The translations under genes were made by a program, and so were the position numbers. Positions 1-64,000 of a DNA stretch of 64,000 nucleotides are shown piece after piece; within the stretch, counting starts at the first letter, position 1, and every line of letters begins with the position of its first letter. The notes below the pieces were generated by a model. It made no database searches. It was not told the DNA's origin and was given only the letters and a program-made list of their open reading frames with translations. Source of the DNA: Aureispira sp. CCB-E (GTDB lineage Bacteria; Bacteroidota; Bacteroidia; Chitinophagales; Saprospiraceae); assembly GCF_031326345.1 (NCBI RefSeq), contig NZ_CP133671.1:1922001-1986000 (forward strand), in the 5' to 3' direction.

Positions 1-100
1 CAAGTTACACCTAATTACGGGCAGTATATGGGGATAAAGAATAGTATTTGCTTTCAGAAAAATTTGACATCAAAGCCCTTTAATACCAATAGCTTTAGTG

Positions 101-134
101 AAAAATAAGAGCGAGTGCGTACTAACCCGCTCTT
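101..134 (-). terminator. Rho-independent terminator of the hydrolase gene
   Basis: Read on the minus strand, AAGAGCGGGT (134-125) pairs with ACTCGCTCTT (116-107), with one G-T wobble, followed by TATTTTT. It lies 10 bases past the hydrolase stop codon. Confidence 0.75.
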
Positions 135-143
135 TATCGTTTT

Positions 144-1022
144 TTACTCCAAAAAATGCTCCATCTCTTGTATGAGTTCTTGAGGCTTTTCTTCCTGCAA
201 AAAATGACCACAGGCATAGGTTTTTACCGTTGCATTGGTGAGCGTTTTTTTCCAAATATCTAAATATTGAGTGCTAATGAACGCATCTTTTGTTCCCCAA
301 AGCACTAAGAATGGTTTGTCTTTGATGCGGTCAATTTGTTGCCATTGAGCTTCATACCAATCCGAAGCTCCGACAAGAGAATAGCCAATTTTTAGCAAGC
401 CCCAACGTTCAGCTTTATTGCGAAATAAATGCGTGTAATGTCGGTGTGTTGCTTTGGATAGTTTGGTTTTATCAAAAAAGGATTTTGGAATTAAAAACTT
501 GGGCGAAAAATTGAGTCTCAAATACAAAAACTTTCCAAGCCTACTATGTAGTATTTTGTCTACTTTTTGAGCCGCTTCTTGATCTTTGGTTTTCCAAAAC
601 CAAGTATTCATCAAGACTATATTTTGAACATTTTCGGGGTGCTTTATTGCATAAGACAACCCAATTGGACCACCAAAATCATGCACTACCAACGTAATGT
701 TTTTTAGTTTCAATTGCTGGATAAATTCAACTAAATTTTGCGCTAATTGAGGAGCACTGCCATCAATAGCTTCTGATTTTTCGGACAAGCCAAAGCCTAA
801 ATGATCGGGAACAATACAGCGATGTGTTTTAGAAAAATGTTGAATCATTTTGCGGTACAAAAAAGACCAAACGGGTGTACCATGTACCATCAAAAGAACG
901 GGGCCTTGTCCTTCGTCAACATAGTGCATCGCTCGTCCATTAACAGTTAGGTAATGACTTTTAAAAGGATAGGCTTTAGAATCAAACCAGGTTTCTTTTT
1001 TTATTTGATTGGCAATAGACAT
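144..1022 (-). CDS. alpha/beta hydrolase, haloalkane-dehalogenase-like
   Basis: A 292-residue cytoplasmic alpha/beta hydrolase. Motifs: HGTP at residues 47-50, nucleophile elbow VHDFGG at 113-118 with Asp115 as likely nucleophile, candidate acid Asp246 (GTKDAF) and His273 (CGHF). An Asp nucleophile fits the haloalkane dehalogenase/epoxide hydrolase group, and HGTPVWSFLYR is very close to the dehalogenase HGNPTWSFLYR. The two halide-binding positions of that family (Asn of HGNP and the Trp after the nucleophile) are Thr49 and Phe116 here, so dehalogenation is doubtful and the substrate is unknown. The gene stands alone with its own terminator; ATG start. Confidence 0.82.
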   Translation of the reverse strand: MSIANQIKKETWFDSKAYPFKSHYLTVNGRAMHYVDEGQGPVLLMVHGTPVWSFLYRKMIQHFSKTHRCIVPDHLGFGLSEKSEAIDGSAPQLAQNLVEFIQQLKLKNITLVVHDFGGPIGLSYAIKHPENVQNIVLMNTWFWKTKDQEAAQKVDKILHSRLGKFLYLRLNFSPKFLIPKSFFDKTKLSKATHRHYTHLFRNKAERWGLLKIGYSLVGASDWYEAQWQQIDRIKDKPFLVLWGTKDAFISTQYLDIWKKTLTNATVKTYACGHFLQEEKPQELIQEMEHFLE

Positions 1023-1221
1023 AGTATTAGTTTTGATAGAAATTGACTAAGGCTGAGTGTGGTGAATGTGCGCCTTAGACTTATTCTAAATGAAATGAAT
1101 TAATATTGATAATTCAAAGGTCGCTGATGTTGAAATGGTAATAATTGGTCTATACCAAGATTTATATGTTGTCTACTTTGTAGCAATAGCAAAATAAGGA
1201 GAAATACACTATATTTGTTTT

Positions 1222-4200
1222 ATGATGAATGATATAGAATATGGTAATACGGAATGGAGTAATACTTGGTTAAAAGAACTATTAAAAGCGGTTGATACTA
1301 AGCTCTTACAGCAGGGAATAGCTTATGCCGAAAATGGAGGTCTACGCTCTTTAGATCTTAATTCCAAAGGGATTGTCGAGGCGACAGTAGAAGGTTTTGG
1401 GACCAAAAATTATGACCAACAAATTCAATTTATTTCATTCTCTTCTACTCAAAAAAAAGCTTGGTTGGATTATTTCGAGTCGAATATTCATGTCTTAACC
1501 TCCTTGCTAAATCAACAACTTCCAATAGAACTAATTGAGTTTGATGAAATGGCTCCAATTGCTTTTCTACCCAAGGACTTGAAAAAAGTAAATATGGCTT
1601 GTTCTTGTACTGCTGATAAAGTACCTTGTAAGCATTTGTTGGCGGTATTATGGGGATTAAAAGGAAGGATAGAGCAAAACCCTTTATTGCTGTTTGAATT
1701 ACAAGGTCTAGATTTGACCCAAGCATTTCAAGAAAAAGGACTAAACCCTACCTTAATAGAGGATTGGACAAAGACTTGTAGCACAACAAACAAATCTAAA
1801 ACAACAAATTTGGAAGTTGTAGAGTCTATTGATTTTTCTATCATTCAGCACCAATGGAAACAATACCTCCAATTATTGCCCACTCAAGTTTTATTTTATC
1901 AAGATGATTGGAAGAAAAAATTAAGTCATAGCACGAAAAAGGCATATCGTTCTTATAAAAAGAAACAATATCAAAAGGAGGACTTTGAGGGATGGCATCA
2001 AGAATTAAAGCAAACAAAAGACTTGGCATTAATTGTTGATGAAAATCATCAACTGATAAACTTATTTGCGATGCAAGACAAGGGGAATAAACCTTTGTTT
2101 GTGCAAGATAAGGCACTAGAGCAATGTATTGGGGTTTTAGAAACAGTAGCGTTGTCAGAATTGCCCTTGTATGCGGATACGTTTATTGCCTTGCATAGTG
2201 TGTATCGCTTTTGTTTAAAATTATTAAAAGAGCAAAATTTTATTCCTAGGCTTAGAGCTTGTGCATCAGGATGTTTTGTGCAATGGATTCCTGCTTATAC
2301 GATTAATAAGCCTATTTATAATTTAGTACAACAGTTAGTACAGCTTTGCCCATCTGATTTGTTGTTGGTCGAAAAAGGCGAATTAAAAACATTAAAACCA
2401 ACGAGTCAAATATTGAGTCTTTGCCACTTGTTTTTATCTCATTTTATCCAGACGGCTACAGAAGTGATTCCAGAATTTTCTTCTTTGGATAAAAAAATTG
2501 AGTATTGCTTTTTTAGTGGAATGCCCGTAGCTTTTCAAGCTGCCAATGAACAGAATATTCCTTCCAGTATCCAAAATTGGTTGCAGCCATTTTATTTAGG
2601 ACAAGAACAGTATGCGCCTGTCTTGAAGGTATTTGAGCACCAAGAGGCAGAGGAACGGAGTTTTTATATTCAATTGCAAGTCGAAAATCGTGGTGATAAG
2701 ACAGCTCCTGCATTCAATTTAGAGCATTTCTTAAAACACAAGAAGTTTAAGGAATATCATTTTGTGGTTTTGAAATCATTGCAACGCTTGGCGACATATT
2801 ATCCTGATTTAGAACAGGTGTTATCACAACAAAAGACCCGTACCGATAGCTATACTACTGCTGAGTTTACAGGAATCTTTTTCGATGTTCTGCCGATTTT
2901 AAAAATGCTAAATATTGCCGTGATTTTACCCAAAGCATTGCAACAGTTGACACGTCCTAGATTGGGCATTCATATCGGAAAGCAAGGGGGGAAAAAAACA
3001 AAGGGGAAATCTTTTATGAATGTTAAAACATTGCTAGAAATAGAGTGGAAAGTTATCATAGGGGATGAAATGATGGATGCTTTGGAGTTTCTCAACAAAA
3101 TGAAGGGAAAAGAGGGCTTGGTCAAACACAAAGAACAGTACATTCATTTAAACAAGGAGGAACTTCAAAAAATTTTAAAGCAACTAGAACTGCCTCCAGT
3201 TGCTACAGCCAATCAAATTGTACAAGCTGTTTTAAGCCAATCTATGCAAGAGTACCCTGTCAAGGTTAGTGATGAGGTGCGTGCTTTGTTTGAAGTGTTG
3301 CGAGATAATCCTATTATTGAACCTCCTAAAACCTTGCAAGCAACCTTACGCCCTTATCAGCAAGTTGGCTATTCGTGGATGTATAAAAATGCACAACTAA
3401 ATTTAGGCTCTTTGATTGCCGATGATATGGGCTTGGGCAAGACGTTGCAAGTGATTACTTTGTTGTTAAAATTTAAAGAGGAAGGGTATTTGAATGAAAA
3501 GCAGGCATTGGTTATCGTTCCAACGTCCTTGTTGACCAATTGGATGAAGGAAATTCAAAAATTTGCGCCCTTGTTAAATGCAGTAACCTACCATGGCGCA
3601 AAACGAAGGCTGACTTTAGAGGCAGATGTTATTATTACAACTTATGGTGTCGCTCGAATAGATTTGTCCCTGTTCAATCAGTTGAATTTGTATTGTACAG
3701 TTATTGATGAAGCACAAAATATCAAGAATGTCAACACAGCACAAACGGAGGCGGTTAAATCGATTGAAGCAGATTTGAATATTGCCATGAGTGGAACTCC
3801 TGTAGAGAACCGCTTGTCAGAATATTGGTCGATTATGGATTTTGTAAATCCCAATTATTTAGGCTCTATTGCTGAATTTACAACTGCTTATAGTGATCCA
3901 ATCGAAAAAGACAACGACCAAAACCGTTTGGATGCTTTTCGGAAAATAACAGCTCCATTTATTTTGCGTCGACTCAAATCTGATCAGTCTATTATTCAAG
4001 ATTTGCCAGATAAAGTGGAACAAAATTATGAAGCAAAATTACAAGGGATCCAAGCGGAAATTTATCAAAAAATTGTTCAAGATACGTTACGAGATTTAGC
4101 TAAGTTTAAAGACGATAAAAAGAAGCGTCAAGGATTGATTTTAAAATTAATGGGGGGCTTAAAACAGGTGTGCAACCACCCCTATCAATATATGAATACA

Positions 4201-4767
4201 GGGGGGAGTGGTCCTGAACAGTCGGGCAAAGGGCAAGTTTTAATGGACTTGTTGTCTAGAATCCAATACCAACAAGAAAAGACACTTATTTTTACACAGT
4301 ATCGGAAAATGGGGAACTTGATGTTGAAATGGATAAAAGAGCGTTTTGGGAAAGAGCCAATGTATTTGCATGGGGGATGTTCTCGGACACAGCGAGATCA
4401 AATGGTGGAGGCATTTCAACAGGACAAACAACAAACTATTTTTGTCTTGTCCTTGAAGGCGGCAGGGACAGGCTTAAATTTGACCGCTGCAAATCATGTA
4501 ATTCATTACGATTTGTGGTGGAATCCTGCGGTAGAAGCACAAGCAACCGATCGAGCTTATCGCATTGGTCAGAAAAAAAATGTACAGGTATATCGTTTTA
4601 TTACCAAAGGAACATTGGAAGAAAAAATTGATGCTATGATTCAGAGTAAAAAAGCATTGGCAGATCGTTCGGTTTATTTTGGGGAACAATGGTTGGGGGA
4701 TTTGCCAGATGATGCGTTGGCTGAATTGGTGCAGTTGGATGGAGGATTAGAGCATCTTATATCTTAA
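1222..4767 (+). CDS. SNF2-family DNA-dependent ATPase with SWIM zinc finger
   Basis: 1181 residues. A SWIM-type zinc motif (Cys127, Cys129, Cys136, His138; CxC...CxH) lies near the N-terminus, followed by a long family-specific middle region. The C-terminal half is a complete SNF2/RecA2 motor: Walker A in DDMGLGKT (about 734-741), DEAQ box 829-832, the SGTPVEN motif, and motif VI QATDRAYRIGQ from residue 1107. Members are ATP-driven double-stranded DNA translocases/remodelers; the bacterial SWIM-SNF2 proteins have no well-defined role. The ATG at 1222 is the first in frame. Its 3' end overlaps the convergent Crp-type gene by 11 bases. No partner genes are adjacent. Confidence 0.9.
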   Translation: MMNDIEYGNTEWSNTWLKELLKAVDTKLLQQGIAYAENGGLRSLDLNSKGIVEATVEGFGTKNYDQQIQFISFSSTQKKAWLDYFESNIHVLTSLLNQQLPIELIEFDEMAPIAFLPKDLKKVNMACSCTADKVPCKHLLAVLWGLKGRIEQNPLLLFELQGLDLTQAFQEKGLNPTLIEDWTKTCSTTNKSKTTNLEVVESIDFSIIQHQWKQYLQLLPTQVLFYQDDWKKKLSHSTKKAYRSYKKKQYQKEDFEGWHQELKQTKDLALIVDENHQLINLFAMQDKGNKPLFVQDKALEQCIGVLETVALSELPLYADTFIALHSVYRFCLKLLKEQNFIPRLRACASGCFVQWIPAYTINKPIYNLVQQLVQLCPSDLLLVEKGELKTLKPTSQILSLCHLFLSHFIQTATEVIPEFSSLDKKIEYCFFSGMPVAFQAANEQNIPSSIQNWLQPFYLGQEQYAPVLKVFEHQEAEERSFYIQLQVENRGDKTAPAFNLEHFLKHKKFKEYHFVVLKSLQRLATYYPDLEQVLSQQKTRTDSYTTAEFTGIFFDVLPILKMLNIAVILPKALQQLTRPRLGIHIGKQGGKKTKGKSFMNVKTLLEIEWKVIIGDEMMDALEFLNKMKGKEGLVKHKEQYIHLNKEELQKILKQLELPPVATANQIVQAVLSQSMQEYPVKVSDEVRALFEVLRDNPIIEPPKTLQATLRPYQQVGYSWMYKNAQLNLGSLIADDMGLGKTLQVITLLLKFKEEGYLNEKQALVIVPTSLLTNWMKEIQKFAPLLNAVTYHGAKRRLTLEADVIITTYGVARIDLSLFNQLNLYCTVIDEAQNIKNVNTAQTEAVKSIEADLNIAMSGTPVENRLSEYWSIMDFVNPNYLGSIAEFTTAYSDPIEKDNDQNRLDAFRKITAPFILRRLKSDQSIIQDLPDKVEQNYEAKLQGIQAEIYQKIVQDTLRDLAKFKDDKKKRQGLILKLMGGLKQVCNHPYQYMNTGGSGPEQSGKGQVLMDLLSRIQYQQEKTLIFTQYRKMGNLMLKWIKERFGKEPMYLHGGCSRTQRDQMVEAFQQDKQQTIFVLSLKAAGTGLNLTAANHVIHYDLWWNPAVEAQATDRAYRIGQKKNVQVYRFITKGTLEEKIDAMIQSKKALADRSVYFGEQWLGDLPDDALAELVQLDGGLEHLIS

Positions 4768-5338
4768 TCCGCCCCATCAATTTGCTAAAATTAGTGGGAT
4801 GAATATTTAAATAAGATGCCAAGTATTTTTGTGGAATCATATTTAATAAATGTGGGCTGCGCTGCACAAAAACTCTAAAACGCTCTTCAATATCCAAGGC
4901 TAGTAATTCATAATGCCGTTCCATCAAACCGATCAAAAGCCCTTCTGTTCCTTTGCGGAAAAATGTCTCGATACCTCGGTGTTTTTCGACCAATTCTTGC
5001 ACTTTGTAATGAGGAATACGAAGCAGCACACTATCCGTAATACATTCCAAGCTAACTTTGGCTGGTCGTTGGGCTAAAAATGAATCAACTACTCCAGAAA
5101 AGGAAGGCGCATAAGTAAAGGCGGTGGTGTGTGCTTTCCCATCTTTTAGAAAATAAGCGTGTTGCACTCCTTTTACCACAAAATAGACATAGCGTTCTAT
5201 TCCTCCTGCTTGTGTAATAATTTCCTTGCGTTTAAAGTGTACTTCTTTCCAAGCCGTCAAAAAAGCCAGCTCTTCTTCCTTATTTAAGGGATGTATTTGA
5301 TTCCAAAATTTTTTTAGGACATTGGTATAATTACCCAT
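4757..5338 (-). CDS. Crp/Fnr-family transcriptional regulator
   Basis: 193 residues: an N-terminal cyclic-nucleotide-binding beta-barrel (about 20-115) and a C-terminal helix-turn-helix end (LASYLNIHPTNFSKLMGRI). This is the short Crp/Fnr type abundant in Bacteroidota, with no iron-sulfur cysteines and no conserved cAMP-pocket motif that I can see, so the ligand is unknown. It lies 14 bases downstream of the methyltransferase stop on the same strand, so the two are probably one operon. It overlaps the 3' end of the SNF2 gene by 11 bases, tail to tail. Confidence 0.85.
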   Translation of the reverse strand: MGNYTNVLKKFWNQIHPLNKEEELAFLTAWKEVHFKRKEIITQAGGIERYVYFVVKGVQHAYFLKDGKAHTTAFTYAPSFSGVVDSFLAQRPAKVSLECITDSVLLRIPHYKVQELVEKHRGIETFFRKGTEGLLIGLMERHYELLALDIEERFRVFVQRSPHLLNMIPQKYLASYLNIHPTNFSKLMGRIKI

Positions 5339-5352
5339 AGATAAAAAAACGT

Positions 5353-5931
5353 TTACTTTCGCAACTCAATAAATAGTTCAGAACCCAAACGAGGGCGGAT
5401 AGAATTTGTACAAGGTTCCATTTGGATGGAGGAGAAGTAAGGTGTAAAATAAGTGAGGTACTCTGCTTTTGTTCCTCCAAAGGGTGGTCCTTCCAAATCC
5501 AATTCTTTACCAAAAAGTAGTCCAACTAGAATGCCACTATCCTTGAGCAAACTGGCTGCTTTTTTGGCATAATTAGAACGTAAGGAAGGATCAATAGCAC
5601 AAAAAAACGTTTGTTCTATTATAACATCAAACGCACCTAATTCTAAATCAAAAAAATTGGCGCAAATCAATTGTTCTTTGGGAAAGTTTGGATGTTCTGC
5701 TGCAAAGGAATCGAGTGGAGCCTGTGCCCAGTCACATAAATATATATTTTTAAAACCTTGCTGAAACAAATAAGCTGCTTCGTGAGCATTGCCACACCCA
5801 GGAATCAACAGCTTGAGTTGCTTATGGTCTACGTTGTCAAAATATTCTTTAATCGGTGTGGTGATTTGACCAGCGTCCCAGCCTGTACGGTCTTCTTGGT
5901 AGCGATTTTGCCAATAGTCTTTACTAAGCAT
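5353..5931 (-). CDS. TPMT-family class I SAM-dependent methyltransferase
   Basis: 192 residues. The N-terminal TGWDAGQ followed by the SAM-binding LLIPGCGNAHEA (about residues 41-52) is the pattern of the thiopurine S-methyltransferase/HOL family; the downstream EQTFFCAI and LFGKELDLEGPPF blocks also fit. Members methylate thiols, selenium or halides; the substrate here cannot be read from sequence. First gene of a likely two-gene operon with the Crp-type regulator. ATG start. Confidence 0.82.
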   Translation of the reverse strand: MLSKDYWQNRYQEDRTGWDAGQITTPIKEYFDNVDHKQLKLLIPGCGNAHEAAYLFQQGFKNIYLCDWAQAPLDSFAAEHPNFPKEQLICANFFDLELGAFDVIIEQTFFCAIDPSLRSNYAKKAASLLKDSGILVGLLFGKELDLEGPPFGGTKAEYLTYFTPYFSSIQMEPCTNSIRPRLGSELFIELRK

Positions 5932-6458
5932 CGTATAATAATTTGGTAGTTAGTTAGGTTACTTCCTTTGTTACTTGCTGTATTACGTAAGCTCACACAG
6001 CTTGGTACACTGTGATTGTGTTGTATTTTATGGATGGTAATTAGTTGGAGATAGTTTTATCAAAAAAATGAATACCTAGTATTAAAATAAAAGAAATGTT
6101 GAATGTTCTGGCGAATATGAAAAAAAACGCTCAAAAAAAAGCATAACCAACAGAATGATTATGCTTTGCACTATAAAAAACGCTAATTCTTTATTTAGTT
6201 ATTATAATGCTATTAACGTACAAAGGTTTATCTTTTTTGTCTTTTATTCGTCATAATTTTATTTTCTATCTTTTATCTTTTGAATGAATTGTTGAACAAG
6301 TTGCTTTAAAAAGGAACTTTAACGTTTTAATTTGCGTATATTGGATGAATTGCAAAGCATCAATAACAAATGTTGCGATCAATATTAGCAATAGTTAGCT
6401 GCGTTGCTACTATATTAGAATAACAACCATTAATTCAACCAACCTTAAAACAACAACC
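5932..6458. other. 527-bp intergenic region between divergent genes
   Basis: Holds the upstream regions of the methyltransferase (minus) and DUF2167 (plus) genes. A hairpin (AAAGCATAA 6138-6146 with TTATGCTTT 6159-6167) is followed by a T run when read on the minus strand, but no minus-strand gene precedes it. A half copy of the AATAGTTAGCTG repeat lies at 6389-6417. No coding sequence seen. Confidence 0.5.
6389..6417 (+). repeat. AATAGTTAGCTG-family dispersed repeat, half copy
   Basis: CAATAGTTAGCTGCGTTGCT matches the left half of the element at 24052-24112 and the copy at 20835-20860. Locally TAGCAA pairs with TTGCTA. Confidence 0.55.
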
Positions 6459-7385
6459 ATGAAAAAGTTAATTCTTTTCTTTTGGGCAGCTCTATGCCTA
6501 AACACAGGTATTGCACAAACCAATGATACCACGACTTCGGATGAAGTAACAGAAGCAGAAATTTTAGCCTATCTTGAAATGATGGATAGCATTGCACAAA
6601 CATTTACTTACCAATATGGTACAATTGCCTTATCTAAAAATGGAGTAGACTTAGCCGTCTTAAACGTACCTGATGGATACAAGTATTTGGATCCTGAGCA
6701 GACAGAATATGTTTTGACAGAATTGTGGGGGAACCCATCTACAGGAGAACCCAATATGGGAATGCTGTTTCCTGACTCAATGTCTCCCGTGAGTTTAAAT
6801 TTGACTTACGGTGTTGAAATCGACTATTCGGACGAAGGGTATATTGAGGATTCTGAAGCCAAAAACTTAGATTATGACGATTTGTTGGTGGAAATGCAAA
6901 AAGATACAAGAATCGCAAGCCAAAGTCGCGTTAATCGTGGCTATGAAGCAATTGAGTTAGTTGGCTGGGCTGCTGAGCCATTTTATGATGCACAAAATAA
7001 AAAATTGCACTGGGCAAAAGAACTGAAATTTGGAAGGGAAGAAGGCGGTATCAACACGTTGAATTATAACATTCGAATTTTGGGTAGAGGTGGCTTTTTA
7101 AATTTAAATGTAATTGGTGATATGGATGTGTTGCCAATTGTTCAGAACGATGTAGATCAAATTTTAGCAAGTGTTAATTTTATAAAAGGACAAACTTATG
7201 CAGATTTTAATCCGAGCATAGATAAGGTGGCGGCTTATGGAGTAGGTGGTTTAATTGCTGGAAAAGTACTGGCAAAAGCTGGCTTCTTTGCATTGTTGGT
7301 TAAGTTTTGGAAATTTATTGCTTTGGGGATTGTCGGAATGTTTGTTGGTATTAAACGAATATTTTTTGGAGATAAAGCAGCCTAA
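6459..7385 (+). CDS. DUF2167 family membrane protein
   Basis: 308 residues with a cleavable signal peptide (cleavage after ...GIAQ), a long soluble domain and a C-terminal hydrophobic hairpin (about 255-300). The soluble part has the DUF2167 hallmarks: GYIEDSEAKNLDYDDLL, WAAEPFYDAQNKKLHWAKEL and NYNIRILGRGG. DUF2167 proteins are membrane proteins of unknown function. Single gene with an ATG start and a strong terminator (7429-7470). Confidence 0.85.
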   Translation: MKKLILFFWAALCLNTGIAQTNDTTTSDEVTEAEILAYLEMMDSIAQTFTYQYGTIALSKNGVDLAVLNVPDGYKYLDPEQTEYVLTELWGNPSTGEPNMGMLFPDSMSPVSLNLTYGVEIDYSDEGYIEDSEAKNLDYDDLLVEMQKDTRIASQSRVNRGYEAIELVGWAAEPFYDAQNKKLHWAKELKFGREEGGINTLNYNIRILGRGGFLNLNVIGDMDVLPIVQNDVDQILASVNFIKGQTYADFNPSIDKVAAYGVGGLIAGKVLAKAGFFALLVKFWKFIALGIVGMFVGIKRIFFGDKAA

Positions 7386-7428
7386 ATAAACTTATAAAAA
7401 ATTAGATAGTAGTTTATAATAATTACTT

Positions 7429-7470
7429 AAAAATGGTTCTTCTTAATATCTTTGAGAAGAACCATTTTTT
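7429..7470 (+). terminator. Rho-independent terminator of the DUF2167 gene
   Basis: AAAAATGGTTCTTCT pairs with AGAAGAACCATTTTTT around an 11-base loop; perfect stem ending in a T run. Confidence 0.85.
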
Positions 7471-7588
7471 ATAATTGCTTATTTATCAATCGTTGTATGC
7501 GCCAAGTTAGATTTTAAGGTGTTGGTACATCCTAGTTGACATCTATAAAGAATAGAAGGTAAGTAAGTAGGATTAGTTATATTAGATA

Positions 7589-8304
7589 ATGAATAATCAC
7601 ATGAGAGTCTTATTTCTATACTTATTTTTTGGGAGCTTTTCAATTCAAGCACAACTTATTCAGGACGAATCTTATTTGGATGAAAGTTTCTGGATATTTA
7701 AAAACAAGTTAGAAGCTTCTATTTTGACCGAAGATAAAGAAGCTTTCAAAAAATGCTTAGCGGATAATATTATATTAGGGGATATGCTTGTGATAATGAT
7801 GCCTCAAGTTGCTCCAAAGAAGAAGTAATGAAATCTTATTTCGAGAACGATGCCAATGCAGCTGAATCATGGAATGCACTGCGATGGATACTTCGGTTTG
7901 GTTTTAAACGAATGACCAAAAGCAGGCATATAGATAGCAGAATTATTAAAAATGGAATCCCAAGGTTTCAAGCACCCTCCTTTAAAACAAAGATTGATGA
8001 AGAAAACGAACTGATTGTTTTGGGAGAGCGAGTGAATATCCGAGAGGAACCTAGCCTTAATGCAAAGGTCATCCGTCAAGCTTCTTACGAGGTATTTGCT
8101 TGTGATTGTAATAGTAATACCCATAAAAAAACAACCTACCAAGAGGTTGATGGGATTGGATGGATGGAAATAAAACTTAAAAATGGCAAGGTTGGTTATA
8201 TTGCCGCAAAATATGGTTCTAATATAGAGAGTCGAGAGTTGACAGTTGCAAAAATAAAAGGAGAATGGAAAATTATTTCCTTTTTTATGCCATTAGGTTG
8301 TTAA
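7589..8304 (+). pseudogene. secreted SH3-domain protein, split by a frameshift
   Basis: Two overlapping reading frames make sense only together. Frame 1 (7589-7828) encodes a signal peptide (FGSFSIQAQ) and about 60 residues; frame 2 (ATG at 7828 to 8304) encodes the rest, with an SH3-like stretch (VLGERVNIREEPSLNAKV...GWMEIKLKNGKVGYIAAKYG). Reading frame 2 back past its ATG gives GGYACDNDASSCSKEEV, which continues frame 1 at ADNIILG. One extra G in the run at 7778-7781 would fuse them into a protein of about 238 residues. It is either a real single-base deletion or a sequencing error in the G run. The intact protein would be periplasmic; function unknown. Confidence 0.7.
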
Positions 8305-8355
8305 TAGCCTTCTCGAACTGTATCTTTGCAGAAAGTAACTCAACAAAACAATAAG

Positions 8356-9696
8356 ATGACTTTTAATGATTTAAATCTAAATACGCCACTTCGCAATGCA
8401 TTGGAGGACCTAAAATTGGTAGAACCAACGCCTATTCAAGTGGAAGCTTTACCAGTTGTTATGTCTGGAAGGGATGTTGTTGGAATTGCCCAAACAGGAA
8501 CAGGAAAAACATTTGCTTATTTATTGCCAATTCTTAGGCAGCTAAAATTTTCAAAGCAAAAACATCCAAGGGTATTGATTGTTGTGCCAACTAGAGAGTT
8601 GGTGGTGCAGGTAGTTGGTGAAATTGAAAAGTTAACCCAATACATGTCTGTGCGTACGAAAGGTGCCTATGGAGGAGTGAATATGAACACGCAGAAGGAT
8701 GAATTGGCAACAGGAATGGATATTTTAGTGGCAACTCCTGGTCGTTTGGTCGATTTGGCGCTGAGTCGAGCCGTTAAACTTAAAACAATCAAACAATTGG
8801 TGATTGATGAGGTCGATGAGATGTTAAATTTGGGGTTTAGAAAGCAATTGAACGATATCTTGGATTTGTTGCCAGAGCGTCGTCAAAATATTTTGTTTTC
8901 AGCGACTTTGACTCAAGAGGTGGAGAAGTTGATTCAATCAGCTTTTGAAAATCCACAGAAGATCGAAATTGCGGCTTCGGGAACTTCGGCTGATGGTATT
9001 GTCCAAAAGATGTATTGGGTTCCGAATTTTAATACTAAAACGAACTTATTAAAGCATTTGTTGGCAACAGAAAAATCTTGGGTTAAGGTACTTCTTTTTG
9101 CCCCGACAAAGAAAGTAGCGGATGCTTTGTTTGATATCTTGGATGTTGATTTTCCAGAGCAAATAGGCGTCATTCATTCCAATAAGTCTCAAAATTACCG
9201 TCTTCGAACAGTAGAAAAATTTGATAATGGCACCCACCGAATTCTAATTGCAACTGATTTGATTGCTCGTGGACTCGATTTCCAAGAAATTAGTCATGTG
9301 ATTAACTTTGACACACCAGACGAAGCCGAAAATTACATCCATCGAGTAGGACGGACAGCTAGAGGAAACGCAGAAGGAATGGCGATTACCTTTGTAAATA
9401 AAATTGAATTAACTCAAGAACCTGATTATTTAAAAGCGATTGAGAGTTTAATGGGACAAGAGATCGAATGCCTACCTTTTCCTGATGAGGTAGACGTTTC
9501 CGAAGAGTTGATCGATGACGAGATTTTGACCTATAAACAAAAAAATGCTGCTCCAGAAACAAATATCTTAGAGCAATCTCAAGGTGCTTTTCACGAGAAA
9601 AAACTTAAAAATACCAAAGTAAACCGTGCTCAAGAAAAACGCTTTGCACGAAAACAGGAAAAATACAATTCTAAGCGTAGAGGAGGCAAGAAGTAA
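8356..9696 (+). CDS. DEAD-box ATP-dependent RNA helicase (RhlE-like)
   Basis: 446 residues from ATG 8356. An in-frame TTG at 8326 would add ten residues, but MTFNDLNLNTPLRNAL is the usual start of this family. Motifs in order: Q motif PTPIQ, Walker A AQTGTGKT, PTRELV, TPGRL, motif II DEVD (Val in place of the Ala of DEAD), SAT, IATDLIARGLDF and HRVGRTARG. A Lys/Arg-rich C-terminal tail (about 420-446) probably binds RNA. Unwinds RNA duplexes in ribosome assembly or mRNA turnover, often in cold. Shares the bidirectional terminator at 9702-9747 with the convergent ASCH gene. Confidence 0.92.
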   Translation: MTFNDLNLNTPLRNALEDLKLVEPTPIQVEALPVVMSGRDVVGIAQTGTGKTFAYLLPILRQLKFSKQKHPRVLIVVPTRELVVQVVGEIEKLTQYMSVRTKGAYGGVNMNTQKDELATGMDILVATPGRLVDLALSRAVKLKTIKQLVIDEVDEMLNLGFRKQLNDILDLLPERRQNILFSATLTQEVEKLIQSAFENPQKIEIAASGTSADGIVQKMYWVPNFNTKTNLLKHLLATEKSWVKVLLFAPTKKVADALFDILDVDFPEQIGVIHSNKSQNYRLRTVEKFDNGTHRILIATDLIARGLDFQEISHVINFDTPDEAENYIHRVGRTARGNAEGMAITFVNKIELTQEPDYLKAIESLMGQEIECLPFPDEVDVSEELIDDEILTYKQKNAAPETNILEQSQGAFHEKKLKNTKVNRAQEKRFARKQEKYNSKRRGGKK

Positions 9697-9701
9697 CAAA
9701 C

Positions 9702-9747
9702 TTCGTGGATTTTTTAGTTATTTGTCAAAAACTAAAAAATCCACGAA
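9702..9747. terminator. bidirectional terminator between helicase and ASCH genes
   Basis: An 18-bp perfect inverted repeat, TTCGTGGATTTTTTAGTT (9702-9719) with its complement at 9730-9747. A and T runs inside the stem serve both strands. Confidence 0.85.
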
Positions 9748-9750
9748 TCA

Positions 9751-10227
9751 CTACAATTGGTAAATTACTTCAAATTCTTCACAAATAACCATCATATCCT
9801 CTTCTGGAATTTCTCCAAAAGAAGCTAAATCTTTGCTAAAGAAATCCCAGTGTGTTTTTTTCCAATAAGACAAGCTTTGATCGCCTTCTCCTTCTTTGAC
9901 AGCATAGTCTTCGGTAATCTCATCAAAAGGGACAATATTGACCTCTGTTGTACGAATAATGCATTGCGCTTCTCCGTCCCAATTGGTAATAATAGCCAAA
10001 TCCCCCTCTGATGGTACCGGCACTTGATAATGCAAGTAAGAAGCTAAAGCTCCAGAAGAAGCTGTTTTAAGACCCGCTTTAATCAACATAGCACAAGTAT
10101 CTGCATGCTCTTTATTAATTCCTAAATAAAAAGAATCAGGCATAGTGGTGTGGCTGTGCTCTTCTATATTGTCGGCTACAAAAGAAAACCAAAGAGCGGG
10201 AACGGATTTGTGTATCTGATCTGTCAT
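9751..10227 (-). CDS. ASCH domain protein
   Basis: 158 residues. The central GLKTASSGAL and the closing EGEGDQSLSYWKKTH...EEFEVIYQL are hallmarks of the ASCH fold (PUA-like RNA-binding superfamily; E. coli YqfB, an N4-acetylcytidine amidohydrolase, is a relative). By family it is a small RNA or nucleoside binding or hydrolysing protein; the exact substrate is not evident. Convergent with the DEAD-box helicase gene; ATG start. Confidence 0.82.
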   Translation of the reverse strand: MTDQIHKSVPALWFSFVADNIEEHSHTTMPDSFYLGINKEHADTCAMLIKAGLKTASSGALASYLHYQVPVPSEGDLAIITNWDGEAQCIIRTTEVNIVPFDEITEDYAVKEGEGDQSLSYWKKTHWDFFSKDLASFGEIPEEDMMVICEEFEVIYQL

Positions 10228-10339
10228 GTTAGTATCTAAATAAAATAGTTTTTGAACGCCTCATGGAGAGTCGCTCAAAAGAATAATGTTTAACAGTATT
10301 ACTTACTTTGATTGTTAGTAAACTAGGTTTGTTATCAAT

Positions 10340-11137
10340 TTATTTCATCGTACCATTCAAAATGGCTTTAGCAATATTTTTTACTTGAGCAGGAAAATCC
10401 TTGCTAATAATCCACTTTAGAGTTTGGGGATTTTTATAAGCTTCTTGCCCTTTGTTGGTTCCAAAGTTAAAAATAATAATGCCTTCGGAATTTCTACTAA
10501 AACGACCTGTAAAATCTACGTTTCTGTTATCTGAAATAAAATCGTGAATGGCTTGCATGTCATTTTTAATAGGCGCAGCAATAACATTATCATCATTATC
10601 TACATAATCGACACCTTCATAGCGTTGAATTTGTCCCCAAAAAACATCTGCTGTTGCTTTGGTATCTGCCATTGCATCGTGAGCATCTTCTAATTCTTTG
10701 CCACAATAAAACTTAAGAGCAGCTTTTAGCGTTCTTGGTTCCATTTTATAAAAAATCTGCATGGCGTCAATTAGACGGCGACCTTTCATAGAAAACTCCA
10801 TTCCAACACGACCAAATTCTTCTATCAGCATTGGGATATCAAAACGTTTGGAATTGTATCCAGCCAAATCCGCATGTTCTAAGAATTCCATTAGTTCGAC
10901 TGCATATTCTTTGAACGTAGGTTTGTTGCGAACCATATCAATCGTAATTCCATGCACTTTAAATGCGTCAGGTTTGATAGGATACTGAGGGTTCATTAAG
11001 ATGTTTTTTTCAATTGGTGTGCCACCATCTTTGGGATACTTAATCATTGCAATTTGCATGATTCTGTCTCTCACTACATCTGCACCTGTAGCTTCTATAT
11101 CGAAAAAGACTAAGTCTCTATCTAGATTAAAATTCAT
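10340..11137 (-). CDS. DnaQ-like 3'-5' exonuclease (DEDD superfamily)
   Basis: 265 residues. Exo I FFDIEATG (about residues 11-18, catalytic Asp and Glu), Exo II AGYNSKRFDIPML and Exo III DAHDAMADTKAT are all present, so the DEDDh nuclease core is intact in the first 180 residues. The C-terminal 80 residues resemble the tail found in Bacteroidota DNA polymerase III epsilon-like exonucleases. Probably acts on single-stranded DNA or RNA. Single gene, ATG start. Confidence 0.88.
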   Translation of the reverse strand: MNFNLDRDLVFFDIEATGADVVRDRIMQIAMIKYPKDGGTPIEKNILMNPQYPIKPDAFKVHGITIDMVRNKPTFKEYAVELMEFLEHADLAGYNSKRFDIPMLIEEFGRVGMEFSMKGRRLIDAMQIFYKMEPRTLKAALKFYCGKELEDAHDAMADTKATADVFWGQIQRYEGVDYVDNDDNVIAAPIKNDMQAIHDFISDNRNVDFTGRFSRNSEGIIIFNFGTNKGQEAYKNPQTLKWIISKDFPAQVKNIAKAILNGTMK

Positions 11138-11162
11138 AATTAGTTTTATTTAAATTAGTAAC

Positions 11163-11175
11163 CAACGGAGTATTA
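11163..11175 (-). repeat. MITE-family end fragment
   Basis: CAACGGAGTATTA equals one terminal repeat of the MITE-like family (compare 49911-49923). No partner end is visible nearby. Confidence 0.45.
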
Positions 11176-11260
11176 TATAGTAAACAACATGAAGAGATAC
11201 AACATACTTATATCCATTACCTGTTGAGCGGCTTGTTTATCTTATAAAATATCTCTAAGA

Positions 11261-14218
11261 TTACTTTCTTCTTAAAAATAGTAGGGAAATTATCAACAAA
11301 GATAAAGTCAAGCCGCAAATGTACCATATTTTTCGATAAAATGGGCGACCTATATCCAATCTATTGGTGTTTCCAATCAAAATATACCCTGACCAAAAGT
11401 AAGGATGAGCACCAAAAGCAGACGCTTGTGTTAGATAAGTTTGCTTGGCATATTGCAATGCTTGATTTTTAGGCATGGTTTGCAAGTTTTGATAAAATTT
11501 TTGAATGACTTGGCTACTGGATTGATCGTTAATCTGCCAAAGCGTAGTTAAAATACTAGGCACCCCTGCATACATGAAATCCCTAGCCAAGCTCATAATG
11601 CCTTCTCCCTCTTGCCAATACCCAATAGCTGTTTGACAAGCTGATAAAACTACAAAATCTGCATGCAAGGGCAATTGCATGATTTCATGAGGATACAGTG
11701 CCATAGCGTTGCTATCCGCTGTTGTTGCTGCAAAAAACAATTTTGCTTGTTGCAACTCGTGGTTATCAGCATAAGCATGAGAGGCTAGATGTAAAACACC
11801 AAAACGATTGCTTTGTTTTTGAAAGTTTTTTTTAGAGGCATTTTGATGATAATAATAGGTGCCTAAGAATTGCTGTTCCAAAAATTCGACTTCTTGAACA
11901 TTCGCTTTAAGGGAAGCCAATTTAAAATGACGGTTGTAACTTGGGGCGAAACCAAGCACTTGACAATTTTTCTGATTGGTATGTTTGTATTGTTGATAAT
12001 AGTAAGAAGTAGCAGAGTAGGCGTAACTAATGATGTGTTGATGCAATGCATACTTTAATTGATGGTAACCATTGGCATTAGGAGAAAAGCGAGTCGTTAA
12101 GGTTTCAAAAGGAATATAATTTAATTGCCCATCGGGAATAATTAGCAACTCTTTGGTACAGAGGGGAGGAATTAGCGTTTGATAAAGCATAAAAGCTGCT
12201 TGATCAAATTGTTGGCAAGAATGAGCTAGTTTTAGTTTGCTTTCTTCTAGGGCAAGTAAATATTTAGAAAATTGATCAATGTCTTTTTTGAGATCTAGAT
12301 CAACTTGCTGTAATTGAACTTGCCGTGATTGGATATTTAAAATATAAATGTAGTGTTCGCCGTAGAAATAATTGATCACGGTTTGATTGTCCGAAAGTTT
12401 TGCTTGTAGCAAACTTAATTGAATTGGGCGATGGTGTTGAAATTGCTGCTCTTGTTGATTACTGATCTGTTCATACGTTCTGTGCGCTTTAAATAATTGT
12501 TCTTGGAGTTGGATGGCTAATGATGTGTTTTGATCTTGTTCTGCCTTTTTCCATTTTTGCTCCAAAAGATGAATTTGTGCCAATGCCTGCTCTTGCTGTT
12601 GATAATTACTGTTGGTATGATTGTTTTGCCAGTAATTCTGCTTAATCTGTATGGATAATAAGACAGCTTTATTGTATTCCATCAATTCAAAAGCTTTGTT
12701 CAAATAAGCAGCATTTGGTTGCCGTTGGTACAACTGATAACAGAGCTCAATTCCCCTTTCGCAAACTTTTCTAAGTTGCTGAATTAGGTTTTGTTTATCA
12801 GTTAAGTAACGAACATTACTCTGAGTTAAAGCAATGATGTGCGGAATTTTGTCTAGGAGCAAAAAAGCATTTTGCTGCTCTTTGGGGGCTAAATCAAGAC
12901 TAATATGCAATTGATTTTCAATGATGCCTAATAAAAGTAATCGATCCAAAGGGTGCTCTTTCAAGAGATTACATTGATAGGCTTTTTGGGTATAATAATT
13001 AGCCTTAACCAACATTTTTTGAGCTTGAAAAAGATAAGCCATGTCTAGGTACATTTTGGCTAAGTCAGGATGCTTGGTTCCAAAATGCTTTTCTTGTAAT
13101 GTTGTAATTTTTTTTAGAATTCGTTCCGATTCTTGATAAGATTCTTGCTGACGATATAATTTAGCTAGTCGCCAAAGAGGCGCGATATTTTTAGGGTGTT
13201 CTGTCCCAAAGAGATGTTGGTAAATAGTAGCCGATTGATGCAAATGAGCAAACGCAGAATCCGTTTGTTCCAAACGCTGAAATGTTCCCCCAATATAGTT
13301 GTGAGATGAAGCGATAAGAGGGTGGAGTTTGGGATACGTTTTTTGTAAAATATGAAGGGTTTTATAATGATAACTTAATGCCTTTTGATAATTCCCTAAT
13401 TGATAGTAACAGTTGCCAATATTGGTATATGTAGTATGCAAAGACAGGTGTTGCTGGGAATGCATTTTTTGTCGAAGAACGGCAATTTTTTGATAATAGG
13501 CTAATGACTCAAGAATGGCATGTTGTTGAAATTTTAAGGCAGCTAAATTATTATATATTCGAGCCAACAATTCTTTGTCAATTTTCGACTCAAATTGATG
13601 ATAAAGTTGTTGGGTCAATAAAAATTTGTGTTGAGCTTCTTTGTATTGTCCTAGTTGAACATAAATACTGCCCAATAAAATGTGCAAATTAATCTCTGCA
13701 TCAATTTGTCGCTTGGGTGCACTTTGATAAGCTTTAATGGTGTTAAGTGCAAGTGTTGTTGCCGCAACATAATCTTCTTGCAAATAGTAGGTTTGTGCCA
13801 AAAAGCGATAAATGCTAAGGCTTTCTGTATGGTTTTTACCAAATACCTTGAGGCAAATATCCAACGCCTTTTTTCCCCATATCAATGCCTTGGAATAGGC
13901 GGCTAGTGTTCTGTGCAAACTGGCAATATTAAAATATACTTCAGCTAGCTTTTTTTGATTCTGAGTTCTTCTCTGAATATTGGCTTCTTTTTGTGCGGCA
14001 TCTAAAGCAGCAGTGTAATTGTGTTGTTTGGCTTGCAATCGTGTTAACTGTCGATAAATCTGTGCGGTGCTGTCAATGCTAATAGTGGGATTTTTTAAGT
14101 GTTGATACAAGTTAGATATAGCTTGGTTTTGCCCATAAGAGGAATTGGATGAAAATATCAAAATCAAGAGTAAGCACCCTCGCAGAAAGTGGCTTATTGG
14201 ATAGGATAGGAGGTTCAC
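11261..14218 (-). CDS. TPR-CHAT domain protein (caspase-like peptidase)
   Basis: 985 residues: signal peptide or N-terminal anchor, about ten tetratricopeptide repeats (about 40-440), a coiled-coil linker, a C-terminal CHAT domain and a final membrane helix (about 960-982) followed by basic RRK. The CHAT dyad is visible: His814 in LHLASHAY and Cys861 in VLSACQT, followed by GEGIMSLARDFMYAGVPS. CHAT proteins are caspase-HetF-like peptidases used in signalling and programmed death; TPRs bind partners. The membrane layout suggests the catalytic domain is exported and tethered by its C-terminus. Starts at GTG, with no in-frame ATG nearby. No effector or substrate gene is adjacent. Confidence 0.88.
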   Translation of the reverse strand: MNLLSYPISHFLRGCLLLILIFSSNSSYGQNQAISNLYQHLKNPTISIDSTAQIYRQLTRLQAKQHNYTAALDAAQKEANIQRRTQNQKKLAEVYFNIASLHRTLAAYSKALIWGKKALDICLKVFGKNHTESLSIYRFLAQTYYLQEDYVAATTLALNTIKAYQSAPKRQIDAEINLHILLGSIYVQLGQYKEAQHKFLLTQQLYHQFESKIDKELLARIYNNLAALKFQQHAILESLAYYQKIAVLRQKMHSQQHLSLHTTYTNIGNCYYQLGNYQKALSYHYKTLHILQKTYPKLHPLIASSHNYIGGTFQRLEQTDSAFAHLHQSATIYQHLFGTEHPKNIAPLWRLAKLYRQQESYQESERILKKITTLQEKHFGTKHPDLAKMYLDMAYLFQAQKMLVKANYYTQKAYQCNLLKEHPLDRLLLLGIIENQLHISLDLAPKEQQNAFLLLDKIPHIIALTQSNVRYLTDKQNLIQQLRKVCERGIELCYQLYQRQPNAAYLNKAFELMEYNKAVLLSIQIKQNYWQNNHTNSNYQQQEQALAQIHLLEQKWKKAEQDQNTSLAIQLQEQLFKAHRTYEQISNQQEQQFQHHRPIQLSLLQAKLSDNQTVINYFYGEHYIYILNIQSRQVQLQQVDLDLKKDIDQFSKYLLALEESKLKLAHSCQQFDQAAFMLYQTLIPPLCTKELLIIPDGQLNYIPFETLTTRFSPNANGYHQLKYALHQHIISYAYSATSYYYQQYKHTNQKNCQVLGFAPSYNRHFKLASLKANVQEVEFLEQQFLGTYYYHQNASKKNFQKQSNRFGVLHLASHAYADNHELQQAKLFFAATTADSNAMALYPHEIMQLPLHADFVVLSACQTAIGYWQEGEGIMSLARDFMYAGVPSILTTLWQINDQSSSQVIQKFYQNLQTMPKNQALQYAKQTYLTQASAFGAHPYFWSGYILIGNTNRLDIGRPFYRKIWYICGLTLSLLIISLLFLRRK

Positions 14219-14733
14219 AATATACTTTTAAAAAGTAATATTTACTTTAGTGAATAGGTTTGGTTAAAAGAGGGGCAATACTGTGTTGAGCAAGGAAAAA
14301 GAATTGAATTCAAAAAAAACATCAACTCTTCTCATCGTTAACCGAATAAGCAACAAGGATTTTATGTCAACAGAATCAGTATTTTTTGCACCGTACCCAT
14401 TAAATATATATAACACTACAATTTAAATAAAAAATATTGGATCGAAATAAAATTTTATTGAGAACTGTTTTTTATAAAAGAGAAATTGACAAAAATCTTC
14501 TTCATTGTATGGGTAAACGATTATATTTGTAAGTAATTCTGTCTAAATGAGTGTGGTTGTAAATGTTTTGTATCTACAAATTAAACAACTAATAAAAATA
14601 AATTTGCCAATGTAGAAGGTGAGTTATTCAAAGGCAAAGTAGTATAGAACAAGAAGTAATTCTTTATACTTTTTTATTAATAAGTAAGTGGCAGAAAAAA
14701 ATATAGCTAAAAATAGGCTTGTTTTTAGTGCTA

Positions 14734-14783
14734 ATCGAAGGGGAACAGTGCAGCTTTAGCGGGCTAAAGCAAGATGTTTCGAT
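14734..14783. repeat. nested palindrome, possible structured RNA
   Basis: Outer arms ATCGAA (14734-14739) and TTCGAT (14778-14783); inner arms GCTTTAGC (14753-14760) and GCTAAAGC (14763-14770) separated by GG. No T run follows, so a terminator is unlikely. Confidence 0.4.
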
Positions 14784-14935
14784 GAAGAGTAGCGCAAAAA
14801 GAAAGTTGTTTTTTATATAGTTTTTTCTGAACGATTACTTAACTAGTTGTTGCTCATGAAACAGAATCAAACAATATTTTGAAAGCCTTATTGGAACAAA
14901 CTTTCAAATGTATTTTTGAATTATCTATTAGTTGA

Positions 14936-15042
14936 GAGTTTATCTTTACAATAGTTTGTTGGAACCACACAGTCGCAATGAAGCTAACTAAAAGCAAAGC
15001 ACTCATGAGGTAATCAACAAACTACAATCTTTAGATAAACTC
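14936..15042. repeat. AATAGTTAGCTG-family palindromic element, diverged copy
   Basis: GAGTTTATCT (14936-14945) and AGATAAACTC (15033-15042) are inverted ends; just inside, AGTTTGTTG pairs with CAACAAACT. The interior shares AGCTAACTAAAAGCAAAGC with the element at 24052-24112. Confidence 0.6.
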
Positions 15043-15063
15043 GAATAAAATACTCTTTATAGC

Positions 15064-15288
15064 ATGTCTAGAAAACAATTTAAGGTTGCAGGTAGTACGC
15101 ATGAGAAAAAAATTACTAAAAAAGAGCGCCAACGCCTAGCCAAAGAACAACGTGCACAACTACCAAAAGAGGAAGTTGTTGTTACAGAAGAAGAAGAAGT
15201 GCAAATCAAGAACTTAGTACTTTACTCTGTCATTGGAATTGGTTTAGTTTTGGCTTTAATGTATTGGATTTTTATTTCTAATCAATAA
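15064..15288 (+). CDS. small single-pass membrane protein
   Basis: 74 residues, not recognised. The first 48 are highly charged (Lys/Arg/Glu-rich, with runs such as EEEEVQ) and probably cytoplasmic; residues about 50-70 form one hydrophobic helix (LVLYSVIGIGLVLALMYW). Clear ATG start, a strong terminator directly after, and a palindromic repeat just upstream. It is not in an operon with the following sigma factor because the terminator separates them. Confidence 0.7.
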   Translation: MSRKQFKVAGSTHEKKITKKERQRLAKEQRAQLPKEEVVVTEEEEVQIKNLVLYSVIGIGLVLALMYWIFISNQ

Positions 15289-15318
15289 AGAGAATAAAGT
15301 AACCTGTTTCATTTTTTA

Positions 15319-15362
15319 GCACAAGGTACACCTGACATTAAGGGTGTACCTTGTGCCTCTTT
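15319..15362 (+). terminator. Rho-independent terminator
   Basis: A 14-bp perfect stem GCACAAGGTACACC/GGTGTACCTTGTGC followed by CTCTTTT. It separates the small membrane gene from the ECF sigma gene. Confidence 0.8.
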
Positions 15363-15384
15363 TACCACACTTTATACTATCAAC

Positions 15385-15933
15385 GTGAGTCAACTTGTAC
15401 AAATTAATAGTCAACGCGAATTCCAAGAGATTTACCATCGACATTTTAATGGTTTGGCCAACTATGCCTATTCGGTTCTAAAAGATAAGGATGCGGCCAA
15501 AGATGTGGTTCAAGATGTCTTCTTGGATCTTTGGAATAAACGAGAAACACTATCTATCAAAACTTCTTTGGAAGCTTATTTGATTCGGGCTGTCAAATTT
15601 AAATCGATTGATTTTATTCGCAAGGATAAAACCAAACAACAATATGTTGCTAATATGACACCTTCTGGAGTGCCACAGACCGAGTCAGATGATGGAGACG
15701 AGCGCAATGAGGATCGCAAAAAGCAGTTGTCATATGCTATTGCTCAACTGCCAGCCAAGTGTCGACAAGTTTTTTTATTGAGCCGAGTGAACGGTTATAC
15801 CTACAAAGAAATTGCAGAAGAAATGGATATTTCTGCCAAAACAGTAGAAAACCAAATTTCTCGTGCCTTAAAACTGTTGCGTCAAAAGTTATCAGATCTA
15901 ATGATTTTGATATTTTTTTTAAATTTCTTATAA
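15385..15933 (+). CDS. ECF-type RNA polymerase sigma factor
   Basis: 182 residues. Region 2 (YSVLKDKDAAKDVVQDVFLDLWNKRE) recognises the -10, and region 4 (LPAKCRQVFLLSRVNGYTYKEIAEEMDISAKTVENQISRALKLLRQKL) the -35. The start is GTG at 15385 (reading SQLVQINSQREF); no ATG fits better. The FecR-type anti-sigma gene follows after 145 bases. This is the Bacteroidota ECF type usually paired with FecR and an outer-membrane transducer; no SusC-type transducer gene is nearby, so the signal input is unclear. Confidence 0.9.
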   Translation: MSQLVQINSQREFQEIYHRHFNGLANYAYSVLKDKDAAKDVVQDVFLDLWNKRETLSIKTSLEAYLIRAVKFKSIDFIRKDKTKQQYVANMTPSGVPQTESDDGDERNEDRKKQLSYAIAQLPAKCRQVFLLSRVNGYTYKEIAEEMDISAKTVENQISRALKLLRQKLSDLMILIFFLNFL

Positions 15934-16078
15934 ATCTTTAGGGGGAATGTTTTTTAGAAACGACTCTTCATTGAAAGAAATATCTAAAAATGTAGTAATT
16001 GACAAATTCTATGATCTGTTAACCGTGAAAAAGAAGATTTCTACTAGAAATCTTAAAGACATATAAATCGAAAATTAA

Positions 16079-17101
16079 ATGGAACATATTTACGCAATAT
16101 TACCTAAATACTTCAACAAGCAATCTACGGCTGAAGAAAATGCGCTTGTAGAACGTTGGAGAAAAGAGCATCCAGCTGAATTTAAAGAACATAAAGCCAT
16201 TTGGTCTTTAACAAAAAATGTAGAATATATTGAATTTGATTCTAAGGCATCTTGGAACGAATTACAGCCTTTGTTGAATGATTCGGCTTCCTCTACGGCA
16301 AAACCTGAAACCAAAGTGATCGGAATTGCTATGTGGAAAAAAATCGCAGTGGCAGCTGTATTTGTTCTTGTTTCTATTTTTGGAATCAATCAGTTTAACA
16401 ATCGCCAGGCAGAAGAAACCGATTTGTTTGCCAATATTAATGCTGAGTTTGACAATGGTTTGAGGGGAGTGCAGTTAACGGCAGAAGCAAGTGTCGTAGA
16501 AACTACTCTTAAAAATGGGGATAAAATTTGGTTGAATAAAGGTGCAGTAGTGGAGGATATGGGCGAAAAAGATGGTCAATATGCTGTTAAAGTTCGCAAA
16601 GGAGAAGCTTTTTTTGATGTAGATTCTAAAGGAAACGAAGCCCCTTCTTTCTTTGTCCATACACATAGTGCCAAAGTTGCAGTGGTTGGAACACAATTTA
16701 CAGTAACGAACAAAAAGAAAGAAACCATTATACGCGTTGTAGAAGGTGTTGTCGAAGTGATTGCTCCTGGAAGTAATATAGAAATTGAAGTGAATGCAGG
16801 CGAACAAGCGATTGTTTCTAGCAAAGGAAGTATTAAACGAATCAAGGAGTTTTCTCCAAATTTTTTAGCTTGGAAAACAGGTACATTTAAATTTGAAGCG
16901 ACTTCTATACAGAAAATTGCATTGTTGTTGCAAACGTTTTATGATGTAGAAATTGAAGTGGCAGAGGGAACTGAAGGAACGCCATCTGGAGAATTTCCTG
17001 TGATGGATGTAAACGATTTATTGGAGTCCTTGACATTAGCATCTGGCTTAAAATTAGAAGTCATAGAACCCAATAAAAAATATAAAATTTCTAATCAATA
17101 A
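16079..17101 (+). CDS. FecR-family anti-sigma factor
   Basis: 340 residues. Cytoplasmic N-terminal sigma-binding segment (1-80), one membrane helix (about 84-103, KKIAVAAVFVLVSIFGI), a periplasmic FecR domain (about 110-240, with KVRKGEAFFDV and VVGTQFTV) and a C-terminal domain of the DUF4974/secretin-like type (about 260-340, TFKFEATSIQKIALLLQTFYDVEIEV). Such proteins hold the ECF sigma factor until an outer-membrane receptor signals through the periplasm. Its neighbour at 15385-15933 is the expected partner. Confidence 0.9.
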   Translation: MEHIYAILPKYFNKQSTAEENALVERWRKEHPAEFKEHKAIWSLTKNVEYIEFDSKASWNELQPLLNDSASSTAKPETKVIGIAMWKKIAVAAVFVLVSIFGINQFNNRQAEETDLFANINAEFDNGLRGVQLTAEASVVETTLKNGDKIWLNKGAVVEDMGEKDGQYAVKVRKGEAFFDVDSKGNEAPSFFVHTHSAKVAVVGTQFTVTNKKKETIIRVVEGVVEVIAPGSNIEIEVNAGEQAIVSSKGSIKRIKEFSPNFLAWKTGTFKFEATSIQKIALLLQTFYDVEIEVAEGTEGTPSGEFPVMDVNDLLESLTLASGLKLEVIEPNKKYKISNQ

Positions 17102-17150
17102 TCTGCTTTATTGACGACAAGTTGTAAAGCATTGAACACAGCATCAAAAT

Positions 17151-17190
17151 AAAAAGCACTTTCCAGATTATTTGGGAAAGTGCTTTTTTA
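17151..17190. terminator. bidirectional terminator between fecR-like gene and valS
   Basis: AAAAAGCACTTTCC pairs with GGAAAGTGCTTTTT, with A and T runs at both ends. Confidence 0.85.
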
Positions 17191-17209
17191 TTTTAAAAAT
17201 TACTAAAGA

Positions 17210-19942
17210 TTAGTTTAGCTTATCCAAGCTATCCAACAGCAATTGAATCTTCGCTTTACCATCTGCAAGTTTCTTGCGTTCTTTTTCAATAACTTGAGCA
17301 GGAGCTCCTTTGACAAAGCCTTCATTGCTTAATTTTTTCTCAATGCCTTTAACAAAACCTTGTTTTTGTTTGAGTTCTGCTTCTAGCTTTTTGCGTTCAG
17401 CTTCCACATCAATTTTTTGCTCAAACAAAAGGTAATATTGTTCGGTACCCGCAATAAAAGAGGCGCCTTCATGCTTGTCTTCATTCGTAAATTCAAAGCT
17501 TTTTAAGTAAGCGATTTTTTCAATCGTTTCTTTCATACCCGCTTCTTCCAAAAATTGGTGTGCTGTATCGCTATCTTTTACCAATAGCTCTAATAACTCT
17601 TTCTTAGCTAATTGACCTTTGTCACGAGCATTTCGAATAGAGCTTACTAAATCTTTTGTAATGCTCATTTTATATAGAAAATCAGCATCAAATTCGCCAG
17701 CCTTAGGCCAAGTACTTACCGTACAATCATCGCCTTCGGCACGATTATCACGTAAGTGTGCCCAAATTTCTTCCGTAACAAAAGGCATGAATGGATGCAA
17801 CAACGTCATAATTTTTTCAAAGAAATCAATCGTTGTTTCAAGTGTCGCTTTATCAATTGGCTGTTGATAATCCGGTTTGATCATTTCTAAATACCAAGAG
17901 CAGAAATCTCCCCAAATAAAGTTATAAAGCGTTTTAACAGCTTCAGACAAACGCAAGCTTTCAAAACTCTTCTCCACACTTTCTAAGGTTCTATTGTATT
18001 CGTTTTCCAACCACTTGATGGCAAAAGCATTGATTTTAGCAATTTCATCGTTGGCAGGTTGGTCTACTACTTCCAATCCTTTCACCATTCGCAAGGCATT
18101 CCAGAGTTTATTGGAAAATTTACTACCTGTGCTACATAGTTCAGATTCGTTGTGAATAGATGTCTTAGTTTTATCTACAAATGGAGCATCAAAAATAACA
18201 TCCCCTCCAGCAGCGGCAGCAGATAAAATACCATAGCGAACACCATCAGCACCATATTTTCTGATTAATTCCAAAGAATCAGGAGAGTTGCCCAATGATT
18301 TACTCATTTTGCGACCCAATTTATCACGTACCATTCCTGTAAAGTAAACGTGCTTAAATGGATGTACTCCTTTTTTTGCTGCCAATTCTTCACCCAATAA
18401 CTCAGGTGACCATTCGTAGCCAGCCATAATCATACGAGCTACCCACAAATACATAATATCCCACCCTGTTACCAAAACATTGGTAGGGTAGTAGTATTGC
18501 AATTCTTTAGGATCTTCAAAGGCATCAAAAACAGATAAGGGCCATAGCCAAGAAGAAAACCACGTATCAACAACATCCTCTTCGCGTTCTAAATCCTCCA
18601 AAGTAAGATTTTGGTTACCTAAGCTCTCTTGAGCTTGTTTTAAAGCTTCTTCCGCTGTTTCTGCAACAAAGAACTGCTCTTTATCTTCTTTTAAATACCA
18701 AGCAGGAATTTGTTGCCCCCACCACAATTGGCGAGAAATACACCAATCTCTAACGTTTTCTGGTTTTAGCCAGTTGCGGTATGTATTGAGCATATGTTCT
18801 GGTAAAAAATCGACAGGACCATTTTCTACCGCATCCAATGCCGTAGCAGAGAGTCCCTCCATTTTTAAGAACCATTGCTTAGTTAACTTAGGCTCAACAA
18901 CTGCATTGGTACGTTCTGATCGTCCAACACTATTCGAGTAATTTTCGGTTTTTACAAGGTATCCTTGAGCTTTTAAATCTTTCGCAATTTGTTTGCGGGC
19001 ATCTTCTCGATCCATTCCTACATAAAAAGGACCTTTTAGGCGACCATTGTCATGCAACATATCAATCACTTCCAAATTATGACGTTGACCGATTTCGTAA
19101 TCGTTCATGTCATGCGCTGGAGTTACTTTCAAAGCACCTGTTCCAAAATCCATTTTTACATATTTGTCAAAAATGATTGGAACAACACGATTGACCATAG
19201 GGATAATTACTTTTTTCCCTTTTAAATGTGTGTAACGCTCATCGTCAGGGTGGATAGCTACTGCAGCATCTGCCAAAATTGTTTCTGGACGAGTAGTTGC
19301 AATGGTGAGCCATTCATCATCTGTTCCTTCGACTTTGTAACGAACGTGATATAGTTTAGAATTCTCTTGACTATGAATAACTTCCTCGTTAGACAATACG
19401 GTTTGAGCGGAAGGGTCCCAGTTGGTCATTCTCAAACCACGATACAACAAGCCTTTTTTATATAAATCAACAAATGCTTTGATGACAGCATTGGATAGTT
19501 TTTGTTCCATGGTAAAACGTGTGCGCTCCCAGTCACAAGAAGCACCCAACATTTTGAGTTGTTCAAGGATAAGCCCACCGTATTTATCTTTCCATTCAAA
19601 GGCATATTTTAGAAATTCTTCTCTAGAAATATCACTTTTTTTAATGCCTTTTTCACGCAATAACTTAACTACCTTTGCCTCTGTAGCAATAGATGCATGG
19701 TCCGTTCCAGGAACCCAGCAAGCGTTTTTGCCTTCTAATCGAGCTTTGCGAATCAAGACGTCTTGGACGGTATTATTAAGCATATGTCCCATGTGCAAGA
19801 CACCCGTTACATTAGGTGGAGGGATAACGATGGTATAAGGCTCTCGGTCATCTGGTGTAGATCGAAAATAGCCTTTGTCCATCCAATACTGATACCATTT
19901 CGACTCTACGTCTTTTGCGTTGTACTGCGTTGGCAAGGTCAT
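17210..19942 (-). CDS. valS: valine--tRNA ligase
   Basis: 910 residues, normal length for ValRS. Class I signatures: HMGH at residues 50-53 (PPPNVTGVLHMGH) and KMSKS at 545-549. The editing (CP1) domain carries VTPAHDMNDYEIG, used to clear mischarged Thr. The tRNA-binding domain and a C-terminal coiled-coil (about 840-910) that grips the tRNA elbow are present. Charges tRNA-Val in the cytoplasm. Single gene, ATG start, with a TAAATTTG box upstream on its strand. Confidence 0.97.
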   Translation of the reverse strand: MTLPTQYNAKDVESKWYQYWMDKGYFRSTPDDREPYTIVIPPPNVTGVLHMGHMLNNTVQDVLIRKARLEGKNACWVPGTDHASIATEAKVVKLLREKGIKKSDISREEFLKYAFEWKDKYGGLILEQLKMLGASCDWERTRFTMEQKLSNAVIKAFVDLYKKGLLYRGLRMTNWDPSAQTVLSNEEVIHSQENSKLYHVRYKVEGTDDEWLTIATTRPETILADAAVAIHPDDERYTHLKGKKVIIPMVNRVVPIIFDKYVKMDFGTGALKVTPAHDMNDYEIGQRHNLEVIDMLHDNGRLKGPFYVGMDREDARKQIAKDLKAQGYLVKTENYSNSVGRSERTNAVVEPKLTKQWFLKMEGLSATALDAVENGPVDFLPEHMLNTYRNWLKPENVRDWCISRQLWWGQQIPAWYLKEDKEQFFVAETAEEALKQAQESLGNQNLTLEDLEREEDVVDTWFSSWLWPLSVFDAFEDPKELQYYYPTNVLVTGWDIMYLWVARMIMAGYEWSPELLGEELAAKKGVHPFKHVYFTGMVRDKLGRKMSKSLGNSPDSLELIRKYGADGVRYGILSAAAAGGDVIFDAPFVDKTKTSIHNESELCSTGSKFSNKLWNALRMVKGLEVVDQPANDEIAKINAFAIKWLENEYNRTLESVEKSFESLRLSEAVKTLYNFIWGDFCSWYLEMIKPDYQQPIDKATLETTIDFFEKIMTLLHPFMPFVTEEIWAHLRDNRAEGDDCTVSTWPKAGEFDADFLYKMSITKDLVSSIRNARDKGQLAKKELLELLVKDSDTAHQFLEEAGMKETIEKIAYLKSFEFTNEDKHEGASFIAGTEQYYLLFEQKIDVEAERKKLEAELKQKQGFVKGIEKKLSNEGFVKGAPAQVIEKERKKLADGKAKIQLLLDSLDKLN

Positions 19943-20014
19943 GATTAAATTTTTTTATTAAAATTTTTATTAAATATCATTATTCTTTTATCAATTATAC
20001 GATTGATGAAAACA

Positions 20015-20022
20015 CAAATTTA
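20015..20022 (-). promoter_or_regulatory. candidate -7 box for valS
   Basis: On the minus strand TAAATTTG fits the Bacteroidota TAnnTTTG -7 element, about 75 bases upstream of the valS start. No clear -33 TTG at the usual distance. Confidence 0.35.
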
Positions 20023-20067
20023 ATAAGTTTTTTACCTTTGTGAAAAATATTGTGCTTATTCTAGTTA

Positions 20068-20235
20068 TAATACTCCGTTGCTTTTTTACGTTTTTCTATG
20101 AAAAACTAAAAAAGTATCTAATAGTAGTTCACTTTTCGAGAGCTTCATCGTTGATTATCAGTTTTTTAGATTCAAAATAGATGGAGTTGTATCCTTTTAG
20201 TAATCAAGTTGATACGATTTTTTAATGGAGTAATG
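20068..20235 (+). mobile_element. MITE-like element, full-length copy with 7-bp target duplication
   Basis: 168 bp beginning TAATACTCCGTTG and ending GGAGTAATG (inverted ends), flanked on both sides by CTAGTTA (20061-20067 and 20236-20242). The interior matches, over most of its length, the reverse complement of the element at 49778-49923. No coding capacity. It occupies most of the valS-lipoprotein intergenic gap (19943-20297). Confidence 0.75.
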
Positions 20236-20297
20236 CTAGTTAATTAGATACTAACATTTGATAGTGTACTAAAATCATAAAAAAAATAGATATAGAA

Positions 20298-20813
20298 ATG
20301 AAGTTAAGTAATGTATTAATTGTATGTATTTTTATTGCAATGGGGCTAATGGCTTGTGAAACGCCAAAAGAACCTACAATCAAAGATGTTTTTCCGAAAC
20401 AGTTGGATTTATTACAACATGGTATTCCAATCAAAATTCAGGCTCCTGAAGATGCTAAAGTAACCAACCGTTCTGATAATTTTATGCAGGATGTTGTTAT
20501 TGAGGGAACCGATTACTATGTGCAGATATACAGTCAAGGGGCAAGTTCTCCTCAATGTACAGCTATGGCAACGGAGGCTTTGGATGACATAAAAAAAACA
20601 AACCCCACTTTTCAAAAGACTATTTTGGAAGAGGATTGTGGCTTTATATATGAAGTACAAATACCTGGAGATAGTACCAAGTGTTTTAACTTTAACTATT
20701 TTGCAGTGAAAGGAAACAAGTCGTTTAGTTTTAGTACTACAACTGGGCGACGTCAGCCTTTTAGCAAAGAAGAAGTAGAGCACATATACCAAGCTGTAAA
20801 AGAGCAAGAGTAG
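20298..20813 (+). CDS. putative lipoprotein
   Basis: 171 residues, not recognised. The N-terminal hydrophobic stretch ends in a lipobox (LMAC, Cys20), so it should be a lipid-anchored envelope protein. The mature part is a small soluble domain with several Cys residues (SPQCTAM, EEDCGF, STKCFNF). It resembles in size and layout the next lipoprotein gene (21247-21828). Clear ATG; its own terminator at 20865-20907. Confidence 0.75.
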   Translation: MKLSNVLIVCIFIAMGLMACETPKEPTIKDVFPKQLDLLQHGIPIKIQAPEDAKVTNRSDNFMQDVVIEGTDYYVQIYSQGASSPQCTAMATEALDDIKKTNPTFQKTILEEDCGFIYEVQIPGDSTKCFNFNYFAVKGNKSFSFSTTTGRRQPFSKEEVEHIYQAVKEQE

Positions 20814-20834
20814 GCAAAAGAAGTGATTTTACAT

Positions 20835-20860
20835 TCAATAGTTAGCTACGCTGCTACTAA
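20835..20860 (+). repeat. AATAGTTAGCTG-family dispersed repeat, half copy
   Basis: CAATAGTTAGCTACGCTGCT matches the left half of the element at 24052-24112. It directly abuts the terminator of the lipoprotein gene. Confidence 0.5.
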
Positions 20861-20864
20861 CATT

Positions 20865-20907
20865 AATAAGCCCCTAAAATAACTTGATTGTTTTAGGGGC
20901 TTATTGT
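20865..20907 (+). terminator. Rho-independent terminator of lipoprotein gene
   Basis: A 15-bp perfect stem AATAAGCCCCTAAAA/TTTTAGGGGCTTATT; short T-rich tail. Confidence 0.75.
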
Positions 20908-21246
20908 TTGATAGAGCCTAGTGATCGCATGGCGGCTTTTTTATACAAAGAGACAAAATGTTTTTTTTATCCGAAAATAAAATTAGAACCCTTCTTTGTA
21001 GTTAGATATATATATGTATTGATGGTATTGTGTTGATTGTTAGTTTTTTATGACTTGGTTTTTGTCGTGAAAATCTTTAAATGGGGTAAAAAGTGTTTTT
21101 TAAGTGCCAAAGAAATGAAATATTTTTGTGGTAATCAAAAACTCTAAAATTATCAAATCCCTAAATGGATAAGCATTCATAAATTTAAAAGGTGTGCTTT
21201 TTCAATGTTTTTACCAACAATTATAAACTTAAAAATATTACTTATT
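20908..21246. other. intergenic upstream region of the second lipoprotein gene
   Basis: AT-rich leader. TATTTTTG at 21121-21128 fits the TAnnTTTG -7 pattern about 119 bases before the ATG at 21247, without a clear -33 TTG. Nothing else seen. Confidence 0.35.
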
Positions 21247-21828
21247 ATGAGATTAACCAATGCGTTATTGAGCCTATTCTTTTCATCTCTATTAATCTCT
21301 TGTGGAGGGGATACAGCCCCTAAAGATTTAGAATTGACCCAAGACGTTTCTCTTGAAAAATTTAATTTAACGGCTAAAATTCCTGGAGATTGGAAGTTAG
21401 AAGAAGATCTTAATTACGAAGATGAGTTTCGTGGTTACATTATCAAAGGGAAAAAAGATCGTATTCGCATCGAAAAGTCAGAAACAGATTGCTTTACAGA
21501 AACTTCTGTAGATGAATTTGCCGACTATATGAAAAAAGAAAATAGCAATATTGATTCTAAAAATATTCCAGCAGGAAAAGGAAGAACACCTGACAAATTA
21601 ACGCCTGTAGAGACGTTGAAGTATCCTAATGGTGCTTATGGAGTTGTTTATAAAAATGAATTTACGACAGAAGTAGATGGGAAGAATAAATTTGTGGAAG
21701 AAAGTGGTGCTTATACGTTTAGCTTCAAAGGCAAAGATGGGGTTTGTTTTAAGATAGAGAACACACATTACAATGATGAAGGAGAAACTCTTCCGACAGA
21801 TTTGAAGATTATAGCTGCTTTAAAATAG
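21247..21828 (+). CDS. putative lipoprotein
   Basis: 193 residues from ATG 21247; a start at 21205 would put 14 residues before the signal peptide and is unlikely. The signal peptide ends in the lipobox LISC. The mature domain has alternating strands (KFNLTAKIPGDWKLEED... GAYTFSFKGKDGVCFKIENTHYNDEG) and resembles small Bacteroidota lipoproteins of unknown role. Single gene with terminator 21896-21936. Confidence 0.72.
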   Translation: MRLTNALLSLFFSSLLISCGGDTAPKDLELTQDVSLEKFNLTAKIPGDWKLEEDLNYEDEFRGYIIKGKKDRIRIEKSETDCFTETSVDEFADYMKKENSNIDSKNIPAGKGRTPDKLTPVETLKYPNGAYGVVYKNEFTTEVDGKNKFVEESGAYTFSFKGKDGVCFKIENTHYNDEGETLPTDLKIIAALK

Positions 21829-21895
21829 ATGTATAAGCGATTGTATCTATGATAAAGCCACCCTTTTTAGTTTAAAATTAGCGTTTTGTAAAATG

Positions 21896-21936
21896 AGACT
21901 AAATTGTGCCTTTGGAGCACTTTTTAGTCTTTTTTA
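21896..21936 (+). terminator. Rho-independent terminator of lipoprotein gene
   Basis: AGACTAAA..GTGC pairs with GCAC..TTTAGTCT (small internal mismatch), followed by TTTTTTA. Confidence 0.7.
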
Positions 21937-21969
21937 TTGGAATAACAGATCATTTTGCCTTAGAAAGAA

Positions 21970-23829
21970 CTAGCCGAGTTCGTCCACTAGTTCCATCCAA
22001 CGCAACTCTTTTTCTTCCAAATTTTCGTTCAATTCATTCAGTTCTTTCGACAATTCAGTAATTTTTTCAGGAGTCAAATTAGTATCGTTAAATTGCGCTG
22101 TAATGTTCGCTTTTTGTTCTTCCAGTTTGCTTATTTGGCGCTCTAGGCGTTTGATTTCCTTACGTTCTTCTTGCGAAATTTTGCTAGCTGTTTTGACCGT
22201 AGGTTGTTCTGATGCCAGTTCTTTTTCTTCCGCTTTGGCTTCAATGGCTTCTTGTTTAGCTACTGCTCGATAAGCAGAATAATTACCAGGAAAATCACGA
22301 ACCAAACCATCTCCTTCTAATACAAAGGTATGTTCAACAATTTTGTCCATAAAGTGACGATCATGCGATACAATTACAATACAACCAGGAAAGCTTTGTA
22401 AAAATTCTTCTAGTACTTGTAGCGTAATAATATCTAAATCATTGGTCGGCTCATCCAAAATCAAGAAGTTGGGATTTTGCATGATAATCGTTAACAAATA
22501 AAGCCGTCTGCGTTCACCACCACTTAATTTAGAGACATATGTTTGTTGTTTTTTAGAATCAAACAAAAAACGTTCACAAAGTTGCACCGCAGTCAACTTT
22601 TGCCCTTTGTGCATGGGAATGAATTCTGCAATATTGCGGATGACATCAATAACTCGATGATCTTCTTTTAAGTTCATCCCGCTTTGAGTGTAATAGCCAA
22701 TAACAATCGTATCTCCAATGACAATTTTCCCAGCATCAACTTTTTCTTTGCCAACAATCATATTGAGCAAAGTTGTTTTTCCTGCACCGTTTTTACCCAC
22801 AATGCCAACACGATCTCCTTTTTTGAACTTATAATCAAATCCTTTGAGAATGACGTGCTCTCCATAACTTTTATGGATGTTGTGGAGCTCTATGATTTTG
22901 CTACCCAGACGAGTCATTTTGATGTCCAAAATAACTTCTTCATTATCCAAAGAGCGTTTGGCTTTCTTTTCAACCTCAAAAAACTTATCAATTCTTGCCT
23001 TTGCCTTTGTGCCTCTAGCCTTAGGCTGACGGCGCATCCAGTCGAGCTCCTTTCTGTATAGGTTTTTTGCTTTTTCGGTAGTAGCCGCAAAATTACTTTC
23101 ACGGTCTGCTTTTTTTTCTAGATAATAGGAATAGTCTCCCGTGTATTTGAAGATTTGTTGTTGATCTAATTCTAAAATTTGATTGCACACACTATCCAAA
23201 AAATACCGATCATGCGTCACCATAAATATAGTGTGTTTACCTTGTTTTAGATACTCTTCTAGCCATTCAATCATATCTAAATCCAAGTGGTTGGTCGGCT
23301 CATCTAAAATTAAGAACTCAGGAGCATCAATTAATACTTTTGCAAGAGCAACACGTTTTTTTTGTCCCCCAGAAAGCATTTTGATCTTACGATCCATGTA
23401 ATCTACCTTTAGTTTGGATAGAATTTGCTTGATTTTAAACTCGTAATCCCAAGCTTGCATTCTATCCATAGCGGACATAGCTTCTTGCATTGCCTCAATA
23501 TCGCTGGGATTCAGGAGGCTTTTTTCATAAGCAAGAATAGCTTTCATGATGGGGTTAGGAGAATTGTAAACAGCTTGAAAAACAGTTGCTTCTAAGTCTA
23601 GATTAGGATCTTGACTCAAATAGCCAATAGATATTTTATGATGCAGCCATACCTTTCCAGAGCTAGCTTCCTCTTTTTTCATAATAATATCCATCAAAGA
23701 TGTTTTTCCTGTTCCGTTTTTGGCAATAAACGCCACTCGGTCACCTTGATTGATATAAAATGTAATATCCTCAAATAAAACTCGCTCTCCAAAAGATTTG
23801 GAAACTCCCTCTACGGTTAGGTAATTCAT
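21970..23829 (-). CDS. ABC-F family ATPase (Uup-like, with C-terminal coiled coil)
   Basis: 619 residues, no membrane segments. Two nucleotide-binding domains: Walker A AKNGTGKTS and GKNGAGKTT, signatures LSGGQKKRVALAK and LSGGERRRLYLL, and Walker B LILDEPTNHLD and LILDEPTNDLD. The charged linker between them (about 240-300) is the P-site interaction motif region, and the C-terminal about 80 residues form a coiled coil as in Uup. ABC-F proteins act at the ribosome, relieving stalls or sometimes conferring antibiotic resistance. A TATATTTG box lies upstream at 23941-23948. Single gene, ATG start. Confidence 0.92.
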   Translation of the reverse strand: MNYLTVEGVSKSFGERVLFEDITFYINQGDRVAFIAKNGTGKTSLMDIIMKKEEASSGKVWLHHKISIGYLSQDPNLDLEATVFQAVYNSPNPIMKAILAYEKSLLNPSDIEAMQEAMSAMDRMQAWDYEFKIKQILSKLKVDYMDRKIKMLSGGQKKRVALAKVLIDAPEFLILDEPTNHLDLDMIEWLEEYLKQGKHTIFMVTHDRYFLDSVCNQILELDQQQIFKYTGDYSYYLEKKADRESNFAATTEKAKNLYRKELDWMRRQPKARGTKAKARIDKFFEVEKKAKRSLDNEEVILDIKMTRLGSKIIELHNIHKSYGEHVILKGFDYKFKKGDRVGIVGKNGAGKTTLLNMIVGKEKVDAGKIVIGDTIVIGYYTQSGMNLKEDHRVIDVIRNIAEFIPMHKGQKLTAVQLCERFLFDSKKQQTYVSKLSGGERRRLYLLTIIMQNPNFLILDEPTNDLDIITLQVLEEFLQSFPGCIVIVSHDRHFMDKIVEHTFVLEGDGLVRDFPGNYSAYRAVAKQEAIEAKAEEKELASEQPTVKTASKISQEERKEIKRLERQISKLEEQKANITAQFNDTNLTPEKITELSKELNELNENLEEKELRWMELVDELG

Positions 23830-24463
23830 AATTATGTGTCTAATTGTTTGCGCTTCTCTGAGATAGAAATGGACAAACCATGATTGATAACGTGTTCTTA
23901 AAAGTAGTTGGCTAATACTTTATTTTGAACTTCAAGAAAACAAATATAAAACATATCTACCAATGCTTGTTTGTTTCTTCTCAAAAGTTTGGTTAAAGAC
24001 TGAAATAATGGACTTTTGTGTAGCTTGGTAAATATTTCAATTTGAATAAAAAATAGTTAGCTGTACTGCTAACTAAAAGCAAAGCGCTCACGAAGCTAAT
24101 CAACGAACTATTCAATAAAAGTACTACAATCTTTCAACAACTAATGAAAGATATGGAATTCATTAGTATTAGTATTGTAACTTTATTGGTGATTTGTAAT
24201 CAAAAAAATAATTAATGCTATTTTTGTGCTGAAAGTATATGTTTTTTTAAGTTTTAGGAGTTGTTAATTAGGTGTTTATGTTGTTATTTTGTTTTTGGAT
24301 ATATTATTTTAGTCGAAAAAATGACTTTTATTGTATTCGTTAAATGTTAACTTTGTAATCGAATAATGAATGAAAATGCTTTGGAGGAGAGAAAATGATT
24401 GTTTATGCAATTATTTTTTAATCTTTCAAGCACAACTTTAAACAAAACGCAAAAAAAAGAACA
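23830..24463. other. 634-bp intergenic region
   Basis: Contains the upstream region of the ABC-F gene (minus-strand TATATTTG at 23941-23948), the intact palindromic repeat at 24052-24112, and two TAnnTTTG candidates for the downstream lipoprotein gene (TATTTTTG at 24219-24226, preceded 22 bases earlier by TTTG; TAACTTTG at 24348-24355). No coding sequence seen. Confidence 0.4.
24052..24112. repeat. AATAGTTAGCTG-family palindromic element, intact copy
   Basis: A 61-bp element bounded by AATAGTT (24052-24058) and AACTATT (24106-24112), with interior ACTAAAAGCAAAGCGCTCAC. Shares its left half with 6389 and 20835, and its right half with 14985-15024. Confidence 0.6.
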
Positions 24464-24865
24464 ATGAAATCAACAACCTTACTATTTAGCCTGTTTTTAT
24501 GCTTAACCTTATTTGCTTGTGGTAGTTCTACAGATGGCGGAGATGCCAATACAACGACGACTCCTAAAGTAGAAGCATTGTCTTGTAGTGATTTAACCAG
24601 TCAATATGAAGAAAAAGAAGGCAAGGAAATTACTATTAAAGCCATTAGCTGGGGAACAAGCAATACGGCAACAGGGGATATATATCTAAATTTGGGAGAT
24701 GAACCTTTGACTGGTATGAAACAGGCAAAAGTAGTCGCTGTTTTTCCTGCTGATAAAGAGGAAGAGGCTAAAAGTATAGCAAAAGATACCGAAGTAACCC
24801 TAACGGCAACTGTGGGAGAATCTAAATATGGAGCTATTTATTTAACAAACCCTATTGTAAAATAA
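24464..24865 (+). CDS. small lipoprotein with OB-fold-like domain
   Basis: 133 residues. Lipobox LFAC (Cys19), a Thr/Gly-rich linker, then a domain beginning LTSQYEEKEGKEITIKAISWG and ending VTLTATVGESKYGAIYLTNP. That pattern resembles the small OB-fold (tRNA_anti-like) lipoproteins of Bacteroidota; the assignment is tentative. Envelope-anchored, function unknown. Followed by a terminator at 24953-24988. Confidence 0.7.
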   Translation: MKSTTLLFSLFLCLTLFACGSSTDGGDANTTTTPKVEALSCSDLTSQYEEKEGKEITIKAISWGTSNTATGDIYLNLGDEPLTGMKQAKVVAVFPADKEEEAKSIAKDTEVTLTATVGESKYGAIYLTNPIVK

Positions 24866-24952
24866 GGTCTAAATGACTCCATTAGACAATCTACTGTTTT
24901 TAGTGGATGATTAATTCCCGCTATATGGGAAATAATTGATTAACAGAGTTTG

Positions 24953-24988
24953 AGTAGCCTTAACTTTTGTTGGGGCTACTTTTTTTTG
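24953..24988 (+). terminator. Rho-independent terminator
   Basis: AGTAGCC pairs with GGCTACT and is followed by eight T. Confidence 0.8.
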
Positions 24989-25336
24989 AATAAAGATTTT
25001 TAGAAAAAAAATCTTGAATTTTAGGGGAATTGGTTCTATCAAACTACTAAAGGGTGTAGACGTTGTAGCGTTCTAATCATTTTTTAACGAAAATCCCGAA
25101 AGTAATGAGAAGTAGAAGCCAAGAGAAAGATGTGTTGGATATATTAGGGCTTTTGTAAAGCTCTAATGTGTCCGTAAAAAAAATATTTGTTTTTAGTTTA
25201 GATATTATTGCGAACGAAACGATACCCAAGGTCAACCCTGTGCCATTGGATAGTCAGATTGTTTGTGGTAATATCTTTTTTATATTTGGTTGATCAAATA
25301 GTTCGTTGAAATTTAGAAGTAGCACCGTCGGAAACT

Positions 25337-25372
25337 ACTAGTTGATACTACTGTGTGTGTAATGGAGTAATG
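25337..25372 (+). repeat. MITE-family right-end fragment
   Basis: GTTGATACTACTG...AATGGAGTAATG resembles the right end of the element at 20068-20235 (GTTGATACGA...AATGGAGTAATG). The left end is missing. Confidence 0.4.
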
Positions 25373-25390
25373 TTTTTTTTGATAACCGAA

Positions 25391-26173
25391 CTAAATATCT
25401 TTAGTATCTGGATCAAACCAAGTGTGGTAGACACTCAAAACTCCGAAGTATAATAGAGAAGCAACGGACCCAACTCTTGCAATGATAAGTGCTGTTGGTA
25501 AATTGTAATTCCATTCTATCAAAACCAGCAATGCAAAATTGCTTATTAAGAATACAACTGTATTTAAAATATTGAGCTTCATGAATTTTTTGGTTCGACT
25601 AGGGTAGAGGTACTTTATTGGTACAAAGTGTAAGATAGCAAAGATCAGTACCATGATAAAATTACCAATAGGAGGAAGATTAGTTACATAATAAAGATAA
25701 AATGCTACTAAATTCCACAACACAGGAAACCCAACGAAATACATATCTCTAGAGACCATGCCCTCCTTGCCATAATAAAGAGAAGAAATAATTAGAATAA
25801 TGGCAGCAGCCCAAATTCTCAAAGCATCGGGAATCATATAAACACCTCCTTCCTCTACTGGAACGCCTTTTTGGGTAGCTTCATAAATAATAAAGGCAGG
25901 GATGATGGCATAGGTGGCAAAATCAATTACATAGTCCATTGTCTTGCCCGATACATCAGGTAAAACTTCTGTTACTTTAAAAATTCTTGCGAAGGTACCG
26001 TCGACACCATCAATAATAACCGTTGCAAAAAGCATGGCAAAAGCCATAAAAAAGTCGCCATTTGCAACAGAGACAATGCCCCAAAAACCTGCAACGATTC
26101 CCGATGCAGTAAATGCGTGAACGCCCCAAGCGGCAGCTTTTTGCCCCCAAGTATAACCTGTTTGTTGTTCCAT
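25391..26173 (-). CDS. pcs: phosphatidylcholine synthase (CDP-diacylglycerol:choline type)
   Basis: 260 residues from ATG 26173; a TTG 33 bases upstream is also in frame but less likely. It carries the CDP-alcohol phosphatidyltransferase signature DGxDGxxAR...G...D...D, seen as DGVDGTFARIF...SGKTMDYVIDF, and about eight membrane helices. Length and the VLPDVSGKTMDYVIDFATY context match bacterial Pcs, which makes phosphatidylcholine directly from choline and CDP-diacylglycerol at the inner membrane. Divergent from a choline-transporter-like symporter, which supports choline as substrate. Confidence 0.82.
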   Translation of the reverse strand: MEQQTGYTWGQKAAAWGVHAFTASGIVAGFWGIVSVANGDFFMAFAMLFATVIIDGVDGTFARIFKVTEVLPDVSGKTMDYVIDFATYAIIPAFIIYEATQKGVPVEEGGVYMIPDALRIWAAAIILIISSLYYGKEGMVSRDMYFVGFPVLWNLVAFYLYYVTNLPPIGNFIMVLIFAILHFVPIKYLYPSRTKKFMKLNILNTVVFLISNFALLVLIEWNYNLPTALIIARVGSVASLLYFGVLSVYHTWFDPDTKDI

Positions 26174-26348
26174 TGGTATTAATTGTTTTAGGCGAGTAAA
26201 ATACAAATATTTGGCAAAATGCGAATTAGAAATCTAGAATTACATTTTTTTGTTACTTTTATAGAATTAGTTGATCGTTGCCTAAATATAAGACATCCTA
26301 CATCAATACCAATTCATTGACAACCCAATGAATTAAAATTAAAAACCA

Positions 26349-27998
26349 ATGAAAATTCCAGTTAAAGCGTTTGTTCCCACTTTAGTCATGACAGGTTTTA
26401 TGTCACTTGTTGGGCTGTATATTTACTTTTTTACAGATAAAGAAGTTTTTTGGGGAGGATTTATTTCTATGCTTTTTTTTTATGGCTTAGTTTTTTTTAT
26501 GGGAAGCTATATTGCTTCGCAAAAAGGAGACAATAGCAATGAGGAAGAAGTAATGTTGGCGGGGCGTTCGATTCCTTTGTGGATTGCCATTTTTACCATG
26601 AGTGCTACATGGGTAGGAGGAGGTTACATCAATGGAACAGCAGAGGCGACTTATGGGAGTGGTTTGGTTTGGGTACAAGCTCCTTGGGGGTATGCGTTAA
26701 GTTTGATTATTGGTGGACTGTTTTTTGCTAAAAAAATGCGTCGATATCAATTTAAGACAATGCTAGATCCTTTGGCGCAACGATTTGGCGAAAAAACGGC
26801 TGCATTTTTCTTTTTACCTGCTTTGAGTGGAGAAATTTTTTGGACAGCAGCCATTTTATCCGCTTTAGGCTCTACTTTTGGAGTTGTTTTGGGACTGGAT
26901 CTTGAAAGTTCTATTATACTTTCTGCAATGATCGCCATTGCCTATACTGCTTTAGGAGGGCTTTGGGCGGTTGCGCTGACAGACGTAATTCAGATGGTTT
27001 TGTTGTTGCTTGGTTTGTTTATAACCATTCCTTACGCACTAGATTATGTAGGGGGATGGGACACAGCTTGGGCCGCTTATCAAGTTAAATTTGGGGCAGC
27101 TGCTTCTTTGCTGCCATCGCACGAGGCTTTGGGGGCATATTACTGGAATTGGTGGGATTATGCACTGTTGTTGATGTTTGGAGGAATACCTTGGCAAGTA
27201 TATTTTCAAAGAGTATTGTCTGCAAAAGATGAGAATACAGCAAGAAGTTTGTCTGTTTTGGCTGGAGTCGTTTGCTTAATTGCTGCTATTCCGCCTATTA
27301 TGATAGGTGTGGTAGGCAATGTTGCAGACTGGTCAAGCTTGGGAGGAGTACCCGAAGATAGCTTGCAAATTTTGCCTAGTGTGATGAAGGCCATGACCCC
27401 TTCTTTGGTGGCAACAATTGGATTAGGGGCTGTTGCGGCAGCGGTTATGTCTTCTGCCGATTCTTCTATTTTGTCTTCTTCTTCTATGGCAAGTTGGAAC
27501 GTATATCGTCCCATTTTAAATCCAGAAGTAACTTCCGAAAAGTTAGCGAAAGTTATTCAGTCTTGTATTTGGATTGTTGGAATTGCAGCAACGCTGATAG
27601 CGTTAAGGGTCGAGAGTATTTATGATTTGTGGTATTTGTGTAGTGACTTTGTATACTGTTTGCTATTTCCTGCTTTGGTTTGTGCTTTGTTCGATCCAAA
27701 GGCAAATAAATACGGTGCTTTAGCGGGGCTAATTGTTGCTTCCATCTTGCGATTTGGAGGGGGAGATGAAACATTAGGTATTCCTACCTTTATACCTTAT
27801 CCTATTACTGATGCTTCGGTAGAAATTGTGGATGGGATACGTACTTCTGTCTTATTTCCTTTTCGAACCTTGGCTATGTTATCGGGCTTGTTGAGTATCA
27901 TCCTTGTTTCTAGATTAACACAAAAGCAAGCACCGCCGCAACCCTTAAAAATAGTAACTAGTCATGACAATGATTTTGATTTGAGCGAACATTTGTAA
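26349..27998 (+). CDS. sodium:solute symporter, CHT1-like high-affinity choline transporter
   Basis: 549 residues with about 13 membrane helices (SSS/SLC5 fold). Several blocks are nearly those of the animal choline transporter CHT1/SLC5A7: ATWVGGGYINGTAEA, QAPWGYALSLIIGGLFFAK, GGIPWQVYFQRVLS and AVMSSADSSILSSSSM. By family it imports choline with sodium. The divergent neighbour is phosphatidylcholine synthase, so uptake and lipid synthesis probably form one module. ATG start at 26349. The 175-bp gap between the two starts would hold both promoters. Confidence 0.85.
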   Translation: MKIPVKAFVPTLVMTGFMSLVGLYIYFFTDKEVFWGGFISMLFFYGLVFFMGSYIASQKGDNSNEEEVMLAGRSIPLWIAIFTMSATWVGGGYINGTAEATYGSGLVWVQAPWGYALSLIIGGLFFAKKMRRYQFKTMLDPLAQRFGEKTAAFFFLPALSGEIFWTAAILSALGSTFGVVLGLDLESSIILSAMIAIAYTALGGLWAVALTDVIQMVLLLLGLFITIPYALDYVGGWDTAWAAYQVKFGAAASLLPSHEALGAYYWNWWDYALLLMFGGIPWQVYFQRVLSAKDENTARSLSVLAGVVCLIAAIPPIMIGVVGNVADWSSLGGVPEDSLQILPSVMKAMTPSLVATIGLGAVAAAVMSSADSSILSSSSMASWNVYRPILNPEVTSEKLAKVIQSCIWIVGIAATLIALRVESIYDLWYLCSDFVYCLLFPALVCALFDPKANKYGALAGLIVASILRFGGGDETLGIPTFIPYPITDASVEIVDGIRTSVLFPFRTLAMLSGLLSIILVSRLTQKQAPPQPLKIVTSHDNDFDLSEHL

Positions 27999-28064
27999 TT
28001 TATAATTTGTTAGAACTAAATTCTGAACAATTACATCTCCTATTAAAGTTGGTCTTTATTAGTA

Positions 28065-28100
28065 TAATACTCTGTTGCCTTTTTAGTTTTTATAAAACTC
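28065..28100 (+). repeat. MITE-family left-end fragment
   Basis: TAATACTCTGTTGCCTTTTT followed by AGTTTTTATAAAACTC matches the first 35 bases of the 20068 element; the rest is absent. Confidence 0.45.
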
Positions 28101-28207
28101 AAAGATACATGAAGTAAAAACATAAAAAATCAATAGAATAGTATTAATAGAGAATAATTGTTTGGTATGAATAATTATTATCCATAAATTAAACTTAAAC
28201 CACAACT

Positions 28208-28585
28208 ATGAGCGATTACAAAACGCTTGTTTTAGGCGCAACAACGAATCCTACCCGTTATGCTTATCTTGCAACACAACGACTGTTGGACAATAATATA
28301 GAGGTAATTCCTGTTGGAATTCGCAAAGGAGAAACTGCTGGGATACCTATTCAGAATGATCGACCAATCATAGAAGATGTACACACAATTACACTCTACT
28401 TAAATCCAACAGTACAAAAAGAATATTATGATTATATTCTACAACTAAAGCCTAAGCGAGTCATTTTTAATCCAGGAACAGAAAACACAGAATTGTACGG
28501 TCTTTTGAGACAAGAATTACCAGAAACTACAATAGAGGTAGCTTGCACTTTGGTTTTGCTTTCTATTGATAATTACAAAAGCTAA
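28208..28585 (+). CDS. CoA-binding domain protein (YccU-like)
   Basis: 125 residues forming one Rossmann-like CoA_binding_2 domain: LVLGATTNPTRYAYLATQRLL at the N-terminus (nucleotide loop) and RVIFNPGTENTEL plus EVACTLVLL at the end. Members bind CoA or nucleotides in the cytoplasm; physiological role unknown. Single gene, ATG start. Confidence 0.85.
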   Translation: MSDYKTLVLGATTNPTRYAYLATQRLLDNNIEVIPVGIRKGETAGIPIQNDRPIIEDVHTITLYLNPTVQKEYYDYILQLKPKRVIFNPGTENTELYGLLRQELPETTIEVACTLVLLSIDNYKS

Positions 28586-28725
28586 AAAATCGTAATTTAT
28601 AGAAGTGATAAACTTATAGGTTGAATTAGAAAATTCATAAAAAAACACTATTTTTAAAACTTCATTGTCAGGAGATCAAAATGGATATTCTGCATTAAAA
28701 ACCTATAGAAAAAATAATAAATATT

Positions 28726-30009
28726 ATGGCAAAAATACTAATTATAGATGATGAACCAAGTATCCGAAGTGTCTTGAGAGATATTTTGGAAATGGAAAAT
28801 TATGAAGTAGAAGAGGCGAAAGATGGTATTGATGCTTTGTCAAAGGTAAAGAAAACCAAGTTTGATGCAGCAATTTGTGATATCAAAATGCCAAAAATGG
28901 ATGGGATGGAGTTATTGGAACGCATCAATATTCTAAGTCCTGACACGCCTGTTATTATGATTTCAGGACATGGCAATATAGAAACAGCTGTAGAGGCCGT
29001 TAAAAAAGGTGCCTTTGATTATATCTCGAAACCACCAGATTTAAATCGTTTATTGATTACCATTCGAAATGCGCTCGATAAATCATCGTTGGTGCAAGAA
29101 ACGAAGGTCTTGAAGAAAAAAATTAAGAAAAGCGGAGGAGTACAAACGATTATTGGAGAGTCGGAAGGAATTGATAAAATTAAAGCAACTATAGATCGTG
29201 TAGCTCCTACCGATGCCCGTGTTTTGGTGACAGGACCCAACGGAACGGGGAAAGAACTGGTCGCTCGTTGGATTCATGAAAAAAGTGAGCGTGCCCAAAA
29301 CCAAATTGTTGAGGTGAATTGTGCTGCTATTCCTGCTGAATTGATTGAAAGTGAGTTGTTTGGTCATGAAAAAGGCTCGTTTACTTCTGCTCATAAACAG
29401 CGTATAGGAAAGTTTGAGCAAGCGCACGGTGGAACGCTTTTTCTAGACGAAATTGGGGATATGAGTCTTTCTGCCCAAGCTAAGGTATTACGCGCCTTGC
29501 AAGAGGGAAGAATTACTCGTGTAGGTGGTGACAAGGACATAAAAGTAGATGTGCGAGTTATTGCTGCAACGAACAAAGATTTGCGCAAGGAAATTGAAGC
29601 CAAACGTTTTAGAGAAGATTTATACCATCGTTTGGCGGTGATTATTATTCAAGTTCCTTCTTTGAATGATAGAAAAGCTGACATCCCTTTGTTGGTGGAT
29701 CATTTTATTGAGTCTGTTTGCAATGAGTATGGTCGCCCGAAAAAAGAAGTTGAAGCTGGCGCAATTCAATTGTTGCAAGAAGTAGATTGGACTGGAAATA
29801 TTAGAGAATTAAGAAATGTAATTGAGCGTTTAATTATTCTTAGCGAACAAAAAATTACTCGTGCAGATGTTGAAAGTTTTGTGTTGCCGACAATGAAACG
29901 CCATGACCAGTTAAAGGCACTTTTTGACCGATTTGAAGATGAAGAAGCAGTACAAAAATTTGTTTCTGGAGAATACCAAAAGTATGCTAGTAATAAGGCA
30001 AAAGCTTAA
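28726..30009 (+). CDS. NtrC-like response regulator lacking the sigma-54 loop and DNA-binding domain
   Basis: 427 residues: receiver domain (1-120) with phospho-acceptor Asp52 in CDIKMP, then an AAA+ domain with Walker A GPNGTGKE (Lys176) and Walker B GTLFLDEIGD. The loop that normally reads GAFTGA and touches sigma-54 reads GSFTSA (217-222). After the AAA+ lid the protein ends in a short acidic/basic tail, with no Fis-type helix-turn-helix. It therefore looks like a phosphorylation-controlled AAA+ ATPase whose link to sigma-54 is uncertain. No histidine kinase gene is adjacent. Confidence 0.85.
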   Translation: MAKILIIDDEPSIRSVLRDILEMENYEVEEAKDGIDALSKVKKTKFDAAICDIKMPKMDGMELLERINILSPDTPVIMISGHGNIETAVEAVKKGAFDYISKPPDLNRLLITIRNALDKSSLVQETKVLKKKIKKSGGVQTIIGESEGIDKIKATIDRVAPTDARVLVTGPNGTGKELVARWIHEKSERAQNQIVEVNCAAIPAELIESELFGHEKGSFTSAHKQRIGKFEQAHGGTLFLDEIGDMSLSAQAKVLRALQEGRITRVGGDKDIKVDVRVIAATNKDLRKEIEAKRFREDLYHRLAVIIIQVPSLNDRKADIPLLVDHFIESVCNEYGRPKKEVEAGAIQLLQEVDWTGNIRELRNVIERLIILSEQKITRADVESFVLPTMKRHDQLKALFDRFEDEEAVQKFVSGEYQKYASNKAKA

Positions 30010-30035
30010 AAGAAATATAAGGAAATAAAGCATTG

Positions 30036-30067
30036 AGCTATCTGTGGAAAACAGGTAGCTTTTTTAT
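30036..30067 (+). terminator. Rho-independent terminator
   Basis: AGCTATCTG pairs with CAGGTAGCT (one wobble) followed by TTTTTTA. Confidence 0.75.
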
Positions 30068-30227
30068 TTTGTTATTTTTTAAATATGTTAAGTTGTTGAT
30101 AGTGTTTTGTTTGTGGGGTGTTTTGTTTTTGAGTATTCTTTGTTTTTTGTGTTTTTATAAACAATTTGTGACTCGAAATGTTACAATAGTATAAAATTCT
30201 TCGAAATAAAATACACACATTATAATC

Positions 30228-30923
30228 ATGAAAAAATTACTTCAAGCAACCTTAATTATAACATCAATTATTGTTTTATGCTCGTTTACTACTCCAACAA
30301 AAATAGCCAATACAACTCCTGATAAGCATGTCTTTTTGCAAGAAGGAAGCAAAGCTCCTAATTTTGTGACCAAAGATGTTTTAGGAAATCAAATCAAATT
30401 GAACAAGGTTTTAAAAGATAAAAATGTTCTGATTACATTTTTGCGCCCAGCATGGTGTCCAATTTGCAATGCACGCACACATGAATTGATTAATTCTTAT
30501 CAAGAAATGAAAGAAAAGGGAATCGAGGTTATTGCTATTTATCCTTCTTCTGAGGAAGAACTGCAAGGCTATGTAAAGGATATGAATATTCCATTTACAG
30601 TAATTGCGGACCCTGATGAGGAATTGTATAAATTGTATGGAGTAGAGCGCTCAGTGGCAAAATACAAGCGTACCTTGAAAGAAAAAAAGGCATTGGAAGC
30701 AATGAAGAAGGGACAGGATTTGTACAAAGAAAATGACAACAATTATGGAGGACTTAGAGAGGTTCAAGCTCCTATTATTCCTGCGGATTTTGTCATTAGC
30801 CAAGCTAAAGTAATTGAAACAGCACATTATGGCGATTTTATTGGCGACCATATTCCTGTCAACGATATTGAAGAAAACTTAACTTATGATTTTGATCTAC
30901 TAGAAGATAACATTCGATTTTAA
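30228..30923 (+). CDS. secreted peroxiredoxin/thioredoxin-fold protein (AhpC/TSA type)
   Basis: 231 residues with an N-terminal hydrophobic signal segment (to about residue 25). The thioredoxin-like domain starts at APNFVTKDVLG and contains the CxxC pair in RPAWCPICNART, then IPFTVIADPDEELYKLYGV typical of peroxiredoxin-like proteins. Periplasmic thiol redox or peroxide-removal role inferred. Single gene with a strong terminator at 30944-30979. Confidence 0.82.
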   Translation: MKKLLQATLIITSIIVLCSFTTPTKIANTTPDKHVFLQEGSKAPNFVTKDVLGNQIKLNKVLKDKNVLITFLRPAWCPICNARTHELINSYQEMKEKGIEVIAIYPSSEEELQGYVKDMNIPFTVIADPDEELYKLYGVERSVAKYKRTLKEKKALEAMKKGQDLYKENDNNYGGLREVQAPIIPADFVISQAKVIETAHYGDFIGDHIPVNDIEENLTYDFDLLEDNIRF

Positions 30924-30943
30924 TCACAATAAATTTAGTTTGT

Positions 30944-30979
30944 AAATGGTGCATGATTGAAAGGTCATGCACCATTTTT
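30944..30979 (+). terminator. Rho-independent terminator
   Basis: AAATGGTGCATGA pairs with TCATGCACCATTT around an 8-base loop, then TTTA. Confidence 0.85.
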
Positions 30980-31221
30980 ATTATAGGGATAATTGAAAAT
31001 TATTTGAGGAAAGTTTATCTTAGATGACTTGAGTAGGTGATTTTTTTAAGGAAGAAGAAACGCTCATTTCCATGTTTATTGTTAAGAGAAATTATTAGCC
31101 TATGCTTGATTTTTTTTGAGAAATGGCTATAATTATTTTGAGAAACTTAGAATTTTGTACTTGCGATCATCAGGTGGAACATTTAGTTTAGAGCTTATTC
31201 AGTTAATAAGTCAACTACGCT

Positions 31222-31626
31222 ATGAAAATGTATATACTCACACTTTGTTTTTTAAGTTATAGTACGATTTGGGCACAAGATCAATTGCCTTTTGCTTATT
31301 CTGATAACCAACAGAGCGAAGCAGTTTTAGAAGTGACCAAACCAATTCAAACTGTATGGAACAATCATACAAAAGTAGCCGCCTCACAAACAGCAATCAT
31401 TGCTTATCCGAATCCAACCAAGCAAAAAGTGACCCTCTTTATTGAAAAAGAATTTTCTTCGATACATTTAAAAGTTATAGATGGAAAAGGAAAAACGATG
31501 TTGATAGATTTAGAGGTAGAAGGAAAGTATTATACCTTTGATTGGTTGAATTTAGCAGTCGGAACGTATTATTTTTTGATAACCATAGATGGTCAAACGG
31601 AAGTACTCTCTATGGAGAAAAATTAG
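31222..31626 (+). CDS. small secreted protein with T9SS type A sorting domain
   Basis: 134 residues: signal peptide (ending IWAQ), a short Gln-rich segment, and a C-terminal domain of about 75 residues (IIAYPNPTKQKVTLFI...VIDGKGK...LAVGTYYFLI) that is the classic type A cargo signal of the type IX secretion system. The mature passenger is only about 40 residues, so the protein is nearly all sorting domain. Exported through the outer membrane by T9SS; function unknown. Confidence 0.8.
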   Translation: MKMYILTLCFLSYSTIWAQDQLPFAYSDNQQSEAVLEVTKPIQTVWNNHTKVAASQTAIIAYPNPTKQKVTLFIEKEFSSIHLKVIDGKGKTMLIDLEVEGKYYTFDWLNLAVGTYYFLITIDGQTEVLSMEKN

Positions 31627-31794
31627 GCTGTTCCATATTCTCATGGAAATAACCGAATACTCAAGATTAAGATAATGTATAACTTCCAAATAATCAGAGT
31701 GAAATCCAAATAATAAAGCAGCGTTAAGGCTGTTTTATTTATATGGTTTTTCGTGTAGTTTCGTCGCACACATTAACACCTATAGAACGAGACT

Positions 31795-34749
31795 ATGCCT
31801 AATTTAATTTACCTACTACTGGTACTATTGGGAGCAAGCCCCATAGTAGCCAATCCCATTGTTATTACAGAAATCCATCACAGCCCCAACATATTGGGAG
31901 GAGAATTTTTAGAACTACACAATAAAAGTCAATCTGCTGTTACCCTTTCTAAGTGGAAATTCACAAAAGGAATTGAGTACACTTTTCCAGAAGGAACAAT
32001 TTTAGAAGGTGGAGCTTATTTGGTAGTTGCTAAACGTGTGAAAGTAATGCTTGATGAATACGAATTGGGAGAGCGTCAGCAAGTTTTAGGCCCTTTTAAG
32101 GGACGTTTGAAAGGAGAGGGAGAGTGTCTTGTTTTGAAAAACCATTTGGGAGAGGAAGTAGATCGAGTTAATTATAAAGACAAAGCAACATGGCCGTATT
32201 GCAAGAAAAAAGTAGCTTGTTCATTACAATTAATAAACCCAGCATTTGATAATCGGATTGGTCAGTATTGGGAAGTAGCTACGCCTAGCCCTACACGGCC
32301 GAACACTCCTGTGTTTACTCCCCATTTGTTACCAATTATTAAGCATGTGGATCAGTATCCTCAAGTGCCAAAATCCAACGAAGCAGTAACAATTGTTGCC
32401 AATGTTAGGAATGCCAAAGAAGTACAATTGTGGTATCAAGTTGTTGCCCCTGGATCGTATATCGCATTGGAGGATTCTACGTATCAAACCAATTGGATGA
32501 TGTTAACTATGTTAGATAATGGCAAGGAAGGGGATTGGGAAGCTAATGATCGAATCTATACCCTCAAAATGCCACCCAGTTTGCAACGACATCGCCATTT
32601 GATTCGGTATAAAATTATTGCAAAAGGAGATAGTATCAGTATTGCACCACGACAAAGCCACCCTCAACCTAATTTTGCCTATTTTGTCTATGATAAAGTA
32701 CCTACTTTTTGTGGATATAGTTTTGACTCTTTAAGGACATTACCTGTTTGTCACTTGATTGCCAAGTCCAATGATGTTCAATATTTGATTTATGAACACG
32801 AAGCTCGAACTTATAAAGCAACAGGAACGGTTGTTTATAATGGAGTCGTCTATGATCATGTAGGGTATCGAAGTCGAGGTTATAACAATCGGCATAGTCG
32901 AAGAAAGCGGAATTTAAAGTTTAATTTCCATAATAATGCTAAAATAGAAGTTGTTAACAATCAAGGAAAAGCTTACGCTACTCGGCGGAATAAATTGGTA
33001 TTGTCTGGTGGTTGGTTGTTGGATAATCCTAATACACATGGTTTGTCTGAATCGGTTTTGTATCGATTATTTCGTTTGCAAGGAACTAGTGCTAGCCATG
33101 CCGATTATTTGCACCTGAGAGTTGTGCAACATCAAGAAGAACAAGATAGTGTAGAAGGTGATTTTTGGGGATTGTATCTGATGTTAGAAAATTACGATGG
33201 TGATTTTTTAAAAACACATGACTTGCCCAACGCCAATATTTATTCTTATAAGCCCTTTAAGGTAAGACATAAGTCTAATCAGAAGATTGGATTGCAGCAA
33301 AAAAAATATGTGGATTGGGATAGCAGTTGTTATCAACAGCATTCGATAGAATGGTGGAAAGAAAACTTGGATTGGGAAAACTATTTGGGGTTTTTGATTG
33401 GAAATGAGCTTATTGCTAATAAAGAGTCTGGTTATCGGAAACAGCATTGGTGGACAGAATATCGACATCCAGAAAAAGGTTGGCAATTTTTTCCTTGGGA
33501 CGTTGACAAAACATGGACTAGTTCTAGAATTAAGAGCACTATTTCTTCTGGAATTTTTAAGGCTGCATTTGAGCATCAAGCACTAGAAATTGCTTATGAA
33601 AATGAATTGCGTTCTGTCTTGGATTTGTTGTTTAATGAAGAACAAATGTTCCAACTAATTGATGAACAAGCGGCTTTTATTTATCAACCTAGTTTGAACT
33701 ATTCGTTTGTTGATTTGGATAAGTTGCGATGGGGGCATGAATATGAAGGGAGCTTTGAGAACCAGATCGGTCAACTTAAGCGTTTTGTTCAGCGAAGACG
33801 TAAATTCATACTTCAAGAGATACTTCACGATAGTATTCCTGATACACCTACCATTACTTACCATGGTAGTTCACAATATGAGGTTGATGCCTTGAAATTT
33901 AAGATAGGGAACATTGATAGAGAAACAATACAAGCCGTAGAATGGCGTATTGCAGAAGTTAATAAGAAAGATCAAAAATTACATTCGGAAACAGATCCTA
34001 AAATCTATGAAATTGTGACTAAATGGGAGGGGAAGTATAGAACACCTTTTGAGACTTTACTTTCACTTCCATTGGGAGCAGTTCAGCCTAAGCATCGATA
34101 TAGAATTCGAGTTCGGGTGCAAGATACAATAGGGTATTGTAGTCATTGGTCGGAGCCCATCGAATTTATACCTCAAAAAATGCCAGATAACTATGGAACA
34201 GCCTTAGTTATTAACGAATTATTGTGGCAATCTAAAGATGGTTTGGAGTTTATAGAAATTCATAATCCTAGTACAACAACAATTCATTTGGCTCAGTTTG
34301 AATTTAAGGCAGGTATTCATTTTAAATTTTCTGATACCGCCCTCATTAAGGGAGGAGAATATTGTGTGTTGACGAATAATTCAAAATTGTTTAAATCAGA
34401 GTACGGGTTTGAAGCCAATGGTAGTTATCAAGGGAAGCTGTCTAACAAAGGAGAGCGATTGATGTTGTACAATGCTTTTGGTGAATTGGTTGATAGTGTG
34501 CATTATGTGACGTATTGGAATGATAATACCCAAGAATGTACCTCTTTGGAACTGGTTTATACAACAGCAGACAATGCACTAGCAGCCAATTGGAATTGCT
34601 CTGTTAATGTTCAGGGAACACCAGGGCGAATTAATTCAGTTCTGAAAGAAACAAGCGATACGCTTCAGCGATTGTGGATAATGTTGAGTATTTTACTTTT
34701 GGGGGTAGGGGGATATAAGCTGAAAGGAAAAGTAATTCCTACGGTATAG
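31795..34749 (+). CDS. CotH-like kinase family protein with two lamin-tail domains
   Basis: 984 residues. Signal peptide, a lamin-tail domain (about 20-125, EITEIHHSP-type start and GGEFLELHNKS), a linker domain, a CotH region (about 330-660, with GDFWGLYLMLENYDGDFL and FFPWDVDKTW), a fibronectin-like stretch, a second lamin-tail domain (about 800-940, LVINELLWQSKDGLEFIEIHNPS) and a C-terminal membrane helix. CotH proteins are atypical secreted kinases or spore-coat-like proteins; lamin-tail domains are common on Bacteroidota surface proteins. No T9SS sorting domain, so it is probably membrane-anchored. ATG start. Confidence 0.83.
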   Translation: MPNLIYLLLVLLGASPIVANPIVITEIHHSPNILGGEFLELHNKSQSAVTLSKWKFTKGIEYTFPEGTILEGGAYLVVAKRVKVMLDEYELGERQQVLGPFKGRLKGEGECLVLKNHLGEEVDRVNYKDKATWPYCKKKVACSLQLINPAFDNRIGQYWEVATPSPTRPNTPVFTPHLLPIIKHVDQYPQVPKSNEAVTIVANVRNAKEVQLWYQVVAPGSYIALEDSTYQTNWMMLTMLDNGKEGDWEANDRIYTLKMPPSLQRHRHLIRYKIIAKGDSISIAPRQSHPQPNFAYFVYDKVPTFCGYSFDSLRTLPVCHLIAKSNDVQYLIYEHEARTYKATGTVVYNGVVYDHVGYRSRGYNNRHSRRKRNLKFNFHNNAKIEVVNNQGKAYATRRNKLVLSGGWLLDNPNTHGLSESVLYRLFRLQGTSASHADYLHLRVVQHQEEQDSVEGDFWGLYLMLENYDGDFLKTHDLPNANIYSYKPFKVRHKSNQKIGLQQKKYVDWDSSCYQQHSIEWWKENLDWENYLGFLIGNELIANKESGYRKQHWWTEYRHPEKGWQFFPWDVDKTWTSSRIKSTISSGIFKAAFEHQALEIAYENELRSVLDLLFNEEQMFQLIDEQAAFIYQPSLNYSFVDLDKLRWGHEYEGSFENQIGQLKRFVQRRRKFILQEILHDSIPDTPTITYHGSSQYEVDALKFKIGNIDRETIQAVEWRIAEVNKKDQKLHSETDPKIYEIVTKWEGKYRTPFETLLSLPLGAVQPKHRYRIRVRVQDTIGYCSHWSEPIEFIPQKMPDNYGTALVINELLWQSKDGLEFIEIHNPSTTTIHLAQFEFKAGIHFKFSDTALIKGGEYCVLTNNSKLFKSEYGFEANGSYQGKLSNKGERLMLYNAFGELVDSVHYVTYWNDNTQECTSLELVYTTADNALAANWNCSVNVQGTPGRINSVLKETSDTLQRLWIMLSILLLGVGGYKLKGKVIPTV

Positions 34750-34755
34750 TCGATA

Positions 34756-34789
34756 GAAAAATAAGGCACTACTTCTATTGGAGTGCCTT
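34756..34789 (-). terminator. Rho-independent terminator of arsM
   Basis: On the minus strand AAGGCACT (34789-34782) pairs with AGTGCCTT (34770-34763) and ATTTTTC follows. Confidence 0.7.
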
Positions 34790-34814
34790 ACTTAACGGAT
34801 GTAGAATAACTAAA

Positions 34815-35789
34815 CTAACAACAACCTCCTCCATCATAGAAGTAAGTAGATTCGGAAATGAAAATATCATCACGCTCCAAATCTAACAAGGCTTTAGCCG
34901 TTTTGTCACAAATAGCAATGGGTTGATTTTGTAATAAGGTATGCCCTTTTTGATCGTCAAAAAAGGCTTCGTTGCCGTAATAAATGGCGGTTTTCCCTGT
35001 AAATACACAAGGACCGTCAGCGGGCATAGGGTCTTTTATCGCACAAACCTCTACACTCTCGATGTAGATCAATTGATCTGTTGCATAGTGCTTGGGGTCT
35101 AAGATTCGATAGGGGCGCTTGGCGCGTATTTCGACGGTTCCAAATCCCACACTGGTAATCATATCAATATAAGATTGTAAAGGAATTGACCCACTTAGAC
35201 ACAGTGCACGTAGTCGATCATCGTGGCGTAATTCTTCTGGCATATGCTGCTCGCAGATTGGATCTGACATGACTAAACGTCCATGAGGCTTCAATGTACG
35301 ATAGATTTCTTCTAAAGCCTTCTTAAGGTCATCTAGTTTGAAGATGTTGAACAGGCAATTTTGAGCAGCAACATCAATAGAAGCATCTTCTACGGGCAGA
35401 TTTAGTGCATCTCCTTTTTTTAAATCAATGAATTCGGATTTGAACCACGGATTTAGCGTTTCAGCTTCTTTGAAGTTTTGACGGGAGGCTGTTAGCATTT
35501 CATCTACTACATCCACGCCAATAACACCAGAAGGTTGACGGTTAAAGTAGGCAAATTGGAGTAATTCCATCCCGCCACCAACACCAACATATAAAACTTT
35601 GGGATTATTAACCAAATCCCTTGGGTTGACGGTACTGCCACAACCATAGTTCATTTCCAACATAATTGAAGGAATTTCTAATCCAGGCAATTGCCAAATA
35701 GGTGTTGTCGTACAACAAAGCCCTACATCAGGTGTTTCTGCCGCCTGTTTATAGACATTTTTAGTAGTTTCTAAATAGTGTTTTTCCAT
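34815..35789 (-). CDS. arsM: arsenite methyltransferase ArsM, arsenosugar-biosynthesis type
   Basis: 324 residues. The N-terminal GLCCTTTPIW block with paired Cys, NYGCGSTV, the SAM-binding VLYVGVGGGMELLQ and the C-terminal GGGCC match the ArsM subfamily associated with arsenosugar synthesis rather than simple arsenic volatilisation. Methylates arsenite using SAM in the cytoplasm; the conserved Cys residues bind As(III). The usual partner, the radical SAM enzyme ArsS, is not adjacent: upstream on its strand lies an IS4-family element whose end is 87 bases from the start codon. ATG start, own terminator. Confidence 0.72.
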   Translation of the reverse strand: MEKHYLETTKNVYKQAAETPDVGLCCTTTPIWQLPGLEIPSIMLEMNYGCGSTVNPRDLVNNPKVLYVGVGGGMELLQFAYFNRQPSGVIGVDVVDEMLTASRQNFKEAETLNPWFKSEFIDLKKGDALNLPVEDASIDVAAQNCLFNIFKLDDLKKALEEIYRTLKPHGRLVMSDPICEQHMPEELRHDDRLRALCLSGSIPLQSYIDMITSVGFGTVEIRAKRPYRILDPKHYATDQLIYIESVEVCAIKDPMPADGPCVFTGKTAIYYGNEAFFDDQKGHTLLQNQPIAICDKTAKALLDLERDDIFISESTYFYDGGGCC

Positions 35790-35883
35790 AATTTGAAATT
35801 TATGAATCCTTGATAATAATTGAGAAAATAAAAATGCAGGGGACTTAGTTGTAATGTTGTAAAGCTAGTATAAAAAAACATGA

Positions 35884-35919
35884 GTCATCCCGAATTTTTC
35901 GGCGATGACTTTTTTTTTG
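35884..35919 (+). terminator. inward terminator in the IS left end
   Basis: GTCATC-CCGAA pairs with TTCGG-(C)-GATGAC, using part of the terminal repeat, followed by nine T. It would stop read-through from outside into the transposase. Confidence 0.7.
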
Positions 35920-35927
35920 GAAAAAAG

Positions 35928-35975
35928 ATAGGAATCTACTAGATTTAATTACCACAAAAAATTAGAGATTCCTAT
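35928..35975 (+). promoter_or_regulatory. hairpin sequestering the transposase start codon
   Basis: ATAGGAATCT (35928-35937) pairs with AGATTCCTAT (35966-35975); the right arm includes the first two bases of the ATG at 35974. Such hairpins in other IS elements limit translation from read-through mRNA. Confidence 0.6.
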
Positions 35976-37338
35976 GTATTATAATAAACTACAAGATACA
36001 GAAAATATCAATAAAGAGAATGGAGCAGGATGGACAATTTTACATCGCTCACATCAATACTTGTCTAAATTACTCTTAAAACTAGATGAAGATTTAGATA
36101 AACGTTTGGTGCGTACATTTTATAATGTATTTATAGCAGTTTTAATGTCAAGAAATCGTTCAGATGCCTTGCTATTGACCGAGTTAGGCGCCTTAGTTCT
36201 TGGTCCTAAAAAAGCTAAAGCAGGAGTAAAACGTGTGAGTAATTTATTTCGCAGTAAGAAATGGGATTACCAAATAATAGATCAACATTTAGAAGAAGAG
36301 TTTGTTGCTAGATTGGAAGATAAGCAAGAATTAGGAAAAAGTTGGTTGATGCTCTGGGATGATAGTGTACTAGAAAAGCCCGAAAGTTGGTTTAGTGAAG
36401 GGCTAAGCCCAGTACACAGTAAGAAGAGTCAACGGTTAACACGAATAAAACCAGGTTATTATGATAAGCATAAACGTATTTGTGTTCCTGGATTTGAGTG
36501 GTCGGGTGCAGTTTTAACCTCCTTGCATGCGAAGGAAGTTCCTCAAATATCTAAAATGCGTTGGTTTGCCACAAGAGGTAAACATAAAGAGGAAAGTTCG
36601 GAGATATTTTATCGGATGTTTAATGCTCTAAATAAACGTGTAGCATCTACACAAGCGGATGTGCTTCATGTCTTTGATAGAGGTTATGCCAATGGTGTTT
36701 TTGTAGAACGTATGCTCAACTTTAAAGCAAAGTTTCTAGTTCGTTGGAAAAAGCTTAATAATTTGATTGATGAAAATGGAGTGAAGAAAAATACCTATCG
36801 TCTTTCTCTGGGACAAAAAGCTAAGGATCATCGCCTAATATGGGATAATATTCGGAAAGAAACGAGAAGCGTCAAAATACTCTACCGAAAAGTAGCTCAT
36901 CCATGGTTTCCCCAAACAGATTTATACCTCGTTATTGTTCGTGATAAACGCAAAGGCACTTCTCCTATGTACTTGCTAACCAATGAAGTAATTGACACTT
37001 GTGGCAAAGCATGGGAAATGTTCTATTCTTATATGAAACGATGGGATATTGAACAGGTTTTTAGATATGGAAAATCAGAGTTGGGTATGGAGTCTCCTAG
37101 GCTTTGGTTCTTTGAAAATCGTCTTAAAATGTTGATGTTAGTTACTTTGGTAATGGATTTTTTGTTTCGGATGTTGAGGAACTTTAGAGCAACTATGACT
37201 ACTATCATTAATATTTGGTGTCCTAGAACAGGAAATCGGCACCGAAAGACTTCGATGCCGATTTACAGACTTAGAAAAGCCATCCATTTTATCTTAACAT
37301 TTTTATTTTGTCAATGTGCTTTAGAAAATTCGGGATGA
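35974..37338 (+). CDS. IS4-family DDE transposase
   Basis: 454 residues. The IS4 YREK signature Y-x2-R-x3-E-x6-K is exact in YMKRWDIEQVFRYGK. Candidate catalytic Asp residues are in LWDDSVLEK and HVFDRGYANG. The gene is full length and fills the element; its stop lies inside the right inverted repeat. Catalyses cut-and-paste transposition. ATG start overlapped by an inhibitory hairpin. Confidence 0.92.
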   Translation: MYYNKLQDTENINKENGAGWTILHRSHQYLSKLLLKLDEDLDKRLVRTFYNVFIAVLMSRNRSDALLLTELGALVLGPKKAKAGVKRVSNLFRSKKWDYQIIDQHLEEEFVARLEDKQELGKSWLMLWDDSVLEKPESWFSEGLSPVHSKKSQRLTRIKPGYYDKHKRICVPGFEWSGAVLTSLHAKEVPQISKMRWFATRGKHKEESSEIFYRMFNALNKRVASTQADVLHVFDRGYANGVFVERMLNFKAKFLVRWKKLNNLIDENGVKKNTYRLSLGQKAKDHRLIWDNIRKETRSVKILYRKVAHPWFPQTDLYLVIVRDKRKGTSPMYLLTNEVIDTCGKAWEMFYSYMKRWDIEQVFRYGKSELGMESPRLWFFENRLKMLMLVTLVMDFLFRMLRNFRATMTTIINIWCPRTGNRHRKTSMPIYRLRKAIHFILTFLFCQCALENSG

Positions 37339-37428
37339 CTCATGTTTTCAATACCTTATTAATGTTAATAGTTGGCTATTTTTTGCTAATCATGGTTGGA
37401 TTAGTGAACAATTATTTTTTTTGAAGGA

Positions 37429-40149
37429 TTACTTAAGTGCCTCAATTTCTGCTTTTAGTGCTTCAATTTGAGCTTGTTGTTCTTGAGTTGCTTTGATTAA
37501 AACAGGGATTAACTGTTGGTAAGTCATACCCATACGTTCCAATTCTATTCTTGTGTATTCTTCTGGTTTTGCTTCATCCAAAATTTTGTTGTCGTGCGTT
37601 TTGACTGCTTCAGGAACCAAAACCAATGCTTCTTGAGCAATCAACCCTAATTTTCTATCTCCAAAAGGATCTTGTTTTAATACATAAGAGACAGGACGCA
37701 TTTTTAGTACTTCTTCTAAGCCATAGCTTAACTCTTTGATGTCTTCCTTTTCTCTTAAATCAGAAATATTAACAAAATTATCAGCATAAACATCGTCCCA
37801 TCCACGTACAGTTGTAGAAAAACCTAAATCTCTATTGATGTGTGTAGTCGGAGAGAAGGCATTGTTAATAGTTGTTTCTGAGGAGTTATCCAACAAATAC
37901 TCTACCGAACCTATCCCAATCGCGGTTCCTGTAGCACCAATACCACGATCAAAGTCAGCAACATAATCAACAGTTGTTCCACCTACTGTAGTTCCATTGC
38001 CATTATCAGAAAAAGTAGAAGCCGTACCAAATCGAACTAAGTTCTCATCAGCATCTAACCAAAACATATTTGTTCTTGTGTCGGACTCCATACGAACATC
38101 AGCGTTGTTATTGCCTTGCTCATTAAATACAGAAGTACCATTACCATGAATGCGGTGATTCATAGCATTGTTTTCGTAAACATCAATGATTCCATCATCA
38201 GCAGAGTCAAAAATACGAACAAGTATATCGCCACCGTTTACAGCGCCATCTCTTAGATAGATGTCATCAGAGTGGTATGAGTTGCCTAAAACATTAAATG
38301 TACCAGCAGAGGTTGCTGTTCCAACAGATACTCTGTTCATGCCTGCATCTACAAAGAACATGTTGGCATTGCCATCCGATTCTATACGGAAATTTCTATC
38401 TAGCCCTTGCTCATTGAAGATGAATTGGCTGTTAGCATCTAAATCTACAGAAGTTACCCCGTTTTCTCGAATGATAAAACGACCATCATTGCCATCGTCA
38501 ATTAGTTGAGCAAGGATAGTACCTCCTGTATTTTCGTCTCGCCAGTAAACATCTCCACCGAATGCTGTGTTTCCATCATCAAAAGCAGAAAAGTGATTGA
38601 TGCCATTGTCTTGAATGTGAAAATCTCCAGTATTGGATAAATTAAATACGAATTGACTATTAGGATTAGTAATGGTTGTGTTTTCAACTAATGTACCTCC
38701 CAAGCGAATTCGATCGGCACCAGCATTAACATAAAGACCGTTGTCAGCAGCAGCAGTTAGAGTAACTGTTCCTGTCGTTCCACCTCCAACAATCCCTGCA
38801 CCAGCATTAACAGCAGTAATATCCCCATTAGCAGGAATAGCTTGAGTCGCCAAATCTCCATTGGCATTGGCAATAACCATGCGATTGCCTGTTCCTGCCA
38901 ATGTTGAAACTCTGGTTACACCAACGACATGTAATTTTTGAGCAGGTGTGCCTGTTCCAATACCAACTCTATTAGTTCCTGCATCTGAGAAAAAGTTATT
39001 TGCATCTCCATCCGATTCAATTCTAAGGTTGCGGTCTAAGCCTTGTTCGTTGAAGATAAATTGGCTATTAGCATCTAAGTCTACTGATGTAGCTCCATTT
39101 TCTCGGATGATAAAACGACCATCGTTACCATCATCAAACAAGTTTGCTAATAGTGTACCACCAGTATTGCCATCTCTCCATTCAACGTCCCCACCAAATC
39201 TAGATGTGCCATTATCTAAGACTGTAAATTTGTTAACGCCATTGTCTTGAATATTAAAATCACCAGTATTGTTAAGGTTAAAATTCATAGCAAATGTGTT
39301 GGCAGAAACGGTTGTATTTTCGATAAGCGTACCTCCTAAGTGTATAAAGTTGCCTACATTTCGCAAACCATTTCGACCAGATTCATTTAAAGAGGCTAAA
39401 TTAACGGTTCTCGTACCACCACCATCGGTAATGTTCAGATTGGTGCCAGAAAGCGAAGCACCGGTATTGTATTCGTTACCAACTACAAAGTCGGCATCGT
39501 TGACCAAAGAGGCTAAATTAACGGTTCTCGTACCACCGCCATCGGTAATGTTCAGATTGGTGCCAGAAAGCGAAGCACCAGTATTGTATTCGTTACCAAC
39601 TACAAAGTCGGCATCGTTGACCAAAGAGGCTAAATTAACGGTTCTCGTACCACCACCATCGGTAATGTTCAGATTGGTGCCAGAAAGCGAAGCGCCAGTA
39701 TTGTATTCGTTACCAATCACAAAGTCGGCATCGTTAACAAGAGCGGATAAATCAACTGACGTAGAAGCTCCATCTTCAATATTGATGGTTAAGTTGGTGC
39801 CTGTAAGAGTGGCACTTGTTAAGTTTTGGTTATCTGTTCCAGCGCTAGTTGATAATCGAGTCCATTGAGTACCTGCCCAATAATAAAACCCTTCTCCACC
39901 ACCGCCAATTGTAGTTGCATTGGTATTCCATACTAAGAGACCTGTTGCTGGAGTAGTGACGGGGGCTGGTGAGTTGATATTGCCAATTGAAATTTGGGGG
40001 ATTAATACGCCTCGGTTGGCGTCTGTAATGTGCAGTTTTGCACTTGTGTGTGGGGTGTTTGTTCCGATACCTACATTTTGGGCATTTAGACCTAGGCTTG
40101 CGCTAGCTACCAATGCAGGTATTGCAAGAAGCTTGTAAAAGTTGTTCAT
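37429..40149 (-). CDS. secreted S74-chaperone protein with internal repeats
   Basis: 906 residues: signal peptide (LGLNAQ), a beta-rich repetitive body and a C-terminal peptidase S74 intramolecular chaperone (about 795-870, ISDLREKEDIKEL...LGLIAQE) ending in a short coiled coil. S74 domains help trimeric fibres fold and then cut themselves off at a Ser, likely the Ser of SDLREK. The body has three near-identical 39-residue repeats (LVNDADFVVGNEYNTGASL...) and two older copies of a larger module (FIIRENG...SVDLDANSQFIFNEQGLDRN). Probably a surface or exported trimeric fibre of phage tail-spike type. ATG start. Confidence 0.83.
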   Translation of the reverse strand: MNNFYKLLAIPALVASASLGLNAQNVGIGTNTPHTSAKLHITDANRGVLIPQISIGNINSPAPVTTPATGLLVWNTNATTIGGGGEGFYYWAGTQWTRLSTSAGTDNQNLTSATLTGTNLTINIEDGASTSVDLSALVNDADFVIGNEYNTGASLSGTNLNITDGGGTRTVNLASLVNDADFVVGNEYNTGASLSGTNLNITDGGGTRTVNLASLVNDADFVVGNEYNTGASLSGTNLNITDGGGTRTVNLASLNESGRNGLRNVGNFIHLGGTLIENTTVSANTFAMNFNLNNTGDFNIQDNGVNKFTVLDNGTSRFGGDVEWRDGNTGGTLLANLFDDGNDGRFIIRENGATSVDLDANSQFIFNEQGLDRNLRIESDGDANNFFSDAGTNRVGIGTGTPAQKLHVVGVTRVSTLAGTGNRMVIANANGDLATQAIPANGDITAVNAGAGIVGGGTTGTVTLTAAADNGLYVNAGADRIRLGGTLVENTTITNPNSQFVFNLSNTGDFHIQDNGINHFSAFDDGNTAFGGDVYWRDENTGGTILAQLIDDGNDGRFIIRENGVTSVDLDANSQFIFNEQGLDRNFRIESDGNANMFFVDAGMNRVSVGTATSAGTFNVLGNSYHSDDIYLRDGAVNGGDILVRIFDSADDGIIDVYENNAMNHRIHGNGTSVFNEQGNNNADVRMESDTRTNMFWLDADENLVRFGTASTFSDNGNGTTVGGTTVDYVADFDRGIGATGTAIGIGSVEYLLDNSSETTINNAFSPTTHINRDLGFSTTVRGWDDVYADNFVNISDLREKEDIKELSYGLEEVLKMRPVSYVLKQDPFGDRKLGLIAQEALVLVPEAVKTHDNKILDEAKPEEYTRIELERMGMTYQQLIPVLIKATQEQQAQIEALKAEIEALK
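39391..39741 (-). repeat. three tandem 117-bp repeats inside the S74 gene
   Basis: Units start at 39391, 39508 and 39625 and are almost identical at the DNA level, keeping frame (39 codons each). A diverged partial unit follows from 39742. Confidence 0.9.
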
Positions 40150-40612
40150 TTGGAGAGTGATTTAAAATATAATAATGGTTTATTTAATATTTAAGGGGAA
40201 TGATTAAAAATTTAGTTTTACCGAGTAAATATAAAGAAAAAAAAATTAAAAACAAGCTATGTTTAAAAGAAATGAATTGGTTTCTTTTGTTAAGTGTTTG
40301 TAAATCAATTTATTGTTTGATTATTTGAGAGGGGGATATATTTTATGTTCGAAAAAGAAGTACATAAAATAAATAGCAATTCTTTTTTGATGAAGGAGGG
40401 AGAAAGTAGTTTTATGAATTTTGTTTTGAGATATGTTATTTTTTATTCAATTGTAGTTGAATGTTATAGTTTGTTTTTTTTGTTTATCTATTTACTTAAA
40501 TTATAAATAGAAATATGTGTTCTTCTAGAGCTACTATCTAGGAGCCTTCTCAATAATTGTAGTTTAAGTAAACAACTTTGGAGTAGTGAAGTTGGGAGAG
40601 TTGGTTTATTGT
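40150..40612. other. 463-bp intergenic region
   Basis: AT-rich leader of the S74 gene and 3' flank of the glycosyltransferase gene. No repeat, RNA or coding sequence recognised. Confidence 0.4.
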
Positions 40613-41740
40613 TTATCGTACTTTTCTTCCTTTCCACTCGTATCGTTTGATAATATTTCCTAGTAAGCCGACTACTGAAATATACCACCAATGAAAAAAC
40701 AAAGAGGGAATAAACGCTCGCATTAGTTTGGGTCGATCAAAGAAAGAAGTCATCATTCCTAGAAAAAAGAAGTCTGCAAAACCTTTGGCGATAAATTTGA
40801 AAACAAACCAAAACAGGAATAAATAATTGAAAGGAGTTAGCAAAAGATCAACAATCATACTAAGGCATAAAATCCAAACAATGGCAAGGATAACTATTGT
40901 CTGCCAATTGGTATACGCACCAGATTTGGAAGCCCAACGGATGCGTTGTTGAAGAAAGGTTTTGACAGTTGGTTTGGCATAGGTCAAGGTTTGTGCTTGC
41001 TTGTTTTTGAGATAAGCAATTTGATTCGGGTATTGTGCCGCAATTTTTTGCATCAATAGCATATCATCTCCTGAAGCTAGATGGTCAATTCCTTCAAATC
41101 CATTAACAGCATCAAAAGCAGTTCTTTCATAAGCCAAATTTGCACCATTGCATAAGTTCATAAATCGCCCTTTTATGCCTGCTCCCGAAACAGCCATCAT
41201 TCCCATAAAATCTAATGTTTGAAATAACTCAAAGATTGAGTTTTCTCGATGAAAAGAAACAGGGGCAGCAATTAGCTTGGATGGATATTCTTGGTAATAA
41301 CTAACGATATATTTGAGCCAGTCTGTACCCATGCTACAGTCTGCATCTGTAGTCACTATCAAGTCTCCTTTAGAATGCTGAATAGCGAATTGAATGGCTT
41401 GCTTTTTTCCTCTTTGGTTCGGTGGTAAGTTTAGTAGGTGGATATTTTTATGATGAAATGAATGGACAATATCAGCAGTTTGATCTTCGGAGTGGTCATT
41501 GACAATCCAAATATCTAATAATTCAGAAGGGTAGGACTGGGCTAAAATGGCTTCTAAGCATTGTTGAATATTATCCGCTTCGTTTCTTGCTGCAATAATA
41601 ACACTAACAGTTGTTCGAAAGGAATAATTAGAGGGGATTTCCCACTCTTCTATCAAATTCCAATAAAATATGTATAATAAAATTATTACTAAGTAGCATA
41701 AAATGAGGAAGATGGATAAAGTGGAGTAGAATATAAGCAT
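40613..41740 (-). CDS. family 2 glycosyltransferase, membrane-bound
   Basis: 375 residues from ATG 41740; an in-frame TTG at 41755 gives five more residues and lies even closer to the promoter. N-terminal membrane helix (about 1-28), GT2 domain with VSVIIAARNEADNI, VNDHSEDQT and the metal-binding TDADCSM, acceptor region ASGDDMLL and the QxxRW motif as QQRIRWASK, then three to four C-terminal membrane helices. This layout fits processive or polyprenyl-linked transferases of the cytoplasmic membrane; the sugar is unknown. A good promoter lies just upstream (41786-41814). Confidence 0.88.
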   Translation of the reverse strand: MLIFYSTLSIFLILCYLVIILLYIFYWNLIEEWEIPSNYSFRTTVSVIIAARNEADNIQQCLEAILAQSYPSELLDIWIVNDHSEDQTADIVHSFHHKNIHLLNLPPNQRGKKQAIQFAIQHSKGDLIVTTDADCSMGTDWLKYIVSYYQEYPSKLIAAPVSFHRENSIFELFQTLDFMGMMAVSGAGIKGRFMNLCNGANLAYERTAFDAVNGFEGIDHLASGDDMLLMQKIAAQYPNQIAYLKNKQAQTLTYAKPTVKTFLQQRIRWASKSGAYTNWQTIVILAIVWILCLSMIVDLLLTPFNYLFLFWFVFKFIAKGFADFFFLGMMTSFFDRPKLMRAFIPSLFFHWWYISVVGLLGNIIKRYEWKGRKVR

Positions 41741-41785
41741 GGAAAGGAATGACAAATTTTTGGTAAAAAATTAGGTAAAAATTGA

Positions 41786-41814
41786 CAAAAGTACTACTTT
41801 GAGAGAGCAGACAA
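41786..41814 (-). promoter_or_regulatory. Bacteroidota-type promoter of the glycosyltransferase gene
   Basis: On the minus strand TTG (41814-41812), 18 bases, then TACTTTTG (41793-41786), matching the TTG-N17-23-TAnnTTTG consensus, about 45 bases before the ATG at 41740. Confidence 0.65.
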
Positions 41815-42033
41815 GTAGCCTCTAAAAATAGGAATAAAATTTAATAGGATAAACATCCTATTGATTCCAAACAAAAAAAAAATTGAGTGACAAATTATAG
41901 TATTTAAAAGTATTTTTTGTAAAAAACTCAAAATAAAATTTAGGCTGTTTTTCTGATTTTAGTTAGCAAATTATTAGTAGTCAGTAGGTTGTGGTGGTGT
42001 GTTGCTAAAAGAACGCTCAAAATAAAATAGAGT

Positions 42034-42753
42034 ATGAAGAGATTATTTATACTTACCATCTTATCTATTATATCTTTCTTGCCTACCACTCAAGCACAAG
42101 AAGACTCTTATGCGCAAGATGCTGTTCAACTGGCTGCTCGATTAGTAGCCAACCAATCTACAGGGGAAATATCTGAGCATTTAGTTTATTCTATTGAGGA
42201 CGCTTTGGTTGCTATTGCGCAAAGTCCTTATGTTGCGGCAACCGCGGTTGCGCATCAATATCGTATTCACACGAGTCCAACAGCTAATGTTTCGAATATT
42301 CGAATTATTTTGGGCAGAGAAGCAGAATGGAGTGAAGCTATTTCTGAAAACCCTATTCAAAAAATCTTTCCTAACTATGAATTTTCACTAAGTGTGGTTG
42401 AAACTACGGATGCTTACGTGGTTTTAGACCTTTCTAGTGTGAGAGCAATTAATATGAAATTTATTGCTAGTCAAATTTCTTATTTGGATCATGTTTGGAT
42501 GGTTGAACTCCCTAGTGCAGATTTGAATAAAGACGATATCCGACTAAAAGAAATAGAGGGTGGCTATGTGATTACTTACATTTATCACACGGGAAGTTGT
42601 GAGGGAGCTTGTGGCGATACGCATTATTGGGATTTTGAAGTCGAACACAATGGAACTGTGACTTTTTTAGGAGAACACGGAGCAGATTTGTCTATTAATT
42701 CTTTAGAAACAGAGGAAAACTTTTATTCATTACTAAAAGAATTAAGACCTTAG
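42034..42753 (+). CDS. secreted protein of unknown function
   Basis: 239 residues with a signal peptide (cleavage after TTQAQ). Not recognised. The mature protein is a soluble mixed alpha/beta sequence; a GSCEGACGDTHYWDFEVEHNG segment with two Cys near the C-terminus could form a disulfide. Periplasmic or secreted. ATG start; followed after 100 bases by the DUF6122 gene on the same strand. Confidence 0.65.
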   Translation: MKRLFILTILSIISFLPTTQAQEDSYAQDAVQLAARLVANQSTGEISEHLVYSIEDALVAIAQSPYVAATAVAHQYRIHTSPTANVSNIRIILGREAEWSEAISENPIQKIFPNYEFSLSVVETTDAYVVLDLSSVRAINMKFIASQISYLDHVWMVELPSADLNKDDIRLKEIEGGYVITYIYHTGSCEGACGDTHYWDFEVEHNGTVTFLGEHGADLSINSLETEENFYSLLKELRP

Positions 42754-42853
42754 AAGGTTGCTTATTTAGGTGGTTCATCTTTGTGGCTGTTTTGTTGCAA
42801 TTAAAATCACAAGCAAGCTCAGAAACGTTTTTATTTCAAACTCAAAAGAATGA

Positions 42854-43216
42854 ATGGATATATCCACACTTAAATTACTTCAAGTTTTAACTCATTACGG
42901 ATTACATTTTATAGCTCCTAGTATTCTTGCTTATATTTTTTTTAGAGACAAATGGCGAAAAGCATGGTTGTTAATGGCGTTGACAATTGTAGTTGATGCA
43001 GACCATTTGTTGGCTAATCCTATCTTTGATCCCAATCGATGTAGCATAGGTTTCCATCCCTTGCATACTTGGCCAGCGATGTTATTGTATTGTTTTCTGT
43101 GTTTTTTTCCAAAAACGAGAATAATAGGTTTGGGATTATTATTTCATATGTTGACCGATTATCAAGATTGTATGTGGAGTACTTATATTCAATCCTTGGA
43201 TAGAACAATGCACTAA
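42854..43216 (+). CDS. DUF6122 family membrane protein
   Basis: 120 residues. HYGLHFIAPSILAYIFFRDKW, DADHLLANPIFDPNRCSIGFHPLH and FHMLTDYQD carry conserved His/Asp residues between three to four membrane helices, like small membrane metal-dependent hydrolases. This pattern is DUF6122, common in Bacteroidota; the activity is unknown. Followed by a terminator at 43409-43446. Confidence 0.8.
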   Translation: MDISTLKLLQVLTHYGLHFIAPSILAYIFFRDKWRKAWLLMALTIVVDADHLLANPIFDPNRCSIGFHPLHTWPAMLLYCFLCFFPKTRIIGLGLLFHMLTDYQDCMWSTYIQSLDRTMH

Positions 43217-43408
43217 TGAACGGTTGTTAATTAGGTAGTTAAGTTATAAAAAAGAAAAAAAACAGTTGTCTAACTTTTTAAAGTTTGGCAAGAATTGGCA
43301 ATTTCTTGGCACAAATGAGCTGTCATCCTGATACAAAATTCTACATCTTTACCCTCGGAAATCAAAATGATTTCTAATAGTAAAAGGGGACCCAAAGGTC
43401 TAATTATT

Positions 43409-43446
43409 AGGATACACGAAGGGGGTTTGTGTATCCTATTTTTTTA
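43409..43446 (+). terminator. Rho-independent terminator (plus strand)
   Basis: AGGATACAC pairs with GTGTATCCT, then ATTTTTTT. Sits back to back with the rtcB terminator. Confidence 0.8.
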
Positions 43447-43480
43447 TTAAAAAAACTCCCTCTAAAAAATAGAGCGAGTT
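43447..43480 (-). terminator. Rho-independent terminator of rtcB
   Basis: On the minus strand AACTCGCTCTA pairs with TAGAGGGAGTT (one mismatch) around TTTTT, followed by seven T. Confidence 0.75.
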
Positions 43481-43498
43481 AGTATTTAGTATTATTGA

Positions 43499-44659
43499 CT
43501 ATCCTTTAAGAACGGCCAAAGGAGTTAATTGAACCATAATTTCAGCCAAATCTTTTTGATTCTCCATGACGATATCAATATCCTTATAAGCCCCCGTTGC
43601 CTCATCCAAATCCGAGGTATGTCGAATGGCATGAATGACGCCTTTTTGGTTTAATAATTCAATTTCATGTGCTAAATTTAGTTCACGTTGCGCCTGTTTT
43701 CTTCCTAGTTTTCGCCCTGCTCCATGCGAACAAGACATAAAAGATTCAGGGTTGCCAAGACCTTTGACAATATAAGAGCTGGTCCCTTGTGATCCTGGAA
43801 TCATTCCTAATTCGTCTTTGAAGGCACGTGTAGCTCCTTTTCGATGAACCAAAACATTTTCTCCGTAATGCTTTTCCCAAGCAGCAAAGTTGTGTGATTT
43901 ATTAATAATTTCATCACAATCAAATGTCCCTATAACTTCTGTAAGTGCTTCAACCATTCGTGTCATCATCAATTTTCGATTCGCCAAAGCATAAGCAATA
44001 CAGTAATTCATTTCAGCAATATAATCCTTTGCTTCTTGTGTCTCAATAGGCAAAAATGCTAGCTCCATTTTTTTGGTGACCACAGAGTGGTAACGCTCAT
44101 TCATTTGAATTGCTAAATTGTTGTAATGTTGTGCAACGGTATGCCCTAAAGCACGGCTACCAGAGTGGATCATTATCCAAATATAACCATCAGAACCTTG
44201 TTGGATTTCAATGAAATGATTGCCACCACCTAGTGTGCCAATTTGCTTAGTCCCTTTGGGGTATGCACGAGAGACAATTTGCAAATCTTCATATCCTTGT
44301 GGCATTAATGTTTCATCTTGAGGTTCAGCATGCCAGTTGAAACCTAGAGGAATCAATGTGCGGGCAATAGTTAATGTCTTTTTTAAGCTTTCTTTAGAAA
44401 CGTGCGTTAAACTTGTACGCATGGCACACATTCCACAGCCAATATCAACCCCCACAGCATTAGGTATGACAACTCCTTTGGTTGCCAAAATAGAGCCGAT
44501 AGGCATGCCATAACCTTGATGACTATCTGGCATAATAGGAATGTGTTTAAATGTGAATGGTAGGTTTGCCAAATTTTTAGCTTGTTCCAATGCGCCATCT
44601 TCTAAATCTGTCAACCATAATTTAATAGGCTTTTTCTCCGTTGAAATTACTTTTTTCAT
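43499..44659 (-). CDS. rtcB: RNA-splicing ligase RtcB
   Basis: 386 residues. Metal and catalytic residues are all present: Asp45 and His47 in MPDSHQG, Asp72 and Cys75 in VGVDIGCGM, Asn147/His148 in GGGNHFIE, His165 in HSGSRALGH, His256 in SHNF, and the guanylated His312 in CSHGAGR. RtcB joins RNA ends with 3'-phosphate or 2',3'-cyclic phosphate to 5'-OH ends, using GTP and Mn(II); these are the ends ribotoxins leave. Its promoter shares an operator-like sequence with the ankyrin-TerD-RNA operon 5 kb upstream. No archease or rtcA gene is in the window. ATG start. Confidence 0.95.
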   Translation of the reverse strand: MKKVISTEKKPIKLWLTDLEDGALEQAKNLANLPFTFKHIPIMPDSHQGYGMPIGSILATKGVVIPNAVGVDIGCGMCAMRTSLTHVSKESLKKTLTIARTLIPLGFNWHAEPQDETLMPQGYEDLQIVSRAYPKGTKQIGTLGGGNHFIEIQQGSDGYIWIMIHSGSRALGHTVAQHYNNLAIQMNERYHSVVTKKMELAFLPIETQEAKDYIAEMNYCIAYALANRKLMMTRMVEALTEVIGTFDCDEIINKSHNFAAWEKHYGENVLVHRKGATRAFKDELGMIPGSQGTSSYIVKGLGNPESFMSCSHGAGRKLGRKQAQRELNLAHEIELLNQKGVIHAIRHTSDLDEATGAYKDIDIVMENQKDLAEIMVQLTPLAVLKG

Positions 44660-44738
44660 AAGTTTTGTATCGTTGTGCTGCTGATTTTATGAAACTAGTC
44701 AAAATATCAAACCAGCGGGTTATTTAATGATGATAGTA

Positions 44739-44774
44739 CAAAACTAAAATAGTAGTGCGCAGCCTTGTTGCGTA
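44739..44774 (-). promoter_or_regulatory. rtcB promoter with shared operator-like motif
   Basis: Minus strand: TAGTTTTG -7 box (44746-44739), preceded by 9 bases, then TGCGCA (44761-44756), 7 bases, TACGCA (44774-44769). The same elements with identical spacing lie upstream of the ankyrin gene (49714-49749); about two thirds of 48 aligned bases agree. Confidence 0.7.
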
Positions 44775-44869
44775 GTTCTGGAAAAAGAATTTTTTAATAA
44801 AAAAAAGCAATCAATAACTAGATTGATTGCCATTCTAAAAACTATTAAACTTAGAAATAATGCGACTAC

Positions 44870-45637
44870 TTAGAACTTACACCCTATTGTTGCTCCAAAT
44901 AGTAATATATTAACATCATAATTATAGGTAGATTGAGTGCCATCGCTTGAATAGATTGAACCTGGAAACATATGTATGTATTGAATGTCAAGACCTATGG
45001 AAAAACGTTTTAGTCTGAATTTAACAGATGGATTTACAGAGAGACCAAACTGTACCAAAGCAGCCGAATTAGAATTAAGGTTATTGCCTAGGCGCTGGGC
45101 AAAACTAGTGGTTAGTCCTGCATTCAAGTTCAACTCAAGACCATTTTTTTCGGATAACTGTATAAAGTTAGTAGAACCAATGTTGAGTGGATTCATTTTA
45201 TAAGTAATCGGGAAAAAAGAGCTTTGATTGTTTGTTCCAAAGGGAATAAGTGAACCTATTCTAGCCCAAATAATTTGAATGCCAGATTGGATTTTCTTAT
45301 TATTTTTAAAATACCATTTATTGCCTAGTCTAAATGAGTTTTCAGTAACAATATCTGTAGAACTAACAATATAAGCATTGGGCTCTGGTAGATTGGTATG
45401 GTAATTATAAGCACTGATAGCTGCTCCAGCACTAATAATACCATCTACAAAGAAACCATTCCCAAAAACATTGCTTTTGGGCTCCAAAAATTGGTCAGAT
45501 AGGCTAGAAGGATTAAAATCAGCAGAAAACATATCTTTGGGCGCATATTTCATGAATTCCAAAGAACTATTGGCTGATTGAGCGTAGATAAAATTGGAGA
45601 TACTTAAATAAAAAAGTATGGAATAGATAGATTTCAT
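44870..45637 (-). CDS. putative outer-membrane beta-barrel protein
   Basis: 255 residues from ATG 45637; a longer TTG-started version would put 16 residues before the signal peptide. Signal peptide ending IYAQ. The mature part alternates hydrophobic and polar residues and ends FGATIGCKF, typical of a barrel's last strand. Not otherwise recognised. It is the next gene downstream of the tRNA-mimic array on the same strand; whether it is functionally linked is uncertain. Confidence 0.65.
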   Translation of the reverse strand: MKSIYSILFYLSISNFIYAQSANSSLEFMKYAPKDMFSADFNPSSLSDQFLEPKSNVFGNGFFVDGIISAGAAISAYNYHTNLPEPNAYIVSSTDIVTENSFRLGNKWYFKNNKKIQSGIQIIWARIGSLIPFGTNNQSSFFPITYKMNPLNIGSTNFIQLSEKNGLELNLNAGLTTSFAQRLGNNLNSNSAALVQFGLSVNPSVKFRLKRFSIGLDIQYIHMFPGSIYSSDGTQSTYNYDVNILLFGATIGCKF

Positions 45638-45814
45638 AGCTAAAATGTAAGGAAAGAATGGATTGTTATAAATAAAAACAGGCAAAATGGATTACTACTA
45701 GTTCGCATTTTTGTTGAAAAATCTAATACAAGATATTTTTAATTTATTTACCTGTGTGGTGTTTCTATCTATTCAACCGCTTGGCAAAAGAACCTCCCTA
45801 CCTTTTGATAAAAA

Positions 45815-45937
45815 AATGGTAATTAAAGTTATTATTTTAATCTGGTGCTCTACCAACTGAGCTACTCAATGAGAAAGGATTTGAACCTTTGACCTCCAGA
45901 TCCGTGATTTTTAGAAGGAAATAACTTTTAGTCCATT
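45815..45937 (-). ncRNA. tRNA-mimic RNA 8: circularly permuted cloverleaf on the scaffold
   Basis: Seen on the minus strand, 5' to 3': scaffold stem 1 AATGG (45937-45933), ACTA, stem 2 AAAGTTATT, unpaired TCCTTCTA box; then tRNA parts in permuted order: anticodon-stem 3' strand TCTGG (45900-45896), variable loop AGGTC, T arm AAAGG-TTCAAAT-CCTTT (45890-45874), a 3-bp acceptor remnant CTC-ATT-GAG, T8-A9, D arm GCTC-AGTTGGTA-GAGC (45862-45847), A26, anticodon-stem 5' strand CCAGA (45845-45841); then stem 2 partner AATAACTTT and stem 1 partner CCATT, running into seven T. The chain is open at the anticodon loop and closed at the acceptor end. All D/T-loop consensus bases are kept. Function unknown. 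Confidence 0.7.
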
Positions 45938-45979
45938 ATTTTTTGCACAACACCTTGGCTGTGTTTCTATAAAAAAATA

Positions 45980-46130
45980 AGCTTGTATTATAAGTAATCC
46001 AAAAAATTATATACTGTTCTACCAGTTGAACTACTTTGTTTGCCCGAAGGAAAACAAAGGGTGGACTCGAACCACCACCTGTAGCGTGGAAGGCAAAGGA
46101 GGAAATTTTCTCTAGTCCTACACACAAGCT
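45980..46130 (-). ncRNA. tRNA-mimic RNA 7: circularly permuted cloverleaf with full acceptor stem
   Basis: Minus strand: stem 1 AGCTTGTGT (46130-46122) pairs with ATACAAGCT (45988-45980); stem 2 AGAAAATT pairs with AATTTTTT (46008-46001); a TTTCCTCCTTTG segment replaces the usual TTCCTTCT box. Inside: anticodon-stem 3' strand GCTAC (46085-46081), 4-base variable loop, T arm GGTGG-TTCGAGT-CCACC (46076-46060), an 8-bp acceptor stem CTTTGTTT/AAACAAAG (46059-46052 and 46041-46034) capped by a 10-base loop where a tRNA would have free ends, T8-A9, D arm GTTC-AACTGGTA-GAAC (46031-46016), A26, GTATA. The anticodon stem pairs weakly (3 bp). A T7 run follows. Confidence 0.7.
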
Positions 46131-46140
46131 ATCTATTCTT

Positions 46141-46207
46141 AGTAACGTTCAAAAACTAAGCTTTCAAAAATCTTGCTGTAAATCGAAAGATTATTTTTAT
46201 CGTTACT
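46141..46207 (-). ncRNA. long hairpin in the tRNA-mimic array (element 6)
   Basis: AGTAACG (46207-46201, minus strand) pairs with CGTTACT (46147-46141); further in, AAAAA/TTTTT and CTTTC/GAAAG enclose a 19-base loop. It lacks the TTCCTTCT box, so it may be a degenerate member or unrelated. Confidence 0.4.
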
Positions 46208-46212
46208 TAACA

Positions 46213-46263
46213 CATTACTCTGTTGATTTTTTGCTTTTTCATAAAAAAATCAACAGAGTATTA
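46213..46263. mobile_element. 51-bp palindromic MITE copy inside the RNA array
   Basis: CATTACTCTGTTGATTTTTT and its near complement ending CAGAGTATTA form a hairpin, flanked by direct repeats TTAACA (46207-46212 and 46264-46269). Same ends as the 20068 and 49778 elements, interior lost. Confidence 0.7.
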
Positions 46264-46271
46264 TTAACAAA

Positions 46272-46332
46272 AACGGCAAAGAAACACACTGTCAGTTTGG
46301 AAGTGGTAGAAGGAAGTGTGTTATAGTCCGTT
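46272..46332 (-). ncRNA. scaffold RNA 5 of the tRNA-mimic array
   Basis: Minus strand: stem 1 AACGG/CCGTT, ACTAT spacer, stem 2 AACACACT/AGTGTGTT, then TCCTTCTA and a 16-base display segment CCACTTCCAAACTGAC with no obvious fold. Five T follow stem 1. Same architecture as elements 3, 4 and 8. Confidence 0.6.
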
Positions 46333-46343
46333 ATAATTTTTAA

Positions 46344-46422
46344 AAGAGGGAAGGGATGTTATTGTATAACCAAAACGAGTTAGGAGTCGAACCTAAAGAA
46401 GGAAATAACATCTAAGCCTCTT
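46344..46422 (-). ncRNA. scaffold RNA 4: T arm plus D-loop-like strand
   Basis: Minus strand: stem 1 AAGAGG/CCTCTT (46422-46417, 46349-46344), stem 2 ATGTTATT/AATAACAT, TCCTTCT box. The display part is a perfect T arm TTAGG-TTCGACT-CCTAA (46396-46380) followed by TTTTGGTTA, which reads like a tRNA D loop with its GG pair (46371-46370). It looks like a minimal tRNA elbow. Confidence 0.65.
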
Positions 46423-46456
46423 GTTAGTATAATAATTGTATTGGTGTAACTTTAGT

Positions 46457-46489
46457 TCCTACTGTGCTATTATTTTGAAGCACTAAGGA
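46457..46489 (-). ncRNA. hairpin between scaffold RNAs 3 and 4
   Basis: TCCT..GTGCT pairs with AGCAC..AGGA around TCAAAATAAT (minus strand). It has no scaffold box; it may be a spacer structure or processing site. Confidence 0.4.
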
Positions 46490-46501
46490 TTTTTTTATTA
46501 T

Positions 46502-46571
46502 TAGTGGAAACTAAAATAGCTATGTTGATTAAAAGTCAAGGTGTTAGAAGGAAGCTATTTTTAAGCCACTA
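46502..46571 (-). ncRNA. scaffold RNA 3: tRNA-Lys(UUU) anticodon stem-loop
   Basis: Minus strand: stem 1 TAGTGG/CCACTA, stem 2 AAAATAGCT/AGCTATTTT (46561-46553, 46521-46513), TCCTTCTA box. The display hairpin TTGACTTTTAATCAA (46539-46525) is base for base the anticodon stem-loop of E. coli tRNA-Lys: 4-bp stem TTGA/TCAA and 7-base loop CTTTTAA with anticodon TTT. This is the target of anticodon nucleases such as PrrC. Function here is inferred only. Confidence 0.65.
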
Positions 46572-46581
46572 GTTTAAATTG

Positions 46582-46670
46582 ATTCTATCTCGTAGAAAAT
46601 TGATAAACCTATTTGTTAGAAAAACAATTTCTATGTAGTAGAAGGAAGCTTTATCATATGCCATAGATAA
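46582..46670 (-). ncRNA. scaffold RNA 2 of the tRNA-mimic array
   Basis: Minus strand: imperfect stem 1 (TTATCTATGG with CTACGAGATAGAA), CATA spacer, stem 2 TGATAAA/TTTATCA (46556-46550, 46607-46601), TTCCTTCTA box. The display hairpin TTGTT-TTTCT-AACAA could also be drawn as a 4-bp stem with 7-base loop TTTTCTA. I cannot assign it to a tRNA. Confidence 0.55.
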
Positions 46671-46754
46671 TGGTTGAGCATGGGCTTCCTAACCCAAACC
46701 TAGTTCGAGTTAGAAAGCGAGCTGCTCATGGGAGCAGTTTGACGAACCCAACCA
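46671..46754 (-). ncRNA. multibranched structure at the head of the RNA array (element 1)
   Basis: Minus strand, starting 16 bases after the TerD-like stop: TGGTTG/CAACCA closes two hairpins, CTGCTC-CCAT-GAGCAG and an 11-bp stem CTAACTCGAAC/GTTTGGGTTAG with wobbles and a TAG loop. It lacks the scaffold box. It might mark processing between mRNA and the RNA array. Confidence 0.45.
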
Positions 46755-46770
46755 AAGTAAAATAAATTAC

Positions 46771-48939
46771 TTAAATCAATTCTGTTAAAATCTGTTCTAC
46801 ATCCGTTGCGTTATACGTACAGTCTTTTACACCAAACGTAATGCTAGCATTTTCCTTGTAGGTTGTCAATTGCGCATTTCGAGCAGCAGCATGTGCCTGT
46901 GCTAACGTGCCAATAACTGGTCGTGTTTTGGTAAAGTTTGCCAATTGTGCACATAAAAGAGCCACATCATTGACAGACCCTTCTACATTATTATGAAATT
47001 GAACGCTAGAAACATACAAATCTGTTGAAATGATTTCTTGAGCTGCAATATCGACCATTAAGGGTACGGCATATCCTCCGACACCATTCAAGTCAAATTT
47101 GTTGGCAACTGTTTTTATATCAAAAGTTTTTATATCAGAAGTTGCCTTGTCTCTCAACATCCAACCTGCGTGGCAATCCATATCTCGGAAGTGTTCTCCT
47201 GAATATTTGTGCACTTGAACCGCTAAGTAACGTACCTTCTTTTTTAATTTAGACATCGTAATGTCTATAAATTCTGCAGCCCCGTATGGTGCTGACTGAA
47301 CATCACCAGAATGTACAATACCATTGCTAAAAAGTTGGGTATAAGACACATGCCCTAAATAGTTGAAGTATTCATCAAATTGGATACAAGACAAATCTAA
47401 ATCGGTTCGCACGGCGGTTTGTTTCCAATAAATAAACAAGCGCAATACTTTAGAAAAATCTGTTTTAATACGACTTCCTTTACCAACGGTTAAGATGCCA
47501 TCTGAACTTTTTCGTTGTTGCAACGGAATCGTATAATTCATTAATTCAGGATCAATCCAGACAGTTTCTTCGTTCCAAGGTTCTTTGTCAGTCAAGGCAG
47601 TTTTAATTGCTTTTTGAATGCAAAGCATAACTTTATCAATCTGAAGCTCCGAAAGGGCAGCAAAAGCATTGTTAGTTAGAACCTTCATCTTTCCTTTTTT
47701 GTTAACAACCGTGCGATAGGCAGCCTCATTAATTTCTGAAAAATAAGCTTGCATTACCAATAAATTTTTCAAAGCTACCTTGGCGATATTTTTTTCAAAA
47801 GAAGCCAAAATTTTATCCAACTCTTTAGGAAAACGTCGAAGTACCTCGTGCAATTTTCGGGCATAGACACCTGGTTTGTTTTCCAAATGTTTTAACAACG
47901 CATCTACTTCTGCCAAGGCTAATAATTGCTCTGTTCTAGAATGGTAGGTTTCAATTTTTCCATTGCGTAAAGCATCAAAGACCTCAGCCGTACGTGGGTA
48001 TTGCTTGCTGTATTCAAAAGGGTGCAAATAGCGTCCAATTTCTAGCCAAAGTCCTTTGTATTTATTCAAGTCCTCTGCTAAGCCAGATGATTTTTCTAAA
48101 ATAGCCAAAACAACTTTTCGAGCTTTTCTTGGTAATTTAGGAAACTTGATTTTTTGATTTAGACTAACATCAGAACCAGTAAGAGCTGCGAATAAACGCA
48201 AGACATCTGTTGCTGTTTTTGCCAATTGAGCGACCGCTTGGTAGTCCTCTTTTTTCCAAAAATATTGCATCAGCAAAGCTTTCGTTTCTTTAAAAACGAT
48301 TAAATCACTATCTAAGTCATTGGCACCAAAAAAATCTAGCAATTCGTATAGATCCTCGTGCAAAGCTTCTTTGATCGAAGATTTAGAATAAACCAAACGA
48401 GCCAAGTAAGCCTTCAGTTCATCCGCCAAATCTTCATCGTGTACAATACGCAAATCAATCCATTCGACATGGGCATCACCATTCTTAGAAATATTTTCAG
48501 CAGCCGCTAAATCAAACAACTCTTTAGATTGCATTTGAGAGATAGGGTCTGCGCCAAACTCTTTGAGATTAAATAGCCATTTAGGTACTTTAATACCATT
48601 TTCTAATGCCACAGTATCGGGAAAGAGGTCAAGGATATTTCCAATATAGCCAATGATTCGTTTACTAAAATACACAGCATCGTTGGGAACTTGCTCTGGA
48701 AATTTTTTAAACAAAGGGACATACGTCACATCGCCACCTCGTTTTTTGGTCAAGGTGCTCATCAAATGTTTGTAATCCATTAAAAAAGTACTAGAAACTT
48801 CTTGTAGTATCTCTGGGTTGGTAATACGATAACCTAATTGAGCCAACTCTGCCAAAAAGGTAAGTTGATGCGCTTGGCTAAGACCATTTCCCTTTGCAAT
48901 TCCTAAAATATTCAATCTATTTAATGCGATTGTTTTCAT
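46771..48939 (-). CDS. TerD-like protein resembling the MXAN_6230/SCO0854 family, without RING finger
   Basis: 722 residues, soluble. The N-terminal block (PLFKKFPEQVPNDAVYFSKRIIGYI) and a long helical middle lead into a C-terminal TerD/tellurium-resistance-like domain (about 485-700): DLDLSCIQFDEYFNYLGHV, VHSGDVQSAPYGAAEFIDI with HSGD at 543-546, VRYLAVQVHKYSGEHF, and a calcium-fold-like end. I recognise the overall layout as the MXAN_6230/SCO0854 family, whose members usually carry a zinc RING finger after the PLF block; no Cys cluster is present here. Role unknown. It lies between the tRNA-Cys-like gene and the tRNA-mimic array on one strand, so it is the best protein candidate to bind these RNAs (inference). 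Confidence 0.72.
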   Translation of the reverse strand: MKTIALNRLNILGIAKGNGLSQAHQLTFLAELAQLGYRITNPEILQEVSSTFLMDYKHLMSTLTKKRGGDVTYVPLFKKFPEQVPNDAVYFSKRIIGYIGNILDLFPDTVALENGIKVPKWLFNLKEFGADPISQMQSKELFDLAAAENISKNGDAHVEWIDLRIVHDEDLADELKAYLARLVYSKSSIKEALHEDLYELLDFFGANDLDSDLIVFKETKALLMQYFWKKEDYQAVAQLAKTATDVLRLFAALTGSDVSLNQKIKFPKLPRKARKVVLAILEKSSGLAEDLNKYKGLWLEIGRYLHPFEYSKQYPRTAEVFDALRNGKIETYHSRTEQLLALAEVDALLKHLENKPGVYARKLHEVLRRFPKELDKILASFEKNIAKVALKNLLVMQAYFSEINEAAYRTVVNKKGKMKVLTNNAFAALSELQIDKVMLCIQKAIKTALTDKEPWNEETVWIDPELMNYTIPLQQRKSSDGILTVGKGSRIKTDFSKVLRLFIYWKQTAVRTDLDLSCIQFDEYFNYLGHVSYTQLFSNGIVHSGDVQSAPYGAAEFIDITMSKLKKKVRYLAVQVHKYSGEHFRDMDCHAGWMLRDKATSDIKTFDIKTVANKFDLNGVGGYAVPLMVDIAAQEIISTDLYVSSVQFHNNVEGSVNDVALLCAQLANFTKTRPVIGTLAQAHAAARNAQLTTYKENASITFGVKDCTYNATDVEQILTELI

Positions 48940-48969
48940 GGTAACTAGTGTTTAATGGTATTAAAATAG

Positions 48970-49041
48970 AGGCTGTGGAAGGAATCAAACCTTCTTATCT
49001 TGGGTTGCAACCAAGCACCTAAATCAGTCGGACACACAGCC
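48970..49041 (-). tRNA. tRNA-Cys(GCA)-like gene with unusual D arm
   Basis: Minus strand: acceptor GGCTGTG/CACAGCC (perfect 7 bp), anticodon arm CTTGG-TTGCAAC-CCAAG with anticodon GCA (plus-strand 49006-49008), T arm GAAGG-TTTGATT-CCTTC, and T73, the Cys discriminator; CCA is not encoded (CTA follows). Oddities: the D stem is reduced to about 2 bp, the D loop has GA where GG is usual, and T-loop C56 is T, so the G19-C56 tertiary pair may have become A19-U56. It sits between the ankyrin and TerD-like genes. It may be a working tRNA-Cys or another mimic. Confidence 0.65.
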
Positions 49042-49071
49042 GTTTTATAGTCAAATGTATGTTTATCGTAA

Positions 49072-49103
49072 CATTACTCTATTGAAAAATCAACCAAGTA
49101 TTA
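49072..49103. repeat. 32-bp remnant of the MITE family
   Basis: CATTACTCTATTG and CCAAGTATTA keep both ends; flanks TCGTAA and TAGTAA are near-identical, as expected for an old target duplication. Confidence 0.45.
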
Positions 49104-49616
49104 TAGTAATGCTGCGATGTCTAAATACCCATAGTATCGAGCTTCTTCTCTAGCAGTTGCATAGTTATCTATGCAAGTTCTTAACGTTGTATTGGCTCCG
49201 TTTTTTAACAGTAATCGAACTGCTTGTATATCTTTTCTAGCTACTGCCATATGCAAGGGAGACCAACCATTAACAGCTAGTTGATGTTCTTTTGTTCCAA
49301 TGTCAATAGGAGCGTTGTAGTCAATTAATAATTGCATGATAGTGTATTTGCTCGGCAAATATCTGTCGATGCAAGAATGTAAAACAGAGTACCCTTCTTC
49401 GTCTACAAAATTCAAATCAACTTCTTGAGAAAGCATCCAAACAACCGATTGGAAAGAACCACAATCAATAGCATTGGTAATCCATCTTCGACCAATCAAT
49501 GCATCGCAACCATTTGGAAAGTCATGGATTTTTTTGGCTAACTTGATCCAATCAATTGTTGAACCTTGCCTCAATGCATGGATGACCAAATTATAAGATG
49601 TCAGGTTAGAAGCCAT
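49101..49616 (-). CDS. ankyrin-repeat protein
   Basis: 171 residues, soluble, three to four ankyrin repeats: EEGYSVLHSCIDRYLPSKYTIMQLLIDYNAPID and NGWSPLHMAVARKDIQAVRLLLKNGANTTL are clear, with degenerate units at both ends. A protein-binding scaffold by family. It is the first gene after the operator-like promoter (49714-49749), followed by the tRNA-Cys-like gene, the TerD-like gene and the RNA array, all on one strand. Its stop overlaps a MITE remnant. Confidence 0.82.
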   Translation of the reverse strand: MASNLTSYNLVIHALRQGSTIDWIKLAKKIHDFPNGCDALIGRRWITNAIDCGSFQSVVWMLSQEVDLNFVDEEGYSVLHSCIDRYLPSKYTIMQLLIDYNAPIDIGTKEHQLAVNGWSPLHMAVARKDIQAVRLLLKNGANTTLRTCIDNYATAREEARYYGYLDIAALL

Positions 49617-49713
49617 TGTTAGGTAATATTTTATTGTTGCACCCTGCTCCGTTTTGAGCAGGGGCGAATGATCTATCTAGTTCTATTTATTCTCTTAGTG
49701 TTTGTTGATAAAA

Positions 49714-49749
49714 CAAAGATGAAATACTTGTGCGCAATCTTTTTGCGTA
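49714..49749 (-). promoter_or_regulatory. ankyrin-operon promoter with shared operator-like motif
   Basis: Minus strand: CATCTTTG at the -7 position (49721-49714), 9 bases, TGCGCA (49736-49731), 7 bases, TACGCA (49749-49744). Same order and spacing as the rtcB promoter at 44739-44774, though the first base of the -7 box departs from TAnnTTTG. Confidence 0.65.
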
Positions 49750-49777
49750 GTTAATAATTTTGTCTATTTTTATTTTT

Positions 49778-49923
49778 CATTACTCCGTTGAAAAATCGTA
49801 TCAGTTTGATTATCAGTAAGATGTATTTCTATTGACTTTTGTAGTAAAAGGCTGATAATCAAACTGATACAAGATGCTTTTTTATGTTTTTTATAGAAAA
49901 ACTAAAAAATCAACGGAGTATTA
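49778..49923 (-). mobile_element. MITE-like element, full-length copy
   Basis: 146 bp with ends CATTACTCCGTTG and CAACGGAGTATTA, flanked by ATTTTT on both sides (49772-49777 and 49924-49929). Its reverse complement aligns over the whole length with the 20068 element. Internal arms ATCAGTTTGATTATCAG and CTGATAATCAAACTGAT are also inverted. Confidence 0.75.
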
Positions 49924-50048
49924 ATTTTTAGTAGTAAAAAATATATTCTTTGTTTTTGTTGTAAATTATTGTTAGTTAGTGCTTTGTGTTTTTTTTGTTT
50001 TTTGTGTGGAGTATGTTTTTTTAGCACTATTTTATTAAAATATTCCCA

Positions 50049-51743
50049 ATGCCAGTTAACAGAAATGCGCTTATTCGTTATAAAACAATTGATAAATGCC
50101 TCCAAAATCGCTATAGAAAGTGGACATTGGATGATTTGATAGAGGCTTGCTCGGATGCTTTGTACGAATACGAAGGAATTGACAAGGGGGTTAGTAAGAG
50201 AACTGTTCAAGGAGATATTCAAATAATGCGCAGCGACAAACTAGGGTATAATGCTCCTATTATTGTTGTTGATAAGCGTTATTACACCTATGAAGAACCC
50301 ACTTATAGTATCACCAACATTCCGTTAACAGATCAAGATTTAAGTATGCTGACAGATGCCGTGGCATTTATGAAGCAATTCAAAGGGTTCTCTCATTTTA
50401 AAGAGTTGGATGGTATGGTTCAGAAGCTAGAAGACCACATCTATTCTCAAAAAACAGCGACCAAACCTGTTATTGATTTTGAAAAAAATGACAACCTAAA
50501 AGGTTTGGAGTATTTGGATACCTTGTATCAAGCTATTATCAAAAAACAAGTGCTCAAAATAACGTATCAATCGTTTAAAGCTAGAAAAGCAAATCGGTTT
50601 GAGTTCCATCCTTATTTGCTAAAAGAGTTTAGAAATCGTTGGTTTTTGATCGGTGTTAGAGAAGGAACAGTAGGGATTATGAATTTGGCTTTGGATAGAA
50701 TAGAGGGGATTGAACCAAGTGAATTGTGGTTTAAGGAGGAAGAAGGGTTTGATGCAGAAATTTATTTTAAAAATGCAATTGGGGTTTCTGTTAGCCCGAC
50801 GGCCAAAGTAGAGGAAGTGCTTTTGTATGTTAATTATCAGCATGCTCCTTATGTGTTGACAAAGCCCTTGCATCATTCTCAAGAATTGATAGAAAAAGAC
50901 CACTATGGAATTACGATTGCATTGCAAGTGCAGCATAATTTTGAACTAGAAAAAGCTATTCTAGGTTTTGGAGAAGGTGTAAAAGTTTTAGCTCCCGAAA
51001 AGTTGCGACGAAAAATAAAAGAGCGCATCAATGCCAATATTGATCTGTATAATACAGAAATTACAGAGCGTGGTTTGCGAGCAGCAGGGCAAAAATTAAA
51101 ACACAAAGGATACGCTGTTTTAAATCATTTGTATAGCCAACGAGAAATTAAGCAATTGGGGAGTTTACTGCATAAAAAAATAGGAGAAGATTTAAAAAAT
51201 GGAAGCGGCGTTTTTCGGCAATTGCTTCTAGAGCACCCCACTTTAATTAAGGTGATTATGAATCGAAATCTAACTCGGTTAATCAAGCACATAGACCCCA
51301 ATGCTTTCTTGGTAAAAGCCACTTTCTTTAGCAAAGCACCTAACCAATTACCGCATCAAGCGTGGCATCAAATGAACAATTTAAGTATTGATACTTTGTC
51401 AAAGTCCATTGATGTCTCAAAGACCATTTCTGATGATTGGGTTGGTCGTGTGTTTTGTGTGCGGATTCATTTGGATGATGTTAAGGAAGACAATGCACAA
51501 CAACTGGTTTTGGCAGGTTCTCATAAGAAACGGTTCACAAAAGAAGAGATTGATTTGTTGAGCAACAACAGCAACCCTTATACCTTAGATTTGTATAGTG
51601 GAACAGCCTTGGTAACAAGTGCTTTGTTGTTGACGCGTTTTTCAATAGCTTCGGCTCCCAAACGACGTCGAGTCTTACATTTAGAATTTAGCTCAAAGCA
51701 CTTGCCCAATGAGTTGCAATGGACGGAACAAATGAAGTTTTGA
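50049..51743 (+). CDS. WYL-domain regulator fused to a degenerate phytanoyl-CoA-dioxygenase-like domain
   Basis: 564 residues. N-terminal winged-helix DNA-binding part (1-75, VSKRTVQGDIQIMRSDKL), a WYL domain (about 155-235; core Trp198-Phe199-Leu200 in RNRWFLIGVREG) and its C-terminal extension (to about 345). Residues about 360-560 resemble a PhyH-type 2OG-Fe(II) oxygenase: RIHLDDVKEDNAQQLVLAGSHKK with His492, and RRRVLHLEFS. The first iron motif, normally HxD in WHQD, reads His440-Gln-Met442, so the Asp ligand is lost and catalysis is doubtful. WYL domains often sense nucleic-acid-type ligands. Divergent from the ankyrin operon, so it is a likely regulator of the shared operators (inference). 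Confidence 0.82.
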   Translation: MPVNRNALIRYKTIDKCLQNRYRKWTLDDLIEACSDALYEYEGIDKGVSKRTVQGDIQIMRSDKLGYNAPIIVVDKRYYTYEEPTYSITNIPLTDQDLSMLTDAVAFMKQFKGFSHFKELDGMVQKLEDHIYSQKTATKPVIDFEKNDNLKGLEYLDTLYQAIIKKQVLKITYQSFKARKANRFEFHPYLLKEFRNRWFLIGVREGTVGIMNLALDRIEGIEPSELWFKEEEGFDAEIYFKNAIGVSVSPTAKVEEVLLYVNYQHAPYVLTKPLHHSQELIEKDHYGITIALQVQHNFELEKAILGFGEGVKVLAPEKLRRKIKERINANIDLYNTEITERGLRAAGQKLKHKGYAVLNHLYSQREIKQLGSLLHKKIGEDLKNGSGVFRQLLLEHPTLIKVIMNRNLTRLIKHIDPNAFLVKATFFSKAPNQLPHQAWHQMNNLSIDTLSKSIDVSKTISDDWVGRVFCVRIHLDDVKEDNAQQLVLAGSHKKRFTKEEIDLLSNNSNPYTLDLYSGTALVTSALLLTRFSIASAPKRRRVLHLEFSSKHLPNELQWTEQMKF

Positions 51744-51755
51744 TAGCCTTCTTTG

Positions 51756-52439
51756 TTAGCTTCTTTCTCTGCGAACTTTTATTGTTTTGTTTTGTCTACG
51801 CAATTCTGAAATTTGTGCTTGGATACGTTTTATTTGAACATCTAATTCTCGAATTTCTAATTTTGTAGCAATACGACCTCTTTCTTTTTGAGTTCGAAGA
51901 AGATTACTTCTTTGTATCTTTATAGCAGTCAATTCATTATTGAGTTCCAAATAACGATTTACTTTTTCCTCACTCAGATAAGGCACTTCAGCTTTTAAAG
52001 CTGCTTCAGACTTTTTTATAACGGTTTTTTTTGCCAATCTTTTTTTCTCAGTAAGCATATAGATAAGGAATATTATCAAAAATACTAAGAAACATCCCAA
52101 GGCAATCAACATACTAAATAAAGCAATAGCTTTTTCTATTCCTGTGAGCACTAAAGCTAGAATTAAAAAGAAAGTCAATGTACTAGAAGTAGCAATTAGA
52201 TTAAACAATAAACCAACTTTAATCCAATCTCGATTGGGATTTTTTTTCGTTTTGTTTGGCTTTTTGAATCGTTTTTTGACTTGTTGCTTTTTTTTCTTTT
52301 TGGCTTTTCTTTTTTCGACAGGGGGAGCTGTTGTAGCGTTGTTTATTTCTACATACTCAACAGAAGCTAAAAGGGTAGGTTGAGCAGGTATTATGCTTGT
52401 ATAGAATGATAGGGTGAAAATTAGAATTAAATATCTCAT
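51756..52439 (-). CDS. membrane protein with Lys-rich linker and coiled coil
   Basis: 227 residues, not recognised. Signal peptide (to about residue 20), a very basic segment (KRKAKKKKKQQVKKRFKKPNKTKK), two membrane helices (about 75-130) and a C-terminal coiled coil (about 150-225, Glu/Leu/Arg rich). It ends 12 bases from the convergent WYL gene. Similar basic Bacteroidota membrane proteins exist without known function. Confidence 0.65.
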   Translation of the reverse strand: MRYLILIFTLSFYTSIIPAQPTLLASVEYVEINNATTAPPVEKRKAKKKKKQQVKKRFKKPNKTKKNPNRDWIKVGLLFNLIATSSTLTFFLILALVLTGIEKAIALFSMLIALGCFLVFLIIFLIYMLTEKKRLAKKTVIKKSEAALKAEVPYLSEEKVNRYLELNNELTAIKIQRSNLLRTQKERGRIATKLEIRELDVQIKRIQAQISELRRQNKTIKVRRERS

Positions 52440-52656
52440 GTTGATGGATAAAAATTTTGTGGGAAATTGGTTCTTGTTTGCTATTTTATTTAAAATGTTT
52501 GCAAGTTCAAATATAAAAGTTCCTTATAAATGAAACAATGTAAAAAAAAAGATTTGTGATAAAAAAAGATACGTTAGTGAATCGTATTTCTTTTTTTGTT
52601 GTGTTTGTATGTGTTTGTAAAATAGCTGAATGTATTGTTTTTTGCCATTTGAACCA

Positions 52657-52685
52657 TAAAAAAAGACTACCTAAAAAGGCAGCCT
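52657..52685 (-). terminator. Rho-independent terminator of yceI-like gene
   Basis: On the minus strand AGGCTGCCT pairs with AGGTAGTCT using two G-U wobbles, then TTTTTTTA. Confidence 0.65.
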
Positions 52686-52712
52686 TTTAAAACAAAAGTA
52701 TCTCATTAGTTC

Positions 52713-53297
52713 CTATTTTTGTTGGATGAATTCTACCTTTATGTTTAACTCCACTTCTTCTCCAACAGTCCAGCCACCATGCTCTGTTTTGGCATTCCAA
52801 GCAACTCCATATTGGATTCTATTAACGGTCGCTTTGGCAGAAAAACCAGCTCTTGTGTTGCCATAAGCATCTTTGATAACACCCCCATGTTTCACCTCAA
52901 AAGTAACGTCTTTGGTGACGCCACGCATGGTTAATTTTCCTTTTAGTTCATATTTCCCATTTCCTTTTTTCTTAAAAGAAGTACTTTCAAACGTTATTTT
53001 AGGATGCTTTTCAGCATAGAAAAAATCTTCTGCATTCAGATGTTGATCTCTTGATGTATTGCCTGTATTAATACTACTTACATCGGCTGAAAAACTAATT
53101 TGGGCATCAGAAAAATCTTCTTTAGAGCTTTTTAAGGTACCGTCAAATTTTGTGAATTCTCCATCTACTTCTGAAATAGTTAAATGACTAACGGAAAAAC
53201 CTAATTTGGAATGGCTGGGATCGACTTTCCAAGTAGTTTGTGCTTGGATAGAAAAGCTTAGAACAAGGAAAAGAACTAGATTGATTGCATTTTTCAT
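52713..53297 (-). CDS. YceI family protein
   Basis: 194 residues with signal peptide (SIQAQ). The lipocalin-like YceI domain fills the rest: TTWKVDPSHSKLGFSVSHL at the start, the RDQHLNAEDFFYAEKHPKITFES block, and GKLTMRGVTKDVTFEV. YceI proteins bind isoprenoid-like ligands in the periplasm. Single gene, ATG start. Confidence 0.92.
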   Translation of the reverse strand: MKNAINLVLFLVLSFSIQAQTTWKVDPSHSKLGFSVSHLTISEVDGEFTKFDGTLKSSKEDFSDAQISFSADVSSINTGNTSRDQHLNAEDFFYAEKHPKITFESTSFKKKGNGKYELKGKLTMRGVTKDVTFEVKHGGVIKDAYGNTRAGFSAKATVNRIQYGVAWNAKTEHGGWTVGEEVELNIKVEFIQQK

Positions 53298-53514
53298 GAT
53301 TGTTTATTTTACGTGTTTTTAATCTTTAGTAGCTCGTTGCTTTTTATTTTTTACAAAAAAATCCTAAAGCTTGTTGATGAGCTGTTGTATTTAATACCAC
53401 AAAGAAACACGATCTCAAATTTCTATGCATTCACCTATGTTAACAAACGTAAATTTACTTAAAAATTCGCTCTAAAGGAATACCTACTTTTTTTAGTACC
53501 GATTGAAATGGCTG

Positions 53515-53691
53515 TCACTTTACCCACTCATTCACCCCAATAGCTAAGGCTTCTGTTATCGTTATGGTATTGTTTTCTTGCATTGCCTTCAATGCCCATG
53601 TGACCACTTCTACTTCAAGTTGGTATTCCATCGCAATTTGAAGTGCTTGTTGTACAGCAGCCATTTGTGTTTCCAAATTTTCTTCCATCAT
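53515..53691 (-). CDS. 58-residue protein downstream of a Crp-type regulator
   Basis: A short reading frame of 58 codons starting at tandem ATGs (MMEENLETQMAAVQQALQIA) and ending VNEWVK. It begins 3 bases after the stop of the Crp/Fnr-type gene, so translation is probably coupled. Predicted all-helical and acidic, no signal peptide. Not recognised. Confidence 0.6.
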   Translation of the reverse strand: MMEENLETQMAAVQQALQIAMEYQLEVEVVTWALKAMQENNTITITEALAIGVNEWVK

Positions 53692-53694
53692 GGT

Positions 53695-54273
53695 CTATTC
53701 TTTTGATAAGTTTTTACGAATTCTACTCAAAGACTGTGGCTTAATTCCCAAATAAGAGGCAATATAATACTGAGGCACTTGTTGAATAAGGTTTGGGTGT
53801 GTTTGAATTAGTTTTAGATACCGTTCCTCGGCAGTATCTCTATTAATTTGCGCCACTCGTTGTAACAAATGAACATAAGCATTCTGTACCAATAAGCGAA
53901 AGAATCGTTCGATATGAGGGAATTGATTACAAGCTTTGTCGTGATTTTCTTTGCTGATTAACAATACATTTGTTTCAAATAACGCCTGAACAGTATGCAA
54001 AGCGCCTTGTTGAGAAAAAAAGCTATAAGGATCGGTTATCCAGTGTTCTTTTAAGGCAATTTGTAGGACGTGTTTTTCTCCTTTATCATCGATACTATAA
54101 GAATACAAACCACCAGAAAGCACAAAAGCTAAATACTTGGCAGTATCTCCTTCTTGAACAAAAAAATCATTCTTGGCTAAAGTTTTGGGTTGCAATAGCT
54201 GTTCAAATTGTTCTACTTCTTGTTGAGAAATAGCAACACTTCTTCTGATATTTTGATAAAGTAAATCAATCAT
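53695..54273 (-). CDS. Crp/Fnr-family transcriptional regulator
   Basis: 192 residues: cyclic-nucleotide-binding barrel (about 25-120, with DFFVQEGDTAKYLAFVLSGG) and a C-terminal helix-turn-helix (IASYLGIKPQSLSRIRKNL). It is the same short type as the gene at 4757-5338 but clearly distinct in sequence. Probably an operon with the 58-residue gene. ATG start. Confidence 0.87.
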   Translation of the reverse strand: MIDLLYQNIRRSVAISQQEVEQFEQLLQPKTLAKNDFFVQEGDTAKYLAFVLSGGLYSYSIDDKGEKHVLQIALKEHWITDPYSFFSQQGALHTVQALFETNVLLISKENHDKACNQFPHIERFFRLLVQNAYVHLLQRVAQINRDTAEERYLKLIQTHPNLIQQVPQYYIASYLGIKPQSLSRIRKNLSKE

Positions 54274-54458
54274 GACAAAACGTCCTTAGATATTGTCTAG
54301 TAAAATAAGGTGCGAAAAGATCGATAAGATAACTTGTTTTTAGGATATTTTCAATTCCATCTTTTGATAAATTACTAATGGAGTACTTAGTTTTACTTTT
54401 ATAGACAGTGCTTAGAAATTAACTTGAATAATGTCCAATAGTCTGACTAAAAAAGTAT

Positions 54459-54466
54459 TACTTTTG
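54459..54466 (+). promoter_or_regulatory. candidate -7 box of the radical SAM gene
   Basis: TACTTTTG fits TAnnTTTG exactly and lies only 18 bases before the TTG start at 54484, which argues against a start further upstream. No -33 TTG at the normal distance. Confidence 0.4.
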
Positions 54467-54483
54467 CAAAAAAACATTGCACC

Positions 54484-56685
54484 TTGAAGACAAAAGTACT
54501 ACTCATAACACCACCTTTTACACAGTTAAATACGCCCTATCCAGCAACGGCCTATTTAAAAGGATTCTTAAACACCCAAAACATTGTTTCCAATCAAGCC
54601 GATTTGGGAATAGAGACTATATTACAGCTATTTACGCCTCAAGGTCTAACCACAATTTTTGAAATTATAGAAGAAAACTTTGAGTGGGCAGATTTATCGG
54701 CCAATGGTCAACGTATTGTCCACTTACAAGAAAGTTATATAGAGACTATTGCCCCAACTGTTGCGTTTTTGCAACATCAAAACCCTACCTTAGCACATCA
54801 TATTTGTAGCCGAACCTTCTTGCCAGAAGCCAGTCGCTTTCAAAGTTTAAATGACTTAGAATGGGCATTTGGAACAATGGGGATACAAGATAAAGCACGT
54901 CATTTTGCGACCTTATACTTAGAAGATATAGGAGATTTAATCAAAGAGTGCATTGATCCTTACTTTGGATTTAGCCGCTATGCAGAGCGTTTGGGACGAA
55001 CGGCAACTCATTTTGACCCGTTGCACGAAGCACTGCAAGAGGAGAATAGCCTTATTTCAGATATTTTAATTCAATTGCTAGAGCATAAGATAGAAGATTA
55101 CAACCCTTCTGTCGTTTGTTTGTCGGTACCTTTTCCTGGAAATCTCTTTGCAGCACTAAAATGTGGTCAGTATTTAAAAGCGAATCACCCTAATATTACC
55201 GTAGTTTTAGGAGGAGGATATGCCAACACCGAATTGCGTTCTTTGTCAGATGAGCGTTTGTTTGACTACTTGGATTATGTGTCTTTAGATGATGGAGAGG
55301 CTCCCTTGTTGTTTTTATTAGAACACTTGGATGGTCAGCGTCCTGCTAGTGAACTTAAACGTGTTTTTGCTAGGGTAGGAGGTGTTGTTTCTTATTATAA
55401 TAATGCCATAGAGAAAGATGTTGCTCAGCGAGAAGTTGGCACTCCAGATTATAGTGACTTGCTGTTGGATGAGTATTTATCGGTTATAGAAATTGTCAAT
55501 CCAATGCATCGTTTGTGGAGTGATGGTCGTTGGAATAAATTGACATTGGCTCATGGTTGTTATTGGGGGAAGTGCTCCTTTTGCGATATTTCTTTAGATT
55601 ACATTCAACGTTACGAGCCTGTTAATGCGACTATCCTTTGTGATCGAATTGAAACTATTATAGAGCAAACAGGGCAAAATGGCTTTCATTTTGTAGACGA
55701 AGCGGCTCCTCCTGCCTTGATGCGAGACTTAGCTCTAGAAATTATTAGAAGAAAGTTGACGGTTGTTTGGTGGACGAATATTCGTTTTGAGAAGAGTTTT
55801 ACCTACGATTTGTGCCAGTTGTTAAAAGCATCGGGATGTATTGCTGTATCAGGAGGGTTAGAAGTCGCCTCTGATCGCTTATTGGCATTGATGGAAAAAG
55901 GGGTAACAGTTGCACAAGTAGCTCGTGTTTGTGATGCTTTTACACAGGCAGGGATTATGGTACACGCTTACTTGATGTATGGATTTCCGACCCAAACAGA
56001 GCAAGAAACAATCGATGCTTTGGAAATGGTTCGCCAATTGTTTGAGCAAGGTGTGGTACAATCTGGTTTTTGGCACCGATTTGCAATGACCGCACATAGT
56101 CCAGTTGGATTGGTGCCCGATAAATATATGGTGACACGGATGGGACCAGATTTTGGAGGCTTTGCGGATAATGATTTGTATCACGAAGACTTGACAGGAG
56201 CAGAGCACGAATTGTTTTCGCAAGGATTAAAAACGGCTTTGTTTAATTATATGCACGGCAATGCCTTTGATGTTGATTTAGCTGATTGGTTTGATTTTGA
56301 AACTCCCGCTACAAGTATTGTGTCAGACTATATTTACAAGGCATTAGATCAACCCTTAAAAATGCCTCGTTCAAATGCTATGATATTTTGGTTAGGCGGG
56401 CGTCCTATTTTTTCCTTCTTTGAAGAGGAAACAGAAGACGGAGTGGAGGAACTGGCAGCATTGCATTTTCATAACAAACAGAACGATTGGGTGATGGAGC
56501 TATCCGTAGAAATGGCAGAGTGGTTGTCTGAAATGTTGGTAGCACTAGAAATCGATAACACGTCTACTTGGACATTTAAAGAGGTAAAAGAAAATTTTGA
56601 AGCAACAGGAATGGGAACAATGCAGGAGCTAATAAATTCAGATATTTGGGAGCAGTTGAGTTTAAACGGATTGTTAATTTGTTAG
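54484..56685 (+). CDS. B12-binding-domain radical SAM protein
   Basis: 733 residues. N-terminal part begins VLLITPPFTQLNTPYPATAYL and includes a cobalamin-binding-like Rossmann fold (about 195-290, VVCLSVPFPGNLFAAL and VVLGGGYANTE). The radical SAM cluster motif is Cys359, Cys364, Cys367 (CX4CX2C in HGCYWGKCSFCD) rather than CX3CX2C. Downstream VSGGLEVASDRLLALMEKGVT and YLMYGFPTQTEQETIDAL are typical of the family. Likely an Fe-S enzyme of methylation or rearrangement chemistry; substrate unknown. TTG start at 54484. Confidence 0.85.
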   Translation: MKTKVLLITPPFTQLNTPYPATAYLKGFLNTQNIVSNQADLGIETILQLFTPQGLTTIFEIIEENFEWADLSANGQRIVHLQESYIETIAPTVAFLQHQNPTLAHHICSRTFLPEASRFQSLNDLEWAFGTMGIQDKARHFATLYLEDIGDLIKECIDPYFGFSRYAERLGRTATHFDPLHEALQEENSLISDILIQLLEHKIEDYNPSVVCLSVPFPGNLFAALKCGQYLKANHPNITVVLGGGYANTELRSLSDERLFDYLDYVSLDDGEAPLLFLLEHLDGQRPASELKRVFARVGGVVSYYNNAIEKDVAQREVGTPDYSDLLLDEYLSVIEIVNPMHRLWSDGRWNKLTLAHGCYWGKCSFCDISLDYIQRYEPVNATILCDRIETIIEQTGQNGFHFVDEAAPPALMRDLALEIIRRKLTVVWWTNIRFEKSFTYDLCQLLKASGCIAVSGGLEVASDRLLALMEKGVTVAQVARVCDAFTQAGIMVHAYLMYGFPTQTEQETIDALEMVRQLFEQGVVQSGFWHRFAMTAHSPVGLVPDKYMVTRMGPDFGGFADNDLYHEDLTGAEHELFSQGLKTALFNYMHGNAFDVDLADWFDFETPATSIVSDYIYKALDQPLKMPRSNAMIFWLGGRPIFSFFEEETEDGVEELAALHFHNKQNDWVMELSVEMAEWLSEMLVALEIDNTSTWTFKEVKENFEATGMGTMQELINSDIWEQLSLNGLLIC

Positions 56686-56697
56686 GTATATTATTAA

Positions 56698-56790
56698 TAA
56701 TACTCCGTTGATTTTTTTTGGCTTACAGTATGAGTGCTTCGCAGTTGATTATCAGACTTTTTTAGTATAAAGGTTGATAAGTTAGTTACT
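56698..56790 (+). repeat. MITE-family copy with lost right end
   Basis: TAATACTCCGTTGATTTTTT at the left, then GTTGATTATCAGACTTTTTT in the middle as in the 20068 element; no right terminal repeat found. Confidence 0.5.
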
Positions 56791-56873
56791 TCTAATTGGT
56801 AGCTATTTCTGAGCGATTACTTAGTTTTTGCCGAAAAAAAAGAATTAAAAAACATACACTTAAAAACAAAATT

Positions 56874-58331
56874 ATGAAAATTCAAGATTTACAGCCCAAG
56901 GCACTTTGGAAAAATTTTGCAAACTTAAATGCGGTTCCTCGTCCTTCTAAAAAAGAGGAACGTGTCATTGCTTTTGCAAAAAAGTTTGGGGAAGATTTGG
57001 GATTACCAACGCATGTTGATGAAGTAGGGAATGTTATTATCAAGAAACCAGCTACGGAGGGAATGGAAAATCGAACGACTGTTGTCCTTCAAAGCCATTT
57101 AGATATGGTACATCAAAAAAATGCCGATACGGATTTTGATTTTGATAAAGAGGGAATTAAGATGTTGATAGATGGTGATTGGGTAAAAGCAGACGGAACA
57201 ACATTAGGTGCTGATAATGGTATTGGTGTGGCTGCAATTATGGCTTTGCTAGAATCGACAGACATTGCACACCCACCACTAGAAGCATTGTTTACAATTG
57301 ATGAAGAAACAGGGATGACAGGAGCAATGGGCTTAGTTGGAGGTTTGTTGGATGCTAAAATTATGTTGAATTTAGATACAGAAGACGACGATGAGTTGAC
57401 AATTGGCTGTGCTGGTGGAGTGGATGTAACAGCTAAAGGGACATATGAAGTAGAAAAAACACCTGAAAATTATAAAGGCTATAAGCTAGCAATTAAGGGC
57501 TTGTCAGGAGGACATTCGGGGATGGATATACACAGAGGTTTAGGAAATGCGAACAAATTGATGAATCGTTTGTTGTATAATTTAAATAAGGTTGCGAACA
57601 TAAGAATTGCTTCTATAGACGGAGGTAGTTTGCGCAATGCTATCCCTCGAGAATCTTTTGCTGCCATTGCTGTTGAAACTACTGATAGTCAGCATTTGTC
57701 TACTTTTGTAGAAAAATGGCAAGCAATTCTTGAAAATGAATATAAGGCAACAGATCCTGACCTAAAACTTATCTTAGAACCTTGTGATGTTCCTAGTGTT
57801 GTATGTTCTAAAACATTTCAGAAACAATTTTTAGCAGCCGTTTATGCCTGCCCTTGTGGAATTTATAGAATGAGTCCAGAAATTTCAGATCTAGTACAAA
57901 CTTCTAATAATCTTGCTCGTGTATTGCTAAAAGACGGTGCGTATCAAGTACTTTGCTTGACGAGAGGTTCGGTAGATACGGAGAAACAAGACGAAGCAGA
58001 TGCAATTGTGAACACGTTTGAATTGATTGGTGCAGTGGTAACATTAAGTGGAGCTTATCCAGGATGGGCACCCAATCCCAATGCAGATATTATCAAAATT
58101 ATGAGCAATTTGTATCAAGAAATGTATCAAGAAACACCACATGTATACGCTTGTCATGCTGGTTTGGAATGTGGTATTTTGGGAACGAATTACCCTGATA
58201 TGGAAATGATTTCATTTGGCCCTAATATTCGTGGGGCGCATTCTCCAGATGAAAAAGTACAAATTAGCTCTGTACAAAAGTTTTGGGATTATTTGTTGGC
58301 AACCTTAAAAAGAATACCTGAAGCCTCTTAA
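56874..58331 (+). CDS. pepD: aminoacyl-histidine dipeptidase (M20 family)
   Basis: 485 residues from ATG 56874, the usual PepD length; an upstream in-frame start would add 26 non-conserved residues. Metal and catalytic motifs: QSHLDMVHQ, TLGADNGIGVA, IDEETGMTGA, NLDTEDDDEL, GGHSGMDIH and, at the end, IRGAHSPDE. A two-zinc cytosolic peptidase that cleaves Xaa-His dipeptides such as carnosine. Single gene. Confidence 0.93.
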   Translation: MKIQDLQPKALWKNFANLNAVPRPSKKEERVIAFAKKFGEDLGLPTHVDEVGNVIIKKPATEGMENRTTVVLQSHLDMVHQKNADTDFDFDKEGIKMLIDGDWVKADGTTLGADNGIGVAAIMALLESTDIAHPPLEALFTIDEETGMTGAMGLVGGLLDAKIMLNLDTEDDDELTIGCAGGVDVTAKGTYEVEKTPENYKGYKLAIKGLSGGHSGMDIHRGLGNANKLMNRLLYNLNKVANIRIASIDGGSLRNAIPRESFAAIAVETTDSQHLSTFVEKWQAILENEYKATDPDLKLILEPCDVPSVVCSKTFQKQFLAAVYACPCGIYRMSPEISDLVQTSNNLARVLLKDGAYQVLCLTRGSVDTEKQDEADAIVNTFELIGAVVTLSGAYPGWAPNPNADIIKIMSNLYQEMYQETPHVYACHAGLECGILGTNYPDMEMISFGPNIRGAHSPDEKVQISSVQKFWDYLLATLKRIPEAS

Positions 58332-58415
58332 GAATTACTATTATTTGCTGCAATTTGGAAATAATTGTAATGGTTTATTTTTAAAAATTCAGATTGCAAC
58401 TCAATAATAAAATTA

Positions 58416-59426
58416 ATGCTACATTCTAATACAAATTTATTAATAAACTATTTAAAAACAGATGCACCTAACTATGCAATAGTATCTAGTTATGTATACA
58501 CCATACGCAGATTAGGAACACAAGAAGATGTTTCCACTTTAATGGAATATTACCATCAAAACCCAACAACGAATCATGTGGGGTATATTCTAACCTTATT
58601 ATATGATTTTGGGACATTGTCTGATGCAAAAGAACTGTGGAAACACTCCTTCAAAAATGGGGTGCTAAAATCAGGTCATCCAGAGGAAGTGTTACATATT
58701 TTAGGATACCTTGGCTTGGAAGAAAGTCGAGATGTTTTGCTTCGCTACGCTTTAAATTCAAATGACCATAGTTTGAACCAAAATGCGGTTCTCGGTCTTA
58801 TTCATTTAGATTGTAGCAACCACCAAAGCGAGTTAAACAAAGAAATAGAAGGTTGTTATGGCAAAAGTCTTTTTTCTGAATTTTCTCCTTCGTTAGTTTG
58901 TAAGGTGAGCGACCAGTACGATATCTTATCTCATTTTTATAAACTGGGAAGTAGCATCGTTTCTACAGATTGTAATGGTGGTATTGTATTGGCTTTTTCT
59001 TTGTGTGGAGATACAGGAAAAGATTTCTTTTGGAGGGTGCTATGGGATGAAAACTGGGAATGCTTGGGAGGTGGAACAGGGACAGATTATTGGACGTATA
59101 TTGCCATGCAAAATTTGGGGATTAGCTTCTTAGATTTGTATAATATTATTCGAGAAACGAAAACTAAAGGTGCTTTGGAATATCGTTTAAAAGTCTTCAA
59201 GAGTTTGATACGATATCGCATCATAGATGCCCCTCATCCAATACAGTTTATAAAAACGAGTCGAGTTTCTTTTTTAGACCTGTATAAGATTCTGTATGGC
59301 TGGGTTGATAAGTATATTTCTGATAATATTATGGATTTGGCGAGAAAAGTAAACTTAGACAGCGATTTTTATCAGCTAAAAATTTTGTTAGAATTTAAAG
59401 TACGAGAAGAGATGTTTTACTCTTAA
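58416..59426 (+). CDS. protein of unknown function, helical repeat-like
   Basis: 336 residues, no signal peptide. The first 140 residues look like short HEAT-type helical pairs (IRRLGTQEDVSTLMEYYHQNP, HILGYLGLEESRDVLLRYALNSND). The remainder (SEFSPSLVCKVSDQYDIL..., ENWECLGGGTGTDYW) is not recognised. Cytoplasmic. Begins 85 bases after pepD; ends with a strong terminator. Confidence 0.6.
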   Translation: MLHSNTNLLINYLKTDAPNYAIVSSYVYTIRRLGTQEDVSTLMEYYHQNPTTNHVGYILTLLYDFGTLSDAKELWKHSFKNGVLKSGHPEEVLHILGYLGLEESRDVLLRYALNSNDHSLNQNAVLGLIHLDCSNHQSELNKEIEGCYGKSLFSEFSPSLVCKVSDQYDILSHFYKLGSSIVSTDCNGGIVLAFSLCGDTGKDFFWRVLWDENWECLGGGTGTDYWTYIAMQNLGISFLDLYNIIRETKTKGALEYRLKVFKSLIRYRIIDAPHPIQFIKTSRVSFLDLYKILYGWVDKYISDNIMDLARKVNLDSDFYQLKILLEFKVREEMFYS

Positions 59427-59475
59427 AGATATGTTGGAAGGTACTGTTAGAAAAAAAGCATTGCTATAAAAAATG

Positions 59476-59514
59476 CAGAATGCTCTATCGTTTGGATAGA
59501 GCATTCTGTGTTTT
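59476..59514 (+). terminator. Rho-independent terminator
   Basis: CAGAATGCTCTATC pairs perfectly with GATAGAGCATTCTG, then TGTTTT. Confidence 0.8.
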
Positions 59515-59520
59515 AGGAAG

Positions 59521-59928
59521 TTAGTATGTCAAGCGTGCTTCTAATATTTTGGCTTGCTGAATCCAATCTTTGACTTGCGGTAAGGAAGGAACAGCTCGAG
59601 TTAATTTTTTTGTTTCGTTCGTCTTTTCTAAAGCCTCGCAAAGGTTTTCTGGACGGCGCATTTTTAGTTCTTTAACCGTATCAACACCTGTTACTTTTAG
59701 CAATTCAGCAAATTGTTTACCAACCCCATTGATACGGTATAAGTCCGCCATGCCAATCCAGTCTAAAATACGTTTTTTGTCAATGCCCGTGCTTTGTTCT
59801 AGGTCTTGTCTTCCAGAAGGAGTACTTCCTTTATCTAGCAATTCGTCAATTGTAGTAATGCCTACAGCATTTAGTTTTTCGGCATATTTAGGTCCGATGC
59901 CTTCGATGTCAATAATGTGTTTATTCAT
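59521..59928 (-). CDS. DUF4332 helix-hairpin-helix protein
   Basis: 135 residues. Two helix-hairpin-helix units: IEGIGPKYAEKLNAVGITTIDELL at the N-terminus and INGVGKQFAELLKVTGVDTVKEL in the middle, with a helical tail (PSLPQVKDWIQQAKIL). DUF4332 proteins are small, probably nucleic-acid-binding. Single gene; a MITE copy lies immediately upstream. Confidence 0.85.
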   Translation of the reverse strand: MNKHIIDIEGIGPKYAEKLNAVGITTIDELLDKGSTPSGRQDLEQSTGIDKKRILDWIGMADLYRINGVGKQFAELLKVTGVDTVKELKMRRPENLCEALEKTNETKKLTRAVPSLPQVKDWIQQAKILEARLTY

Positions 59929-59943
59929 AGTTGCATTTTATTT

Positions 59944-60038
59944 TAATACTCCATTGCTTTTTTAGTATTTAGACTTAAGATAGAAAAAGGCATATCCTTT
60001 TGATAATTAAGTTGATATGGTTTTGCAGTGGAGTGGTG
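59944..60038 (+). mobile_element. MITE-like element, internally deleted copy
   Basis: 95 bp: TAATACTCCATTGCTTTTTT at the left and ATCCTTTTGATAATTAAGTT...GGAGTGGTG at the right, flanked by TTATTT on both sides (59938-59943 and 60039-60044). The right flank falls in the 3' end of the DUF748 gene. Confidence 0.65.
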
Positions 60039-61223
60039 TTATTTCTTATTAGAGTTTTTATCTTTCTTAGCAAAAATTCCTCTTTGAAAAAAGCCTTTCT
60101 TGTCCTTTTCCGCTTTAGCATCCTCTGATAACGCTACCTTTTGGAACGTTACGGTTTGATCTAATTTGTGTTGAAAAGCATCAATATAAGCATTTTTAAA
60201 GGCATTTATAATGGTCAACCAAATATTTGCTTTGACATTACCTAAATTTCCTTTAATGGGAACACGAGTAGCAAATTGTTCCTTTTTTTGATTCTCAAAA
60301 ATTTCTTTGGTTCCCTCAGAAAAGAACTCTTTGATCCACTGTCCAAAGTCTCGATTTTCTTCCTTCCAATCAAAAATTCGCAAATCTTCTAATAAGGGTT
60401 TGAAATAGCCTTCAAAATGACCATCTTTCATAGCCATCTCACTATATAGGCTAAGGACACCTTCCTCTACATTCATATCAGCATAGTGCTCAATGAGTGG
60501 GTTGAATTCGACAAGCTTAGCATGCTCAAATTTTAGGTTATAATCAAAATCAGGAATTTCTTTCAAAAACATAGTTTTGGCTGTTAATTCCAACTGACCA
60601 CCATATCCTGGAGTATGGGCACTGGCATTGAGTGAAGTAGGCAAGGGAACAGAATAATCAGTTACATTTTGTATGTTCAGAATTTCTAGATTAATTTGAT
60701 CTAAATTTAAGTCATTGGCTTTTTCCAACTCTGCAAAAAGATTGACCAGTTTTACCGTACCATTATCAATGGCAAATCGGTTAATTCGAATAGGGATTAA
60801 GTCGGTAACAATCTTAATCCAGTCTTGTTCTTTACCCGTTTGAGATTTATCTTCATCTTTGCTAAATGCAAAGTTTATCGTTGGGTCGGTTGCAACAATC
60901 TCTCCCACAATAGCACCTTTGAACAAGGCATTCCATTGTACCGACAAATCAATTGTTTTGACGTAAACAAAAGGCTCTTCTATCTCTGTTCCTATTTTGA
61001 CAATATCCAAGTCGTCAATCATATAAGCACCTCGCCACAATGCCAAATCGACATCTTCGATGTGACCCCGATAATCTTTCATTTGATTGAGAACTCTATT
61101 GTTGAGGTACCATTTGATAACGTGTGGTAAGGCGATGCGAATGGCAATTAATACAAGGACAATTCCAATGACCCATTTGGCTACTCTCTTTCTTTTTGTA
61201 TGTTTTTTTTCTGTGCTAGGCAT
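60039..61223 (-). CDS. DUF748 (AsmA-like) envelope protein
   Basis: 394 residues: one N-terminal membrane helix (about 17-36) after a basic head, then a beta-rich periplasmic domain with DVDLALWRGAYMIDDLDI, VQWNALFKGAIVGEI and EDLRIFDWKEENRDFGQWIKEFF, typical of the DUF748/AsmA-like group. A basic cytoplasm-like tail (KKDKNSNKK) ends the protein. AsmA-like proteins help lipid transport between envelope membranes. ATG start; the stop lies right at the MITE insertion site. Confidence 0.83.
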   Translation of the reverse strand: MPSTEKKHTKRKRVAKWVIGIVLVLIAIRIALPHVIKWYLNNRVLNQMKDYRGHIEDVDLALWRGAYMIDDLDIVKIGTEIEEPFVYVKTIDLSVQWNALFKGAIVGEIVATDPTINFAFSKDEDKSQTGKEQDWIKIVTDLIPIRINRFAIDNGTVKLVNLFAELEKANDLNLDQINLEILNIQNVTDYSVPLPTSLNASAHTPGYGGQLELTAKTMFLKEIPDFDYNLKFEHAKLVEFNPLIEHYADMNVEEGVLSLYSEMAMKDGHFEGYFKPLLEDLRIFDWKEENRDFGQWIKEFFSEGTKEIFENQKKEQFATRVPIKGNLGNVKANIWLTIINAFKNAYIDAFQHKLDQTVTFQKVALSEDAKAEKDKKGFFQRGIFAKKDKNSNKK

Positions 61224-61540
61224 GTTTTTTTATTTGAAATGTAATTTTCTAGTTTAGATAGGTTGCTCGAACGAAATAAAATAAATCTACAGAGTGGTGT
61301 GTTTTATAGGGAGAGTATAAACGTAGATTTGGGGATGAACGTCAGAACTTATTTCTATCACAGTACTTCGTAGGTTTTTGTGTTTTGCGAAATAAGATTA
61401 AAAATCCATGAAGCATTGTTAGGACTATCTACAACTAAAAAAATCTATAATTTGGGAAATAATTTTATAAACATACAACAACTAAAAGTAGCTTTTTGAT
61501 GCGAAAAAGGACATTTTTTAGGAAAAAGCATTAAGGTAAT
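61224..61540. other. 317-bp intergenic region
   Basis: Between the DUF748 start and the pxpC stop (both minus strand). AT-rich; no terminator, repeat or reading frame recognised. Confidence 0.35.
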
Positions 61541-62419
61541 CTATATTTTTAATTGAAAATATATGAGGTCTTTAGGTTTGAGCTGTGCTACTTTATCCAA
61601 ATCTTCACTGCAAATAGTAGCGATGCGATAATAGCCACCAGTTGTTGGAGCGTCGTTCATTAATAGAATAGGTTGACCAGCACTAGAAACTTGAATAGTA
61701 CCAGGGATAATTCCTGAAGAAATTAACTCTTTATCCATGTTACAATCAGGAAGTATGGTTTCCAAACGATACCCCATTCGATTGGAATGATTGGACACTC
61801 TATGTTGGAGGCTAAAAAATGCAGCAATGCTTGTTCTTGAAAAAGTCTCAAATTCAGGACCTCTCAAAACTCTAAGCGGCACTAAATTAGTATAGGAAGG
61901 TCGCTGTTCTTTAGTGATGTGTCGCTTAGAAATAAATGTTCTTGGCTGAATGGAAATAATCTGTTGAGCTTGAATGTTGCTTTGAGGGAGGAGCGGCGTT
62001 GTGCCTGATAGAATAGAACTACTACTCGATAGCCACTTGGCAACTTGCCAATCGCCACCAATTGCCAAATAAGCTCGACAACCTGTTTGTAACGCACCAA
62101 AAGATAGGATAGAAGATGGTTTTAGGTCGATGGTTTGATACATAGGAGCTTTTTTCTTATTGATAACAGGCGAAATATCAGCCCCCGTAATAGCAATTTG
62201 AGCCGCCCCTTTAAATTCTATAACGGGACCCAACATCGTTATCTCAAGGACAGGGGCAGTGGCTTTATTGCCAACTAACCAATTTGCTTTTCGGGCGGCA
62301 GCTTTATCCATTGCGCCTCCAACAGGGATACCCAAGTGTTGGTAGCCCCAACGTCCCGAATCCTGTATTGTGGTTTGCAAGCCTGCTTTGTGAAAAAGTA
62401 TCTGTACGAGTGATGACAT
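61541..62419 (-). CDS. pxpC: 5-oxoprolinase subunit C (biotin-dependent carboxyltransferase family)
   Basis: 292 residues. LFHKAGLQTTIQDSGRWGYQHLGIPVGGAMD is the signature of the KipA/PxpC family, as are the VLRGPEFETF and GYRLE blocks. With PxpA and PxpB it opens 5-oxoproline to glutamate using ATP. Last gene of the pxpA-pxpB-pxpC order on the minus strand; 9 bases separate it from pxpB. Confidence 0.9.
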   Translation of the reverse strand: MSSLVQILFHKAGLQTTIQDSGRWGYQHLGIPVGGAMDKAAARKANWLVGNKATAPVLEITMLGPVIEFKGAAQIAITGADISPVINKKKAPMYQTIDLKPSSILSFGALQTGCRAYLAIGGDWQVAKWLSSSSSILSGTTPLLPQSNIQAQQIISIQPRTFISKRHITKEQRPSYTNLVPLRVLRGPEFETFSRTSIAAFFSLQHRVSNHSNRMGYRLETILPDCNMDKELISSGIIPGTIQVSSAGQPILLMNDAPTTGGYYRIATICSEDLDKVAQLKPKDLIYFQLKI

Positions 62420-62428
62420 AAGGTATTG

Positions 62429-63130
62429 TTATGAGGTGTGGAATTGCCAACGTTGAGGATTGTTTTTAATGGCTTCAAATTCAGATTTGTCAATGGCTTT
62501 GAATTGAACTTGGTTGCCTACTTCAAATAAAAAAGGCTGTTCAAGTTGGATGTCAAAAACAGAAATGGGGGTTTGACCGATAATTTGCCAACCACCAGGA
62601 GAAGCAGAAGGATAAATACCTGTCTGATAACCAGCTAATCCTACAGCTCCTTTAGGAACTTTTAATCGAGGGTGTGATTTTCTGGGGCAAAAGAGTTGTT
62701 CTGGAACCCGTCCCAAATAGGCAAATCCAGGTAAAAAACCTAATAAATAAACTTGGTAGATTGTTTGAGTGTGCCATTGAATCAACGCTTTTTTAGAAAG
62801 TTGGGTTTGTTGCAAAACGAACTCCATGTCTAGTGCAAAAGGTGCTTCGTAGCAAACTGGAATGGATAAGGTAGAGGTGGGGTGATCAATAGAAGTACTT
62901 TCTTTAAAAAGGAAGTGGATAAGGTCGGTTAATTTTTTCTTAGGAATCAGTGTGGGAGCATAACAAACGGTTAGAGAATGATAGGCTGGTATACAACTTC
63001 TAATTCCAGTATGTTTTTGGCTTGTCAAGGCTTTGTGAAGTTGAGAGACTTGTTGGTGTATGGCAGGATCTATAATGGCCTCAAATTCTATTAAAATAGC
63101 TTGATCCCCATAATCTTTAATGGTCATCAT
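62429..63130 (-). CDS. pxpB: 5-oxoprolinase subunit B (KipI-like)
   Basis: 233 residues from ATG 63130, which overlaps the pxpA stop as ATGATGA; a longer version would run 21 residues into pxpA. YGDQAILIEF at the N-terminus, VCYEAPFALDMEFV and the LGFLPGFAYLGRVPEQLFCPRKSHPR motif identify the KipI/PxpB family. Translationally coupled to pxpA. Confidence 0.9.
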   Translation of the reverse strand: MMTIKDYGDQAILIEFEAIIDPAIHQQVSQLHKALTSQKHTGIRSCIPAYHSLTVCYAPTLIPKKKLTDLIHFLFKESTSIDHPTSTLSIPVCYEAPFALDMEFVLQQTQLSKKALIQWHTQTIYQVYLLGFLPGFAYLGRVPEQLFCPRKSHPRLKVPKGAVGLAGYQTGIYPSASPGGWQIIGQTPISVFDIQLEQPFLFEVGNQVQFKAIDKSEFEAIKNNPQRWQFHTS

Positions 63131-63843
63131 AAAAAACTGTTTTTTAAAGCTTTTAGAATTTCTAAGGCAGCAGGATTGTCGCCATGAATGCAAACGCTCT
63201 GTACTTGAAGTGGGAGCAGCCCATCACTTGTCACAACGTTTCCTTGGGTGAGCATTTGTTGAACTTGACTCACGGCTTCTTGTGGGTGGGTAATAACAGC
63301 GCCACTGGCAGATCGAGGCATTAATTGCCCATTAGAACAATATCGCCGATCAGCAAAACCTTCTGCAATAAATGCAATTCCTCGCTCCGTTGCCCAATCT
63401 TTTAAGGGGCTATTGGCTAAGCCCATTAGTGCTAAGTTGGGATCTAATGCTTGAATTGCTTCTAGAACAGGAAGGGCTTCAGAGAGCTTATGTGCCATGG
63501 TGTTGTAAAGGGCTCCATGTGGTTTGACATAGCTTAGACGACCGCCAAGGCTTTCAACCATTCCTTTTAGTGCCGCAACTTGATACAAGATGCTTGCATA
63601 AAGTGATGCTTTAGACATTGCGATAGTACGCCTACCAAAGCCTACCAAATCAGGGTAGGAGGGATGAGCGCCTATACGTAATTTATAACGAATGGCAGCT
63701 TCAATAGTTTGTTGCAATGTCAACGGGTCACCACCGTGAAAACCACAAGCAATATTACAAGACGATAAATAGGGAAATAAAGCGTTATCTTGACCAATTT
63801 TGAAATGCCCATAACTTTCTCCCATATCGCAGTTGATGTCCAT
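63127..63843 (-). CDS. pxpA: 5-oxoprolinase subunit A (LamB/YcsF family)
   Basis: 238 residues. MDINCDMGESYGHFKIGQD, ACGFHGGDPLTL, GAHPSYPDLVGFGRR, VKPHGALYN and AEGFADRRY are the family motifs, with the His/Asp residues of a TIM-barrel deacetylase-like fold. First visible gene of pxpABC; a membrane protein gene precedes it on the same strand. Confidence 0.93.
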   Translation of the reverse strand: MDINCDMGESYGHFKIGQDNALFPYLSSCNIACGFHGGDPLTLQQTIEAAIRYKLRIGAHPSYPDLVGFGRRTIAMSKASLYASILYQVAALKGMVESLGGRLSYVKPHGALYNTMAHKLSEALPVLEAIQALDPNLALMGLANSPLKDWATERGIAFIAEGFADRRYCSNGQLMPRSASGAVITHPQEAVSQVQQMLTQGNVVTSDGLLPLQVQSVCIHGDNPAALEILKALKNSFL

Positions 63844-63900
63844 GTTTACTTGTTTTTTTGAAGAACTATTTGGCTTGTTAATTTTTATAATTGTGAATAC

Positions 63901-64000
63901 TCAAAACCAAATTTTTGCAGCATAAATGCCTTTCATTCCTAGTAATAATGTTATGATAATAATAAGTCCTCCCATCCAATTATGTTTGGCAGAATTTACT
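63901..64000 (-). CDS. C-terminal end of a membrane protein upstream of pxpA (partial)
   Basis: The last 33 codons of a gene entering from the right edge: ...NSAKHNWMGGLIIIITLLLG...IYAAKIWF, one hydrophobic helix, stop at 63903-63901. pxp operons often include a transporter, so this may be one; the fragment is too short to name. Confidence 0.55.
   Translation of the reverse strand, partial: VNSAKHNWMGGLIIIITLLLGMKGIYAAKIWF

Follow-up and report, generated by a model that had tools for sequence, protein, structure and literature searches.

Bacterial Y RNAs of the YrlA type (RF02553) with their partner Ro60/Rsr are the closest described system to the locus analysed here. The two have in common that the RNAs adjoin the protein gene, that a stem handle is combined with a permuted tRNA-like module, that RtcB is present in some loci and that multiple RNAs occur per protein gene. 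A further point of reference is the rsr-yrlBA-rtcBA locus of Salmonella, where, as here, a tRNA-like RNA is found together with RtcB and a protein presumed to be an RNA-binding platform. In the literature, the Y RNA of D. radiodurans is described as tethering PNPase to Rsr and gating it (PMC4726728, PMC7790460), YrlA is raised as a possible competitive inhibitor of an anticodon nuclease (PMC7790460), and YrlA fragments are reported as not detected in Salmonella (PMC7790460).

In spite of these similarities, the RNAs that we describe resemble the Y RNA system without being members of it by the tests of score and of partner. Their YrlA scores lie well under the Rfam gathering threshold, their arrays contain displays unlike tRNA, and there are forms in which the scaffold serves as the anticodon arm of a tRNA. 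Their putative partner, a protein of 722 residues termed P722, is not a TROVE protein by sequence but a TerD-containing relative of MXAN_6230/SCO0854, and compared with the Salmonella locus a TerD protein takes the place of Ro60, a WYL regulator is found in 8 of 31 longer loci, and RtcR occurs in Variovorax. P722 shares with the TerD tellurite-resistance family the fold of its C-terminal domain (TerD-labelled chains, Z 13.0-15.4), but it fuses this domain to a helical-repeat region, is linked to RNAs and has no Pfam TerD match. It likewise matches the model of the MXAN_6230/SCO0854 RING protein (NF041916), but at 347 bits it stays under the cut-off of 600, no Pfam RING match is present, and the name of that model is silent on RNA. 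No Rfam family exceeds its threshold at the elements, and among openly licensed PMC papers we found none that links TerD/MXAN_6230-type proteins to Y-like RNAs.

The window, by which we mean the whole stretch of 64,000 nucleotides that was analysed, is part of the genome of Aureispira sp. CCB-E (7.39 Mb, two contigs, completeness 99.93%). The RNA elements occupy an intergenic region of about 1.1 kb on the minus strand, downstream of the P722 gene and before a gene of 271 amino acids, which has no Pfam match, and that of RtcB. The features surrounding them are as follows.

50049 to 51743, plus strand: WYL/WCX transcription regulator, divergent and a recurrent neighbour, with a weak C-terminal PhyH-like match
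46771 to 48939, minus strand: P722, 722 amino acids, the presumed RNA partner, with helical repeats at about 160-450 and a TerD-like beta sandwich at about 481-669
46216 to 46260, minus strand: perfect 17-bp inverted repeat between elements D and E, outside the scaffold, from a repeat search
43499 to 44659, minus strand: RtcB RNA ligase (PF01139, E 6.1e-107)

The inverted repeat is possibly a terminator or a small repeat, and a stem-loop repeat ATTACTCYRTTGA... is present in three copies around the locus, at 46216-46260, 49071-49104 and 49777-49924. A single tRNA-Cys gene (48969-49041) lies immediately upstream of P722 and is also found in L027 and L030; in the Fulvivirga locus L028 a tRNA-Tyr occupies its place upstream of the P722-type gene. 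The dioxygenase-like PhyH C-terminus of the WYL/WCX regulator is weak in the window (E 0.027) and clear in L028 (7803-9524, E 7e-13). Note that the P722 proteins of the window and of Aureispira sp. CCB-QB1 (L030) have 99.6% identity and that the two loci are nearly identical.

A first-pass annotation had proposed for positions 46272-46571 that several elements share a two-stem scaffold and a box but differ in their display segments. Descriptor scans and covariation bear this out, and the span does contain real scaffold elements, but only B, C and D, three of the six that are arranged 5' to 3' on the minus strand from 46655 down to 45815.

46597 to 46655, minus strand: element A, 8 of 9 stem 2 pairs, a TTCCTTCT box, an AT-rich display and a degenerate stem 1
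46502 to 46571, minus strand: element B, TAGTGG/CTTA/AAAATAGCT/TCCTTCT, full scaffold with a short single-stranded display
46344 to 46422, minus strand: element C, AAGAGG/CTTA/GATGTTATT/TCCTTCT, full scaffold
46272 to 46332, minus strand: element D, AACGG/ACTA/TAACACACT/TCCTTCT, full scaffold with a short display, followed by a T run
45989 to 46122, minus strand: element E, scaffold with a weaker stem 1 and TTCCTCCT in the box position
45815 to 45937, minus strand: element F, AATGG/ACTA/AAAGTTATT/TCCTTCT, full scaffold

Elements B, C, D and F follow a common plan, in which stem 1 ends in GG, paired by CC, and leads into an internal loop of 4/5 nt, with for instance CTTA or ACTA on the 5' side and AATTA or AGTTT on the 3' side. 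The 9-bp stem 2 ends in T, paired by A, and is followed by the unpaired TCCTTCT box, after which come the variable display, the partner strand of stem 2, five bases and the partner strand of stem 1. Descriptor scans recovered these four, while E was found by a looser scan only; in E, TTCCTCCT stands where the near-identical locus L030 has TTCCTTCT. With the RNA model R1, elements B, C and D, all training rows, scored 67.1, 55.8 and 50.6 bits, and F, which is not a training row, scored 43.2 bits (E 1e-6). Element A reached 27.4 bits over model positions 11-63 only, with an E value of 0.0045 in the locus search and 0.059 genome-wide. The locus search with R1 gave no match for E, and the minimum-free-energy fold of this element does not show the scaffold. 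Run over its own genome, R1 gave four matches in the window and one elsewhere at E 0.98, missing E and F. The fold of B consists of the two stems (z -2.77), and z values of -1.92 and -2.87 were obtained for C and D. The TCCTTCT box itself has 12 occurrences in the window, where 3.49 would be expected, with 5 of the 12 inside the array. As two elements of L029 read CCTCCTTCT, a role of the box as a mimic of the 16S 3' end (anti-SD) was considered, which the TACTTC form of a second RNA type makes less likely.

It had also been proposed that the stems differ in sequence while pairing is kept, and the alignments confirm it. In an alignment of 25 elements (A2), whose rows were chosen in part for pairing, 97.6% of 379 cells are paired, 15 of 18 pairs have changed on both sides, and the covariation score is 0.691; shuffles gave 0.177, and sliding the alignment gave no more than 0.169. 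For the 18 rows outside the training set (17 distinct), which trained nothing yet were located using the model, 96.1% of 255 cells are paired and the score is 0.751 against 0.171. A second scaffold form gave 0.523 versus 0.128 over 15 rows, in which the misaligned row L056 of alignment A4 was retained. A strict descriptor yielded 30 matches in 18 sources, 27 of them adjoining the P722-type gene, and in the control 2 matches in 5 mononucleotide shuffles of six of the 18 sources. At 39 of 56 T(C/A)CTTC sites in 14 array regions a stem 2 partner with at least seven pairs was found, as opposed to 15% with shuffled downstream DNA. A chance local repeat is thus ruled out by the covariation, also outside the training rows, and by the genome-wide matches.

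The suggestion that T runs at the ends mark separate RNAs did not hold up. Only D and F are followed by at least five T (C by four), and the sole terminator-like site is the T-arm of E. Separately terminated RNAs as a general rule are rejected on account of this terminator search and by the Fulvivirga locus L028, where five elements are lined up from the stop codon of the protein gene onwards with a spacing of only 2-9 nt; this tight arrangement suggests one transcript, perhaps processed.

That the displays vary was correctly seen in the first-pass annotation, which missed both the protein partner and the permuted tRNA-like modules in E and F. The display of F is a circularly permuted tRNA body that runs from an anticodon-stem half, TCTGG, through a T-arm, a closed acceptor stem-loop and a D-arm to the other anticodon-stem half, CCAGA, by which it is closed. 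In E the T-arm, closed acceptor stem-loop and D-arm follow in the same order, again circularly permuted and tRNA-like. Element C carries one tRNA T-arm-like hairpin (AGGTTCGACTCCT) and the remaining displays are loops, of which the short ones might conceivably be antisense guides. Against YrlA (RF02553) F scores 32.3 bits (E 7.3e-5) and E 28.9 bits (E 6.9e-4), both under the gathering threshold of 69, as do five YrlA-like elements of relatives (L028, L029, two in L033, and L091) with 35.9-40.9 bits. Sub-threshold matches to RF02553 elsewhere in the genome combine the T-arm of one tRNA gene with the D-arm of its neighbour, and they can mislead YrlA searches. As the genome-wide matches that we checked fall into runs of tRNA genes, the tRNA-like module alone is weak evidence, and it is the scaffold enclosing it that counts.

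A different arrangement is found in L039, L041 and L043. Here the tRNA keeps its usual order, the scaffold stands in for the anticodon arm, and a loop caps stem 1 (in L039 this is a GAAA tetraloop). The z values of these folds are -3.38, -4.00 and -2.10, the minimum-free-energy fold of L043 being partly unlike a cloverleaf. The permuted display and the tRNA with a scaffold arm are circular permutations of one another, which suggests that handle plus tRNA body form a unit, wherever its ends lie, at stem 1 or at the acceptor. In the folds of L091 and L033:870-997 stem 1, T-arm and acceptor are present and stem 2 is absent; the fold of the phage element L125:5628-5758 includes both scaffold stems and also the T, acceptor and D stems.

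As for the protein, the match of P722 to NF041916 is best over the stretch 328-699. No Pfam match exceeds its cut-off, with RING, TerD and TROVE all absent; both distant Bacteroidota forms of P722 that were scanned contain a RING-like insertion that matches Prok-RING_4 below the cut-off. In the AlphaFold model (pLDDT 70.9, pTM 0.53) the beta sandwich adopts a TerD fold according to Foldseek (E 2.5e-4 for 3ibz, 2.9e-4 for 2qz7), and TerD chains are the best matches of residues 481-669, a result that leaves room for a C-terminal vWA domain as in Ro60 proteins and for fold families outside the VIA lists. In VIA, TerD-labelled chains follow with Z values of 15.4, 14.3 and 13.0 on a top row, 9a6r, that does not carry this label (16.4). 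The rows after TerD are Ro proteins, namely D. radiodurans Rsr (2nvo; Z 9.6, rmsd 6.1, 305 aligned), a TROVE domain (Z 7.8) and other Ro60 entries (7.1 to 5.5). When residues 155-470 were used alone (model pLDDT 72.3), Ro proteins took the two top rows, 2nvo with Z 9.6, rmsd 10.0 and 247 aligned and 9l5y with Z 8.3, rmsd 9.9 and 224 aligned, above rows that align about 100 residues; note that VIA Z values of this size can arise between helical repeats from similar shape alone. For the helical part Foldseek returned nothing at E<=0.001. Homology between P722 and TROVE at the sequence level finds no support from hhalign, with a probability of 1.2% against four TROVE proteins, nor from Pfam, where a TROVE match is absent, and sequence homology to a PDB chain is likewise unsupported, with one row only, at E 0.57. 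The Ro60 likeness of the modelled fold is suggestive. Among phage homologues, 3 of 3 scanned belong to phrog_33734, annotated as 'unknown function'.

Relatives were located via the adjacent P722 gene, which gave 8 loci in GTDB genomes and was present in 10 of 100 genomes of the same family (own genome included). Carriers of P722 amount to 7 of 395 genomes of the class (own included) and to 21 of 140 genomes in the class of G831 (Kofleriaceae, Myxococcota), and homologues were also retrieved from 11 phage records (two doubled between databases), 31 PLSDB records and 4 viral contigs. The same scaffold is found beside the gene in Aureispira, Fulvivirga, Saprospiraceae and Chitinophagales and in one Planctomycetota and one Kofleriaceae genome. 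The second form, with the order GG-TCA-stem 2-TACTTC-display-stem 2'-ATTA-CC, lies beside distant P722 homologues (about 24% identical). Taken together, scaffold and P722-type gene occur in six bacterial phyla and in phages, with one locus apiece for Planctomycetota, Streptomyces (L122) and Niallia (L126). The first-pass proposal, drawn from a single locus, therefore extends to other genomes, where the model matches beside the same protein family.

At E<=0.01, R1 or R2 match at least once in 42 of 50 protein loci. All 81 counted matches (80 distinct elements, of which 40 had served as training rows) are on the strand of the gene and none is inside it, at a median distance of 134 nt and a maximum of 836 nt; this count leaves out the R2 match L125 5762-5819, a second match to an element already counted. 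Among the 8 loci without an RNA match, L026 is cut by a contig end, L044 starts within the gene, and the RNA of L104 lies beyond the fetched flank. The RNA adjoins the P722 homologue in 3 of the 4 viral contigs. The side on which the scaffold lies varies by lineage, 5' of the gene in some and 3' in others, and the largest array, in L033, has seven elements.

Linkage was also evident from genome-wide searches. Across the Myxococcota class R1 matched 13 of 140 genomes, all among the 21 carriers and none among the 119 non-carriers, and each match is on the contig of the gene, within about 1.1 kb of the matched segment. The hypergeometric probability of this overlap is 2.8e-13, or 1.9e-12 without G831, the sole training genome. 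Eight of the 21 carriers had no genome-wide R1 match; three of these (L094, L106, L107) were matched in the locus search. A pattern derived only from genomes of the own GTDB family matched 6 of 395 genomes of the class, including 4 of the 6 other carriers (p 2.3e-7); the non-carriers G534 and G801 were matched once each, and the reversed control matched three genomes once each. The genome-wide search with R2 matched 5 of 395 genomes, all among the 6 other carriers, and is a weak test since 4 of the 5 had supplied training rows. Over 395 genomes of the phylum R1 matched only the own genome, with 12 candidates scored in the genomes shown and misses possible, and the RNA form of the window is accordingly rare in Bacteroidota.

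An orphan pair of type-2 elements was identified in G590 (L074, G590:C222) at 1364-1572 on the minus strand, on another contig than the protein gene and flanked, as read by eye, by YbaK-like and glycine dehydrogenase genes. One of the two, found by eye adjoining an R2 match, is a tRNA with the scaffold as anticodon arm, and the folds have z values of -3.51 and -3.18. Together with the changes between 5' and 3' positions, these orphans hint that the RNAs can work in trans.

Two phages were also inspected. In jumbo phage XacN1 (L123 3460-3850) three scaffold-like elements and a tRNA-like piece were seen by eye just upstream of the P722 homologue; R1 matches two of the three, one only at E 0.069. 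In Rhodococcus phage Weasels2 (L125 5458-5850) an array was made out by eye that comprises four elements, among them one whose display is a permuted tRNA; R1 matches two of the four, one at E 0.014.

By tblastn, RtcB is a neighbour in 8 of 31 longer loci, the same number as for the WYL regulator. The Variovorax locus contains rtcR, in Vibrio vulnificus an RNA ligase is annotated at a distance of about 3 kb, in Weasels2 RtcB and five annotated tRNAs surround the P722-type gene, and in Fulvivirga an RNase_T-type exonuclease is placed between array and RtcB. The recurrence of RtcB and WYL, with RtcR, exonuclease and RNA ligase occurring singly, points to RNA repair or quality control.

The similarity to Y RNAs raises the question of how the locus relates to genuine Ro60. 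The own genome, in spite of its 99.93% completeness, contains no TROVE gene, and TROVE is present in 4 of 23 genomes carrying P722 relatives. In the four TROVE loci that we read, a TTACTTC outside the TROVE gene is found on the strand of the gene in all four and never on the opposite strand, an occurrence expected per locus in 8-17% of mononucleotide shuffles. The RNAs with this box beside TROVE genes are the following.

L062, 2562-2868: TTACTTC-box RNAs beside the TROVE gene
L063, 2942-3034: TTACTTC-box RNA beside the TROVE gene
L064, about 735-840: TTACTTC-box RNA beside the TROVE gene
L065, 633-764: TTACTTC-box RNA beside the TROVE gene

R1 has no match in these four loci, and R2 matches in one of them with part of the model only, in L062, 456 nt 3' of the TROVE gene (E 0.0011) and beside a YrlA match. 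This YrlA match is sub-threshold, as is one in L065, which adjoins a tRNA gene. The folds of the two L062 RNAs are at best slightly more stable than expected by chance (z -1.24 and +0.57), and the gene upstream of TROVE in this locus starts, by eye, like the WYL regulator of the window. In L063, positions 150-624 beside the TROVE gene give a GOLLD match (142.6 bits, gathering 150) plus five tRNAs and look like a phage or prophage region. The Y RNAs of Ro60 may thus have the box, and perhaps the handle, in common with the RNAs of the TerD protein.

Several explanations have to be weighed against one another. The elements might be sites in the leader or tail of the P722 mRNA itself, through which P722 or a tRNA-like signal would regulate its expression in cis. 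The uniform strand and closeness of the 81 matches would fit such autoregulation, as would the start of the Fulvivirga array at the stop codon and the situation in many Myxococcota, where a single element 42 to 575 nt upstream of the gene could be a cis element. However, the flips between 5' and 3' positions, the arrays of up to seven elements (L033), some with tRNA bodies, which exceed the needs of a binding site, and the G590 pair between other genes on another contig make us regard this reading as unlikely. Another proposal would have the displays act as baits that mimic tRNA bodies or other targets of RNA-cutting toxins, with the protein presenting or sensing them and RtcB resealing the cuts. 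It draws on the tRNA-like displays, the RtcB neighbour, the occurrence in a phage tRNA cluster and the possible role of YrlA as an anticodon nuclease inhibitor raised in PMC7790460; but the majority of displays are short loops without tRNA features, the same paper reports YrlA fragments as not detected in Salmonella, and a PADLOC search with P722 gave nothing at E<=0.01. We give this proposal a small chance.

The YrlA-like displays and the box that they share with RNAs beside TROVE genes could also be taken to mean that the elements are ordinary bacterial Y RNAs serving a genuine Ro60 (TROVE) protein encoded at another place in the genome, a very improbable reading given that the nearly complete own genome has no TROVE, that only 4 of 23 genomes of the P722 family do, and that the linkage is to the P722 gene. 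Finally, a T-arm followed by the next D-arm resembles a permuted tRNA, and checked YrlA matches elsewhere in the genome do span or sit in runs of tRNA genes, so that the modules might be thought of as debris of tandem tRNA genes. This explanation is ruled out for practical purposes: ARAGORN finds no tRNA in the array, the 34 own-genome tRNAs that were compared include no close parent (best 37/51 letters), both halves of one anticodon stem pair inside F, and the module is enclosed by a covarying scaffold that recurs in other phyla.

The explanation that we favour, and consider probable, is that the elements are the RNA half and P722 the protein half of a Ro60/Y-RNA-like ribonucleoprotein for RNA repair or quality control. 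The scaffold, its covariation and spread, its close linkage to the protein gene and the tRNA-like displays are established by the data above; the box found also beside true Ro60 genes and the Ro-like fold of the model are suggestive. P722 would bind the scaffold, and the RNAs would act in trans in a repair role. The handle gripped by P722 would comprise the GG/CC stem 1, an ACTA-type loop, the 9-bp stem 2 with its closing C-G and T-A pairs and a TCCTTC or TACTTC box, and by analogy with the Rsr-Y RNA-PNPase complex of D. radiodurans it would anchor each RNA to the TerD protein. The display would be the working end that recruits, gates or baits partners, as Y RNAs do on Ro60. As displays differ within one locus, one protein could be loaded with several RNAs and thereby with several tools.

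A wider interpretation, for and against which we see the case as evenly balanced, is a second Y-RNA world, in which a TerD-based Ro60-like protein, spread over six phyla and several phages, employs RNAs with a conserved handle, often in arrays, and exchangeable tips (loops, T-arms, permuted tRNAs, tRNA with the handle as anticodon arm) to sense, sort or repair damaged RNA. If this is true, an uncharacterised family of many phyla (MXAN_6230/SCO0854 relatives; phrog_33734) would gain a partner RNA and a process, and since the box is also found beside true Ro60 genes, the relation of the two systems is testable. In the arrays one presumed binding site is available in many natural versions, which is useful for dissecting recognition. 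The Ro60-Y RNA principle would then extend to bacteria and phages without Ro60, and the handle with its many RNA tips would amount to a naturally occurring, modular display system.
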